Of a stretch of 53,980 bases of DNA, positions 1-53,980 are shown piece by piece. Numbering within the stretch: the stretch's first letter is position 1; each line of letters opens with the position of its first letter. Location of the stretch: assembly GCA_013204345.1 (NCBI GenBank), contig JABMOB010000002.1, positions 1-53,980 on the forward strand, written 5' to 3'. Below the pieces are notes generated by a model. That model worked only from the letters and a program-made list of their open reading frames with translations, was not told where the DNA came from and made no database searches. The position numbers and the translations under genes are program-made. The stretch comes from Parcubacteria group bacterium. GTDB taxonomy: Bacteria; Patescibacteriota; Minisyncoccia; Phycocordibacterales; JABMOB01.

Positions 1-758
1 ACCCCTGCCTCCCCTGCCACAGCACGTGCAAGCAAAGTTTTTCCAGTTCCCGGCGCACCCATAAGTAAAATACCCTTTGGAATACGAGCGCCAATTTCCA
101 AAAACTTTTTTGGATTTTTAAGAAAGTCTACGATTTCAGAAAGCTCTTCTTTCGCCTCTTTTACCCCAGCGACATCTTTAAAAGTTACCCTCTGTTTTTT
201 GTCATTCGGTGAAATCATTCGCGCTTTTGACTGTCCAAAAGTAAACGCTTGCATACCCGCGCCCTTGACCTGCCGTGTCATATACCACAAAAAGAAAACT
301 ATAAATATAATTGGGATAAGAATAGGGGCTAGACTCAAAGCCCAATATCCAAAACCTGTATCACTTTTGATTTCAATTTTTACATTTCCAAGCTGAGTTT
401 GGGGTACACCATAATTGAAAAACGTTTGAGTGAGCGCGGTCGTGTCTTCTTTTTTAGAAATTTTCTTTTCACCATTTGTATAATCTATACTCAAACTCTC
501 CCCTGAAACAGTGATATCGGAAACTAGACCTTTTGTGATATCAGTAGCAAGTTGAGAAATCGGTATTTGAATATCTTTTGAGGCATTATCGGTAATAAGA
601 GAGTAAAGACCAATCAACACGAAAAAAATCAAGATTGTGGTAACAATATTAACCCAAAACTGGTTTTTATCCGGTAGCTTGCCCTTCCCACCACTATTCC
701 CACGCTTTAGAATAATCTTTAGCTTCTTTTTTCCTTTATTATTGTTGAATAAGTCCAT
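1..758 (-). CDS. ftsH: ATP-dependent zinc metalloprotease FtsH, N-terminal part (truncated by window edge)
   Basis: Reverse-strand translation [14 protein letters not shown]...[62 protein letters not shown]; typical FtsH TM segment plus AAA Walker A. Confidence 0.95.
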
Positions 759-1055
759 ATTATGATTGAAAATCTAGTATAACAGAAATTACACCCCGAC
801 ACCAAGTTTCTTATTGTTTTTGCCCAGACTAGTTTTTATTCACCTAAACCAAACACCTTAATACATTTTATTAATTATTTTACATTAATTTTAAAAAACT
901 GGGCGATAAGAAACTTAGTGTGGGGGTAAAAAAAGTTAACTATGCAAAATGTTAGCGAGTAAATATTAAAAACTTCCCTTGTTTATGGATAACCATAGTT
1001 TATATGTCACATTGTGGGAATTGAGTTGGGTGTTGAAATAATGTAAACTTGTTTT

Positions 1056-1544
1056 ATGGATAATAAACTCATAGTTATTATAGGTATCCCTGGCTCTGGA
1101 AAAAGTACTTTGGGTAAAAAAATAGCTGAATTAAAAGGTTACACTTTTTATGATATGGACGACACAATGCCAGAACATATGAAGAATAAGATGAGAAATA
1201 AAGAACTTGTTAGTGAAGAAGAAAGGGGCGCTTATACAAAAGTCTGGTTGAAAGATTTTAGGAAACTATTAAAAAATAATTCAGTTGTCGCGAGCATGGT
1301 TATACCAAGAGAACGACAAAGAGAAATGGTGTATGAGAATTTTCCCAACGCTATATTTATAAACCTTGATATACCATTAGAAGTTTTGAAACAAAGATTA
1401 CAAAATAGAAAAGACCATTTTTTTAGTATAGAAACATTGGAAAAAGCCTTCAATAATAATGAAAAAATTCTAATTAAACATTTTGATGTTGATGCGACGC
1501 AAAGTATAAACAACGTTACTGACGATATCCTCAAATTGATATGA
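1056..1544 (+). CDS. P-loop kinase (AAA/shikimate- or gluconokinase-like)
   Basis: GIPGSGKSTLGKKIAELKG Walker A at N-terminus; small kinase length. Confidence 0.65.
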   Translation: MDNKLIVIIGIPGSGKSTLGKKIAELKGYTFYDMDDTMPEHMKNKMRNKELVSEEERGAYTKVWLKDFRKLLKNNSVVASMVIPRERQREMVYENFPNAIFINLDIPLEVLKQRLQNRKDHFFSIETLEKAFNNNEKILIKHFDVDATQSINNVTDDILKLI

Positions 1545-2287
1545 TGGAAAAAATAGAATCAAAAGAAAATTTAAAATATAGTATCAATATAATTATTCAT
1601 CGTCACGGACCCAAACAGGACATTGACGGACCTCTCTCAGAGGAAGGCAAAAAATTGACGGGAGATTATTTTGACGAAGCTTATGAAAATATAACTATGG
1701 ATTCTTCTTCTGGTGGTATTGATATTGAATCATCTCCAATCCATAGAGCAGAACAAACAGGGCAAATATATTCAACGGCAATTAAAAGAGCGGGTTTAGG
1801 CGAGATAAAATCAAATAAAACAGATGAGAGGCTTAGTGAAGGTGGCATTGCGGAAAATAAAGATGTTTTTGATAAATTGAAAGAAAAATATCCCAAGGGG
1901 AGCGAGTGGCTTAGGGGTTGGTTAGAAATGGAATCTCGTCCAACACCTGAAATAAAAACTGGGAAAGAAGCCGTAGCAGATTTTTCAAGTTGGATTTTAG
2001 ATAAAATTTTAAGTAATAAAGAAAAAGGAGGTTATCAAGAAGTTGACGCTTTTTCCCACGGTCCAGTTATGGCAGTATTCATAATAAAATTAGAAGAAAA
2101 ACTAAAAATAAAGTTACTTCCTGATAATTGGCAGGATACAAAAATATGGAACAACGTATTAAATTATTTTTCAGGAATACACTTATGGGCAGATTCAAAT
2201 ACTCCAGACATTGTAAACTTATCCTTTGCAGATTCTAAAATAGAAATCCCAATTTCCACCTTAGAAGAATTAGCTACAGAAAAATAA
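1541..2287 (+). CDS. histidine phosphatase superfamily (phosphoglycerate-mutase-like) protein
   Basis: IIIHRHGPKQDIDGPLSEEGKK RHG motif; overlaps upstream kinase by 4 nt. Confidence 0.75.
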   Translation: MMEKIESKENLKYSINIIIHRHGPKQDIDGPLSEEGKKLTGDYFDEAYENITMDSSSGGIDIESSPIHRAEQTGQIYSTAIKRAGLGEIKSNKTDERLSEGGIAENKDVFDKLKEKYPKGSEWLRGWLEMESRPTPEIKTGKEAVADFSSWILDKILSNKEKGGYQEVDAFSHGPVMAVFIIKLEEKLKIKLLPDNWQDTKIWNNVLNYFSGIHLWADSNTPDIVNLSFADSKIEIPISTLEELATEK

Positions 2288-2315
2288 AACCCTGCATAAA
2301 GCAAGGTTTTATTTT
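2284..2315 (+). terminator. intrinsic terminator-like hairpin
   Basis: AAAACCcTGC-ataaa-GCAaGGTTTTATTTTT directly after the stop at 2287. Confidence 0.7.
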
Positions 2316-2439
2316 TGTTGTGGAGATGGCGTTATCGTTCCTTACAGGAACAGTACCCCGATTGGCTCGCCTTGCTCGGCTCAATCGGGCTTCGATTCTC
2401 GCACGAAAGCATCCCATGCTTTCTCATCTCACCCAAGCA

Positions 2440-2464
2440 AAAACTGCCCTTTAAGGCAGTTTTG
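2440..2464 (-). terminator. ssrA terminator
   Basis: AAAACTGCC/GGCAGTTTT hairpin followed by T-run on the minus strand, just 3' of tmRNA. Confidence 0.7.
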
Positions 2465-2472
2465 TGCTAACA

Positions 2473-2878
2473 GGTGGAGATGGCGAGAATCGAACTCGCG
2501 TGCAAGAGACCGTCAAATATGAATCTACAAAGTTTAGTGTGTTTTTTCTGCTTGACGCAGATTTCGAAAGAGTAAGTATTAAACAAACAAAACCTTACAA
2601 TTTCTATCCTCTAAGTTTCAAGAACAGATCGAGAAAATCTATTCCTTATTCCGAATATATAACATTTATGTGTCCCTATCGGACGTCGGGCCAATAAACG
2701 TCGCTTACGATAAAACGTGAGCGAAAGCAAAATCGTTGACTCCAAAATATGGAGAAACCAATGATTTAGCTCTTGTAACTAAGTTTTTTGCGCTTAGAAT
2801 TTCCATCAGATTTAGGAGTTAATGGTGCTCCACTTTGCACATATGAGAGCAAGCCTTTTGTCTAGGCCGATCATCCCC
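2473..2878 (-). ncRNA. ssrA: tmRNA
   Basis: 3' end ...GCACGCGAGTTCGATTCTCGCCATCTCCACC (T-arm and acceptor) pairs with 5' GGGGATG; about 406 nt; adjacent to smpB. Candidate tag frame starts GCA and ends TAA. Confidence 0.9.
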
Positions 2879-3080
2879 CCAAAATACACATGTAGACCGT
2901 TAACTCTTTTCTCGGCATATATTTTAGAAAACACACATAATTTCTGGCTCGAAATTTGCTATGCTCGGCCCGTCGGCCTGCGCAATGTTTTCTAAAACAT
3001 ACGCCCTCGACAGGGTTAATTTTTACAAACATACTTTGGGGGACTGATTTGCTATGTCAAAAAACTTTAGGAAGTTGGGG

Positions 3081-3527
3081 TCAACGATCTTTAAATTCAC
3101 GCCGAACTTCTCTTAGGGCATCACGCTTTTTTATTGTCTCACGTTTATCAAATTCTCTCTTCCCGCGGACAGACGCGATTTCTACCTTTATCTTTCTTCC
3201 TTTATTATACACCGAAATAGGCACACTTGTCAATCCTTTTTTTGATTCGATTTGAGATAGCAAAATAATCTCCTTTTTCGTCAATAGTAACCTACGATTC
3301 CTTTTTGGGTCGTAGTCCTCTGGTGTGTTTTTTGGTTGAAATGGCGCGATTTGTGCCCCGATTAGATACGCTTCTCCTCCTCGCATCGTGACATGCGAAC
3401 CATCCAACGTACACTGACCTTTTCTCAAAGACTTTACCTCAAAACCAAAAAGTTCAATTCCGGCAGTAAATTTTTCCAGAACCTCATAATTGAAAGCTAC
3501 TTTTTTGTTATAAGCCAAATTTGCCAT
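3081..3527 (-). CDS. smpB: SsrA-binding protein SmpB
   Basis: NKKVAFNYEVLEKFTAGIELFGFEVKSLRKGQCTLDGSHVTMRGGEAYLIGAQIAPF; C-terminal KKRDALREVRREF. Confidence 0.95.
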   Translation of the reverse strand: MANLAYNKKVAFNYEVLEKFTAGIELFGFEVKSLRKGQCTLDGSHVTMRGGEAYLIGAQIAPFQPKNTPEDYDPKRNRRLLLTKKEIILLSQIESKKGLTSVPISVYNKGRKIKVEIASVRGKREFDKRETIKKRDALREVRREFKDR

Positions 3528-3658
3528 ATATCAATAATAGCAGGATAATCCGCTATACACAAAAATAAAAGTAATAAGTCAACTATACAAAAAAAATCTA
3601 TAGGTTAGACTGAAATCGGACGGAACACTCAAAAACAAAGAACCCAAAGGAGGGTCAA

Positions 3659-4093
3659 ATGACTCGGAAATACAAAGTCTACATCGGATGCAGTCTCACT
3701 TATGCCACGCCGGAATTCAGACAGGCTGTGGAAGACTTCAAGGACACCCTGCGCACTTTCTGCCAAGTTCTTGATTTTATGGGCATCGAAAAAAAACCCG
3801 GCCGAACAGCAGAAGACATCTATCTTCACGACATCAAGCATTGCGTCGGAAAAGCCGATCTCATGGTAGCCATCTGCGACCAACCATCCACCGGTCTTGG
3901 CTACGAAATGGCGACTCAAATCGAGATGCGTGGTAAGCCAGTTTTGGCTGTGGCACAAACAGATTCGTTGGTAAGCGATTTGATTCTCGGAATCAATGGA
4001 ACGAATTTTGAGTTTCGGCGCTACGGCAACCTTACCGAGGTTACGGCGTGGGTCAAGAAAGCACTGGAAAGCATAGCTCTCCAAGCGGCCTGA
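3659..4093 (+). CDS. nucleoside 2-deoxyribosyltransferase-fold protein
   Basis: VYIGCSLTYATPEFRQAVEDFKDTL...DLMVAICDQPSTGLGYEMATQIEMRGKPVLAVA; strong SD AAAGGAGGG. Confidence 0.6.
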   Translation: MTRKYKVYIGCSLTYATPEFRQAVEDFKDTLRTFCQVLDFMGIEKKPGRTAEDIYLHDIKHCVGKADLMVAICDQPSTGLGYEMATQIEMRGKPVLAVAQTDSLVSDLILGINGTNFEFRRYGNLTEVTAWVKKALESIALQAA

Positions 4094-4140
4094 CACCCCC
4101 TCACAATGTTCACAATCCATCTGGTACAAACAAACATCTA

Positions 4141-4167
4141 GCCCCGCCAATCAAATGGCGGGCTTTT
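4141..4167 (+). terminator. intrinsic terminator
   Basis: CCCGCCA-atcaaa-TGGCGGG followed by cttttcttttttt. Confidence 0.75.
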
Positions 4168-4217
4168 CTTTTTTAAAATAGTTGACGACAAAAGCAAACC
4201 GACTAAACTTAATTGAT

Positions 4218-5294
4218 ATGTCGCCATTAAACTGGAAACTCTACAAAACCTCTAGTGAAGCACTAGATGCAATGCTCGAGATGTGTCAAAATGCCCACAC
4301 TTCTATAGATATGGAGCAATACATTTTGAGTGATAGTGAAATCGGGAGACAATTTATAGATATTTTAATAGAAAAAGCAAAAGCTGGCGTGAGGGTCCGC
4401 CTTCTTTGTGACCATGGAGGAAGTTCTGATTTATACAAATCCTCCCTACCGGCAAAACTTCGTAATGCCGGCGCAGAGATTAGATTTTTCAATATAATTA
4501 GATTGTGGAGACTTCGTGATTTTTCCTCTTGGTTTTTTAGAGATCATAGAAAAATACTCATCATTGACCAGAATCAGGGTATGACGGGTGGAGTCGGAAT
4601 AAGGGATGACATGAAAAAATGGAGAGATACATCTGTACTCGTAGAAGGTGAGGTCGTAGAAGAAATGTCTAATTCTTTTGAACAAATGTGGGAACAGGCA
4701 AATGAAAATGATGTGCTTATCCGCATACAGAAAGCAAGAAAGATAAAAAAGGGAAATTGGTTTATCACAAGCGCACCATATTTTAAAAAAAGATTTTTCT
4801 ACCATGAACTCCTCAGAGCAATCCGTGGAGCAAAAAAATATATCTTTCTTACCACCCCGTATTTCATACCCGACCATAGACTAATGCGTGTACTTAGACT
4901 CGCTTCCAAACGCGGTGTGGATGTCAGAATAATGATGCCGAGAGAGCATGACCTGCCGATTGTTGAATCTTGTTCACATGCTTTTTTCGAAAAACTATTG
5001 AGACATGATATAAAAATATTCCAATACACAAAAGAATTTTTGCATGCAAAGACAGCGGTTGTAGATGATATGTGGTCTACAGTCGGGAGTTTTAATCTAG
5101 ACAGTCTGAGCTTTTTTTATAACTATGAAGCAAACATTATAAGCACCGACCAGAAATTTGCCTTAGAAATAAAAGGACATTTTTTGGAAGATATGTCTCG
5201 GGCTACCGAAGTCCTACTACCCAAATGGAAAGATCGTTCATGGTTTTTGTGGATACAAGAAGTGTTTGCTCTCCCCTTCCGTCGAATACTTTAA
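4218..5294 (+). CDS. phospholipase D / cardiolipin synthase family
   Basis: Two HxK motifs: FRDHRKILIIDQNQGMTGG and FLHAKTAVVDDMWSTVGSFNLD. ORF may begin at TTG 4182. Confidence 0.85.
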   Translation: MSPLNWKLYKTSSEALDAMLEMCQNAHTSIDMEQYILSDSEIGRQFIDILIEKAKAGVRVRLLCDHGGSSDLYKSSLPAKLRNAGAEIRFFNIIRLWRLRDFSSWFFRDHRKILIIDQNQGMTGGVGIRDDMKKWRDTSVLVEGEVVEEMSNSFEQMWEQANENDVLIRIQKARKIKKGNWFITSAPYFKKRFFYHELLRAIRGAKKYIFLTTPYFIPDHRLMRVLRLASKRGVDVRIMMPREHDLPIVESCSHAFFEKLLRHDIKIFQYTKEFLHAKTAVVDDMWSTVGSFNLDSLSFFYNYEANIISTDQKFALEIKGHFLEDMSRATEVLLPKWKDRSWFLWIQEVFALPFRRIL

Positions 5295-5344
5295 ACAAAC
5301 ACTATTTTAGGTTGCTTTTTTAAGGCAAATATGTTAAATTTTTA

Positions 5345-5881
5345 ATGTATTTAACATTTAAATCTATATATTTGAGCACCAGCGTTAGAATAAATCATCA
5401 GATCAAAGCCCCAGAACTTCGGGTTATAGGCCCAGAGGGTGAGAACTTTGGAGTAATTACCTTCAAAGAAGCCTTCGAAAAAGCGGTGTCTTTAGGTCTT
5501 GATCTTATAGAAATATCACCAAATGCCACTCCACCGGTTGCAAAAATAACAGATTATGGTAAATTTCAGTACGATGAAAATAAGAAGCAGAGGGTAGCAA
5601 AAACCAAAGCCCATGTAGTAGAAGTCAAGGTTATTCAGGTAAAAGTAGGTACTGGAGAGCATGATTTAGCACTAAAAGCGAAGAAAGCGTCTGAATGGCT
5701 AAAGGAAGGCGATCGAGTAAAAGTAGATCTATTTCTCCCAGGAAGAACTAAATACATGGATATAAAATTCCTCAAAGAGAGGATGGATCGTGTTTTGAAA
5801 CTTATCACTGAAGATTACAAAATTGCTCAAGAACCAAAGAAAAGTCCGAAGGGATTGAGTGCGATAATTGAGAGAAAGTGA
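5345..5881 (+). CDS. infC: translation initiation factor IF-3
   Basis: RINHQIKAPELRVIGPEGENFGVITFKEA...; followed by L35 and L20. Start may be internal. Confidence 0.95.
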   Translation: MYLTFKSIYLSTSVRINHQIKAPELRVIGPEGENFGVITFKEAFEKAVSLGLDLIEISPNATPPVAKITDYGKFQYDENKKQRVAKTKAHVVEVKVIQVKVGTGEHDLALKAKKASEWLKEGDRVKVDLFLPGRTKYMDIKFLKERMDRVLKLITEDYKIAQEPKKSPKGLSAIIERK

Positions 5882-6102
5882 TATAGAAATAAGGAGCTAC
5901 GGCGACTATTTTTCTAAGAAACCCTGTTAAATAGTTTTTAAATAATAATTTAAAAACTAACATTTGATAAAAAGCAGAAAATAAGTAATATTATAAGGCC
6001 TAGAAAGTTTCAAAGGGAAGGAATATGGTTCTTAAATAACATCAAATGTTATTTAACAGGGTCATTATTTTCTAAAACTCGCTACGCTCGTTAAGAAAAT
6101 AT
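5882..6102 (+). repeat. spacer element copy A (long, promoter-bearing) between infC and rpmI
   Basis: P1 5922-5932/6051-6061; P2 5933-5943/5948-5958; P3 5959-5968/6041-6050; no unpaired junction bases; flanking 3' hairpin ATTTTCTAAAACTCGCTACGCTCGTTAAGAAAAT. Confidence 0.85.
5964..5991 (+). promoter_or_regulatory. putative promoter for rpmI-rplT nested in element A
   Basis: TTGATA (5964-5969) - 16 bp - TAATAT (5986-5991). Confidence 0.6.
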
Positions 6103-6288
6103 ATGAAAACAAACAAATCATTTGCAAAAAGATTAAAAGTCACCAAGAATGGAAAAGTCTTGGCGAGAAAAACCGGTCAAAACCATTTTAATTCAAAAGA
6201 AAGTGGCCGAAGTCAATTAGCAAAAAAAAGAAGTGTTGAATTTAAAGTTAATAATAAACTTAAAAGCCGATATCTAGTAAATCTATAA
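6103..6288 (+). CDS. rpmI: ribosomal protein L35
   Basis: KTNKSFAKRLKVTKNGKVLARKTGQNHFNSKES; between infC and rplT. Confidence 0.93.
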   Translation: MKTNKSFAKRLKVTKNGKVLARKTGQNHFNSKESGRSQLAKKRSVEFKVNNKLKSRYLVNL

Positions 6289-6289
6289 T

Positions 6290-6634
6290 ATGACACGAGT
6301 AAAGAAAGGAACGAATGCATTAAAAACGAGAAGGAATATTTTACGAAAAGTAAAAGGTTATCGTTTTGGACGTTCCACAAAAGAAAAACAGGCGCAAGAA
6401 GCAATATTCCATGCTGGAGCATACGCTTTTGCACACAGACGCGACAAGAAAAATGACTTTAGAAAACTTTGGAATGTGAGAATCAGCGCCAAATCAAAAG
6501 AACTTGGTATTTCATATAGTAAATTAATCGGAGGAATGAAAAAGAAAAACATCCTAATTGATCGAAAGATCCTCGCTCTCCTAGCCAACGAGAATCCAGA
6601 GACCTTCAAACGAATCCTCGCAAAAATAGCGTAA
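6290..6634 (+). CDS. rplT: ribosomal protein L20
   Basis: TRVKKGTNALKTRRNILRKVKGYRFGRSTKEKQAQEA. Confidence 0.95.
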   Translation: MTRVKKGTNALKTRRNILRKVKGYRFGRSTKEKQAQEAIFHAGAYAFAHRRDKKNDFRKLWNVRISAKSKELGISYSKLIGGMKKKNILIDRKILALLANENPETFKRILAKIA

Positions 6635-6644
6635 GACGGATGAT

Positions 6645-6670
6645 AAAAAGCCCCTTCATTGGGGCTTTTT
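6645..6670 (+). terminator. intrinsic terminator after rplT
   Basis: AAAAAGCCCC-ttcatt-GGGGCTTTTT. Confidence 0.85.
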
Positions 6671-6682
6671 CTTTATCTTCAT

Positions 6683-6704
6683 ATACTACGATATATCGTA
6701 GTAT
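6683..6704. repeat. perfect 22-bp palindrome (possible bidirectional terminator)
   Basis: ATACTACGATATATCGTAGTAT followed by TTTT, between convergent genes. Confidence 0.7.
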
Positions 6705-6740
6705 TTTACTAAATACTATTTACCAGCTACCTGTTATTGG

Positions 6741-8126
6741 CTACTTGAGCTCGTACACCTTTCCTTTTTCCGGATATATCGCATTAATTCCCACCTGATC
6801 ACGCAAGCGTTGAACTAGAAACAATGATGCTTTTGGTTCTCCCATTGCCACAAAAACTTGTTTGACAGTCTCGGCTGTACCACCCACAAACTCTACCAAA
6901 TGATCTGAGTCTTTATGTGCGGAAAAACCACTGATCATTTCAACACGCGCTCGAACTGTCACCATTTTACCATGTATAGATACCTTTTTAGCTCCTTCTT
7001 GAATCTGACGACCTAGTGTACCTACCGCCTGATAACCCATAAGTAAAATTGTGCTTTTTGGATCAGGTAAATAGTTCGTTTCATGATGTACCACCCTACC
7101 AGCATTGGACATACCGGAGCCAGCAATAATTATTTTTGGATTCGGAACAGAAAGAATAGCTTTTGAATCTTGACTTCGCGCAGTTTCTTTGATTTTTGGG
7201 AAGTTAAAAATATTATCACCAGAAGCAATTTCCTCTCTAACAGCTGGACTATAATATTTCGATATTCTTTTATATATTTCAGTAACTTTTATAGCTAATG
7301 GTGAATCCAAAAAAACAGGTACTGATTTTATCTTGTGCTCTTCTACCAAATTGTTTATTTCATATAAAATATCTTGCGTTCTTTCCAAAGAAAAAGCGGG
7401 AATAACCAAAGCGCCACCGGAAGCAACGGTTTCTTTGATGATTTGCTCAAACCTTTTCTCCCGTTCTTCTTTTGATTCATGATTTCTATCACCGTAAACA
7501 CTATCCATAATCATATAATCTGCATCGATCACAGATTCAGCATCCCTGAGAATGGTTGACGGTGAATTTCCAAGATCACCCGTAAATACAACTTTCTTTT
7601 TCGAGCCATTTTGAGGATCGGTATATGTGAATTCGTATATTGATGAACCAAGAATGTGTCCAGCATCTTTTAAATAAACTTCAAAACCATCGGCAAAAGT
7701 TTTTTTCTCATGATAAGAAATAGTTTGCCAAAGAGAAAATGCGCGGGCAACATCGTCTGCACCATATAGAGGCTCCTCACCGGTCCTTTTTGCTTCAAAT
7801 GACATTATATTCACAGCATCGGCAAGCATAAGTTCGGTAATACTTTTTGTTTCTGGAGTAGAATAAATCGTCCCAGAAAAACCGTCTTTCACCAACTTTG
7901 CTACCTTACCAATGTGGTCAAGATGAGCATGGGTGATAAATAAAAAATTGATTGATTTTGGATCATAAGGAAAAGATTTTTTATTTTCTTCGTGGGCCTC
8001 GGCAACACCCTGTAAAAGTCCACAATCTATAAGAATTTTTGTATTTCCATCATCTAAAAGAAAGTTGGCGCCAGTTACCACACCTACCCCACCCCAACAA
8101 GTCAAAGAAAGATGCCTGTTATTCAT
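6741..8126 (-). CDS. metallo-beta-lactamase/beta-CASP family RNase-like protein
   Basis: FITHAHLDHIGKVAKLVKDGF, AGHILGSSIYEF, FTGDLGN, SGMSNAGRVVHH, ISGFSAHKD. Confidence 0.9.
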   Translation of the reverse strand: MNNRHLSLTCWGGVGVVTGANFLLDDGNTKILIDCGLLQGVAEAHEENKKSFPYDPKSINFLFITHAHLDHIGKVAKLVKDGFSGTIYSTPETKSITELMLADAVNIMSFEAKRTGEEPLYGADDVARAFSLWQTISYHEKKTFADGFEVYLKDAGHILGSSIYEFTYTDPQNGSKKKVVFTGDLGNSPSTILRDAESVIDADYMIMDSVYGDRNHESKEEREKRFEQIIKETVASGGALVIPAFSLERTQDILYEINNLVEEHKIKSVPVFLDSPLAIKVTEIYKRISKYYSPAVREEIASGDNIFNFPKIKETARSQDSKAILSVPNPKIIIAGSGMSNAGRVVHHETNYLPDPKSTILLMGYQAVGTLGRQIQEGAKKVSIHGKMVTVRARVEMISGFSAHKDSDHLVEFVGGTAETVKQVFVAMGEPKASLFLVQRLRDQVGINAIYPEKGKVYELK

Positions 8127-8221
8127 CCCCGTTAGAAAAATTTAATTTCTGATTATATGATAATACCACTTTTATATACTAACATTTTTAGATGAAAGAC
8201 TATATCAAATTTGCTGATTTT

Positions 8222-8665
8222 CTAACGGGGCAGGTTGTTTGTTTTTTTATATTCAGTAAAAAGATACCACGATGACGCAAGAGCCCCCAAACAATCAAAA
8301 ATTATATCGGACATTGTATCTTTCCAATACCCACGAAACAAAACCGAAGTGACCCCATTTGTAACTTCAAAAATCTCCCAAACAATACCCGCGAATAGGG
8401 CCGAGAAAAGAGCGATAGATAAAAAATGTATGTATGTTCCTTTGAGGGGTTTTATATATCCGGATAAAAACAGAAACCACAAAACGACAAAAGCAATCCA
8501 AAAACCACCTAGAAAATGCACAACCATATCAAACCACCAAACATTAGAGTAGAGATAAAATTTTAGAGCAAGAATATGGAGGATGGCGACAACCAAAACA
8601 ATATATAACAAATGTCTAAAGAAAGCCGTTTTTGGTGCAGAAATTTTTTCCATAATCATCATCAT
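8222..8665 (-). CDS. small multi-TM protein (DUF2238/VanZ-like?)
   Basis: Several hydrophobic helices, WWFDMVVHFLGGFW ... WEIFEV ... DTMSDIIFDCLGA. Confidence 0.5.
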   Translation of the reverse strand: MMMIMEKISAPKTAFFRHLLYIVLVVAILHILALKFYLYSNVWWFDMVVHFLGGFWIAFVVLWFLFLSGYIKPLKGTYIHFLSIALFSALFAGIVWEIFEVTNGVTSVLFRGYWKDTMSDIIFDCLGALASSWYLFTEYKKTNNLPR

Positions 8666-8693
8666 AACTTTTATTCATAAATAAAAAAACTAC

Positions 8694-8781
8694 CCCATCA
8701 CCAGAGGTCATATAGGCTTGCGCTTCGCCCAGCAAAAAATGTGCTATTCGCACACGCACTCGCCTTGGTGTTGGTGATGGG
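8694..8781. other. structured intergenic element
   Basis: CCCATCACCA (8694-8703) / TGGTGATGGG (8772-8781) closing GC-rich inner hairpins, including GTGCtattcGCAC. Confidence 0.5.
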
Positions 8782-8844
8782 TTAATATTTACAAATCATG
8801 TTTTGTTATTCCAAACAAAATCACGAGAAAATATTAAAATTAAA

Positions 8845-8914
8845 ACACCCCCGAAGGAGTGACTTAAGTAGGGTCACTTGGAGATATACCCTAGTAGTAA
8901 AACTAGGTGGGTGT
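8845..8914. other. structured intergenic element (three-way-junction-like)
   Basis: ACACCC/GGGTGT outer stem; AGTGAC..GTCACT and CCTAGT..ACTAGG inner hairpins. Confidence 0.45.
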
Positions 8915-9147
8915 CCTCAATGTGTGTTCGTCTGAAATCAATTAAGTTCTCATCGGAACGACATAATATTGAACTCCCTTGATATTGCTTTAATCTAGAT
9001 AATATCCCAAATAACCCTACCTTAATTATAGTCTCATTAAAAAGTAGTGCAAGCGGGAAAAGGTATGCTGAATATTAAAAATAGATAACCTGCGATCCAA
9101 GGCCTGGTATCTAGACTTTATAGACTTTTGACTTTCGGCTCGATGGT

Positions 9148-9762
9148 TTATTCCAATAAACCATCAAGATTCACATCATAGAGAATCTTGTCCTGAACAA
9201 GATTGTAATCCGTTAATTCATTTTTACTAAACCAATGTTTTATTTCATCTTCCGCTTCTTTTGGAGAACCAGAGGCATGAACTAAATTTCTCACGGCTCG
9301 AGTATCATTGTCGGACATTTGGTAAGAGTCTAAAACAAAATCTCCGCGGATTGTTCCAACGTCAGATGTTAAAGGTTCTGTTCCTCCAGTTATTTTTCGA
9401 ACAATTTTTACGACATGAGCTCCTTGCCAAACCATAGCAATCACTGGACCGGATGTAAGATATTTTATTAAATTTTTAAGTACTTTTTCTGTAACTTCAA
9501 AGGGGTCCGTAGTAGGAGGGGTCAAACCTTTATCCAAGTAACCTTTTATAGCTTTTTCACCAGTAATACGTCTCCACTCTGGGTCAAGGGTATAATGTTC
9601 CTCTACCAAATCTGCCGACGGCACGAACATTTTTACACCAACAAGTTTTAGCCCTGTTCTTTCATAACGTTTTATAATCTCACCAATAAGTGAGCGTTGA
9701 ATACCGTCTGGTTTTATCACAACTAATGTTCTTTCTGTTTTAGGGTGGTTCGTCGTGGTCAT
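9148..9762 (-). CDS. ndk: nucleoside diphosphate kinase (extended form)
   Basis: TERTLVVIKPDGIQRSLIGEIIKRYERTGLKLVGVKM ... RNLVHASGSPKEAEDEIKHWF; 204 aa. Confidence 0.92.
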   Translation of the reverse strand: MTTTNHPKTERTLVVIKPDGIQRSLIGEIIKRYERTGLKLVGVKMFVPSADLVEEHYTLDPEWRRITGEKAIKGYLDKGLTPPTTDPFEVTEKVLKNLIKYLTSGPVIAMVWQGAHVVKIVRKITGGTEPLTSDVGTIRGDFVLDSYQMSDNDTRAVRNLVHASGSPKEAEDEIKHWFSKNELTDYNLVQDKILYDVNLDGLLE

Positions 9763-9825
9763 AATTTTTTGATAAATTTAGTTAATATGAATCACATTGT
9801 ACTACTCTCTAAAAAAATCGCCAGT

Positions 9826-10596
9826 TTATTTTGTTAATATATTTGCCTTACTTTCTGTAATAACAATTGTGTGTTCGAAATGTGCGCTTCGCCTGCCATC
9901 TGATGTGTGGTAAGTATATCCGTCTTTTGCGAGAACAACCTTGCCCGTGCCTTCATTCAACATCGGCTCAATAGCAATGACCAAACCAGGCTTTAGTATC
10001 TCACCCTCGCCTTGCTTACCCTGATTTGGCACAAAAGGATCTTCGTGGACTTTATAACCGACGCCGTGACCAGATAGACCTTCTGCATGCCCATAACCAA
10101 ATGGTTCTACAAATTTTTCTATAGCAAAACCGATATCACCAACAGTTGCTCCCCCGATCGCGGCTTTGATACCAACATCAAGCGCTTCTTTTGTAACTTT
10201 TAAAAGTTTTTTTGCTTCTTTGTCGATTTTACCAACGCCAACCGTGACTGCAGAATCAACAATAAGTCCGCCGTGAATTATTCCCATATCAAGACTAATG
10301 ATGTCTCCATTTTTGAGAATTTTTGGCTCTTCATTCGGTATCCCGTGAACAACCTCATCATTTATCGAAACACAAAGACTTGCAGGATAAGGGCGCTTCG
10401 CTCCCCACGGTTGATAATTCAAGAAGGCGGGTGTGTCACCCTTTTCTGTAGTAAGTTTACGCGCCAAATCATCGAGTTCCTTAGTAGAAACCCCTGGTGC
10501 CACTACACGAGAAACTACCTTGAGAATTTTGGCCAACCTTTTACCACCCTCTCGCAAAACTTCAATCTCTTCCTTTGTTTTTATCGTAATGGTCAT
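9826..10596 (-). CDS. map: methionine aminopeptidase type I
   Basis: IKTKEEIEVLREGGKRLAKIL ... VSINDEVVHGIPN ... GHGVGYKVHEDPFVPN. Confidence 0.95.
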   Translation of the reverse strand: MTITIKTKEEIEVLREGGKRLAKILKVVSRVVAPGVSTKELDDLARKLTTEKGDTPAFLNYQPWGAKRPYPASLCVSINDEVVHGIPNEEPKILKNGDIISLDMGIIHGGLIVDSAVTVGVGKIDKEAKKLLKVTKEALDVGIKAAIGGATVGDIGFAIEKFVEPFGYGHAEGLSGHGVGYKVHEDPFVPNQGKQGEGEILKPGLVIAIEPMLNEGTGKVVLAKDGYTYHTSDGRRSAHFEHTIVITESKANILTK

Positions 10597-11187
10597 CTAA
10601 ATTTTCAATTTTGCGATTATTTCCTTATTAACCTCCTCGATCGTTTGTTCTCCATTTATATCTAGGAAATTATAATCAGAATTATTTTTATAAAAATTAA
10701 CTGTCGGCATTACTTCACTATCAAACCAATCTAACCTTCTTTCTATAACCTCCGGTTTATCATCTTTCCGTGCTCGTCCCAACAATCTTTTTTCTGACCA
10801 CTCCCGACTGACATTCATATAAATAATATTTGGTTTTTTTATGCTATAAAATTTAAGTGCAGAATCCAAAAGTTGCGCCTCATGAAGTTTTCTTGGTGCG
10901 CCATCAAAAATGAGATTCTCTTTACCGGTATAATTATCAAATAAATAATTTTCCCAAAGAGCCACCATAACGGATTCCGGCATAAGAGCTCCTTCATCTA
11001 GAATTTTCTTGGATAGCTTTTGGGTATAAGAATCACCTTTCACAAATTCGCGCAAAAAAGATCCCGTTTCAATATGGAGGGTTTTACAGAGATTATCGTG
11101 CTCACATAGGTGTGCGGTCAATAAATCAGCCTGAGTGCCTTTCCCGCACCCAGAACGGCCTATAAAAATGAATGTTTGTGGGTTCAT
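10597..11187 (-). CDS. adk: adenylate kinase
   Basis: FIFIGRSGCGKGTQADLL ... ENLIFDGAPRKLHEAQLL; between secY and map. Confidence 0.9.
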   Translation of the reverse strand: MNPQTFIFIGRSGCGKGTQADLLTAHLCEHDNLCKTLHIETGSFLREFVKGDSYTQKLSKKILDEGALMPESVMVALWENYLFDNYTGKENLIFDGAPRKLHEAQLLDSALKFYSIKKPNIIYMNVSREWSEKRLLGRARKDDKPEVIERRLDWFDSEVMPTVNFYKNNSDYNFLDINGEQTIEEVNKEIIAKLKI

Positions 11188-11283
11188 AATTAGTCAGTAG
11201 TTAATAGTAAATAGATAGTAGTATTATACAGATTTTACTCCTTTATTCTACAAACTACTGACTACTAACTATAGACTAGTTAT

Positions 11284-12555
11284 CTAGTATTCTCTAATAG
11301 AAACCTGAGCGTCGATTTTTTTGATTAGATCAATCACAACAGAAACAACGATGAGAAGTGCTGTACCTCCGATGGCGAAAGCTGTGATTCCCGTCACTGC
11401 TCGAATAATAAGAGGTAGAACAGCGATTGCACCCAGAAACAATGCACCAACCAAAGTTAATCGAGTAAGAATTTTTGCAATATAATCAGATGTGGGTTGA
11501 CCTGGACGAACACCGGGGATAAATGCGCCACCTTTTTGAAGATTTGTAGAGATAGAATCTGGATCAAAAGTAACAGCTGTATAAAAATACGTAAATACAA
11601 AAACCAATAAGAAGTATAAAACAGCATAAACCCAACCGTTAGCGAGCAGGTCTAGAATATAAGATGAGACTGATTTGACTACGGGATTTGCAAAATTAGC
11701 AAAGAAACGCAAAATCATTTGAGGAAAAAGTAAAAGAGATAGTGCGAAAATAATCGGGATAACTCCAGCTTGGTTTACACGCAAAGGAAGATACGTTGAG
11801 ACTCCACCATAAACCTTCATTCCACGCACTCGTTTTGCATAAGTGACGGGTATTGGTCTTTCCGCTTCTGTAACAACCACCACTCCAGCAGTAACAAGAA
11901 TAATAACCACAAAAAAGGCTAGATAAACCGGAATTTGAGATGGGTCAAAAGTAAAAATAAGTTGACTAATAGTTGTCGGCAGAGTTGCGACAATACCTGC
12001 AAAAATAAGCAGAGATACTCCGTTTCCTACCCCATATTCGGTCATGAGCTCACCAATCCACATTATCAAAAGAGAACCTGCTGTAATAACAAGAACATTT
12101 ATAGTCTGATCCGTCAGACTCAAACCACCCAAAATTCCCTGACCTTTCAAAATGGCTAGAAAACTGAAAGCCTGGACAAAGGCCAGAGGAACAGTGAGAA
12201 TCCTACTATATTGGCTAAATTTCATCCTTCCCGCCTCACCTTCGTCTTGGTATAAAGCTTTGAGCCTAGGCGACATAATAGTCAAAAGCTGCATAATAAT
12301 AGAGCTTGTGATATATGGACCAACTCCAAGCATAATAATAGAGAGGTTTGAAAGACCACCTCCAGAAAAAATGTTTAGAAGTCCCAAAAATTCGTTGTTC
12401 GCCAAAAGTCCTTGGAGTTTGATAGCATCAACACCTGGAATAGGGATCGTCGCAAGTAATCTAAAAACAATCAAAGCCACCAAAGTAAATAGAACTCTTT
12501 TTCTTAAAACTTTATCCTGAAATATGAGAGCTATTTTATTTAGTAATGTTTTCAT
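11284..12555 (-). CDS. secY: preprotein translocase subunit SecY
   Basis: Ten-TM-type protein; RLLATIPIPGVD, MSPRLKALYQDEGEAGRMKFSQYSR, GVRPGQPTSDYIAKILTRLT. Confidence 0.95.
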   Translation of the reverse strand: MKTLLNKIALIFQDKVLRKRVLFTLVALIVFRLLATIPIPGVDAIKLQGLLANNEFLGLLNIFSGGGLSNLSIIMLGVGPYITSSIIMQLLTIMSPRLKALYQDEGEAGRMKFSQYSRILTVPLAFVQAFSFLAILKGQGILGGLSLTDQTINVLVITAGSLLIMWIGELMTEYGVGNGVSLLIFAGIVATLPTTISQLIFTFDPSQIPVYLAFFVVIILVTAGVVVVTEAERPIPVTYAKRVRGMKVYGGVSTYLPLRVNQAGVIPIIFALSLLLFPQMILRFFANFANPVVKSVSSYILDLLANGWVYAVLYFLLVFVFTYFYTAVTFDPDSISTNLQKGGAFIPGVRPGQPTSDYIAKILTRLTLVGALFLGAIAVLPLIIRAVTGITAFAIGGTALLIVVSVVIDLIKKIDAQVSIREY

Positions 12556-12570
12556 GAAATTTTTTTCTTC

Positions 12571-12616
12571 TACTTTCGACTTTACTTTATAGACTTTACG
12601 GACTTTACAGGCTTTC
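12571..12616 (-). repeat. AAAGTCCNT-type short tandem repeat upstream of secY
   Basis: + strand ctttcgactttactttatagactttacggactttacaggctttcgg. Confidence 0.65.
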
Positions 12617-12618
12617 GG

Positions 12619-13059
12619 CTATTGTATCGTTCCCCCCGCTTTCTCTATTTTTTCTTTCGCTTTAGTGGAAAGTGCGCACCCAGAAACTACAACTTTTTTA
12701 CTGATTTCCCCGCCAGAAAGAATTTTTACTTTAGGAAATTTACCTTTTTTTATCGAAATTAACCCCTTTTCTACTAAAATCTTTGGACTAATCTTTTCTC
12801 CATCTCCAAAAGCTTTTTCTATCACAGAAAGTGAAATTACTTCAAATTTTTCTTGGATAGTTCGAAGCCCAGCAATACCACGACCACGAAGTTTTGGAAT
12901 TCTTTTTATAAAATCTCTGATTTCTGGACGAGTGTTATGTCCAGCACGAGCAGTCTGACCTTTCCCTCCACGTCCAGATGTTTTTCCACGCGTACCACCA
13001 CGTCCAACCATTTTGGATTTTTTATTTTTTGTTTTTCTTTTTAAATTATGGAATTGCAT
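12619..13059 (-). CDS. rplO: ribosomal protein L15
   Basis: RKTKNKKSKMVGRGGTRGKTSGRGGKGQTARAG. Confidence 0.95.
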   Translation of the reverse strand: MQFHNLKRKTKNKKSKMVGRGGTRGKTSGRGGKGQTARAGHNTRPEIRDFIKRIPKLRGRGIAGLRTIQEKFEVISLSVIEKAFGDGEKISPKILVEKGLISIKKGKFPKVKILSGGEISKKVVVSGCALSTKAKEKIEKAGGTIQ

Positions 13060-13084
13060 GTTTTGAATTTTTATATTTTGTTTT

Positions 13085-13120
13085 TACTTTAAGGACTTTA
13101 CGGACTTTGGACTTTGGACT
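13085..13120 (-). repeat. AAAGTCCNT-type short tandem repeat upstream of rplO
   Basis: + strand tactttaaggactttacggactttggactttggact. Confidence 0.65.
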
Positions 13121-13135
13121 GGTTGGCAAAGCCGA

Positions 13136-13807
13136 CTATTCTTTAACCTCTTCCTTCTTTTCAGCTTTTGCTTCAATTTTCGCACCCTGTTTCACTGGTC
13201 GTAACTGACTGAGCGCTTTTATCGCCGCTTTGGCATTATTTACTTTATTCTTTGTTCTTGAGAAAAGTTTACCATTTATATCTTTTATACCAGCAAGTTC
13301 TATGACATTTCGGACAGAACTTCCAACAAGCACTCCTCTACCCGGGGCTGGCATAAGTACTACACGAGAAGCACAATATTTTGCACTTACTTCGTGAGAA
13401 ATAGACATATTTTTTGTGAGATTTATTTTAACCATACGTTTTTTAGCATCTCGAAGAGCTTTATCAATAGAGAGAGAAGTATCTCCGGCTTTTCCCATAC
13501 CTACACCTACTGATCCTTTCCTATTTCCAGCAACAAGGGCCACACTAAAAGCAAACCTTCGGCCTCCAGTAACAACACGAGTCACCCGTCTAATACTAAT
13601 TATCTTCTGATCAAATTCTGGTTTAACACGACTTTCTCGCCTAGGGGCGCGTCTTTCGTTTTTCTTAAATCCTCGATCGTCGTTTTGGAAAGGGTTTTTT
13701 TGGGGACGAGTATCCGTGGTAGATTTCGCTGCAACAGGAACAACCGGAGTTACGTCGGTTACTGGAGTATCTACATTATTATTATTTTTTGTTGTGTCTT
13801 TTTCCAT
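13136..13807 (-). CDS. rpsE: ribosomal protein S5
   Basis: RRVTRVVTGGRRFAFSVALVAGNRKGSVGVGMGKAGDTSLSIDKALRDAKK. Confidence 0.95.
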   Translation of the reverse strand: MEKDTTKNNNNVDTPVTDVTPVVPVAAKSTTDTRPQKNPFQNDDRGFKKNERRAPRRESRVKPEFDQKIISIRRVTRVVTGGRRFAFSVALVAGNRKGSVGVGMGKAGDTSLSIDKALRDAKKRMVKINLTKNMSISHEVSAKYCASRVVLMPAPGRGVLVGSSVRNVIELAGIKDINGKLFSRTKNKVNNAKAAIKALSQLRPVKQGAKIEAKAEKKEEVKE

Positions 13808-13822
13808 ATTTCTGTTCAGATA

Positions 13823-14173
13823 TTAAAATTCCAAACCTCCTTCCCTAGCACCATCGGCCAAAGCTTTCACTCGACCAGTATACACAAAACCTCCTCGGTC
13901 GAATACCACATTTTTTATTTTATTTTCAATGGCTTTTTTGGCAATATTTTTCCCTGTTTCTTTCGCCTTCTCCAACATTAAACCCGTTTTTACCTCTTTA
14001 GTATTAGCGGAGACTATTGTATTGCTTTTTGTATCATCAATAAGCTGGGCATAAAGAGTTGTGTTTGATTTAAACACACAAAGACGAGGTTTTTTTGCTG
14101 TTCCAAAAACTTTCGCCCTGATTTTAGCGTGCGTTCGTTCTCTTTTTAATTTTTTTGCATTTACGTTTTTCAT
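13823..14173 (-). CDS. rplR: ribosomal protein L18
   Basis: [40 protein letters not shown]. Confidence 0.95.
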
Positions 14174-14186
14174 TGAATTTTATTTT

Positions 14187-14217
14187 GTCTTTACTTTATG
14201 GACTTTATGGACTTTCG
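14187..14217 (-). repeat. AAAGTCCNT-type short tandem repeat upstream of rplR
   Basis: + strand tctttactttatggactttatggactttcgg. Confidence 0.65.
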
Positions 14218-14241
14218 GCTAGACATAGTCGGCACGGCCGA

Positions 14242-14775
14242 CTATGTCGTTTTCTTACCCTGCTTCCTTCGAATAACCTCATCTGCATAACGTATACCCT
14301 TTCCTTTATAAGGTTCTGGTTTTTTCAAAGCCCTAACCTGTGCTGTAAACTGACCGACGGTTTCTTTGTTTACACCCGATACAGTAATAATATTTTTTTC
14401 AGAAATAACTTTCAGATCTTTAGGTATGTTTACTTTGATTATATGTGAGAAACCGAGATTAAGTTGCAAAACATCCTCTTTTACTTCAGCTTTAAAACCA
14501 ATACCTTCCACGATAAGCTTTTTTTCAAAAGCCTTATTCACACCAGCAACCATATTTGAAATATGAGAAGAATATGTACCCCATAAAGCAGAATTTTCCA
14601 AACTTTCTCTTATTGGTTTTAATGTAACTTCTTTTTCAGAAATATTTATAGCGATTTCTCCGGTAAAATCTCTTGACATAGTCCCGAGAGGACCTTTTAC
14701 AGTAACAACCCCACCTGAATTTGTAACTTCAGTTTTGTCGGGAATCGCTATTATTTTTTTTCCTATTCGTGACAT
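14242..14775 (-). CDS. rplF: ribosomal protein L6
   Basis: SRIGKKIIAIPDKTEVTNSGGVVTVKGPLGTMSRDF ... YKGKGIRYADEVIRRKQGKK. Confidence 0.95.
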   Translation of the reverse strand: MSRIGKKIIAIPDKTEVTNSGGVVTVKGPLGTMSRDFTGEIAINISEKEVTLKPIRESLENSALWGTYSSHISNMVAGVNKAFEKKLIVEGIGFKAEVKEDVLQLNLGFSHIIKVNIPKDLKVISEKNIITVSGVNKETVGQFTAQVRALKKPEPYKGKGIRYADEVIRRKQGKKTT

Positions 14776-14816
14776 GCCAATTTTATATGAATGCTAATGA
14801 ATAATTAAATTGCGCG

Positions 14817-14873
14817 CCCTGTTAAATCCCGCCTTGCGGGATCATTCGTTGGTACGAATGATATTTAACAGGG
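14817..14873 (-). repeat. spacer element copy F (short, no promoter) between rpsH and rplF
   Basis: CCCTGTTAAAT + CCCGC-CTT-GCGGG + ATCATTCGT-TGGT-ACGAATGAT + ATTTAACAGGG; no unpaired junction bases. Confidence 0.85.
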
Positions 14874-14934
14874 TAGTGTTTTGCATCCACACTTTGAAGT
14901 TCGCAAGCAAACTCCAAAGTGTGGGCACAAGCCA

Positions 14935-15324
14935 CTACCATATTCTAAACAAAACCTCACCCCCAACGTTTTCTTTTTTAGCTTGCTTATCACCCATAAT
15001 ACCTTTTGGAGTCGTCAAAACGAGCATACCAAACCCTTGCTTCACTTTCTTTATATCCTTAGCTTTGTGATAAACCCTTCTTGAAAATTTAGAAACTCTT
15101 TCTGCTCCCTTTATTCTTGACATACCATCTTCATAAATAAGGCCAATCTCAATAAGATTTGTGATTTTTTTGCCTTTTTTTGTGACATCTTTCAAATAAC
15201 CTTCTTTTTGCAAAAGTTCAGCTATAGCGAGCTTGAGTTTTGAGTACGGCAAAAGCAAAGACTCCTTTTCGGCTTCTCCTGCATTCTTTATTCGTGTTAT
15301 CATATCCGCGATTGGATCGTTCAT
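14935..15324 (-). CDS. rpsH: ribosomal protein S8
   Basis: NDPIADMITRIKNAGEAEKESLLLPYSKLKLAIAELLQKEGYL ... GGEVLFRIW. Confidence 0.95.
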   Translation of the reverse strand: MNDPIADMITRIKNAGEAEKESLLLPYSKLKLAIAELLQKEGYLKDVTKKGKKITNLIEIGLIYEDGMSRIKGAERVSKFSRRVYHKAKDIKKVKQGFGMLVLTTPKGIMGDKQAKKENVGGEVLFRIW

Positions 15325-15354
15325 ATTTTGTCTTGGTAGTATCAGATTACTGAC

Positions 15355-15540
15355 TTACCATGATGATTTTTTAATTCCGGGAATTTTCCCTTCGTTGGCT
15401 AATTCTCTAAAACAGATACGGCAAAGGTCAAAGTCTCTCATAAATGCACGCTTTCGTCCACACTTAAAGCATCTTCGAACAATTCTTGTCGAAAATTTTG
15501 GTGTCTTTTTAGCTCGTGCGATTACTGATTTCTTTGCCAT
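15355..15540 (-). CDS. rpsN: ribosomal protein S14, zinc-binding type
   Basis: [38 protein letters not shown]. Confidence 0.95.
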
Positions 15541-15569
15541 AAAAAAAAGCTTTTAAGAGCTTGGGCTAC

Positions 15570-15598
15570 ATACTAACAAGACCACTATAGAATGTCAA
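15570..15598 (-). promoter_or_regulatory. putative rpsN promoter
   Basis: Minus strand TTGACA - 17 bp - TAGTAT. Confidence 0.7.
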
Positions 15599-15609
15599 TC
15601 CAATAGTTA

Positions 15610-15659
15610 ATTTTGGCACTACGCCTTAGGTGCGGGCTATTTTAGCCTTGTGCCAAAAT
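15610..15659. other. structured intergenic element (three-way-junction-like)
   Basis: ATTTTGGCAC/GTGCCAAAAT closing CGCcttaggtGCG and GGCTattttAGCC. Confidence 0.5.
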
Positions 15660-16063
15660 CCCTGCCTGCCTCGCTATACTTGGCGCAAGCAGGTACTACC
15701 AGATCAACCCTTTATACCTTAAATCACATTCCTCTTAATTTAAGCCATATTTTGGAAGAATAAAGGGGCTGTTTAAGTAGACCCTTGACAAATATGGCTA
15801 TATAACAAAGACTGTACATATGGATAGAAATTGTCAAAAACCAAATAAAAGATATATGACCCAGAAATCTAATGGGTTCATTTCTGCGCTTACTACAAGC
15901 GTAGCACTTATATTTGGCCGAGATAATTTTAAGATGTCACTATTCTCCTAATACACACCTAAAATCAACTTAGAAAAATCCCGGCTAAATGGAAGTCGGG
16001 ATTTTTATTTAGCAAAAATGTTCACAAATTGTTCTTTTACAACTCACACAAAGGAATCTAGGT

Positions 16064-16669
16064 ATGAAAAAGAAACGTCGCTCAAAAAAGAAAGACTGTG
16101 TTATTTTTCGCAAAGGCAAGAGGGTGTTCCTCGGCCCGATTGAGCTTGAACATGTTCCCCTGCTCACAAAATGGATCAATGATCCTGAAGTGAATGAATT
16201 TCTCACCATCATCAAACCAAACTCTTCTCTCAGCGAAGAGAAGTGGGTGCGATCTTTAGGTGACAGAGAAAATGACGTCACATTTGGCATCTTTCTTTTC
16301 TCCACTGGAGAAATGATTGGTGTGATCGGTCTTCATCAGATCAACAATGTGAACGGAACTGCAACTACTGGCACGATTATCGGCGAGAAAAACCAGCAAA
16401 ACAAGGGCTACGGAACGGAAGCCAAAATGCTTCTCCTTGAGTACGCCTTCAACACACTCAACCTGCGCAAAATTTGTTCTCAAGTCTACGACTTCAACGG
16501 CAGAAGCAGGAAGTGTTTGGAGAAGTGCGGTTATAAACTTGATGGAGGTGACCCGCTTAAGGCTCATGTTTACCGTAACGGTAACTTCGTAGATTTATAC
16601 AATCTCGCGGTTTTTAAGGATGATTTCCTCAAGCTTTGGGCAAAATACAAGAAAAAGTATCTTGCCTAA
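16064..16669 (+). CDS. GNAT (RimJ/RimL-like) N-acetyltransferase
   Basis: IGVIGLHQINNVNGTATTGTIIGEKNQQNKGYGTEAKMLLLEYAFNTLNLRKICSQVYDFNGRSRKCLEKCGY. Confidence 0.88.
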   Translation: MKKKRRSKKKDCVIFRKGKRVFLGPIELEHVPLLTKWINDPEVNEFLTIIKPNSSLSEEKWVRSLGDRENDVTFGIFLFSTGEMIGVIGLHQINNVNGTATTGTIIGEKNQQNKGYGTEAKMLLLEYAFNTLNLRKICSQVYDFNGRSRKCLEKCGYKLDGGDPLKAHVYRNGNFVDLYNLAVFKDDFLKLWAKYKKKYLA

Positions 16670-16680
16670 AACAACACAAA

Positions 16681-16709
16681 AAACACCAGCCCCGACCTGG
16701 TGTTTTTTA
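16681..16709. terminator. terminator hairpin between convergent genes
   Basis: AACACCAGccccgaCCTGGTGTTTTTT. Confidence 0.75.
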
Positions 16710-17648
16710 TAATATAGTTAAAATTAATTTCTCAGCTTGTTCTAGATATTTTTCTTCAATAAGGCTTGGGGCATCTAAATCTGAGTGATAAACGGTCATC
16801 AAATGTTCAATATTTGCACCGATAGTAGAAATCTTGGAAGAATGTAAATCTATATTATCTATTGGAAAAGCGAGCTTGATTATTTTGGGATCAGTAATAA
16901 CTTCTGACGGACCATTCCCAACACAATCTACTGCGATAATTTGCTTAGCTACTTTGAATAAATTGGGGTACTTTTTTTGGAATACTCGAAAACCATGACC
17001 CCAGTATACGGGCATATCGTAGGAGAGTTCTTCATTACCATCAAAAACAAAAAGTGTGTTCTCCAGCAAAGAAGGTTTTTCTATCAAAAGTGAAAGAGAG
17101 GTAGCGACGCCAGAAGCATTATCAATGGCCCCAGGTCCGATAGAATCATAGTGAGCAAATACAATTGTTTTTGGTGATAATGAGTTGCCGACTAGAATAT
17201 GAAACGAATCCCCCACCCACCGCTCTACTTCTACCTCACCTCTGATTTTTTTTGCCAAAACAACTTTCTCTAAATTTTCCCTTGAAATAGCAACGGACGG
17301 TACAAAATAGAAATTACTCTGAGAAATTGCCTCACAGTTTGGATTGAAATTAATATTTGGTACATCAATAAGATATTGAGATGAGATTAGAGAACTTACA
17401 ATTGAATCTTTTTTATCGATTATTCCTGAAACTGTCGAACACCCCTTGCAGGGCACATCTTCTCCGTCAACATTTAGAAACGCCTTTTCTATAACCGGTA
17501 TAGTAATTTCAAATGGCTCAACCTTGTGTTCAATTTTGTTATCTTTTAATACGCGAATTATCAGCTCTGCACCTTTTTGCATAGCACTACCTTGGCGTGC
17601 TCCCAACTGCACCAGATCATTAATAAATTGTATCGATTTAAATTTCAT
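16707..17648 (-). CDS. M28-family-like zinc peptidase
   Basis: IVFAHYDSIGPGAIDNASGVATSLSLL ... FVFDGNEELSYD. Start chosen at MKFKSIQFINDL. Confidence 0.75.
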   Translation of the reverse strand: MKFKSIQFINDLVQLGARQGSAMQKGAELIIRVLKDNKIEHKVEPFEITIPVIEKAFLNVDGEDVPCKGCSTVSGIIDKKDSIVSSLISSQYLIDVPNINFNPNCEAISQSNFYFVPSVAISRENLEKVVLAKKIRGEVEVERWVGDSFHILVGNSLSPKTIVFAHYDSIGPGAIDNASGVATSLSLLIEKPSLLENTLFVFDGNEELSYDMPVYWGHGFRVFQKKYPNLFKVAKQIIAVDCVGNGPSEVITDPKIIKLAFPIDNIDLHSSKISTIGANIEHLMTVYHSDLDAPSLIEEKYLEQAEKLILTIL

Positions 17649-17669
17649 ATTTTGTAACTTAATTATAAT

Positions 17670-17701
17670 AAAAATAGGGCCTGATAAACAGACCCTATTT
17701 T
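17670..17701 (-). terminator. terminator-like hairpin
   Basis: AAAATAGGGtctgtttatcaggcCCTATTTTT on the minus strand. Confidence 0.65.
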
Positions 17702-17704
17702 GAA

Positions 17705-18679
17705 TCATCGAAATTGAATGACTTTCTCGGCAATCGTTCGAAACGTATTGCACAAAGAAGAATGTTCAATCTGATGATTCATAGAAAGGAGACGAGTCAA
17801 AGCTTCTGGATCGTCGATAAACACCTTGTTGCAGTAAAGCATATCCGGAGTAAGGGGCGGGACTTCTATCACAATAGGATACGCACCCATCATAGATTGT
17901 ATTATCTTCATTGTTCGCTCAAAAAGCTTTTTAGCTTCAGGAACACCGCTATCAGGATTTTCATAGGTCTCCAAGAGAACCATATCCCCAAGAAGAAACA
18001 TTGCCAAATACAATGGGTAATACCACGATGCCGGAGGTCTGTATGTGTCATCAGCATTATCCACACCATCCATAAGAGAGTCTCTAACGTCATAACCATC
18101 AACGTTTTTATAGACAAACGACGGTCTTTTGGTAGATTTGGCTAAACATTCAGCATGAAACAGAGACAGGTCAGGACAAAGATAGTCGGGTCCAAAAACA
18201 GATGCCCGCAAACCATTGTGGTAACTAATTAGATCTTTCCCATATTTTGTTTGAATACAAGAAAGAACTCTACCGGACAATTTGTCACTACTTTCAGCCG
18301 CCACATTATCAACATTGACAACGAAGTTACCTTTTTTAGACCAATATGTCCACGGCACCTTTATACGAGCTCGCTTGTCGTGATTCTCAAATACAAACTT
18401 ATCACGAACAAACTGAAGTGTTATAGGTTTCAAACCCAAAAGATTAGAACCGATATACACAGCGATATCTTCGGTGCAAATAGAAGCAATTTGTCTAGCG
18501 AGAATACTGCACACCACACCATTCTTACAAAATGGAGTGTGTTTTTCCACAATTCGAGAAAAGTCCTGCAAACCATAGGCTTTATGGGCCCATTCATCAA
18601 GGCGCTCACGAATTTTTTCTTTAATAGAACGTCTTTCCACCAAAACACTTTCAAGCGCATCTACAGTCCTGATATACAT
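17705..18679 (-). CDS. hypothetical protein
   Basis: 324-aa ORF directly after 18682-18963 on the same strand, with SD and terminator; no family recognised. Confidence 0.6.
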   Translation of the reverse strand: MYIRTVDALESVLVERRSIKEKIRERLDEWAHKAYGLQDFSRIVEKHTPFCKNGVVCSILARQIASICTEDIAVYIGSNLLGLKPITLQFVRDKFVFENHDKRARIKVPWTYWSKKGNFVVNVDNVAAESSDKLSGRVLSCIQTKYGKDLISYHNGLRASVFGPDYLCPDLSLFHAECLAKSTKRPSFVYKNVDGYDVRDSLMDGVDNADDTYRPPASWYYPLYLAMFLLGDMVLLETYENPDSGVPEAKKLFERTMKIIQSMMGAYPIVIEVPPLTPDMLYCNKVFIDDPEALTRLLSMNHQIEHSSLCNTFRTIAEKVIQFR

Positions 18680-18681
18680 GA

Positions 18682-18963
18682 TCAGTTTCCTTTTGTAAGT
18701 TGTTCCAATAAGAGTTTTCGAAATTGAACACGTTCACTATCTGTGAGTTCCATTTTCTTTTTCAACACAGTTGAGACATAAAGCACGTTCTCCTTTTCAA
18801 AGACATCCACAATATGCAAACCCGTCTCGCCATTTCTATCGACGATTTTACAAATCGCCCGCGTCTCGCTGACGAGATTTTCCAATCGACTTTTTCCCTC
18901 TTTTGTGTGTGCTACCTGTATGTAGATTTCACGAAAACAATACTGAATCAAAAAACGATCCAT
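18682..18963 (-). CDS. small hypothetical protein
   Basis: 93 aa; preceded by AAAGGAG SD and 5'-UTR hairpin ACCAGCTTTTC/GGAAAGCTGGT; coupled to the 17705 ORF. Confidence 0.6.
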   Translation of the reverse strand: MDRFLIQYCFREIYIQVAHTKEGKSRLENLVSETRAICKIVDRNGETGLHIVDVFEKENVLYVSTVLKKKMELTDSERVQFRKLLLEQLTKGN

Positions 18964-19339
18964 TTATTCTCCTTTCAAAGAACTACCAGCTTTCCCCTAT
19001 TGAAAAGCTGGTATGTAGTTTGGGAAGAATTATTTCCAATACACAAATCAGCCCTCCAAGTAGGAAGATGTATAGTGCGCCCAATGCCAATATGAGATTT
19101 TTATGATTTGTATTTTAGATTGATTTTTTTTCATTTATTTTAATTAGTTAATAAAACAAAACACCCCTCTTAGTTCGAAGGGTGTTTTTGATTAAAGATA
19201 TGTGTCCTGTTTAGATAGATTTAGCAGACGCACCAATAACCCCCTTCGTATGAGAAGTGGTTATAATGCCAGTTATTCAATGTTATGGCTGTCTTTTTCA
19301 TTACTTATTTATACTACTACATACCCAAATCCTGTCAAC

Positions 19340-19413
19340 CTACTTCACCGCATTCAATTCCACGTAGAAAGTGGAGCCTTTGCCAGCAACGGTGGATTCT
19401 ACCCAGATTTTAC
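19340..19413 (-). pseudogene. C-terminal remnant of a histidine kinase HATPase domain
   Basis: Minus-strand SKIWVESTVAGKGSTFYVELNAVK*, matching KIWVESEGQGKGSTFFVEFPAKK* of the intact kinase. Confidence 0.75.
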
Positions 19414-19447
19414 TGTTTCAACATACTCTCCAATTGCGATTGCCTGA

Positions 19448-20134
19448 CTAAAGTTTCTTCATGTAAGCAAGCCAATAATTTCTTTTATATGACTGCCTAT
19501 TAAACTGAGCATAGTTTGTCTTTTTGATAAGTTTCTGTATTTCAAAATACTTAGAATACACAACGACAAAATCGTCACGAGAAAAGACTCTTTCGGTAAG
19601 ATTCATATCTTTATTAATATAAGTATCATATTCTGAACCTGGGCTCTGCCGAAGTAGATTTTTTGCATTCTTATCTCCATCCTTACACAAAGCACGTACA
19701 AAAAAATGTCCATTTACCTTTAATACTCGATGAACTTCTTTCAGATAAATTTCTCGCTCTCTCTCATTAAGAGAATTGGATGACATAACATCTACAATCA
19801 AATCAAAATATCCATCATCAAAATGGTACGGAGCTCCTATATCTCCCATCTTATAATCAACCTTAATGTTCGTTTCTTCCGCTCGAGAAATAGCTAATTT
19901 AATAGCGACTAATGAGATTTCAAGACCAATAACGTTATTACCCATCTGCGCTAAATAATTTGCATTTTTACCATTCCCTGACCCTAGATCAAGAATATTC
20001 AAATTCTCTACAAGCACTTCCTCGTCTTTTCTGAGGAACTTAATATATTTTCTAAGATCACCCCTCGGCTCTTCTCCTATTTTCAAAAGTTGAGGATTCT
20101 TATATTCTCGTTCCCACGCATCTCTTTGGGGCAT
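19448..20134 (-). CDS. class I SAM-dependent methyltransferase
   Basis: NILDLGSGNGKNANYLAQMGNNVIGLEIS ... DLIVDVMSSNSL ... VLKVNGHFFVRA. Confidence 0.85.
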   Translation of the reverse strand: MPQRDAWEREYKNPQLLKIGEEPRGDLRKYIKFLRKDEEVLVENLNILDLGSGNGKNANYLAQMGNNVIGLEISLVAIKLAISRAEETNIKVDYKMGDIGAPYHFDDGYFDLIVDVMSSNSLNEREREIYLKEVHRVLKVNGHFFVRALCKDGDKNAKNLLRQSPGSEYDTYINKDMNLTERVFSRDDFVVVYSKYFEIQKLIKKTNYAQFNRQSYKRNYWLAYMKKL

Positions 20135-20265
20135 AATTTTAATGATTACTATGGTTTGAAAAGTAAGCCTCTCAACTTACCCGAGTTTACCCTGTTGCGA
20201 GCCCTTCCTTATAGTCAGCTGTGCCGTCTATTAGGACTTGCCTGCGACAGTGATTTGACCATTAC

Positions 20266-21885
20266 TTACTTTTTTGCAGGGAATTCCACAAAGAAAGTAG
20301 AGCCTTTGCCTTGACCTTCGGATTCCACCCAGATTTTACCTCCATTTGCTTCTACAATACCTTTAGCGAAGTATAGGCCATAACCGGTCGAGCTGACGTT
20401 AACTTTGACAGAATCTTTGCCACGACCACCTTCTGTGAATAGATGTGTTTTGTCCTCCGGAGTAATCCCTACACCTGTATCTTTAAACGAGAAAATAACC
20501 CTTCCATCAGTTCGCAACAAAGCAACCTTCAATCCACCGGTCGGTGTGTATCTTATAGAATTGTCTATCAAATTTCTAACGACATGTTTTGCAATCTGAT
20601 CCTGATCACCCACAACAGTAAAATCAGCACCTTCAGGAATATTCGTTTCAACAGAAAGTCCTTTTTCTTCGGCATCCGCTTTCAAATCAGAAACTATTTC
20701 CAAAACTGAAGTTTTCATATCAAACGGCTTCATGTCCATTTTCATTTTACCGTTCTTCAAGTCAGACGAGCTCAAAATATTCATAACCATATCTACCGCC
20801 TTTTTGGTATCTTTGTCGGCAACTTTCACAATATCTTTAACTTCTACCGGCACATCACCATAATCCCCTTCCAAAATTCCGCCAAAAACAGCTCTTCCTT
20901 TACCCAAAGCACCTTTAACCTCGTGACTAATGAAGTGTACGAGGCTCTTCAACTGCTCTGCCAACATTTCAATCTTTTCTCGTTGTTCTATCTCCTTTTT
21001 GACACTGTGAATCAAGTTGAGTCCAATGAATCCAGTCAAAATCAATGTGATGGCAACAAGAATTTGGTTTGTGCTATTTTGTATAAAGAAAAATTCTGAA
21101 CCGATAACAATAACCAAAGAAACAACAAGCGCTTGTGCACCAATCAATTTAACACTGAACGCCCTGAACTTAACGATCATATAAACAAGAAACGCCATGA
21201 ATACAGGCATACCGAACAAACCATACTGTAGAATTTTCCAATTGTCAGGATTATCAGGGTTGACCAATGATGCAATACTACCTATCAAATTGCTCCCGGA
21301 AAAGGAAAAAGAGAAAAAGAGAACACCTATGGCAAAAAGCATAACCTGACTTCTTTTTGGCTTGACCGATTTCACCATCTTCCTTATCAGGTATGTAAAG
21401 AGAAACAGAAAATTAAATACTTCTATGAAATAGAAATAATTTATAAGTGGTCCTTGTTGAGATTCGCAATTGGCAACATTGAAGCCGTATAAATTAAGTT
21501 GTGTGGGAATTAAAACAGCAAACGATAATAATATAAAACCAAAAAGCAACTTGGCCCAAAAAGGAGGAGTTTTTTTGTCAAGAAAGCTGTATGCAAAATA
21601 TAAGACTGCCATAGAAATAGAAATCTCAACAAGATTTACTATAGACCAGAAAAACATCACCATTCTACTGTCCGGGCTTACCCAAATAATTATGTCACTA
21701 GCCACCCATATTGAAAAAAGAATTCCGATTACCAACAAAAGTCTTGAGGCAAAAAGTTTCCTGTTGTTCGTAAAAACAAAAATACCTAATATCAAACAGA
21801 TAACGGCCGTTGGTATATGAGAATAATAAAGTAAATGGGGAATATCGAAGTAACAAATTTGTATATTTGAAATAAGGTTATACAT
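20266..21885 (-). CDS. membrane sensor histidine kinase (no adjacent response regulator)
   Basis: N-terminal multi-TM region; HFISHEVKGALGKGRAVFGG; NLIDNSIRYTPTGG; FKDTGVGITPEDKTHLF. Confidence 0.9.
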   Translation of the reverse strand: MYNLISNIQICYFDIPHLLYYSHIPTAVICLILGIFVFTNNRKLFASRLLLVIGILFSIWVASDIIIWVSPDSRMVMFFWSIVNLVEISISMAVLYFAYSFLDKKTPPFWAKLLFGFILLSFAVLIPTQLNLYGFNVANCESQQGPLINYFYFIEVFNFLFLFTYLIRKMVKSVKPKRSQVMLFAIGVLFFSFSFSGSNLIGSIASLVNPDNPDNWKILQYGLFGMPVFMAFLVYMIVKFRAFSVKLIGAQALVVSLVIVIGSEFFFIQNSTNQILVAITLILTGFIGLNLIHSVKKEIEQREKIEMLAEQLKSLVHFISHEVKGALGKGRAVFGGILEGDYGDVPVEVKDIVKVADKDTKKAVDMVMNILSSSDLKNGKMKMDMKPFDMKTSVLEIVSDLKADAEEKGLSVETNIPEGADFTVVGDQDQIAKHVVRNLIDNSIRYTPTGGLKVALLRTDGRVIFSFKDTGVGITPEDKTHLFTEGGRGKDSVKVNVSSTGYGLYFAKGIVEANGGKIWVESEGQGKGSTFFVEFPAKK

Positions 21886-21891
21886 AATATT

Positions 21892-22785
21892 TTATTCGTA
21901 AAAAGATAATTTACCCTTATCTTTCAACAACTTATAAGAAATAATATCGTAAGATAATTGAGCTGCGGCATATTGTGTCAATACATCATCCTTTATCGGA
22001 GATACTTCTACAATATCAGCTCCGACCAAATCCCTACTTTTAATCAAAGATCTGATCAGTTTCCTGGTGTAATGCCATTCCAGACCACCCGGAACTGGCG
22101 TACCAGTAGCCGGCATATGTGCTGGGTCTAAACCATCGACATCTATAGTTAAATAAACCTTTTTTGTTTTTATCGAATCTATTATAGATTTTATACTATG
22201 TTTTTTGCCTCTTCCCCATTCAAAAACTTTTAAGTTATTTTTCTTTATAAACTTGCTATCAAAAATAGAATACGTCCTAATCCCAACCTGAACAGATTTA
22301 AAACCCAATTCACAACCCCTTCTCATTGTAGAAGCATGGCTAAACTTGTCAGATGTTTTCTTGTAATCATATGTGCTATCTCTTAAATCAGGATGAGCAT
22401 CAATCTGTAAAATGGTCACGTCAGAGGGTTTGTGCAATTTAGAAATTCCAAAAAACGAGCCTATAGACACCGAATGATCTCCGCCCAACAACACAATAAA
22501 CTTATCGCTATGATTAGTATAAAAATCTTGTATTTTCTGAACCATTTTATCTGGAGATAATTTATTTAACCCCTTCAAATCATGGTGAAAAATTTTTAAA
22601 CTTCTAAAAGACTCCTCTTGCAAAAATCTGTCAAAAAACTCCAGATTACCATGTAAACATTCAACAATTGCATGCGGTCCGTTTTCCGCACCAGACCTAT
22701 AGGTAAACGAATGACCGTATGGAGCACTTAAAACTACTACTTCAGCTTCTTTTATATTTTTACAATTTATTATGGATTCAATCAT
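21892..22785 (-). CDS. agmatinase/arginase-family ureohydrolase
   Basis: LLGGDHSVSIGSFFG, LQIDAHPDLRDSTYD, LTIDVDGLDPAHMPATGTPVPGGLEW. Confidence 0.9.
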   Translation of the reverse strand: MIESIINCKNIKEAEVVVLSAPYGHSFTYRSGAENGPHAIVECLHGNLEFFDRFLQEESFRSLKIFHHDLKGLNKLSPDKMVQKIQDFYTNHSDKFIVLLGGDHSVSIGSFFGISKLHKPSDVTILQIDAHPDLRDSTYDYKKTSDKFSHASTMRRGCELGFKSVQVGIRTYSIFDSKFIKKNNLKVFEWGRGKKHSIKSIIDSIKTKKVYLTIDVDGLDPAHMPATGTPVPGGLEWHYTRKLIRSLIKSRDLVGADIVEVSPIKDDVLTQYAAAQLSYDIISYKLLKDKGKLSFYE

Positions 22786-22796
22786 TATATAATATC

Positions 22797-23159
22797 CTAA
22801 TTAACCGGCGTTGCTGTGGAACACTCTTCTCCGTCTGATATATTATCTGGCGTACAATAAGTAACGGTACAATCTATTTCTCCACTTTTACAAACAAGAG
22901 CGTCACAACTAGAATCTGCTGGATCACAAAGACTCACATTAAATGCCTTCTTCGTTACAACTTTATAATAATCTATATTAGTGGAACAATCTGAGTCTTC
23001 ACATGGTATATAAAAACAAGACTCTGTTTCTGGATCACAACTTGCATCTGCTGTTATTAGATAATCTTCCTCGATAACATACCTATAAAACGTGTAGCCA
23101 ATAGCGACAAGGGCAACTAAAAGTATAACCGCTAGTAATATTTTTGACTTTTTGTCCAT
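22797..23159 (-). CDS. single-TM anchored Cys-rich exported protein
   Basis: MDKKSKILLAVILLVALVAIGYTFYRYVI signal/TM; repeated C-pairs (CDPETESCF, CEDSDC, CDPADSSCDALVC). Confidence 0.6.
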   Translation of the reverse strand: MDKKSKILLAVILLVALVAIGYTFYRYVIEEDYLITADASCDPETESCFYIPCEDSDCSTNIDYYKVVTKKAFNVSLCDPADSSCDALVCKSGEIDCTVTYCTPDNISDGEECSTATPVN

Positions 23160-23238
23160 TTGATTATTATAACAATAATTACAATGTATTCACAGAAAAT
23201 ATGAAAAGAAATAAATTAACTTTTTTCTCCATACTCTT

Positions 23239-23589
23239 TTATTCTACCACAAAATCCCCCGCTGGTGGGAAATTTTCCAAATCAACTAAAACCTTTGGAA
23301 AATTAGGTTTTTCTAGGTTCTCCCTTAAGATTGTTTTATGATATAAATCTATAGGTTCAGTAGATTTTTCCAAAACTTCAAATACTTTTTTAATATCTAT
23401 ACATTTCATCACATAGAACAAATAGTTTTCACCCTGCTGGCAATCAATAAAAGCGCTCTCAAATATTACACCCTCTTTTTTTAATGTTTGTAAAGCCTCA
23501 TCTTGTCTAGAATTTATGACTCCAGCCCATTCTTCGATTTTTTTAAGCGAGCCTTCTTTTATTTTATATTTTGCAATAAATGTTTTCAT
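23239..23589 (-). CDS. DUF6176-like protein
   Basis: KIKEGSLKKIEEWAGVINSRQDEALQTLKKEGVIFESAFI ... YFYVMKCIDIKKVFE-type pattern. Confidence 0.55.
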   Translation of the reverse strand: MKTFIAKYKIKEGSLKKIEEWAGVINSRQDEALQTLKKEGVIFESAFIDCQQGENYLFYVMKCIDIKKVFEVLEKSTEPIDLYHKTILRENLEKPNFPKVLVDLENFPPAGDFVVE

Positions 23590-23659
23590 ATATTTATTTT
23601 TATGGAAAAAAATGTGGTTCCGAAGGATAAGGCCTTTTCCATTTTAGAGTTAATGGGGT

Positions 23660-23753
23660 CAGCCACCATTTATACTCATCTTCTTCAAATCCTTCTTCGC
23701 AAAAACTCCCTTACCATATCTCTCCGTATCTCTAACCTCCAACTTAGGATTCA
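23660..23753 (-). pseudogene. N-terminal remnant of a SET-domain protein
   Basis: Minus strand NPKLEVRDTERYGKGVFAKKDLKKMSINGG*; GKGVFAKKDLKK resembles SET-domain starts. Confidence 0.5.
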
Positions 23754-23781
23754 CCCATACACTAAAATTTTAGTGTATGGG
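23754..23781. repeat. perfect 28-bp palindrome
   Basis: CCCATACACTAAAATTTTAGTGTATGGG. Confidence 0.85.
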
Positions 23782-23849
23782 CAGGTCCATGAAAACATCC
23801 GCTTTTTGGATTCCAATCCCCCATCAGAATTCTTTTCCTCATTCATTAT

Positions 23850-23900
23850 ATTTTTATTCTACCACAAAATTTACCGTTGGTGGGAAAGGTGGGAATTTTA
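23850..23900 (-). pseudogene. C-terminal remnant of a DUF6176-like paralogue
   Basis: Minus strand FPPTVNFVVE* versus FPPAGDFVVE* of the intact gene at 23239. Confidence 0.6.
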
Positions 23901-23903
23901 ACT

Positions 23904-23932
23904 TTGACAGCGACACAAGCGAGATGTAATCT
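23904..23932 (+). promoter_or_regulatory. putative promoter for ORF 24037
   Basis: TTGACA - 17 bp - TAATCT. Confidence 0.5.
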
Positions 23933-24036
23933 TATACATAAACACTCTTTCACAGTAATGTGTTGTGAAAAGTATGTTCTTTGCAAAAGAGATCGTTTCT
24001 CTCATTTTGGGTTAATCCCAGAAAGTTTGGTGTTTT

Positions 24037-24624
24037 ATGACTGCCACAAGCATGTTGGTTCCACCAATCAGAGTGGAAAGGGGTAATGTCGCACCCTCGT
24101 CTGCGATACCGGTTCAAGGGGTTCTCAGTGAGCTGATAATCCCCGCAGTACGGGGCGAGTACTACGCCTACTCCTCCGAATTCACGGGGGAACGACCTCT
24201 CTACGCACTTTTGAAGTGCAAAGCGAACAAAGCCCGCCCAATCCCGGACGCAGAGGAGCTTGGCCGTGAAGTCAACTTCCTCTTCCTGTTCGGTAGCCCG
24301 ACCCATATCCAAATCTATGCGATCAGGGAGGCGCACACTTCTGGTCTGCTAGGCAATTCCGTTAACGGTAAATTGTTTGGCGAAACGTGGATCGCACCTG
24401 CTGAAATCACAGCCGAAAAATTCTACGAGATCCGCTCGCGTAAAGACGTGACGGCGCTGGTGAAGACCTGCGAAACTGCGTGCTCGAAGCGCAAGGTGTC
24501 CATCGCCCTGAATCAGGGAGCGGTTGTCGCCATGATGACCGATGGTGGCAAGTACGGCCTATTTGTTGTGAAGGAAATCACATCAGCATCGATCAAGATC
24601 GATGCCTGTCACATTCTGCTGTAA
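24037..24624 (+). CDS. hypothetical protein (GC-richer than neighbours)
   Basis: 195-aa ORF with own promoter-like sequence and 3' hairpin CTGCCACCAAGG/CCTTGGTGGCAG; no family recognised. Confidence 0.6.
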   Translation: MTATSMLVPPIRVERGNVAPSSAIPVQGVLSELIIPAVRGEYYAYSSEFTGERPLYALLKCKANKARPIPDAEELGREVNFLFLFGSPTHIQIYAIREAHTSGLLGNSVNGKLFGETWIAPAEITAEKFYEIRSRKDVTALVKTCETACSKRKVSIALNQGAVVAMMTDGGKYGLFVVKEITSASIKIDACHILL

Positions 24625-24649
24625 ACCCGCACGACTCATCAACAACCTC

Positions 24650-24690
24650 TGCCACCAAGGGAACACTAACCTTGGTGGCAGATTTAATTT
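24650..24690 (+). terminator. terminator-like hairpin
   Basis: CTGCCACCAAGGgaacactaaCCTTGGTGGCAG followed by atttaattt. Confidence 0.7.
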
Positions 24691-24728
24691 AAGGACCAAA
24701 CATAAAATAGGTATATAATATATAAATT

Positions 24729-25715
24729 ATGAAAACAATTATTCCAGATAAATTAAAAGAGGGTGATAAAGTTATGGTGGTAGCACCTTCTGATTCTCTT
24801 AGTCTTATTTCTAAAGAAACAAGACTTATTGCAGATGAAAGATTTAGTAGAATTGGCCTGGAGTTATCTTTTGCCAAAAATGTTAATGAGCTGGATGAAT
24901 TTGATTCTTCGAGTATTGAATCGAGGGTCAGTGATTTACACAAAGCTTTTTCGGATAAAAATGTAAAAGGGGTATTTGCTGTAATTGGAGGTTTTAATTG
25001 CAACCAGCTTTTGCGTTATTTAAATTGGGACCTAATAAAAAATAATCCGAAGGTTTTTATTGGTTATTCAGACACGACCGCGCTACAAAATGCCATATAT
25101 GCAAAAACTGGGTTGGTCACATACTCTGGGCCAGCATATGTCACGTTTGGTCAGAAACTTTATTTTGACTACACATTGGAATATTTTAAAAAATGTTTAC
25201 TCAGTGACAAAGAATTTGATATTTTACCTAGTGAATCATGGAGTGACGACAACTGGTACAGAGATCAGGATAATAGAAAGTTAATCAGGAATAATGGCTG
25301 GCTAGTTATTAATACCGGCAAAGCAAAAGGAACGATTCTTGGTGCAAATATCTGCACCCTTAATCTTCTCCAAGGAACAGAGTATCTCCCAAATATATCT
25401 AATTCTATTTTATTTTTGGAAGACGACGGTGAATCAAAGCTAACAAATTTTGATCGCGACTTACAATCTCTTATCCATCTTCCGAACTTCAATGAAGTAA
25501 AAGGTGTAGTTATAGGACGATTTCAAAACGCAAGTGAAGTAAAAACCGAGCAACTGAAAAAGATTATTAAATCAAAAAAAGAATTGGATCACATACCAGT
25601 ACTGGCAAATGTTGACTTCGGGCACACTGATCCCATGATTACTTTCCCCATAGGGGGAGAAGTCGAATTGACTGTATCTGACAAAAAATCGACGCTAAAA
25701 ATGGTCAAACATTGA
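24729..25715 (+). CDS. S66 family peptidase (LD-carboxypeptidase / MccF-like)
   Basis: LKEGDKVMVVAPSDSL ... VFAVIGGFNCNQLLRYLNWDLIKNNPKVFIGYSDTTALQNAIYAKTGLVTYSGP. Confidence 0.9.
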   Translation: MKTIIPDKLKEGDKVMVVAPSDSLSLISKETRLIADERFSRIGLELSFAKNVNELDEFDSSSIESRVSDLHKAFSDKNVKGVFAVIGGFNCNQLLRYLNWDLIKNNPKVFIGYSDTTALQNAIYAKTGLVTYSGPAYVTFGQKLYFDYTLEYFKKCLLSDKEFDILPSESWSDDNWYRDQDNRKLIRNNGWLVINTGKAKGTILGANICTLNLLQGTEYLPNISNSILFLEDDGESKLTNFDRDLQSLIHLPNFNEVKGVVIGRFQNASEVKTEQLKKIIKSKKELDHIPVLANVDFGHTDPMITFPIGGEVELTVSDKKSTLKMVKH

Positions 25716-25767
25716 TTAAGTAAACTGGTAAGGATAATGGAAACGAGTTTTTTAATTTTTAATAGAC

Positions 25768-26478
25768 ATGTCAAATCCGATAATTCAGTTGAAATTCGAT
25801 CAAAAACTAGACCTAGAGATGGGTTGGGAATTTTATTCGGACCAGGAATTTGGTGGTTGTAATTTTTGGAAAGAACGAGCATTAGCTCACCACCCAAAGC
25901 TTTCAGAAATTGAAATGGCCAAAAATCCACATCTTTTTTTAGATCAGTACATTTCTGAATTTTACAATATTCATTCTTCAGAGATGAATGGCCTTAGCCA
26001 AAAGACACCTTTGTATCTTAGTGAATCTCAAGATCTCTTTTTTGAATTGGTTGACAAGATATTTAATCATTACCCTTGGCCAAAAAAAGAGTTCGTCGGC
26101 ATCTTTTCAATTTTTGATTTTTGTCCGCGTTTTATAGATTCAGGCAGTTTCCAAATTTTTCTTTATGATAATCGCCGTATGCAACTTTTTACTATTTTCC
26201 ACGAAATGTTACATTTCATTTTTTATGCTTATGCTCAAAAAACTTTTCCGGAAAAGTTTACAAATTTAAATACTGATGAGGGTAAATTTTGGGATTTAGC
26301 AGAAATATTTAATGCTGTGATTCAAGATACGGATGATTTCATTAAACTCCACGGCAAAATAGAGGGTATTGGTTATCCAAACCACCAAGAAATGATTATT
26401 ACTGGTAAGGATTTATGGAAAAATAATCCTAATATTAATGGGTGGATTACTGAAATGATGAAAACTCTCTCAAAATAA
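25768..26478 (+). CDS. hypothetical protein with HExxH motif
   Basis: FTIFHEMLHFIFYAYAQK. Confidence 0.55.
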   Translation: MSNPIIQLKFDQKLDLEMGWEFYSDQEFGGCNFWKERALAHHPKLSEIEMAKNPHLFLDQYISEFYNIHSSEMNGLSQKTPLYLSESQDLFFELVDKIFNHYPWPKKEFVGIFSIFDFCPRFIDSGSFQIFLYDNRRMQLFTIFHEMLHFIFYAYAQKTFPEKFTNLNTDEGKFWDLAEIFNAVIQDTDDFIKLHGKIEGIGYPNHQEMIITGKDLWKNNPNINGWITEMMKTLSK

Positions 26479-26531
26479 ACGCAGCAAAAAATATGCAGAA
26501 CTATCTTACGTATTTGAAAATATTATTCGGC

Positions 26532-26759
26532 CTACAAATTGTCGCCAGAGGTCGTGTCAAGATTTTCCTCATCAATAACTGGAGTATCAGAAGCTTGTTC
26601 TCCACCGTCCGTTAGAGCTTCCTCATCAGTGACAACTTCTTCCTCGGTATTCACCACTTCAAAATCCTGTCTTATAACAGTCTTGTAAAAAGTGTAGCCG
26701 ATTGAAGCGACAGCAACGATTATTATGACCCATAACAATATCTTTGATTTTTTATCCAT
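26532..26759 (-). CDS. small single-TM acidic exported protein, paralogue of 22797
   Basis: MDKKSKILLWVIIIVAVASIGYTFYKTVIRQDFEV; N-terminus near-identical to the 22797 product. Confidence 0.6.
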   Translation of the reverse strand: MDKKSKILLWVIIIVAVASIGYTFYKTVIRQDFEVVNTEEEVVTDEEALTDGGEQASDTPVIDEENLDTTSGDNL

Positions 26760-26787
26760 TGTAGTGCTATTATGATTCTAATTATAT

Positions 26788-28095
26788 ATGAAAATACTAT
26801 TTGTCACAAATGACCTAATTGCCGGGAATCTTGCATATCTACTCACACAGGAGGGTCATGACGTGAAGCTTTTTGTCCAAGAAAAGGACCGACGCAAAAA
26901 TTTTGACCATATGGTCAAAAAAACCAACAACTGGAAAAGGGAGGTGAAATGGGTGGGTAAAGACGGACTTATCGTCTTTGATGATGCCGGCTACGGTAAA
27001 GACCAAGATAGGTTGCGAAAAAAAGGATACACGGTCTTTGGGGGATGTGAATTGGGAGACAAACTTGAAAACAACAGGGAGTATGGGCAAAAAATATTTG
27101 CCGAATGTGGTATGAAAACAGTAATGCTCAAGGATTTTGACAATATGGATGATGCAGTAATGTTTGTTAAGAAACACAAAAAGGCATGGGTGATCAAACA
27201 AAATGGACACGCAGCAAAGACGTTAAATTATGTCGGAGTATTTTCGGACGGACGTGATGTTATAAGTGTTCTGAAAAATTATCTGCAAAATAGATCGACA
27301 AACAGGGAGAAAATAACTTTGCAAAAGAAAGTTGCTGGTGTAGAAATCGGTGTTGGTAGATATTTCAATGGAAATGATTGGGTGGGGCCAATGGAAATGA
27401 ATATAGAATACAAGAAATTTTTCCCAGGCGACATAGGAACAACAACAAGCGAAATGGGTACACTTGCTTGGTATGATGACAACGAAAACAATAAACTATT
27501 CAAGGAAACTTTGGCCAAAATGAAACCCTACCTAAAAAAAATAAATTTTAAGGGTGATATGGAGGTGAATTGTATTGTGAACGGAAATGGGGCTTTCCCC
27601 CTAGAAGCAACGCCCAGATTTGGCTCACCGATAATCCATCTGCATAGCGAAATACACAATTCGCCTTGGGGAGAATTGCTCTACGCTATAGCATCTGGTA
27701 AACCTTACAATCTAAAATGGAAACGTGGTTATGGGATAGTGGTGCTATTGGCATTGCCACCATTTCCATACACAAAAAACATCAAAGGAAATCTGTCTTA
27801 CGGAATGAGTGTCCATTTCAAAAATATACCCAAAGAAAAAATGAAACACATACATTTTGAGGAAGTTTCAAAAAGACCTGCAGAAAATGTGAACGGGGAG
27901 ACATCTTATTACGTATCAGATAACAGGGGTTATGTTTTATACGCAACCGGAATGGGCAAAACTGTAGAACAAGCAAGCAAGAATACTTATAGATTAGTGG
28001 AAAAAATTATTCTTCCCAAAACATTTTACAGAAATGATATCGGAGAATCTTTCAAAACAGATCAAAAAAAGCTCAAAAAATTGGGATACCTATAA
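26788..28095 (+). CDS. ATP-grasp enzyme (PurD-like)
   Basis: KILFVTNDLIAGNLAYLLTQEGHDVKLFV ... GMKTVMLKDF ... WVIKQNGHAAKTLNYVG ... ATPRFGSPIIHLHSEI. Confidence 0.75.
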   Translation: MKILFVTNDLIAGNLAYLLTQEGHDVKLFVQEKDRRKNFDHMVKKTNNWKREVKWVGKDGLIVFDDAGYGKDQDRLRKKGYTVFGGCELGDKLENNREYGQKIFAECGMKTVMLKDFDNMDDAVMFVKKHKKAWVIKQNGHAAKTLNYVGVFSDGRDVISVLKNYLQNRSTNREKITLQKKVAGVEIGVGRYFNGNDWVGPMEMNIEYKKFFPGDIGTTTSEMGTLAWYDDNENNKLFKETLAKMKPYLKKINFKGDMEVNCIVNGNGAFPLEATPRFGSPIIHLHSEIHNSPWGELLYAIASGKPYNLKWKRGYGIVVLLALPPFPYTKNIKGNLSYGMSVHFKNIPKEKMKHIHFEEVSKRPAENVNGETSYYVSDNRGYVLYATGMGKTVEQASKNTYRLVEKIILPKTFYRNDIGESFKTDQKKLKKLGYL

Positions 28096-28113
28096 ATGCC
28101 GAAAACAAATCGT

Positions 28114-28560
28114 TTAATAGATATTCTTGGGAGGATATTTTAGTCCCCTTTTTATAAAGTTGGTCTCAACTTCTTGTAAATCGAATTTTTGTTTGAAATA
28201 GTTTGTGATAAAATCTTTATCCAAACCGTTTTTACAAGTATAAACGTCAATACTTACAAAACCTCTCTTTGGAAAAGTATGGATACTAATGTGACTTTCA
28301 TCAATAATAACCACACCCGTATATCCACCAGGGTCTTTTTTGCCATTATCTTCGGCCCGATAAACTTCCGGATCAGAAAGTTTTTTCATCCCCAACAGAC
28401 CAGGTAACTCTTCCAAACATTTTCTAACAAGTTGTTTGTCGTCAAGTAAACCTTCGTTTCCACCATAACCGTCTAGGGTGATATGTTCACCAAAATGCTC
28501 ATTCATAATTTTCATTATATCACTTTCTGGTATATTGCAAATAATTATATTAATGGACAC
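28114..28560 (-). CDS. S-adenosylmethionine decarboxylase-family proenzyme (start may be at 28515)
   Basis: VVIIDESHISIHTFPKRGFVSIDVYTC, the pyruvoyl-enzyme self-cleavage region. Confidence 0.88.
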   Translation of the reverse strand: MSINIIICNIPESDIMKIMNEHFGEHITLDGYGGNEGLLDDKQLVRKCLEELPGLLGMKKLSDPEVYRAEDNGKKDPGGYTGVVIIDESHISIHTFPKRGFVSIDVYTCKNGLDKDFITNYFKQKFDLQEVETNFIKRGLKYPPKNIY

Positions 28561-28565
28561 AAAAA

Positions 28566-28602
28566 AAGAGCTTGTGGATGTAAATCACACAAGCCCTTTG
28601 AC
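28566..28602 (-). terminator. terminator for the 28585 ORF
   Basis: GGGCTTGTG-tgatttacatc-CACAAGCTC-TTTTTTT on minus strand. Confidence 0.7.
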
Positions 28603-29091
28603 GATATTCCAGAGCCAACTTATGGCATTCATGCCGGTGAAAAGTACAAATACCCACCAGAGATTACCAACAAACACACTGCCAAGAAAGATCTTCCAAT
28701 CTCGACGACTGAGCCCGTTGTAACTGCCCTTTCGCATGTACACAGTTACAATGAACGGGTCGAATTTGATGGACAGGAGAATCATTGCGATGGGATCACT
28801 TTTGGTGAGAACCCACGCGATAATCCGGCGCATCCTACCACCCTTCGACTCTTTGAGAAGCTTCAGGGTCTCAATGCCTAGCCAGTCCTGTTTGGACCAG
28901 TCGTAAAACAGAATGGTGAGGTAACAAAGCACCAAAGAAATCAGCATCACAGCGACCGAACCCCACACTAACCCTCCGTAATAAAGAGCGAGAGGATCTA
29001 CAAAAAAATCAATCCCCCAGACCATCAGTTGGTTGGCAAGGAGGCCAACCCCAATAATTCCAATACGAGCCTTGACTGATTTAGAATCCAA
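28585..29091 (-). CDS. hypothetical multi-TM protein (TTG start)
   Basis: Hydrophobic helices; GGAGGTGACTC SD before TTG. Confidence 0.6.
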   Translation of the reverse strand: MDSKSVKARIGIIGVGLLANQLMVWGIDFFVDPLALYYGGLVWGSVAVMLISLVLCYLTILFYDWSKQDWLGIETLKLLKESKGGRMRRIIAWVLTKSDPIAMILLSIKFDPFIVTVYMRKGSYNGLSRRDWKIFLGSVFVGNLWWVFVLFTGMNAISWLWNIVKGLV

Positions 29092-29212
29092 GAGTCACCT
29101 CCTTTCTTTGTTTGATTAGTTGGTTGAAATTGCCTGAAACGGCTTCAAAGGACACGAAAATCACACTGACTTTCTACTTTTTATTCTATACTATTTCCCC
29201 CAAAAAGTCAAG
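29092..29212 (-). promoter_or_regulatory. promoter plus structured leader, copy 1
   Basis: TTGACT-N17-TAGAAT, conserved hairpin region CAGTGTGATTTTC, AACAAAGAAAGGAGG; homologous to 35351-35470. Confidence 0.75.
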
Positions 29213-29285
29213 TGCTATCGGGTTGAATCTATTTTTTAGATTTTCTCACATTTCTAAATACTTATTTGTATATATCTCAAGGTGG

Positions 29286-29894
29286 CTAGTCTTTAAACTT
29301 AAACTGAAAGAAAAATTCTTCCTTTTCAGACAAAATCTTTACGATAGACTCAAAATATTCCGCAATCAGAGGATGAGAAACCACCTTATCTTTCTTGTTT
29401 TCAATTATCTCCAAAAGCGATAGATCATTTTTTTCCCACGAGTAACCATCATCCAGATAGATGTTTAATATTGGTAGTAATTTGTCTAATGCATAAACAA
29501 AATTTGCTTCAGGCGATTCCCTTCTCTCATAAATTTCTATGAGAGAATAGATCTCTCTATTTTCAGAAAATTCTTTTTTCAATGTCTCAAGGGCTGTCTT
29601 CTCACCCTTTTTCTTATTTTTATGTTCTGAAGAAAAGGAAGAGAAATCACCTGTATATCTCTCCAATAAATCATGTACTAAAGAAAACTTAACTACGACA
29701 GAAATATCTAAATCAAGCTTTTCTTTCTCTATAACCATCCACGCAACCAAAGCAAGCTGAAAACTGTGCTCGGAGTCATTTTCTTGCCGTTGACCGTTTC
29801 TCCTCCACACTTGACGTTTTATATTTTCAAATGATCTAGTAAAGGATACTGAGTTTAATAAGTAAGTTAATTTCATTAAGTTGTATTTTAACAC
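29286..29894 (-). CDS. HD-domain phosphohydrolase
   Basis: NDSEHSFQLALVAWMV ... VKFSLVHDLLERYTGD. Confidence 0.8.
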   Translation of the reverse strand: MLKYNLMKLTYLLNSVSFTRSFENIKRQVWRRNGQRQENDSEHSFQLALVAWMVIEKEKLDLDISVVVKFSLVHDLLERYTGDFSSFSSEHKNKKKGEKTALETLKKEFSENREIYSLIEIYERRESPEANFVYALDKLLPILNIYLDDGYSWEKNDLSLLEIIENKKDKVVSHPLIAEYFESIVKILSEKEEFFFQFKFKD

Positions 29895-29924
29895 AAAACT
29901 ATGCGATAGTTATGACACCAAACT

Positions 29925-30707
29925 ATGAACGGATTTATATTCAAAAGCAACAAAAAAGATAGATCTGTTAAAATAGACGCCAAGCGTGGATCTGTGATCA
30001 AAATGATTTTAGATCCCCGTGTTCTAAAAAAAGAATATTCCGTCCAACGTTTTTTGGGCGATGCAGGTATCGCACCCAAGGTAAGGACACTATCAACTGA
30101 AAAAAGGTTTTTTGAGCAAATTTTTACAAAGCAAAAAACAAAGAACCTCGAACTGACCAATGAAAACATTAAGGCTCTTGCGCTGCTACTGAAAAAACTC
30201 CATTCAACAAAGATTCCTCGAAGTATTTTAGAATATGTTAATAATCCTTTTTTGAATCGAAACCTGTATAATCCCCTATTGGTGTGTGAAAAAATGTTAG
30301 AGAATAATAATTGCTTACAGAAAAATAGAGAGCTTTTACAGAAAAAAATGAATACCTACTTACAGATACTGAAAAAAACTTCTTACAAAGTAGGTCTCAT
30401 ACACGGCGATCTAAGGAAAGAGAACATCCTTTTGTTTGATCAAAATATTTTGCTAGTTGACTGGGAAGATTGTCGCATTGATATAACAAGTTGCGATGTT
30501 TCTCAGCTATTTTACCTGCTTGATTTTGACAATACTCAAGAGAATATTTTTTTAAAATATTACAATGAAAAATATATAACCAAAGATATCCTCACAATGC
30601 ACAAGGTCCTCTTAATCGTGTATGAGATTATATATCAAAAAGTTGTTAACGGTGTAGATGATATAGGTCGCATACACAAACTCCAAAAAGTCTTGGATCA
30701 AGCCTAA
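29925..30707 (+). CDS. aminoglycoside-phosphotransferase-family kinase
   Basis: VGLIHGDLRKENILLFDQNILLVDWEDCRI. Confidence 0.85.
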   Translation: MNGFIFKSNKKDRSVKIDAKRGSVIKMILDPRVLKKEYSVQRFLGDAGIAPKVRTLSTEKRFFEQIFTKQKTKNLELTNENIKALALLLKKLHSTKIPRSILEYVNNPFLNRNLYNPLLVCEKMLENNNCLQKNRELLQKKMNTYLQILKKTSYKVGLIHGDLRKENILLFDQNILLVDWEDCRIDITSCDVSQLFYLLDFDNTQENIFLKYYNEKYITKDILTMHKVLLIVYEIIYQKVVNGVDDIGRIHKLQKVLDQA

Positions 30708-31333
30708 TTAAGATATTTTTTCAATATATTGAGAAGTGAAGACGGACTATCCACAAGTTCTATCTTAAATCCCAATTTTTTATAAACACCAGTTTTATCG
30801 TCACAGTCATCCAACAACACTACGTCTTTATAGGTTAAGCTATTCTTTTTAAGATAATCGTCAAAAAAAGGAATGGCGTTCTGCTCGGTTTGATATTTTA
30901 CCACTTGAAGTTCATTGGAGACAAGAAAGTTATCGAAATAATTTTCAAGACCCAACGAAGAAACAGTAAACCTTCTAAAGGTATCCATATTATCAGTTGC
31001 TATAACAACACTTACCCCCATGTCTCTTATCTCCTGCACAACAGGAAGAACACGATCATTTGCAAGCCTCATATTCATACAACTTTCCTTGAGAGTACTG
31101 AGGATAATCTCATATTTAATTCCCGTTGCAAATGATATCTTTTTACATATATCCTCTGATGAGAACTTGCCAAGCATCCAATCCTTAGAAAGATTTGGAT
31201 TTTCTAAAAAAATATACTTGGTTATTTCCTTATGGTAACAATTATATGGATGATTTGGCACAAATAATTGACTCCAAAAAAGAGAATCAGATAACGTATT
31301 AAACCAGTCAATAAAAATTGTTTTGTACCCCAT
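30704..31333 (-). CDS. HAD-like hydrolase
   Basis: TIFIDWFNTLSDS ... VVIATDNMDTF ... DVVLLDDCDDKTGVYKKLGF. Confidence 0.7.
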   Translation of the reverse strand: MGYKTIFIDWFNTLSDSLFWSQLFVPNHPYNCYHKEITKYIFLENPNLSKDWMLGKFSSEDICKKISFATGIKYEIILSTLKESCMNMRLANDRVLPVVQEIRDMGVSVVIATDNMDTFRRFTVSSLGLENYFDNFLVSNELQVVKYQTEQNAIPFFDDYLKKNSLTYKDVVLLDDCDDKTGVYKKLGFKIELVDSPSSLLNILKKYLN

Positions 31334-31390
31334 CTTTTACTTATTAGATTAATTATAGCATACTATGAACATACCAAGCTAATATAGAAA

Positions 31391-32089
31391 ATGTCTATAA
31401 AAAACAAAATTGTATGTTTTTCTCCTCATCCAGATGACGAACTTCTGGGTTGTGGGGGAAGTATCATAAAAGCCATAGAAAAAGGTGCTGATGTTCATAT
31501 CTGCTATATGTCATACGGTGAAACTGGTAGTCCTAAACACAACTTTGAAGACCTCGGAAAAATCAGAAAAAATGAGGCATTGAAAGTTTGTAATTTTATT
31601 GGAATCCCAACAAAGAATATACATTTTCTTAAAATCCCCGATAATCAGATAGAAGCAAGCGACTTTGGGAACTTTACACATATTATGAAAATAGTGCGAG
31701 AAGTAAAACCCAATATTGTATACCTGCCTCATATCAATGAGCAATCACACGACCATGAACAAGCGCACAAACTTGTTATGAGATTGGATATGGCAGCCAG
31801 TAATAATTTTTTTGAATTCGGAAAATCGGCGTGGTGGGTTGAAACCGTACTTGCCTACGAAGTCTGGACCCCAATGGAGAAGTATCAGTACTCGGAGGAT
31901 ATATCAAAATATCTTGATAAGAAAATAGAAGCTTTAAAAATGTATGAGTCCCAGACAAAAGAACAAGGGAATGTGTCAGATTTTATAAGCAATAAAGCAA
32001 AGTGCCTTCCTGGATATAGAGCGGCAATGACTATTGGCGAATATCGGGAAATGTTTCAGGTTTTAAGAATGCCTACCTTGTATGAATAG
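31391..32089 (+). CDS. PIG-L family deacetylase
   Basis: VCFSPHPDDELLGCGGSIIKAIEKGADVHICYMSYGE ... HINEQSHDHEQAH. Confidence 0.92.
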   Translation: MSIKNKIVCFSPHPDDELLGCGGSIIKAIEKGADVHICYMSYGETGSPKHNFEDLGKIRKNEALKVCNFIGIPTKNIHFLKIPDNQIEASDFGNFTHIMKIVREVKPNIVYLPHINEQSHDHEQAHKLVMRLDMAASNNFFEFGKSAWWVETVLAYEVWTPMEKYQYSEDISKYLDKKIEALKMYESQTKEQGNVSDFISNKAKCLPGYRAAMTIGEYREMFQVLRMPTLYE

Positions 32090-33356
32090 CGACCATATAT
32101 CAAGAAGTAAATTAAATAAATTCCTTAAACCCATTAATTTTGCTGGATACGAACGTGAAATGGAATCGATGCCAAAATCTAGTTTTTTGTTTGTTACATA
32201 TAATAGGTGTCCATACAAAAATTTTGATAGAAATCCTTTAGTTTGGGCATTCCAAAGTTTAATAAACAACCGACGTTATGAAATTAATGATTATGTTGTT
32301 ATTGATGATTGTTCTACTGATTATACGAGAGATTGTATACGATGGTTATCCAAAAAATACGATATAAAAATCAGATATTTCAAAAATCGTAGAAAAAAAG
32401 AATATTCCCATAACAGGCGTATGGGAATCTACAAAACAAAAAATAATTTAGTCTTCATGGGAGATGATGATTGTATATACGCTCCTGAATTTCTTGCTGG
32501 TAGTATGTTGACTCATTATCTACTAGAAAAAAATCTTGGTAAATCAAAAATCGCTGTCATTAATCTTCCTGCTTACGAAAAAAGCATTTACCCAAAGAAA
32601 AGTGTACAATTAGCTGACATTGGAAAGGTTTTTCTTAAAAAAACCTACTTCCGGCATGAATTTGATAAATTCCCAAAGGAATATTTAAGACACCCTCGAT
32701 ATATCAACAAAAAAGGTGACATTCTTGAACCGATAGAAGTAGATACATTCAAAGGGGTTAACTTATGCAACAAAACACTCATTCTTAATTGTGGTAACTA
32801 TATGGATTTATCGGAATGGAACTATGGATACTCGGAGCACATCGAATTATCCAGAAGAATAAACACAATGGGTTACCTTATATTTCATCAACCAGACCCA
32901 AGAATAAGTTGCATTCACTTACAATTTGGCAAAAAACAAACAAAAGACATTCTTAATAGTAGATTAAGAAATAAGAAAATCCTAGGGCTCAAATATTCTT
33001 TAGGAAAAATGGTAGATTTATCAGAAATAAACAATTTAAATACCGGCGCAAGAGATTCAGTTGAAATATTTCACTTTGTTGAGATTGGTAGTTTTTTCTC
33101 TTTTTACCTTAAAATATCAACATCTCTGGGTTTAAAATTTGCAATCAATCAATATAAATTTTTTGTACTGCAAGAAAAAGTATACCCATTCATACCTAAA
33201 TTTAATTATCTATCAAAAGAAAAACGGAAAGACATATTTTACAAAGCAATCCAAAAAGGGCTAGAGGTTAGTAAAAAACAAAGTAACAAAAAATTCAACG
33301 GAATATATAAAAAAATAATAAAAGAAACACAAAAATTATGTACTACGTTTTCATAG
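32082..33356 (+). CDS. glycosyltransferase family 2-like
   Basis: LFVTYNRCPYK ... VVIDDCSTDYTRDCIRWLSK ... NNLVFMGDDDCIYAPEFL. Confidence 0.82.
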   Translation: MNSDHISRSKLNKFLKPINFAGYEREMESMPKSSFLFVTYNRCPYKNFDRNPLVWAFQSLINNRRYEINDYVVIDDCSTDYTRDCIRWLSKKYDIKIRYFKNRRKKEYSHNRRMGIYKTKNNLVFMGDDDCIYAPEFLAGSMLTHYLLEKNLGKSKIAVINLPAYEKSIYPKKSVQLADIGKVFLKKTYFRHEFDKFPKEYLRHPRYINKKGDILEPIEVDTFKGVNLCNKTLILNCGNYMDLSEWNYGYSEHIELSRRINTMGYLIFHQPDPRISCIHLQFGKKQTKDILNSRLRNKKILGLKYSLGKMVDLSEINNLNTGARDSVEIFHFVEIGSFFSFYLKISTSLGLKFAINQYKFFVLQEKVYPFIPKFNYLSKEKRKDIFYKAIQKGLEVSKKQSNKKFNGIYKKIIKETQKLCTTFS

Positions 33357-34699
33357 TTACCATATTACTTTTATTTTTTCGGACAGTGTACTCCACACTT
33401 CAATTACTGACTTCAATCTACTGGCTTGAAAAAAATAGACATAAGGATATATCAATACCAAATGAAGATATTCAGTTTTTCATCTTAATCCCGGTTTTAA
33501 GAGAGCAAAAAATATTAGAAAATACTGTAAATAATTTTCTGAAACTTGATTACAAAAAAACTAAGATAACTATTTTTTTAATTTCTACAGAAAAAGAAAA
33601 TCTTGACGCTCATGGCAAAAAATATTTCGGTTATACAACAATGGATTTAATAAAGAAAATAAAGAACCAAACAAACGCTATCCACAAAAAACAAATCATC
33701 AAACATATTCATTATCCACATACTACCGGCAAGATGGTAGACCAGTTAAATTTTGCTCTGGAACAAATAAACGAAACAACAAAAAAAAGGGAGGGGGTAT
33801 TTTTTGCTATTTATAATGCAGACTCAAAACCACACATTGATTCGTTTAATAAAGTTTCCGCACTTGCCCGCAACAAAAAAATAAGAGTATTTCAACAATC
33901 CTCTCTCTTTTTGAGTAATTTTTCAGACATGGAAAAAGAAAGTTGGCTGTCAGAAAAATATCTAAAAACCAATGCTGTTCTGCATAGCCGCTGGACATTG
34001 GCACATGAGATCCCGAGAATGTTACGTCAATCTTTTTTTCTTAATACATACAAAAAAAGATTTTTTCTATCTCACTGTGTTGGACATGGACTTTTTTTAC
34101 GAGCAGATTTAGTTACTGATATAGGTAAAATCCCAGATACAACAATGACCGAGGACTTGTTTCTTGGATATAATCTTTCGTTATTAGGTGAATCAATTAA
34201 CCCCGTACCTGTTCTAGAAAACGCAGAGGCCCCGAATAATTTTATCGGTGCGCTCAAGCAAAAATATGTTTGGTTCTTTGGTCCGTTAGATCATTTTAAC
34301 TATGAAAGATTTTTTAAACTTAAATATGGAACTAAAGTAAATTCGATATTAATAAAATGGTTCACATTACAAGGAATCCTACCAGCAATTGCATGGCTTT
34401 TGATGGGGTGGGTACTTATTGCCGTACTAATCTACCCAATAGTACTGGGTGATCATTGGTTGTTATTAGTGAGTATGCTAATAATTATACTCTACGGACC
34501 AATTGGATATTTATTAGTTATGATATACGCAAAAAAAATCGGACTTCTCGACGCACGGATAAGTGACTATTTTTGGATACCAGTATTTATCATACCAACT
34601 GTTTTTTTACACAGCTTACCACCAATCTATAGTATTTTTAGTAAGTCTAGAAAGTTTTTTACTGGAAAAGATCCAGACAAACCTAAAACAGAAAGATGA
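33338..34699 (+). CDS. membrane glycosyltransferase family 2-like
   Basis: IQFFILIPVLREQKILENTVNNFL ... IYNADSKPHIDSF; C-terminal TM helices. Confidence 0.8.
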   Translation: MYYVFIVTILLLFFRTVYSTLQLLTSIYWLEKNRHKDISIPNEDIQFFILIPVLREQKILENTVNNFLKLDYKKTKITIFLISTEKENLDAHGKKYFGYTTMDLIKKIKNQTNAIHKKQIIKHIHYPHTTGKMVDQLNFALEQINETTKKREGVFFAIYNADSKPHIDSFNKVSALARNKKIRVFQQSSLFLSNFSDMEKESWLSEKYLKTNAVLHSRWTLAHEIPRMLRQSFFLNTYKKRFFLSHCVGHGLFLRADLVTDIGKIPDTTMTEDLFLGYNLSLLGESINPVPVLENAEAPNNFIGALKQKYVWFFGPLDHFNYERFFKLKYGTKVNSILIKWFTLQGILPAIAWLLMGWVLIAVLIYPIVLGDHWLLLVSMLIIILYGPIGYLLVMIYAKKIGLLDARISDYFWIPVFIIPTVFLHSLPPIYSIFSKSRKFFTGKDPDKPKTER

Positions 34700-34741
34700 A
34701 CAGATAATAAAAATAGAAGGAGATTTTTTAAAATACCCCTT

Positions 34742-35350
34742 CTACTGTAGCTTGCCAAATCGTCGGATAATTGCCAAAATTTCTTCCTGAACAATGTCAG
34801 ACTCGGTATTTGCATCAACTCTTACGAATTGGTGACTTTTTGTGGCTTCGTTTCGGAAGAAATCCGTTAAATACGTATTAAATATCCGATCGTAAAAATG
34901 TGGTAAAAATCTATCCCTAAAATGAGCGATGCGTTTCTCAAGTTCTACCTGGGATACATCCATAAACACAGTAATGTCAGGTTCAATTTTATGGAAAGAC
35001 AACCATAGTCTCTCGACATCTTTGTAGACGGCGAGGCCTGTAATGTGTTGCGCTGCGAACTCAAAACCAAGGCAACTTAGATAAGTACGATCAACCAGAA
35101 CGATTCCTTCTTGATCGTACCGATCATTTTCAAGATCAACCAAGCGCCGTTTTTCAATATCTATAAAAAATTTTGCTGCCTCCAAGTTTTCCACACATGA
35201 ACGTGGTGGAAAACTTGGGGGAAAAAGATTCAGTAATTTGACATAATAACCATACTCATTCACAATTCTAGCCTTCAAAAGATACGACAAACGGTGGATC
35301 ATTGTTGTTTTTCCAGCACACACAAGACCATCAAATCCAATTATAAACAC
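34742..35350 (-). CDS. thymidylate-kinase/deoxynucleoside-kinase-like P-loop protein (GTG start at 35350 preferred)
   Basis: VFIIGFDGLVCAGKTTMIHRLSYLL ... IVLVDRTYLS; SD AAAGGAGGTTTCT before GTG. Confidence 0.75.
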   Translation of the reverse strand: MFIIGFDGLVCAGKTTMIHRLSYLLKARIVNEYGYYVKLLNLFPPSFPPRSCVENLEAAKFFIDIEKRRLVDLENDRYDQEGIVLVDRTYLSCLGFEFAAQHITGLAVYKDVERLWLSFHKIEPDITVFMDVSQVELEKRIAHFRDRFLPHFYDRIFNTYLTDFFRNEATKSHQFVRVDANTESDIVQEEILAIIRRFGKLQ

Positions 35351-35470
35351 AGAAACCTCCTTTCTTTGTTTGGTTGAAATTGCTCGAAACGTCGGGAATA
35401 GATTCAAAGAGCCTGAAAATCACACTGATTTTCTACTCCTTATTCTATACTATTTTCCCCCCAAAGTCAA
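35351..35470 (-). promoter_or_regulatory. promoter plus structured leader, copy 2
   Basis: TTGACT-N17-TAGAAT, GAAAATCAGTGTGATTTTC hairpin, AACAAAGAAAGGAGG. Confidence 0.75.
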
Positions 35471-35750
35471 TGGTTTGAGAAATGGCCTATTTATTGATTA
35501 CCCCACCCAATCCGTTATGATACAGATATTTGAAAATCAAATACTTATCAAAGTGATTCAAAAAACTCAAAATGAGTGGTAGTATAAGTGCAACAAAAAA
35601 GCAGTTCATGGTTGGTTAAATAAACTACCCTGTGACAAAGACAGCAGGGAAACGAGTTATACCACAAAGTTGTTGGTAAGGGCATGTTTTTTATAAAGTT
35701 TCTGGCCTTAAGTATTTCCGTAAAAGAACCGAAGGTGGTAAAATAAAAAA

Positions 35751-36221
35751 ATGACAAAGAAATTTACTGACGAAGAATACGCCGCAATACTTCCCAAAAA
35801 ACAAGTTGGAACGGCAGTTTTGTTTTTTAACACAAAAGGAGAATTGCTTATTCTAAAACCAGATTACAAAGACGGATGGCTTGTCCCAGGAGGATCAACC
35901 GATAATGATGAATCCCCCCTCCACTCGGCTATTCGAGAAACAAAAGAAGAGATTGGGCTCGATATTACCGAATTACAATTAGTAGGGATATACTATGGGC
36001 CTAGAAAGGGAGTTTTTACAGACTCTCTAAAATTTATTTTTTCAGGAGGCACTATTACTGATAACCAAATAATGCAAATAAAATTACAAATAGAAGAATT
36101 GGAAGAATACATTTTTGTTTCTCCAGAAAAGGCAATACCCCTATTGTCTCCGAGCTTACAGAAAAGCATACCCGCATGCTTAGAAGCCCTAAAAAACAAT
36201 ACCGTTGCGTATATTGAATAA
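35751..36221 (+). CDS. NUDIX hydrolase
   Basis: GWLVPGGSTDNDESPLHSAIRETKEEIGLD. Confidence 0.9.
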   Translation: MTKKFTDEEYAAILPKKQVGTAVLFFNTKGELLILKPDYKDGWLVPGGSTDNDESPLHSAIRETKEEIGLDITELQLVGIYYGPRKGVFTDSLKFIFSGGTITDNQIMQIKLQIEELEEYIFVSPEKAIPLLSPSLQKSIPACLEALKNNTVAYIE

Positions 36222-36493
36222 AAAAAATCGGAATCCCCTGCTGGTGCAAACATCGCAATACGTTTTTGGAAAGATTATTCTCATTTTTATAATTTTTACC
36301 TGAAAATCAATAACGAAGCGGAGCGAGTAGCTTTTAGGCTATTTTTGGTTTAATATAGATAACAACATGATAACCTCAAAAACTATCACTACTTGGTCCA
36401 GTTTTATTTAAAACGAACACACTGTTTCGTTTAGTTTGATTTACGTTAATTAGAAGAAGAAAGTCTCATAACTCAACCCAAAGGAGATCTCTC

Positions 36494-37102
36494 GTGACTT
36501 ACTGTGCTGTCGGAAACCGCTGTGCTGTTGATTTTACAGATTTACAACTCACAATCCCCCCAGATAAATGTCTAGAAATTCTTAGGCAAAAAGGGTTTCG
36601 AGAGATTAAAGTTAATCTCGTAGAACTCGCCCGTAAATGTGTCAGCGTTTCAAAATATCGGCGAGGTGCCAGACTGGATGAATCACCACAAGTGTTTGAT
36701 TGCTCAAGTTTTATAAAGTGGCTTTACGGCCAAAAAGGCATCTGGTTGCCACGCCGTGGGATACAACAAAGAGAGTTTGGCGTTCCGGTAAACCGCGAGA
36801 AAATTAAGGCTGAAGACCTTGTATTTGTCTCTGGTTATATTGATTACTACTCCACAAACCCTAAGGACGGTGTCGGGCATATCGGTATAGCTACTGGTGA
36901 CGGGACAATTATTCACGCCGCCAACAGCAAGTTGGGTGTAATCGAAAGTTCTTTCGAAGATTTTGTGAGCAAGGGGTTTAGAGGAATAAGACGAATTGTC
37001 CCAGATGGACACCTTGTCCATACACTCATTACCCCAGACGAACGCGGAGTAGAATGGTCTGACGATATTCGCTGGATTATTCTCCAAGAACCGCGAAAAT
37101 AG
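36494..37102 (+). CDS. NlpC/P60 family peptidase (GTG start)
   Basis: PQVFDCSSFIKWLYGQKGIWLPRRGIQQ ... GVGHIGIATGDGTIIHAANSKLG. Confidence 0.85.
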   Translation: MTYCAVGNRCAVDFTDLQLTIPPDKCLEILRQKGFREIKVNLVELARKCVSVSKYRRGARLDESPQVFDCSSFIKWLYGQKGIWLPRRGIQQREFGVPVNREKIKAEDLVFVSGYIDYYSTNPKDGVGHIGIATGDGTIIHAANSKLGVIESSFEDFVSKGFRGIRRIVPDGHLVHTLITPDERGVEWSDDIRWIILQEPRK

Positions 37103-37117
37103 TTCTTTGCATCAAAA

Positions 37118-37147
37118 GCCCACGACCCAAAATCGTCGGGCTTTTTT
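37118..37147 (+). terminator. intrinsic terminator
   Basis: AGCCCACGAcccaaaaTCGTCGGGCTTTTTT. Confidence 0.75.
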
Positions 37148-37193
37148 ATTTAATCAAAAAAAGAAAAAGCTAAAAATTATTGCTGTTTGTTTT

Positions 37194-37835
37194 TTAAACA
37201 AACAAAGATGCATCAACAGAAACTAGTTTAGACGCTGATGTCTCTGGATGTTTTTTTAAATATTTGTCCACTAGATCGTACCCCAGAGTATATCCAGTCC
37301 AACGTGGTATTTCGACAGGTTTTGAACCAAAAAACCATAGATTATTATCATATGTAGGTTTGTTCCACTCTTGCACAGCCTTTTTCATAAATATTTTCTT
37401 CTGTTCAGGAGTCAATGCGCAAGAATAGGGTGACGGTTTTGTCCTACCAACTACTTCCATAGCAAAACGATCCGCTAGTCCTTCAAAAACGAGTGCTTCA
37501 AGCAAAGTATCACCCTCTACAGATTTCTGCCAGCGAATTGTGTGATGAAATTCATGGGAGAGAATGAATAAAAGTTCTTCTTCGAGAGCTTTCTTAAAAT
37601 TCACATGTCTAGGGTTGAGTGAAATAAAAATTTGATTAGCATTAGGTGTAAAACCACCAATACCGCCTATTTCATCGATAGTTCCTCGCGGATTATCATA
37701 AAATACAATATCCACTTCTTTAATAGGCAACAATTTTTTAACTATATCAGTAGTAGATTGGGCTGTTGACCTCAATTCAGATTCATAAGGCTGTAAATCT
37801 TTTGAGGCAGTAAGAATATGAAAATCGATAGACAT
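37194..37835 (-). CDS. DUF2268-like predicted Zn-dependent protease
   Basis: LLFILSHEFHHTIRWQKSVEGDTLLEALVFEGLADRFA. Confidence 0.75.
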   Translation of the reverse strand: MSIDFHILTASKDLQPYESELRSTAQSTTDIVKKLLPIKEVDIVFYDNPRGTIDEIGGIGGFTPNANQIFISLNPRHVNFKKALEEELLFILSHEFHHTIRWQKSVEGDTLLEALVFEGLADRFAMEVVGRTKPSPYSCALTPEQKKIFMKKAVQEWNKPTYDNNLWFFGSKPVEIPRWTGYTLGYDLVDKYLKKHPETSASKLVSVDASLFV

Positions 37836-37913
37836 AGAGGGATTATAACATTTATTTTATATAAGTAATTTTGATACTCAGACATTATTCAGAACTTTTG
37901 ATACAATTAAGAA

Positions 37914-38447
37914 ATGATTTATTTTGTAAGACATGGTTTAAGTGAAGCAAACGTTAAAAAGGTTTTTGCTGGTCAGAAAGATGATTCTTTACTAACTGAA
38001 AAAGGCAGAGAGCAGGCAAAAGAAACTGGAAAAGAAATTATTACAAGAAAGCTTTTGATCGAAAGGATCGTTTCCTCACCATCCAAAAGAGCGCTCGAAA
38101 CAGCGGAAATAATAGCGAGGGAAATAAATTTTGATATTTCAAAAATAATTATCGATGATCGCATTACTGAATACGATATGGGAAGTCTTTCGGGTACACC
38201 GTATAATGTAATTTCATCCTCAATTTTGGTGACTGCTGAAGGGACAGAGAATCCGCAGGTTTTCTGCAATCGTATTTGTTCTTGTATAAAAGAATTGGAT
38301 AAATTACATGGGAATACTCTAGTAGTAAGTCATGGCGGTGTAGGCAGAATGTTGGAAACAATTAAAGAAGGTAGAAATGTCGAATTGTTTTATGACACTG
38401 CAATTTTACCGAATGCCTCAATCACTGAGGTTAATTGGATAAAATAA
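37914..38447 (+). CDS. histidine phosphatase family protein
   Basis: MIYFVRHGLSEANVKKVFAGQKDDSLLTEKGREQAKETG. Confidence 0.9.
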   Translation: MIYFVRHGLSEANVKKVFAGQKDDSLLTEKGREQAKETGKEIITRKLLIERIVSSPSKRALETAEIIAREINFDISKIIIDDRITEYDMGSLSGTPYNVISSSILVTAEGTENPQVFCNRICSCIKELDKLHGNTLVVSHGGVGRMLETIKEGRNVELFYDTAILPNASITEVNWIK

Positions 38448-38504
38448 GAAGAGATTCCGTTAATGCGAGAGAGGTATTCTTGGAGAAATAGATTTTATTT
38501 TGAT

Positions 38505-38945
38505 TCATGAAGCTGTACCTGTTTCCCAAAAATCATTATTGTTTTTGATGCTATCGAGAATATCTTTAACCGACTTTTGTGGTTTGAAATTTATTTTTGA
38601 AAAATCTTCCAGCGAGACCCACTCGAAAGCTAGATGATTCTCTTTTGATTTTATGTTGCTGTAATCACTCAGTTTTGTCAGATAAATGTAGAAAACTTCA
38701 TCGTATTTTTTACCCCCTTTCTCATACGCATTCCTTACTTCAGCAACTTTTTTCAAATCCGTGTAATTTTGTCCGATTTCTTCCATCAATTCTCTATCCA
38801 AAGCAATTTCAGGTGATTCACCATCTTCAATATGCCCTCCGGGTAAAAAGTAATGCCCTCCGCCTAGCAAATTTTTACAAAGCAAAATTTTGCCGTCTTT
38901 TACTATTAATGCTCTGACAATTCTTTCTAATTTTATTTCCAACAT
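38505..38945 (-). CDS. NUDIX hydrolase
   Basis: HYFLPGGHIEDGESPEIALDRELMEEIG. Confidence 0.9.
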   Translation of the reverse strand: MLEIKLERIVRALIVKDGKILLCKNLLGGGHYFLPGGHIEDGESPEIALDRELMEEIGQNYTDLKKVAEVRNAYEKGGKKYDEVFYIYLTKLSDYSNIKSKENHLAFEWVSLEDFSKINFKPQKSVKDILDSIKNNNDFWETGTAS

Positions 38946-38946
38946 A

Positions 38947-39429
38947 TTAATTTCTAATTTTACTCAATATGATTTCCACCGTCTCCTCCGGAGTTTGTTC
39001 GGAATTATCAACCACCTCTCCAAAAGCTGGAGAATGTATGCCAATTTTGTAATGATGTTTTATCCTTTCTTGTTCTGAATCTTCCAATTCCCTGTTTCCT
39101 CTGTTTGTGAGTGTTTTTTCAAGTTTTGGTGCGAGAGTGAAGGTGTAAATTTGGGTATTAAGGTCTTTTAGACCATCTATCAGAAAATTATAATTTTTCT
39201 CTGATAAAGGATACGGGACAACTACATTTAGTCCCTCTTTTGAAAAATTCCTAGCTATAGAAACAGCGTTCTCAAGGTTTATTGATATAGATTGATCTAT
39301 TGGCATCCAACCAATCATTTCTCTGAGCGCATCAATCTCTAAAAGTGCAGTATTTGGCAACTTTTCTACCAAAAGTTTTGCAACGGTACTTTTACCAGCA
39401 TTTATTGATCCATTAAGTAATATAATCAT
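38947..39429 (-). CDS. P-loop kinase
   Basis: MIILLNGSINAGKSTVAKLLVEKLP. Confidence 0.7.
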   Translation of the reverse strand: MIILLNGSINAGKSTVAKLLVEKLPNTALLEIDALREMIGWMPIDQSISINLENAVSIARNFSKEGLNVVVPYPLSEKNYNFLIDGLKDLNTQIYTFTLAPKLEKTLTNRGNRELEDSEQERIKHHYKIGIHSPAFGEVVDNSEQTPEETVEIILSKIRN

Positions 39430-39474
39430 ATTTATAATTTAACAAATATACACAGAAAAAGCCCCGAAATAGAA

Positions 39475-41271
39475 TTATTCTTGAACAAAACCTTTTACCT
39501 GTAGATTCCAAAGTTTTTGATATATTCCTTCATCTTTAACAATCAGTTCTTCATGTGTACCGTCCTCAACTACCTGGCCATCGTCCATAACAATAATACG
39601 ATCCATTTTGCGGATTGTTGAGAGTCTGTGGGCAATAATAATCGTAGTACGTCCTTTCATAAGAGTGTCCAAAGCATCTTGAATCAGTGCTTCGGAATGA
39701 GAATCTAGACTTGAGGTAGCTTCGTCAAAAATAATTATTGGAGCGTTTTTCAAAATAGCTCGCGCGATAGCAACACGCTGGCGTTCTCCACCGGAGAGCT
39801 TGATACCCCGCTCGCCGACAAACGTCTCGTATTTCAGCGGTAAATCTTCAATAAAATCGTCGCAGTGTGCCAATCGTGCAGCTAGAAAAACCTCTTCGTC
39901 GGTAGCATCACGCCTACCGTAACGAATATTTTCCATGAGTGTTCGATGAAACAATATAGGGTCTTGTGGCACAAGACTAACATTTAAACGAAGACTGTCC
40001 TGCGTCACTTTGGAAATATTTTGCCCGTCAATTGAGATTTTACCCGATGTCAAATCGTAAAAGCGCAAAATGGTTCTGACAAAAGTCGTCTTACCAGCGC
40101 CAGAATGACCCGCGAGGGCTATTTTCTGACCTGCTGGAATAACAACATTAACATTATCGAGAACTTTTCGTGTTTGATTGAAATTGAATGTAACATCCTT
40201 GAACTCTATCTCACCTTTTTCGACCATCAGAGTTTTTGCACGTGGAATGTCTTTTATTTCGTACGGCAAAGTGATTATTTCTACCAGCTCCTTTGCGTCC
40301 GCCATACTCTCATAAATGTTTCGAATTATTCTATTTAGACCCCAAAGATGACCTGCTAAATCTATAATATACACCTGTATCAAAACAAAAGTACCTATAG
40401 TCATAAGGCCCTTACCCCAGAAAAAGATAGCATAATAGAAAACGAAAAACTCTACAGCAACTATAAATAGCGCCTGTATAGCGTCGGCGATTTCTCCCAT
40501 TCGCCAAGAAAATAGAGTTTTATTGGCCTGATCGCCGGTAATTTCCTTGAAAGAGTCTACTTCTCCTTTATATCCAGTAAAAAGGGTGACGGTATTGTGA
40601 TTGGTGATACTATCTGAAACAAACCCTGTAGTGCGCGAGTCTGCGGCGGCGGCACTTACATCATACTTCATTTTCCAACGAGAAAACAAAATACTTATTG
40701 TTATTATACCAACAGCCCAAGCAATAATTATCCAAGAAATAATCGGTAACTCTGTCCATGTGACAACAACCGAGATAACGATGGTCACAAAAAGAGGGAT
40801 GACATTAAAAACCATAGTGTCGGCCAACTTGTCATATGCCCTAGCAAAACGGCTGATTCGCTGGACAAGACTGCCTCCAAAATTGTTTGCGAAAAAATTG
40901 TAGGAATGGAGCATTAAGTAATCAAAAGCGTTCTGTCTCAAACGTGCCATTACTTTTGCGGCAGTTTTATTGTGCAAAAACATACCAACCCTAATCACAA
41001 GCCATCTTATAGCGTTTAAAAGTAGAATAAAATAAATGATGTATATAAGAGTAGGAACTGCAATTACTTTGTCTCCGACCTCACCCAAAATATCAAAAAA
41101 CTGCTTATAGAGAAGGGGTATAAGGGCATTTATGATGGGCGATATCGTAAAAGCAATAAAACTAAACCAAAACAGCACTCGGTGTGGACGAACCCCATCC
41201 CAGATTTTCTTTAATATAAGCCCTGTTGAAACGTTATTTTCACTTTTTCCGATCATAATAGAAAACATCAT
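39475..41271 (-). CDS. ABC transporter, fused TM and ATPase domains
   Basis: ALAGHSGAGKTTFVRTILRFYD ... KLSGGERQRVAIARAILKNAPIIIFDEATSSLDSHSE. Confidence 0.95.
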   Translation of the reverse strand: MMFSIMIGKSENNVSTGLILKKIWDGVRPHRVLFWFSFIAFTISPIINALIPLLYKQFFDILGEVGDKVIAVPTLIYIIYFILLLNAIRWLVIRVGMFLHNKTAAKVMARLRQNAFDYLMLHSYNFFANNFGGSLVQRISRFARAYDKLADTMVFNVIPLFVTIVISVVVTWTELPIISWIIIAWAVGIITISILFSRWKMKYDVSAAAADSRTTGFVSDSITNHNTVTLFTGYKGEVDSFKEITGDQANKTLFSWRMGEIADAIQALFIVAVEFFVFYYAIFFWGKGLMTIGTFVLIQVYIIDLAGHLWGLNRIIRNIYESMADAKELVEIITLPYEIKDIPRAKTLMVEKGEIEFKDVTFNFNQTRKVLDNVNVVIPAGQKIALAGHSGAGKTTFVRTILRFYDLTSGKISIDGQNISKVTQDSLRLNVSLVPQDPILFHRTLMENIRYGRRDATDEEVFLAARLAHCDDFIEDLPLKYETFVGERGIKLSGGERQRVAIARAILKNAPIIIFDEATSSLDSHSEALIQDALDTLMKGRTTIIIAHRLSTIRKMDRIIVMDDGQVVEDGTHEELIVKDEGIYQKLWNLQVKGFVQE

Positions 41272-41290
41272 ACCTTAAAATTAATAAAAA

Positions 41291-41319
41291 TCCCACGAAC
41301 ACGTTGTCCGTAGGGATTT
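41291..41319 (-). terminator. intrinsic terminator of sigma-factor gene
   Basis: AAATCCCTACGGacaacgtgttCGTGGGATTTTTATT. Confidence 0.7.
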
Positions 41320-41320
41320 G

Positions 41321-42289
41321 TCAGCAAGCTTTTTTTCGCCGCCGACCTCTGAACCGAGATGGGTCAAGCCCAAACTTTGCCCTCAACTTGTTTAGAGCGA
41401 TTGTTTCATACTGTCTAATTCGTTCGCGCGTGACACCACCATATTCGGAGATTTCTTTCAAAGAAACCGAGTCGCCATTAGCCAAACCAAATCTATCTGA
41501 CAAAATCATTTTTTCCAAATCTGTCAGATCTGTTTTGGGGTCGCGACAAGGTTGTTCCAAAAAATCCCAAAGCATATCTACATCTTCACGTGCAATTACC
41601 AAGCCAGGTAGAGACGCACCTTCTTGAGGTATACGACTTGCCATCGTATCATCAGTTTTTTTATTCTCTTTGTTGTAAGAAAATGGAACTCTAAAAACTG
41701 CTCGCACCACGGAAACTGATGTTTTTAAGTAATCAGCCAATTCTTCCAAAGAAGGCTCTCGTCTCAGTTCCTTCAGTAAATCTTTTCGGGCACTTTGACA
41801 TTTTGTCCCAAAGCCACAAGGAACGCGTATCATCCTTTTTTGTTCGCTTATTTTTCTTACAATAGCCTGCTTAATCCACACAGAAGCATACGTAGAAAAT
41901 CTCACATCAAACTTACTGGGATTAAACTTCTCTGCGGCTCGAACTATTCCAAACATACTACCTATATGCATCAAATCAGTAAAGCTGAGAAAATTTTGTG
42001 TCTTGTAATATTTTTTAGCGATTTTAAACACCAATCTCATATTACAACGGATCAATTCATCTCTAGCGGCCAAGCTAGTAGATTCACATTCATGGCTTTG
42101 AAACACAGTGATCAATTCTCGCTCCCTCTTCTTGGAAAGAAGTGGGTGTCTACAAAGTTGACTTATATACCTTGTGCTAACATCATTGATAGAATTTGAA
42201 GGTTTCTTCGAGACTTTTTTCTGTTTTTGCTTATCTACGATCTTAGACCTTTTAGCCTTTTTTGAGACATTTTCCATCCCTAACCCCAT
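41321..42289 (-). CDS. sigma-70 family RNA polymerase sigma factor
   Basis: RDELIRCNMRLVFKIAKKYYK ... FDVRFSTYASVWIKQAIVRKI ... SLKEISEYGGVTRERIRQYETIALNKLR. Confidence 0.92.
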   Translation of the reverse strand: MGLGMENVSKKAKRSKIVDKQKQKKVSKKPSNSINDVSTRYISQLCRHPLLSKKRERELITVFQSHECESTSLAARDELIRCNMRLVFKIAKKYYKTQNFLSFTDLMHIGSMFGIVRAAEKFNPSKFDVRFSTYASVWIKQAIVRKISEQKRMIRVPCGFGTKCQSARKDLLKELRREPSLEELADYLKTSVSVVRAVFRVPFSYNKENKKTDDTMASRIPQEGASLPGLVIAREDVDMLWDFLEQPCRDPKTDLTDLEKMILSDRFGLANGDSVSLKEISEYGGVTRERIRQYETIALNKLRAKFGLDPSRFRGRRRKKAC

Positions 42290-42396
42290 GTGTTGGTTTT
42301 TTGTTGTTTGTTAAAAGAACGCCCTAAAACAGCTTATACTTGTGACATTAAAAAGTCTAGCGACTTAAATGTCTTACCGAGTTTAGAATATTTTTA

Positions 42397-43017
42397 TTAG
42401 GCAACGTCCTCTACTTTTTCCGGCTTAGGCTTTCTGTCTCTTTTCTTTTTCTCTTTCTTGGTAGCTTCTTCTGCTTCAGCTTTTTTGAAAGGAAAACCTA
42501 GGTGATCAAAAAATGCCCGAGCCTCATCTTTGTTTTTTGCGGTAGTGACTATAGTGACAGCTAATCCAAAAACATCTTTGAGTTCTTCGTCTGTTGTTTC
42601 TGGAAAAATCGTGTTCTCACGAATACCTAATGTATAGTTACCCATAGGATCAATTCCTTTTGAAGAAATACCTCGAAAATCTTTTGTTCGTGGAAGTGCG
42701 ACGTTTATAAGTCTATCCAAAAAATCATACATTCTTTTCCCTCGAAGGGTTGTCTGGAAACCTACAGGATCACCCTCTCTAACCTTGAAAGTTGCGATTG
42801 AAACTTTCGCACCCTTTTTTGCGGCTTTTTGACCTGTAATTTTGGTCAATTTCTCAGCGACAAGATCAATTTTCTTTTTGTCTTTGAATGAGCCGACACC
42901 AGAAGAAACAACCAACTTTACAATTTTTGGTGCCTGCATTTTGTTGGTATAACCTCGAGTGGCTTTTAGAGCCTCAAATGCTTTGTCGTTTTTTTCTTTT
43001 ATGGAAATTGTTTTCAT
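42397..43017 (-). CDS. rplE: ribosomal protein L5 (C-terminally extended)
   Basis: MQAPKIVKLVVSSGVGSFKDKKK ... LPRTKDFRGISSKGIDPMGNYTLGI. Confidence 0.95.
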   Translation of the reverse strand: MKTISIKEKNDKAFEALKATRGYTNKMQAPKIVKLVVSSGVGSFKDKKKIDLVAEKLTKITGQKAAKKGAKVSIATFKVREGDPVGFQTTLRGKRMYDFLDRLINVALPRTKDFRGISSKGIDPMGNYTLGIRENTIFPETTDEELKDVFGLAVTIVTTAKNKDEARAFFDHLGFPFKKAEAEEATKKEKKKRDRKPKPEKVEDVA

Positions 43018-43022
43018 ATTTT

Positions 43023-43328
43023 TTACAAACTAACTCCGCTTTTCTTGCTAACCCTTATATTCTTTCCGTCAACATTTTTTATTCCTACACGGGAAGGCTT
43101 ACCGGTTTTTGGATCAACGATCATTACATTTGAAACATGTATAGGTAAAGCTTTATCAACAATCTGACCCTTCTGATCACTTTTGGTCGCTTTTTTATGA
43201 ACCTTTTTAACATTTACACCCGCAAGAAGAATTTTATTTTCTTCAGGAAAAGCTCTCAAAACTTTACCTGTTTTGCCTTTATCCTTTCCGGTAATCACTA
43301 TTACATTGTCATCTTTTCTGATTTTCAT
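43023..43328 (-). CDS. rplX: ribosomal protein L24
   Basis: IRKDDNVIVITGKDKGKTGKVLRAFPEENKILLAGVNVKKVH. Confidence 0.95.
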   Translation of the reverse strand: MKIRKDDNVIVITGKDKGKTGKVLRAFPEENKILLAGVNVKKVHKKATKSDQKGQIVDKALPIHVSNVMIVDPKTGKPSRVGIKNVDGKNIRVSKKSGVSL

Positions 43329-43542
43329 ATATTTTCTTAACGAGCAAAGCGAGTTTTAGAAAATAATGACCCTGTTAAATAACATTTGATGTTATATGGG
43401 CAAAATCTTCTATTCTCTCTGTACTCTTTGTATATTACATATTACTCATTATTAGTTTTTTATCAAATGTTAGTTTTTAAATAATAATTTAAAAACTATT
43501 TAACGGGGTGTGAACATTATAGTCGCTCCGCTCCTTAATGTT
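43329..43542 (-). repeat. spacer element copy B (long, promoter-bearing) between rplN and rplX
   Basis: P1 43370-43380/43498-43508; P3 43381-43390/43462-43471; P2 43472-43482/43487-43497. One P1 position is G.U-like on the + strand and C.A on the minus strand. Confidence 0.85.
43439..43466 (-). promoter_or_regulatory. putative rplX promoter nested in element B
   Basis: Minus strand TTGATA-N16-TAATAT. Confidence 0.6.
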
Positions 43543-43914
43543 CTACACTACTTCTGGGGCTTTAGAAATTATTGTTTGGAAACCTAATTCTGCAATTTCT
43601 CTAGGAATAGGACCGAAGATTCTACCTGCGATAGGTTCATTTTTCTCTTTTTCTAAAATAACAACAGCATTTTCATCAAAACGAATGTACGAACCGTCTT
43701 TCCTTCGAAAAGGAACTTTTTGTCGAACCACAACGGCACGTAAAACATCTTTCTTTTTTACTGTTTTTCTAGGTTGAGCTTTTTGAACAGACAAAATAAC
43801 AAAATCTCCAATACGAGCATATCTCTTTTTTGAACTACCAAGAACCTTAAAAACCCTACCGATAGTTCCTCCAGAGTTGTCAGATATTTTTACAATAGAT
43901 TGTGGTTGAATCAT
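43543..43914 (-). CDS. rplN: ribosomal protein L14
   Basis: MIQPQSIVKISDNSGGTIGRVFKVLGSSKKRYARIGDFVILSV. Confidence 0.96.
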   Translation of the reverse strand: MIQPQSIVKISDNSGGTIGRVFKVLGSSKKRYARIGDFVILSVQKAQPRKTVKKKDVLRAVVVRQKVPFRRKDGSYIRFDENAVVILEKEKNEPIAGRIFGPIPREIAELGFQTIISKAPEVV

Positions 43915-43918
43915 GTTT

Positions 43919-44188
43919 TTATATTACTTTAAAATGCTTGTCTTTTGATATTGGAGCGACTTCAACAATACTCACAGTTTCACCTTCTTTTTTTGTATTT
44001 CCAGTATCGTGTGCTTTATATCGTTTGCTTACTTGAAAATATTTACCGTATTTAGGATGCTTCACAAAACGGTTCACGGATACAACGATCGTGTCTTTCA
44101 TTTTTGTGGACACAACCTTACCCGAAAGAACCTTACCTTTTGAAGATGTCGGTTTCTCTGTATTTTGTTTTGTTTCTGTGTTTTTCAT
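43919..44188 (-). CDS. rpsQ: ribosomal protein S17
   Basis: LSGKVVSTKMKDTIVVSVNRFVKHPKYGKYFQVSKRYKAHDTGN. Confidence 0.94.
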   Translation of the reverse strand: MKNTETKQNTEKPTSSKGKVLSGKVVSTKMKDTIVVSVNRFVKHPKYGKYFQVSKRYKAHDTGNTKKEGETVSIVEVAPISKDKHFKVI

Positions 44189-44248
44189 GTATTTAACTTT
44201 ATGGACATTATAGACCTGTCTGCCGCGCTCGGCACAGGCAGGCTTTGG

Positions 44249-44452
44249 CTACTTCTTATTCAATTCTGTCAAAATCCTAGCAATATCTTTTCGCAAAGCT
44301 TTACCCTCTTTTACATTTCTAGTCTTGCTCCCAGCGATACTGAAACGAAAATTCTTTAAAGCGACCCTCTTATCCTCAAGAGTTTTGACCAATTCGTTTT
44401 CTTTTTTATCTTTAAATTCTGACATAACATTTGGTAACCTATCATTAATCAC
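44249..44452 (-). CDS. rpmC: ribosomal protein L29
   Basis: Small basic/coiled protein between rplP and rpsQ; ALKNFRFSIAGSKTRNVKEGKALRKDIARILTELN. Confidence 0.88.
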   Translation of the reverse strand: MINDRLPNVMSEFKDKKENELVKTLEDKRVALKNFRFSIAGSKTRNVKEGKALRKDIARILTELNKK

Positions 44453-44475
44453 CCACTATTTCAAGTGCACAGACC

Positions 44476-44901
44476 TTAAAACATATCTCTAGAAATCACC
44501 TTGGATTTTACAGGTAATTTTGTACCTGCCTTCCTCAAAGCTTCTCGGGCCACCTCTTCTGTGGCGCCGTCGCACTCAAAAATGACCCTCCCTGGCTTTA
44601 CGGGGACATGGTAACCCTGTGGGTCACCTTTCCCTTTTCCAAGCTTCACCTCGGCTGGTTTTGCTGTGTATGGCATATCTGGGAAAATTCTAATCCAAAT
44701 CTTTCCTGTCTTACCAAGAGTCCTAGAAAGAACTTTTCTGGCAGATTCGATTTGATTTGATCTGATTCTAAAAGGAGTTGTTGCTTTTAGACCAAATGAG
44801 CCAAAAGCAAGAGTTGTGGCACGGGAAGCAACTCCAATTTTATTTGGATTCTTTCTCATTGTGTGCCATTTTCTATGTTTTACTTTCTTTGGTAGTAACA
44901 T
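44476..44901 (-). CDS. rplP: ribosomal protein L16
   Basis: MLLPKKVKHRKWHTMRKNPNKIGVASRATTLAFGSFGLKATTPF. Confidence 0.96.
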   Translation of the reverse strand: MLLPKKVKHRKWHTMRKNPNKIGVASRATTLAFGSFGLKATTPFRIRSNQIESARKVLSRTLGKTGKIWIRIFPDMPYTAKPAEVKLGKGKGDPQGYHVPVKPGRVIFECDGATEEVAREALRKAGTKLPVKSKVISRDMF

Positions 44902-44910
44902 GTTGGTAAA

Positions 44911-45579
44911 TTATACTTTCGGTTTATCATCAAAAATATCTCCTTTGTATATCCGAACTTGGATACCAATTTTTCCATAGGCAAGACGTGCTTCATATCG
45001 GGCAAAATCAACATCCGCACGAAAAGTCTGAAGAGGGACACGTCCTTTCTTCAACTTTTCTTTTCGTGACATATCCGCACCGCCAAGACGTCCCGAGAGT
45101 TGGATCTTTACACCCAAAACTTCTTTATTTGCCATAACTTTTTCTACTGCCTGCTTTACAACCCTACGGAAAGGCATACGTTTTTCCAAACCTTCAGAAA
45201 CCATCTGAGCTACAATGGAAGCGTTTGATTCTGGGTATCGAATCTCTTTGATATCGAGCTTAACTTCCTCACTACAAGAAAGACCTCCCCTTTCCAACAT
45301 CGCCATAATGTCATTTTTGAGTTTGACCGCACCTTCACCGTTCCGACCGATAAGTATGCCGGGGCGGGAAGTTTCTATGATAATTCGAAGAGTTTTTTGG
45401 CTTCTCTCCATTTCAATATTACTTATAAAGAAACCTCGGAATTTCTTTTCTAAATATTCACGTAGAAGTACATCACTTTTTAGAAATTCTTTATACTTTC
45501 CTTTTACACCAAACCATCGAGATTTCCAATCTCTAATAATTCCTAATCTATGTGAATATGGGTGGACTGTATGGGACAT
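44911..45579 (-). CDS. rpsC: ribosomal protein S3
   Basis: HPYSHRLGIIRDWKSRWF ... RPGILIGRNGEGAVKLKNDI ... GRLGGADMSRKEKLKKGRVPLQTFRADVDFARYEA. Confidence 0.96.
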   Translation of the reverse strand: MSHTVHPYSHRLGIIRDWKSRWFGVKGKYKEFLKSDVLLREYLEKKFRGFFISNIEMERSQKTLRIIIETSRPGILIGRNGEGAVKLKNDIMAMLERGGLSCSEEVKLDIKEIRYPESNASIVAQMVSEGLEKRMPFRRVVKQAVEKVMANKEVLGVKIQLSGRLGGADMSRKEKLKKGRVPLQTFRADVDFARYEARLAYGKIGIQVRIYKGDIFDDKPKV

Positions 45580-45603
45580 GGATAATTAATTTAAAATTAC
45601 AAA

Positions 45604-46029
45604 TTATGAATTATCAATTTTAGCTTTTGATTCTTTTTTCGAAGCTGTTTTTGTTTTTGAATCTGACTTTACAGACTTTACAGACTTTGCACTTTCGACT
45701 CTCGGTTCGAGCACGACCGAGATATGGCTTGTTCTCTTGCGCATAGGATGAGCTCGTCCACGAGATGCTGGAAGCCTTCTATATAAAATAGATCCGCCAT
45801 CTACTCTAATTTCTTTTATAAAAAGATTTGAAATATCAATATTTAAATTTTTTGCGTTTGAAACAGCTGATTCTATAAGACACTTCAGCGGAAGACCCGC
45901 TTTTTTGTCCAGAAATTTTAGAGACTGAATCGCAACATCAACTTTTTTCCCTCTAACAAAATTGGCAACAACACGAACTTTTCGCGGAGAGTGTCTATAA
46001 TTTTGCAATGTTGCTGTAGCTGTGCTCAT
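45604..46029 (-). CDS. rplV: ribosomal protein L22 with repeat-derived C-terminal extension
   Basis: ATLQNYRHSPRKVRVVANFVRGKKVDVAIQSL ... GRAHPMRKRTSHISVVLEPR; C-terminus SAKSVKSVKSDSKTK. Confidence 0.94.
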   Translation of the reverse strand: MSTATATLQNYRHSPRKVRVVANFVRGKKVDVAIQSLKFLDKKAGLPLKCLIESAVSNAKNLNIDISNLFIKEIRVDGGSILYRRLPASRGRAHPMRKRTSHISVVLEPRVESAKSVKSVKSDSKTKTASKKESKAKIDNS

Positions 46030-46052
46030 AAATTTAATATGGTATGTTTGTC

Positions 46053-46397
46053 TTATTTTTTGGCTTCTGCTGTAGTTGTTTTTGCAGCTTGAGCACTAGC
46101 GATTTCACCCTCTTTCTTTTTCTGCTCCAAATCCTTCTGCATTCGTCCTCCATGTTTGATAAATTTGCGAGTTGGAGAAAATTCACCCAATCGATGACCA
46201 ACCATATCTTCCGAAACTAGAACTTCTATAAAATCCCTACCGTTGTGCACTCCAAATTTAAAGCCAACCATCTCAGGGGCAATCTGACTATCGCGCGCCC
46301 ATGTTTTAACAACACCAGCTTCCATAGCCTTTTTGCCTTCTATTTTTTTTAGAAGTTTTTCGTAGACATATGGGCCTTTTTTGGACGATCGTGTCAT
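46053..46397 (-). CDS. rpsS: ribosomal protein S19
   Basis: [23 protein letters not shown] ... [21 protein letters not shown]-track start at 46463 is too far upstream. Confidence 0.94.
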
Positions 46398-46434
46398 AAA
46401 ATATAGAAAACAGCTCCATACGAGCGTGGATAAC

Positions 46435-46463
46435 ATACTAAACGAATTGGCTAAATAAGTCAA
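46435..46463 (-). promoter_or_regulatory. putative rpsS promoter
   Basis: Minus strand TTGACT-N17-TAGTAT. Confidence 0.65.
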
Positions 46464-46504
46464 CGCCTATGTAACTAAGCCATAAAAAAAACCGAATGAA
46501 CCTT

Positions 46505-46530
46505 AAAAAGCGAGATTATCCTCGCTTTTT
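46505..46530 (-). terminator. terminator-like hairpin between rplB and rpsS
   Basis: AAAAAGCGAG-gataat-CTCGCTTTTT. Confidence 0.75.
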
Positions 46531-46532
46531 TA

Positions 46533-47372
46533 CTACTTCTTTCCAACCTTTCTTCTAGAAACAATAAGTTTGTTTGAATATTTTTTAGGTCGGCGAGACT
46601 TCTGACCTTTTCCAACAGGCTTACCCCAACGAGTCTTGGCGCGTCGCAAACCTCTTCCAGATCGTCCCTCACCTCCTCCATATGGGTGATCAACGGGGTT
46701 TTGGGCAGTACCACGAACAGTAGGGCGGATTCCGAGCCATCGACTTCTTCCAGCCTTACCAATATTCACAAGACGATTTTCTTCATTTGAAACTTCACCA
46801 ATAGACGCCCAAGCTTTTTCTGAAATTTTTCTTACCTCAGTTGAGGGTAGTTTGATATCTACATAACCAGCATCTTTTGCGACTACTTCGGCGTAATTTC
46901 CCGCAGAACGTCCAAGTTTTGCCCCTCCGTTTGGTTTTACCTCAACATTGTATATAAAAGTTCCTACTAAAATTTCTTTTAATTGCAATCGATTACCTGG
47001 TTTGATAGGAGCTTTTGCTGATGTTATGAGCACATCCCCAACCTTTACACTTTTTGGAAGAAGTATGTATCTTTTTTCGCCATCAGCGTAATTAACCAAA
47101 CTGATGAAACCTGATCTGTTTGGGTCATACTCAACAGTCTTCACAGTGTAAGGAATGTCTATTTTATCAAATCGAAAATCAACAGCTCTCCACATTCTTT
47201 TGTGACCACCCCCTTTGTGACGAGTCGTAATACGTCCAAAACTGTTTCTACCCACAGATCTCTTGAAACCACCGGTCAGAGATTTTTCTGGATTTTGTGA
47301 AGTAATAACGCCCCTATATGAAATAGTCGTAAGGTGCCTTCGTGATTTACTTGTTGGTTTATAGTGCTTCAT
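46533..47372 (-). CDS. rplB: ribosomal protein L2
   Basis: HYKPTSKSRRHLTTISYRGVITSQNPEKSL ... VRGTAQNPVDHPYGGGEGRSGRG. Confidence 0.96.
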   Translation of the reverse strand: MKHYKPTSKSRRHLTTISYRGVITSQNPEKSLTGGFKRSVGRNSFGRITTRHKGGGHKRMWRAVDFRFDKIDIPYTVKTVEYDPNRSGFISLVNYADGEKRYILLPKSVKVGDVLITSAKAPIKPGNRLQLKEILVGTFIYNVEVKPNGGAKLGRSAGNYAEVVAKDAGYVDIKLPSTEVRKISEKAWASIGEVSNEENRLVNIGKAGRSRWLGIRPTVRGTAQNPVDHPYGGGEGRSGRGLRRAKTRWGKPVGKGQKSRRPKKYSNKLIVSRRKVGKK

Positions 47373-47582
47373 GGATTTTCTTAACGAGCATAGCGAGTTT
47401 TAGAAAATAATGACCCTGTTAAATAACATTTGATTGTTATATGGGTAAAATATTCTATTATCCTCATACTCTGTGCGTGTTACATATTACTTATTTTTGG
47501 TTTTTTATCAAATGTTAGTTTTAAATTGCTATTTAAAACTATTTAACAGGGTGAGTAAAATATAATCACTCTGTTCCTTATT
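47373..47582 (-). repeat. spacer element copy C (long, promoter-bearing) between rplW and rplB
   Basis: P1 47414-47424/47541-47551; P3 47425-47434/47507-47516; P2 47517-47526/47531-47540. Confidence 0.85.
47484..47511 (-). promoter_or_regulatory. putative rplB promoter nested in element C
   Basis: Minus strand TTGATA-N16-TAATAT. Confidence 0.6.
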
Positions 47583-47975
47583 TTACACCACCTCAATTTT
47601 ATCCTCTTTTTTCAAATAAACGTACGCTTTTTTTATACCTGACTTTGTACCACGCTTGCCTCTTACAAAAACACTCTTCTTGGGTGTATTTACAATATTT
47701 ACACGTACAGGAGTTACTTTATACATTTCGTGGACAGCTTGTGCAACAGATTTTTTATTTGCCTTTTTTGTAACCTCAAACACATGTACGTTTTCTGACT
47801 CAGATTTAAACGACGCTTTTTCAGTAATACGTGGACGAATAATAACAGTCTCTGTTCGACTTTTGACAGTAGCTGTAGATTCTACAACTGTAGGTTTTGA
47901 CGCCACAACAGCAACTTCTTTTACTTCTTTAACCACGTCAGCCTTTGTATTCTTTTTTCTTCCTAAAAGTGCCAT
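47583..47975 (-). CDS. rplW: ribosomal protein L23
   Basis: VIIRPRITEKASFKSESENVHVFEVTKKANKKSVAQAVHEMYKVTPVRVNIVN. Confidence 0.94.
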   Translation of the reverse strand: MALLGRKKNTKADVVKEVKEVAVVASKPTVVESTATVKSRTETVIIRPRITEKASFKSESENVHVFEVTKKANKKSVAQAVHEMYKVTPVRVNIVNTPKKSVFVRGKRGTKSGIKKAYVYLKKEDKIEVV

Positions 47976-47976
47976 G

Positions 47977-48759
47977 TTATTTTTGTTTGCTTTCTATAAA
48001 TTTTAAAGACTCTTTTGGTTCAGAAATAACAAGATATTTATACTTTAGAACTTTAATGGGATTTAGATTGCGAATTTCTTGAACTTCCATATTACCAAAA
48101 TTACTAAAACTTTTTTCAACCGCCATATCTTTTTTGGAGATAGTTATGAGAGTGGAGTTTGTTTTCTTGCCTACAATTCCACCAAAACCTTTTATTCCTT
48201 TTAGAAATGACAGAGTTTCTAGGGCTTCTTTTGTTTTTGGTTTAACAAAAGTTAGAGAGTCTATAAAAAGAATTTCCCCATCACGATATTTTTTAGAAAG
48301 AATCGTGAAAAGCGCCATGGCTTTCATTTTTTTGTTTACTTTTTTATCAAAATTTTTGTCGTTTCTTGGACCGTGAGTGACACCTCCTCCAACCCAAATA
48401 GGTGACCGCGTAGAGCCGTGACGAGCACGTCCCGTACCTTTTTGCTGCCATGGTTTCTTACCACCACCTCGCACATCCGCACGACTTTTTGTATGAGCGA
48501 TAGCGTTTCTTGCACTAGAGAGTAACGACTGCACAGTCTGATGAACAAGGTCAGCATTCCATCTCAAACCAAAAATGTCTTCTGGCAAAGTTATCTTTTC
48601 AACCTCCTTACCTTTTTGATCGTAAACAGTAGCTTCCATTGTGGTAGCCACCTTTTTTTCAACTTTTTCGCTTTTTGGAATTCCTTCAGATACAGGTGCT
48701 GCCTTTTTTGCTCGAGCAGAAGTTGTTGGAGTATTCTTTTTTACAGTAGTCTTTTCCAT
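47977..48759 (-). CDS. rplD: ribosomal protein L4
   Basis: SRADVRGGGKKPWQQKGTGRARHGSTRSPIWVGGGVTHGPRNDKNFDKKVNKKMK. Confidence 0.96.
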   Translation of the reverse strand: MEKTTVKKNTPTTSARAKKAAPVSEGIPKSEKVEKKVATTMEATVYDQKGKEVEKITLPEDIFGLRWNADLVHQTVQSLLSSARNAIAHTKSRADVRGGGKKPWQQKGTGRARHGSTRSPIWVGGGVTHGPRNDKNFDKKVNKKMKAMALFTILSKKYRDGEILFIDSLTFVKPKTKEALETLSFLKGIKGFGGIVGKKTNSTLITISKKDMAVEKSFSNFGNMEVQEIRNLNPIKVLKYKYLVISEPKESLKFIESKQK

Positions 48760-48768
48760 ATAATATTT

Positions 48769-49380
48769 TTAACCTTTGATTTCTACCAAAGTCCCCCTTC
48801 TCCCTGGAATTGCACCACTAATCAAAATTTTATTGTTTACAGCGTCTATCTGCAAAACCTTAAGATTCTTTACTGTGATATTATCGCTACCCATTCGGCC
48901 AGGCATACGCATTGCTTTTGGAACTTTGTTTCTAAGTCCTCCTCCGATAGATCCCGGCTCTCTTTCTGAATGTTTTTGACCATGACTTCTTGGGCCACCT
49001 TTGAAACCGTGTCTTTTAACAACACCTTGGAAACCTTTGCCTTTTGAAATAGCAGAAATAGACACAGTATCGCCTGTAGCAAAAACTGAGGATTCAATTT
49101 TATCACCAACATTTGAAATAACGTCTTCTTCTTTTAATCTGATTTCTTTAACCTTAGCGAAATTACCCAGAGTTTTGAAATGACCTTTTTGTGCTTTATT
49201 GATATTTTTTTCGTGACGTTCGCCAAAACCAACCTGCACAGCTTTGTAGCCATCTTTTTCCTTGTCTTTGACCTGAACAACCACAGCGGGAGTTATCTCT
49301 ATAACGGTTGCAGGAAAACTACGGCCTTCGTCATCAAAGACCTGTGACATACTCAATTTTTTACCAAAGATAAATTTCAT
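48769..49380 (-). CDS. rplC: ribosomal protein L3
   Basis: GKGFQGVVKRHGFKGGPRSHGQKHSEREPGSIGG ... KAMRMPGRMGSDNITVKNLKVL. Confidence 0.96.
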   Translation of the reverse strand: MKFIFGKKLSMSQVFDDEGRSFPATVIEITPAVVVQVKDKEKDGYKAVQVGFGERHEKNINKAQKGHFKTLGNFAKVKEIRLKEEDVISNVGDKIESSVFATGDTVSISAISKGKGFQGVVKRHGFKGGPRSHGQKHSEREPGSIGGGLRNKVPKAMRMPGRMGSDNITVKNLKVLQIDAVNNKILISGAIPGRRGTLVEIKG

Positions 49381-49593
49381 GTGATTGATTTTAAAGGAAT
49401 GTAATGACTATTAAAATCATCACCCTGTTAAATAACATTTGATTGTTACAACAGGAGTGCATTCCTCTTACATAACCGTAAGTCCTACATACTACTTATT
49501 TTTGATTTTTAATCAAATGTTGATTTTAAATTATTATTTAAAATCATTTAACAGGGTAACTAAAAACATAGTCGCTCCGCTCCTTGTTTTTGC
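49381..49593 (-). repeat. spacer element copy D (long, promoter-bearing) between rpsJ and rplC
   Basis: P1 49423-49433/49546-49556; P3 49434-49444/49511-49521; P2 49522-49531/49536-49545. Confidence 0.85.
49489..49516 (-). promoter_or_regulatory. putative rplC promoter nested in element D
   Basis: Minus strand TTGATT-N16-TAGTAT. Confidence 0.55.
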
Positions 49594-50001
49594 TTACATT
49601 ATCTTCACGTCTATATTTACCCCAGACGGTAAACTCAAATTTGTGAGTGATTCAATGATCTTTTGACTAGGGTTCAATATATCAATCAACCTCTTGTGGA
49701 TTCTCATCTCAAATTGTTCTCGCGCATTTTTGTAGACGAAAGCAGAGCGATTAACTGTATATTTTTTAATACTAGTAGGAAGAGGTATCGGACCAAGAAC
49801 CTTGGCATCATACCGAAGGGCTGTGTCGATTATTTGCTTCACAGATAAATCAAGTATTTTGTACTCATATGCCTGAACACGTATACGAAGTTTTGAAATA
49901 CCCTCCTCTTTTGAGACGGTTTTCACTTTTTTGACACGCGGCGCCTTTGCTCGTACTGAGCCTGTCGAAGTATCTTTTTTTGTTATAGTTTCTTCAGCCA
50001 T
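49594..50001 (-). CDS. rpsJ: ribosomal protein S10
   Basis: KLRIRVQAYEYKILDLSVKQIIDTALRYDAKVLGPIPLPTSIKKYTVNRSAFVYKNAREQFEMRIHKRLIDIL. Confidence 0.96.
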   Translation of the reverse strand: MAEETITKKDTSTGSVRAKAPRVKKVKTVSKEEGISKLRIRVQAYEYKILDLSVKQIIDTALRYDAKVLGPIPLPTSIKKYTVNRSAFVYKNAREQFEMRIHKRLIDILNPSQKIIESLTNLSLPSGVNIDVKIM

Positions 50002-50134
50002 GATTGATTTTAAAGGAATGTAATGACTATTAAAATCATCACCCTGTTAAATCCCGCCTCGCGGGATCATTTGCTGGTGCAAATGATATTTAACAGGGTA
50101 AGGAAATTATAGTCGCTACGCTCGTTAATTTTCC
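50002..50134 (-). repeat. spacer element copy E (short, no promoter) between tuf and rpsJ
   Basis: P1 50042-50052/50088-50098; CCCGC hairpin 50053-50065; ATCATTTGC-TGGT-GCAAATGAT 50066-50087; no unpaired junction bases. Confidence 0.88.
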
Positions 50135-51334
50135 TTACGCCGTAATTTTTGTAACAACTCCGGCACCGACAGTTTTACCTCCCTCTCGTATAGCAAATCG
50201 CATCTTTTCTTCCATAGCTACAGGAGCGACAAGCTTAACTTTGAATGTAATTGTGTCTCCAGGCATAACCATTTCAACTTTTTCAGGAAGAGTCACATCT
50301 CCAGTAACATCCGTTGTTCTAATATAGAACTGTGGTTTGTAACCAGTAAAGAATGGAGTGTGTCGTCCACCCTCTTCTTTCTTCAAAACGTAAACTTCTG
50401 CATCAAAGTCTGTGTGAGGAGTAACGGATCCTGGTTTTGCCAAAACCTGCCCTCGATGAATTTCTTCTTTTTTTGCACCTCGGAGCAAAATTCCGGCGTT
50501 ATCTCCAGCCATACCTTCTGACAAAGATTTGTTAAACATTTCAATACCTGTAACTGTAGTTTTTGTTGTGGGTTTGATACCAACAATCTCGATATCTTCA
50601 CCGACCTTAATTCGCCCTCTTTCAATTCTTCCTGTAACAACAGTTCCTCGTCCTTCAATAGAGAAAATGTCTTCAACCGGCATAAGAAATGGCTTATCTA
50701 GGTCTCTTTCTGGTATAGGAACATATGTGTCCAAAGCATCCACTAATTCAAGGATTTTCTTTGACCATTCGTCATCATTATCCTTAGATTCAAGAGCTTT
50801 CAGAGCTGAACCTCGAATAACAGGAGCTGTTTCACCTTCAAAACCTTGTTTAGTCAAAAGCTCTCGAACTTCTTCTTCAACCAAGTCAATAAGCTCCTTA
50901 TCAGGAACCATATCGCATTTGTTTAGGAAAACGAGTACTTTTGGCACACCAATCTGTCTAGCCAATAGAATATGCTCTCGAGTCTGTGGCATAACACCGT
51001 CAGTAGCGGCAACAACCAAGATTGCACCGTCCATTTGAGCAGCACCGGTGATCATGTTTTTAATATAGTCTGCGTGACCTGGGGCATCAATGTGCGCATA
51101 GTGACGAGCATCTGAAGAATACTCGTTGTGAGAAAGGGCAATGGTAATACCTCTTGCCTTCTCTTCTGGGGCTGAGTCAATCTGATCAACTCCTTTAATT
51201 TTTACATCCTTACCCGCTCTCTGCAATACACTCAAGATTGCGGCGGTTAAAGTAGTCTTACCATGGTCAACGTGGCCGATTGTACCGACGTTAACGTGTG
51301 GCTTTGACCTATCGAAAACTGTTGCTTCTGCCAT
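50135..51334 (-). CDS. tuf: elongation factor Tu
   Basis: [21 protein letters not shown] ... [13 protein letters not shown] ... [33 protein letters not shown]. Confidence 0.97.
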
Positions 51335-51608
51335 ATATTTTGTAACCTATCTAATGATGAGAGTTCAGCGCGCGAGAACTTTGTTGAACTCCAACAACCA
51401 GCTAGATTTTTAAAATTAAACTAATAAATAAAATTACCAATTATTTTTTCGTGCACAAACCAAAAACTAGGTAGGCACAAAAAGCAATAGAGGCAATGAT
51501 AGCAAAGATTGTATGGCTACGTCAAGCGCCTAAGTATATTGCAAAAAACCTTTGGCTAATTTATTATTTCATCAGAATGGAGTACAAATTTTTACAAAGG
51601 GCCTTAGG

Positions 51609-51890
51609 ATGATAGAACCCACCGGCAAGACAAACATTCCTCTGGTAATTCAAATACGTTCTCAAAACACATTGCGAAATCCTCACGATTTGATACAGGC
51701 AGCATCCAAACATATGACCGAAGCGAAGAAAAATCAGCAGTCATGTCATTTAGGTTTTGGAACAGCGACAGCAAAAGCCTTCAATCAGTTTGTGGGGGTG
51801 TTGATAGAACAAGACTGGGAAGTAAAACCGGGAAAACAACATCGGGAAATAATCTTGACCCCACCGGCAAATACGATTCGTTTATCGTGA
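51609..51890 (+). CDS. small hypothetical protein
   Basis: ORF followed by terminator hairpin CCCCAaccgacaatatcggcTGGGG-aatttttta; no family recognised. Confidence 0.5.
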   Translation: MIEPTGKTNIPLVIQIRSQNTLRNPHDLIQAASKHMTEAKKNQQSCHLGFGTATAKAFNQFVGVLIEQDWEVKPGKQHREIILTPPANTIRLS

Positions 51891-51995
51891 CAAGAGCAAT
51901 AGAGTGACACTTGAAAGCAAAACCCCAACCGACAATATCGGCTGGGGAATTTTTTATCCAATCTAAATCATCTCTTGAAACAAGGTGAAAAACCA

Positions 51996-52514
51996 TTAAA
52001 AAAGTGCTACCATAGCTACCGTCCAGATAATAGTTATAACTGTAAAAATCATTGCGTGACGTAGAGCTTTGTATTTTGCATCGGCAACACAAGCTAGGTT
52101 ATGAGAATTACCGTGTGTTTCACGAATAAATTCTTGCGGAGAAAGCTCACTTGCCTGTTCTACATATTCTTCATGAGAAAAAGTTGCAATGTCTTTGAAA
52201 AATAAAAGATTTTTCTTTTTTGACAAGGAAGTTCTTGGATATACTACTCTAATTATGAATTTTAAAGTAATAACTATCATGATCAAAGAAAAGGCAAATA
52301 GAAAAACCCACAAAGAATGACCGACTCCTATAGTAGACTTCAAGGTGTTCAATCTAGACAACAATGCCCCCGTGACAATACCCAATACACCAAGAACGCC
52401 AACAGCTTTTGTATCGGCTTGTTTTATCTGATCTGCAATGTTTGTAGAAATAAATTTGGCGAAATCAAAAAGCGTACGCATGTCCTTTATATCTTTTTCG
52501 TTTAAATTATTCAT
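51996..52514 (-). CDS. DUF5706 / Pycsar-effector (PycTM)-like two-TM protein
   Basis: ADTKAVGVLGVLGIVTGALLSRL ... FFKDIATFSHEEYVEQ ... KYKALRHAMIFTVITIIWTVAMV. Confidence 0.65.
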   Translation of the reverse strand: MNNLNEKDIKDMRTLFDFAKFISTNIADQIKQADTKAVGVLGVLGIVTGALLSRLNTLKSTIGVGHSLWVFLFAFSLIMIVITLKFIIRVVYPRTSLSKKKNLLFFKDIATFSHEEYVEQASELSPQEFIRETHGNSHNLACVADAKYKALRHAMIFTVITIIWTVAMVALF

Positions 52515-52633
52515 AACAAAAGTATAACAGAGAAAAAATATCTATGCCTGCTTTAATGTGTATAGAACAATCCGAAGCAAGGTTTGAGTTTCTATCCAAG
52601 ATTTTGTTTTAGATGAAAGTAAGAATGACTTAC

Positions 52634-53980
52634 TTACCCATCTACTAAACCTATTTTCTCCAATCGGGCTTGTATTCCGCCTCTTTTCCTACCAAATGTT
52701 TCCATTAATTTGGAGATCGTCACATTTTTATTAAAAAGTTCCTTTAGTTTTTTATCCTCTTCCGGTGACCACCTGCGATATGCGTTAGGATGTTTCTCTC
52801 TTATTTTTTCAAAACCATTTTTAAGAGAAATCTTCGTCATTTTACTCACCTTTTTTCTTGAAGTAATCTTACCGCCAAAAGCAGTGATAAAATTACTATG
52901 CATCTTTTCAAGTTTTTCTATGGGTATATCCAAAAAAGCTTTCTCTGCTTCAAGTGATGCACTTCGAAAGGCTTCGTCTTTTGCAATAATATCTGGATGA
53001 ACCTTAAAGGCCATCGCATTCCATCCCAATATATATAGCCCGGACAACCTACGTACGCGAGAAAGAGCTACGTATCCCTGTCCGTACTCAAAAACCTGAC
53101 TCAAATCCATCACAGCAGCATCCATACTCATACCTTGGCTTTTGTGCACAGTAATGGCCCAAGCAAGACGAAGCGGCACTTGGGTGATACGTGCGCGGAT
53201 TTTACCATTCTCCTCCACACTCCATTCCATCGGCTCCACAATAATCCTCTTACCATCTCTCGTTTCAACAATTGGATAACCATTTAGCCCTCCAAAGCCG
53301 GTTACAATCCCCAAAGTACCATTTACAAAACCTTCTTTTGGATTATTTTTTGTAAACATTATCTCTGCACCCTTTTTCAATGCAAGAGTTTCGGGCGAAA
53401 GACAACCTTTCTTGAGCACTGCAACAAGAGCGGGAGGACCATCAGAAATTACAGCGAAGGATTGCTTTGTCCCTTTTATTTTTTCTAATCTTTCTTGATT
53501 TACCATATCAACATCCATATTATGAGAAAAAAGTTTGGGAATATTTGTCGGCAGAGAATTGCTAGAGACTTTTCTTTTGGAAATAGAAACTAAATGTTCC
53601 TCATCAAAAGTATCACTTCGTATTGCCGATAAAATTTTTAGAAAGGCGCTATCGTCTTGACGATACTGCTCACTCAAATAACATACCACTGGATTTGCTT
53701 CTAACCACGCAGGTGAGCCATAGGCAAAATCGGCATGGTCCAACTCTATAAGCGCAATTTGTGGATCTTCATCAGTGTTTTTCTTGACTATCGGTGGTAA
53801 TTGAAAAAAATCTCCGACAAAAATTACTTGCAAACCACCAAAAGGTTCTCTGTTCTGTTTCACTTCTTTACATATAGCATCCACCATCGTAAGCATATTT
53901 GGAAGAAGCATAGATATCTCATCTATAATCAAAACTTTTGCTCTACGAATACGTTTTGCCACATATTCATTACTTGAGAT
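52634..53980 (-). CDS. PIF1/RecD-like helicase, C-terminal part (truncated by window edge)
   Basis: KVLIIDEISMLLPNMLTMVDAICKEV ... GGLQVIFVGDFFQLPPI ... LRLAWAITVHKSQGMSMDAAVMDL ... GYVALSRVRRLSGLYI. Confidence 0.9.
   Translation of the reverse strand: MSSNEYVAKRIRRAKVLIIDEISMLLPNMLTMVDAICKEVKQNREPFGGLQVIFVGDFFQLPPIVKKNTDEDPQIALIELDHADFAYGSPAWLEANPVVCYLSEQYRQDDSAFLKILSAIRSDTFDEEHLVSISKRKVSSNSLPTNIPKLFSHNMDVDMVNQERLEKIKGTKQSFAVISDGPPALVAVLKKGCLSPETLALKKGAEIMFTKNNPKEGFVNGTLGIVTGFGGLNGYPIVETRDGKRIIVEPMEWSVEENGKIRARITQVPLRLAWAITVHKSQGMSMDAAVMDLSQVFEYGQGYVALSRVRRLSGLYILGWNAMAFKVHPDIIAKDEAFRSASLEAEKAFLDIPIEKLEKMHSNFITAFGGKITSRKKVSKMTKISLKNGFEKIREKHPNAYRRWSPEEDKKLKELFNKNVTISKLMETFGRKRGGIQARLEKIGLVDG

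Follow-up and report, generated by a model that had tools for sequence, protein, structure and literature searches.

Gene-less copies of a putative GIY-YIG mobile element, folded as a three-helix junction, carry a promoter-like block before ribosomal-protein genes

The window, which is the whole 53,980-nt stretch of DNA analysed here, holds six copies of an element, each in the spacer that precedes the start codon of a ribosomal-protein gene (genes by Pfam assignment); five belong to the tuf-S10-spc region and the sixth to infC-rpmI. Each copy is built from three helices, P1, P2 and P3, which form a three-helix junction with zero unpaired bases and of which P1 joins both ends of the element. 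The rplC copy is laid out below part by part, followed by the other five; C40 denotes a gene-bearing copy elsewhere in this genome.

49387..49418, minus strand: rplC copy, flanking hairpin on the 3' side, GATTTTAATAGTC...CCTTTAAAATC, found again unchanged in the rpsJ copy and at C40
49422..49433, minus strand: P1 3' arm, coding in gene-bearing copies for the final residues YLTG and for the beginning of the stop codon
49434..49444, minus strand: P3 3' arm
49445..49510, minus strand: P3 loop, containing the spacer and -10-like hexamer
49489..49494, minus strand: -10-like hexamer TAGTAT
49511..49516, minus strand: -35-like hexamer TTGATT, within the P3 5' arm
49511..49521, minus strand: P3 5' arm
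49522..49545, minus strand: P2 hairpin
49546..49557, minus strand: P1 5' arm
49562..49591, minus strand: 5' flanking hairpin, immediately 3' of the rpsJ stop codon
47375..47585, minus strand: rplB copy (long); 5' hairpin 47556-47585, 3' hairpin 47375-47408; P1 47541-47552/47413-47424, P2 47517-47540, P3 47507-47516/47425-47434
43331..43543, minus strand: rplX copy (long); 5' hairpin 43512-43543, 3' hairpin 43331-43364; P1 43498-43509/43369-43380, P2 43472-43497, P3 43462-43471/43381-43390
5885..6100, plus strand: rpmI copy (long); 5' hairpin 5885-5915, 3' hairpin 6067-6100; P1 5921-5932/6051-6062, P2 5933-5958, P3 5959-5968/6041-6050
50006..50136, minus strand: rpsJ copy (short, tuf-rpsJ spacer); 5' hairpin 50100-50136, 3' hairpin 50006-50037; P1 50088-50099/50041-50052, P2 50066-50087, P3 50053-50065
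14817..14873, minus strand: rplF copy (short, rpsH-rplF spacer); P1 14863-14873/14817-14827, P2 14841-14862, P3 14828-14840

Folding as single-stranded DNA recovers the junction in all six copies, with z values of -4.7 to -9.2. Many copies in Patescibacteria have an extra hairpin on each side, the two being mutually inverted with GAGC-type cores; these flanking hairpins occur at many sites, not all, and hairpin-free copies exist. The 52-nt 3' end, comprising hairpin and P1 arm, is identical in the long rplC copy (49382-49433) and the short rpsJ copy (50001-50052), as if parts had been exchanged or recently copied. Given this identity and the recurrence of the 3' hairpin at the gene-bearing C40, the hairpin seems to travel with the element. 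The window also contains a 66-nt near-perfect inverted repeat (14873-14938) directly adjoining the short rplF element, a further dispersed repeat, ~100 nt long (29110-29211 and 35360-35470, 76-85% alike), short GACTTTA-unit repeats located between genes or at gene ends (12569-12620, 13071-13113, 14178-14220 and 45651-45693) and a tmRNA gene on the minus strand (2472-2878; Rfam RF00023).

Pattern and DNA searches located about 15 copies in this genome, dispersed at unrelated sites: one gene-bearing, seven long with a P3 loop of 70-77 nt, and six short ones whose hairpins are tiny; in the remaining copy, C30:3594, it is the P2 loop that is large. The gene-less copies have their ends and cis structure in common with C40 and are multiple and dispersed, as expected of MITE-like derivatives. 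Copies often sit just before start codons, here including those of ribosomal-protein operons; the downstream gene is on the same strand in 68 cases against 10 and lies within 40 nt in 37 of 83. The rpsJ-rplC spacer is free of the element in all 28 same-order genomes in which rpsJ lies beside rplC, and in each of 12 genomes outside Patescibacteria the P3/P1 3' arm pattern matched 0-2 times. A TATAAT is found a few nucleotides before the 5' P1 arm at three loci (L017, at C41:17011; L011, at C30:3594; and L022), a position from which a host transcript would start almost exactly at the first base of the element.

An earlier note on this DNA had proposed a promoter nested inside P3 of the long copies. 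The hexamer pairs on which it was based are found, with exactly 16 nt between them, at all four of its positions in the window, and two further long copies elsewhere in the genome carry the same strict block.

5964-5991, plus strand: promoter-like block of the rpmI copy, TTGATW-16-TARTAT
43439-43466, minus strand: promoter-like block of the rplX copy, TTGATW-16-TARTAT
47484-47511, minus strand: promoter-like block of the rplB copy, TTGATW-16-TARTAT
49489-49516, minus strand: promoter-like block of the rplC copy, TTGATT-16-TAGTAT
C25:10852-10879 and C34:1374-1401: strict blocks of two long copies outside the window

In all four window copies the block is directed at the downstream gene, and the overlap of the -35-like hexamer with the P3 5' arm is borne out by the coordinates (49511..49516 within 49511..49521 at rplC). 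The pattern TTGATW-N16-TARTAT has 4 matches in the window against 0.09 expected in shuffles, and 6 in the 756-kb genome, every one within a long element; the seventh long copy (C41) has TTGACG-15-TAATAT instead. The note was also right that the block is kept while the other loop sequence diverges: mean pairwise identity across the six copies is 0.90 for the -35, 0.83 for the spacer and 0.91 for the -10 (0.83-0.91 for the block), and 0.91-1.00 for the P3 arms, against 0.48 for the remaining loop. Because the copies are homologous, the constant spacing counts as one inherited feature and not as four independent ones. Family-wide conservation of P3 (ATTTGA/TCAAAT) for pairing accounts for the TTGA of the "-35", and the same pairing is kept in copies where P3 encodes Arg-Phe-Glu of a nuclease. 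The P3 arm supplies the -35 half; the -10 half lies in loop sequence that six copies have inherited. In this genome the -10 block is better kept than other loop sequence, which a pure relic would not need.

The origin of the loop was examined from several sides. No nuclease-gene homology is detectable in the P3 loop of the rplC copy; when the block was considered as a degenerate remnant of that gene, the arms matched and the loop interior did not (nhmmer; global alignment against shuffles), so such an origin is rejected for the -10 half. Since the loop is not detectably derived from the gene, an internal deletion is not demonstrated for the long copies. A captured rpsC start was likewise discarded, as the single 36-nt match (92%, in G298 at L184) is attributable to chance and the rpsC start of this genome is unlike the loop, and so was a mini-reading frame, short frames being present in some G012 and G357 copies and inconsistent in this genome.

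The gene-bearing copy (C40:19642-19925) contains an intact 84-codon GIY-YIG gene inside the same P1, P2 and P3, such that the full element of ~284 nt encodes one 84-aa nuclease. Its P1 arms, ACCCTGTTAAAT and ATTTAACAGGGT, are as in the window copies, and the 3' arm codes for the end of the protein (TCT TAT TTA ACA GGG TGA, Ser-Tyr-Leu-Thr-Gly-stop). In P2, the leader sequence AATTTTAAATT pairs with AATTTAAAATT, which provides the NLK codons (codons about 22-25); in P3, AAGATTTGAGC (RFE) pairs with GCTCAAATCTT (RLKS), bringing together codons about 26-28 and 78-80. Single-strand DNA folding of this element gives a z of -3.6. The protein matches PF01541 (E 7.8e-18), retains intact catalytic residues (the invariant positions being Y5, Y16, G18, R26, H30 and E62) and yields an AlphaFold model with a pLDDT of 93.5, to which the nearest solved folds are UPF0213 BH0048 and the Slx1-Slx4 "branched DNA" structures; 1ZG2 and 1YWL were also matched by sequence. 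The latter, a UPF0213 protein, serves as an Slx-1 structure in PMC1564403. With its domain and catalytic residues in place, the protein is, on this predicted fold, a UPF0213/Slx1-like GIY-YIG nuclease. A phage or plasmid origin of the gene was sought and set aside (none in plasmids, one weak phage record and six weak viral contigs).

About 80 relatives from several phyla share this anatomy, with an intact 84-aa GIY-YIG gene threaded through the helices; those at 65-76% identity come from Patescibacteria, Desulfobacterota, Bacteroidota, Planctomycetota, Ignavibacteria, Cloacimonadota and others. Covariation was assessed in 81 distinct gene-bearing elements against 500 shuffles. The three helices contain 2558 Watson-Crick cells, and in 231 cells both partners have changed; the shuffles reach at most 2235 and 64, respectively. 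At P1-8 the pairs are TA57, GC15 and CG8, and a Leu-to-Phe change in P1 (YLTG to YFTG) is accompanied by the matching change in the leader. P2 offers the cleanest case, as one of its arms is untranslated leader and the other consists of codons: P2-2 has AT49, GC22, CG4 and TA2, P2-6 has TA46, CG15, GC14 and AT3, and P2-3 has TA54 and CG18 with T.G or C.A intermediates absent. These counts show that compensatory changes preserve the fold in about 80 elements across several phyla, and part of the perfect pairing could reflect inter-arm repair instead of selection. A tree of the nuclease does not serve to establish horizontal spread, since its 84 columns resolve too little and the 15 label changes are compatible with a single origin per group. 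Sister GIY-YIG sub-families (L029-L031, L033, L036 and L042) similarly pair the leader with the last codons, for example TCCCGTTAGAGA with TCTCTAACGGGA, so a gene threaded through its own helices may be a more general design. The 3' end of a more distant GIY-YIG gene, L032, extends into a tRNA gene, which suggests a different insertion habit in that sub-family.

The pairs themselves bear on whether the fold is one of RNA or of DNA. Among 2268 core helix cells (helix ends and P1-5 excluded), G.T occurs 16 times (0.7%) and A.C 12 times. By way of comparison, tRNA stems at the same loci have 25 G.U in 388 pairs (6.4%), a control biased toward G.U because ARAGORN draws standard pairs only; the even ratio of G.T to A.C stands apart from this biased control. 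Selection on the RNA would be expected to tolerate G.U but not A.C. That G.T is as rare as A.C argues for selection on DNA, as a single strand or an extruded branch, rather than on RNA, and the base-pair rules of these sequences fit DNA better.

Long gene-less copies were recovered from five genomes (G000, G012, G151, G357 and G200; L217-L234) by a search that allowed P3 loops of 58-88 nt, in which a G053 match proved to be a different fold. Their P3 loops measure 67-77 nt, a fixed length class that holds despite unrelated sequence. In the four genomes other than this one, which belong to the same order, 11 such copies keep P1, P2, P3 and the loop length, and none has the strict hexamer pair; one of them, G357d, has a comparable TTGACG-16-TAGTAT, which is within chance. 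The -10 hexamer is not reliably kept among these 11, so that conservation of the hexamers in independent copies was not found in them. The expectation that hexamers and spacing would recur in further copies was therefore borne out within this genome, in two of three further long copies, and failed outside it. The TTGATW-16-TARTAT block belongs to the particular sub-family of this genome and does not define the element. A conserved function of the block within the element is not supported, its TTGA being explained by P3 pairing and the strict pair being absent from the long copies of the four other genomes.

Could the block nevertheless act as a sigma-70 promoter that supplies the downstream ribosomal genes with a second, shorter leader? 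Its hexamers lie near the -35 and -10 consensus at a spacing of 16, within the 16-18 nt range, scoring 9/12 in the rplB and rplX copies and 8/12 in the rplC copy; six of the seven long copies have the exact hexamers and spacing, their identity exceeds that of the remaining loop, and the orientation is always toward the downstream gene. Such scores appear ordinary for AT-rich loops of this kind, however: the surrounding 10 kb has 37 sites of at least 9/12 compared with 23.7 in shuffles, and loop shuffles with the -35 anchored in P3 reach an equal site score in 6-18% of trials. The evidence moreover comes from a single homologous sub-family of one genome, with the strict pair missing from the 11 copies of G012, G151, G357 and G200 (G357d alone being comparable), and in the C41 and C30:3594 copies a consensus TATAAT is already in place immediately before P1. 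A nested promoter is thus doubtful. A transcript starting at the block would lack the 5' arms of P1 and P3, as the note had it, and would lack P2 entirely rather than its 5' half. The proposed contrast between read-through and newly initiated mRNAs with different leaders loses part of its basis, because helices nearly without G.U argue against a folded-leader role of the RNA.

The same scarcity weighs on a structured RNA leader, in which the elements would be ribosomal-protein cis-regulators or transcript-processing sites acting on read-through mRNA. Their location in 5' leaders, their co-directionality and their strong fold would suit such a role; G.U is no commoner than A.C, however, the junction has no unpaired nucleotides, the tmRNA is the only Rfam match in the window, and the elements precede many unrelated genes and are missing from the same spacer in 28 relatives, so that this explanation is very improbable. 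Homing, in which the GIY-YIG nuclease would cut empty sites and the element be copied by repair with the helices as incidental inverted repeats, draws on the classic homing nuclease fold of GIY-YIG, on the location of the gene inside the element and on a weak TIGR01453 match under its cut-off. Copies are spread over many unrelated sites with no single allelic target, the UPF0213 and Slx1 folds are nearer than I-TevI, and incidental repeats would not show leader-codon covariation across phyla, all of which makes homing unlikely.

We favour, with a probability of about three in four, the reading that the long elements descend from a GIY-YIG mobile element as MITE-like copies that lack its gene and have inserted between genes for ribosomal proteins. 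P1, P2 and P3 are common to the gene-less window copies and the gene-bearing C40, and the two forms therefore have a common fold. Mobility is inferred from copy number, patchy occurrence and unrelated neighbour genes; no excision or transposition event and no precise pair of empty and filled sites was seen. The nuclease would recognise the branched DNA that forms when the element is single-stranded or extruded, and would cut there, mobilising the element, while gene-less copies would move in trans. The GIY-YIG nuclease ANKLE1 cuts branched DNA (PMC10287932), as does SLX1, another of this group (PMC8287910); splayed Y, cruciform or flap DNA are the substrates given for the two. By analogy, the branched DNA of the element is probably the substrate of its nuclease. 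Copies occupy ribosomal-protein spacers in reduced Patescibacteria genomes and so must be tolerated or used there.

Among known systems, the UPF0213/Slx1-like nucleases (1ZG2, 1YWL; Slx1-Slx4) match the C40 protein in domain, invariant residues and predicted fold. Here, in contrast, the gene lies inside an inverted-repeat element, and the protein is single-domain, with no room for the extra C-terminal domain of Slx1. The nearest published hint of the element is a report of sparse, non-site-specific GIY-YIG genes in non-intron insertions of CPR (Patescibacteria) rRNA genes, the text of which mentions no hairpins or inverted repeats (PMC11270868). A search of an open-access library turned up no account of GIY-YIG elements built on a three-way junction, and the family is apparently both widespread and undescribed. 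Group I introns with GIY-YIG genes and HEARO/IscB likewise link a nuclease gene to a structured nucleic acid, whereas the present elements are intergenic, have DNA-like pairing and give no match to an intron or other such Rfam RNA in the window.

REP/RAYT and IS200/IS605 systems combine a small nuclease gene and hairpin ends with many gene-less, palindromic intergenic copies. The element differs from them in encoding a GIY-YIG protein where an HUH (Y1) transposase would be expected, in having junction arms that overlap the gene and in pairing its two ends together. MITEs and the Correia (CREE), NEMIS, ERIC and BOX/RUP repeats are short, non-coding inverted-repeat intergenic copies, and Correia copies can carry promoters; unlike these, the present repeats have a matching gene-bearing partner, both within their own genome and across many phyla, and fold as a three-way junction. 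Codons that also keep three DNA helices, including pairing of leader with reading frame, across several phyla represent a rare overlapping constraint. The system also suggests that a nuclease fold for branched DNA, known chiefly from repair enzymes, can drive a minimal mobile element. It is possible, and we lean slightly against it, that this is a new class of mobile DNA in which a single tiny Slx1-like nuclease gene is written through the very DNA three-way junction that its product acts on, gene-less junctions having multiplied in Patescibacteria and one sub-family possibly supplying promoters to ribosomal-protein operons. By its behaviour, the system is a variant of the small element accompanied by gene-less repeats, and it would become a new class if the junction proves to be the substrate of the nuclease.
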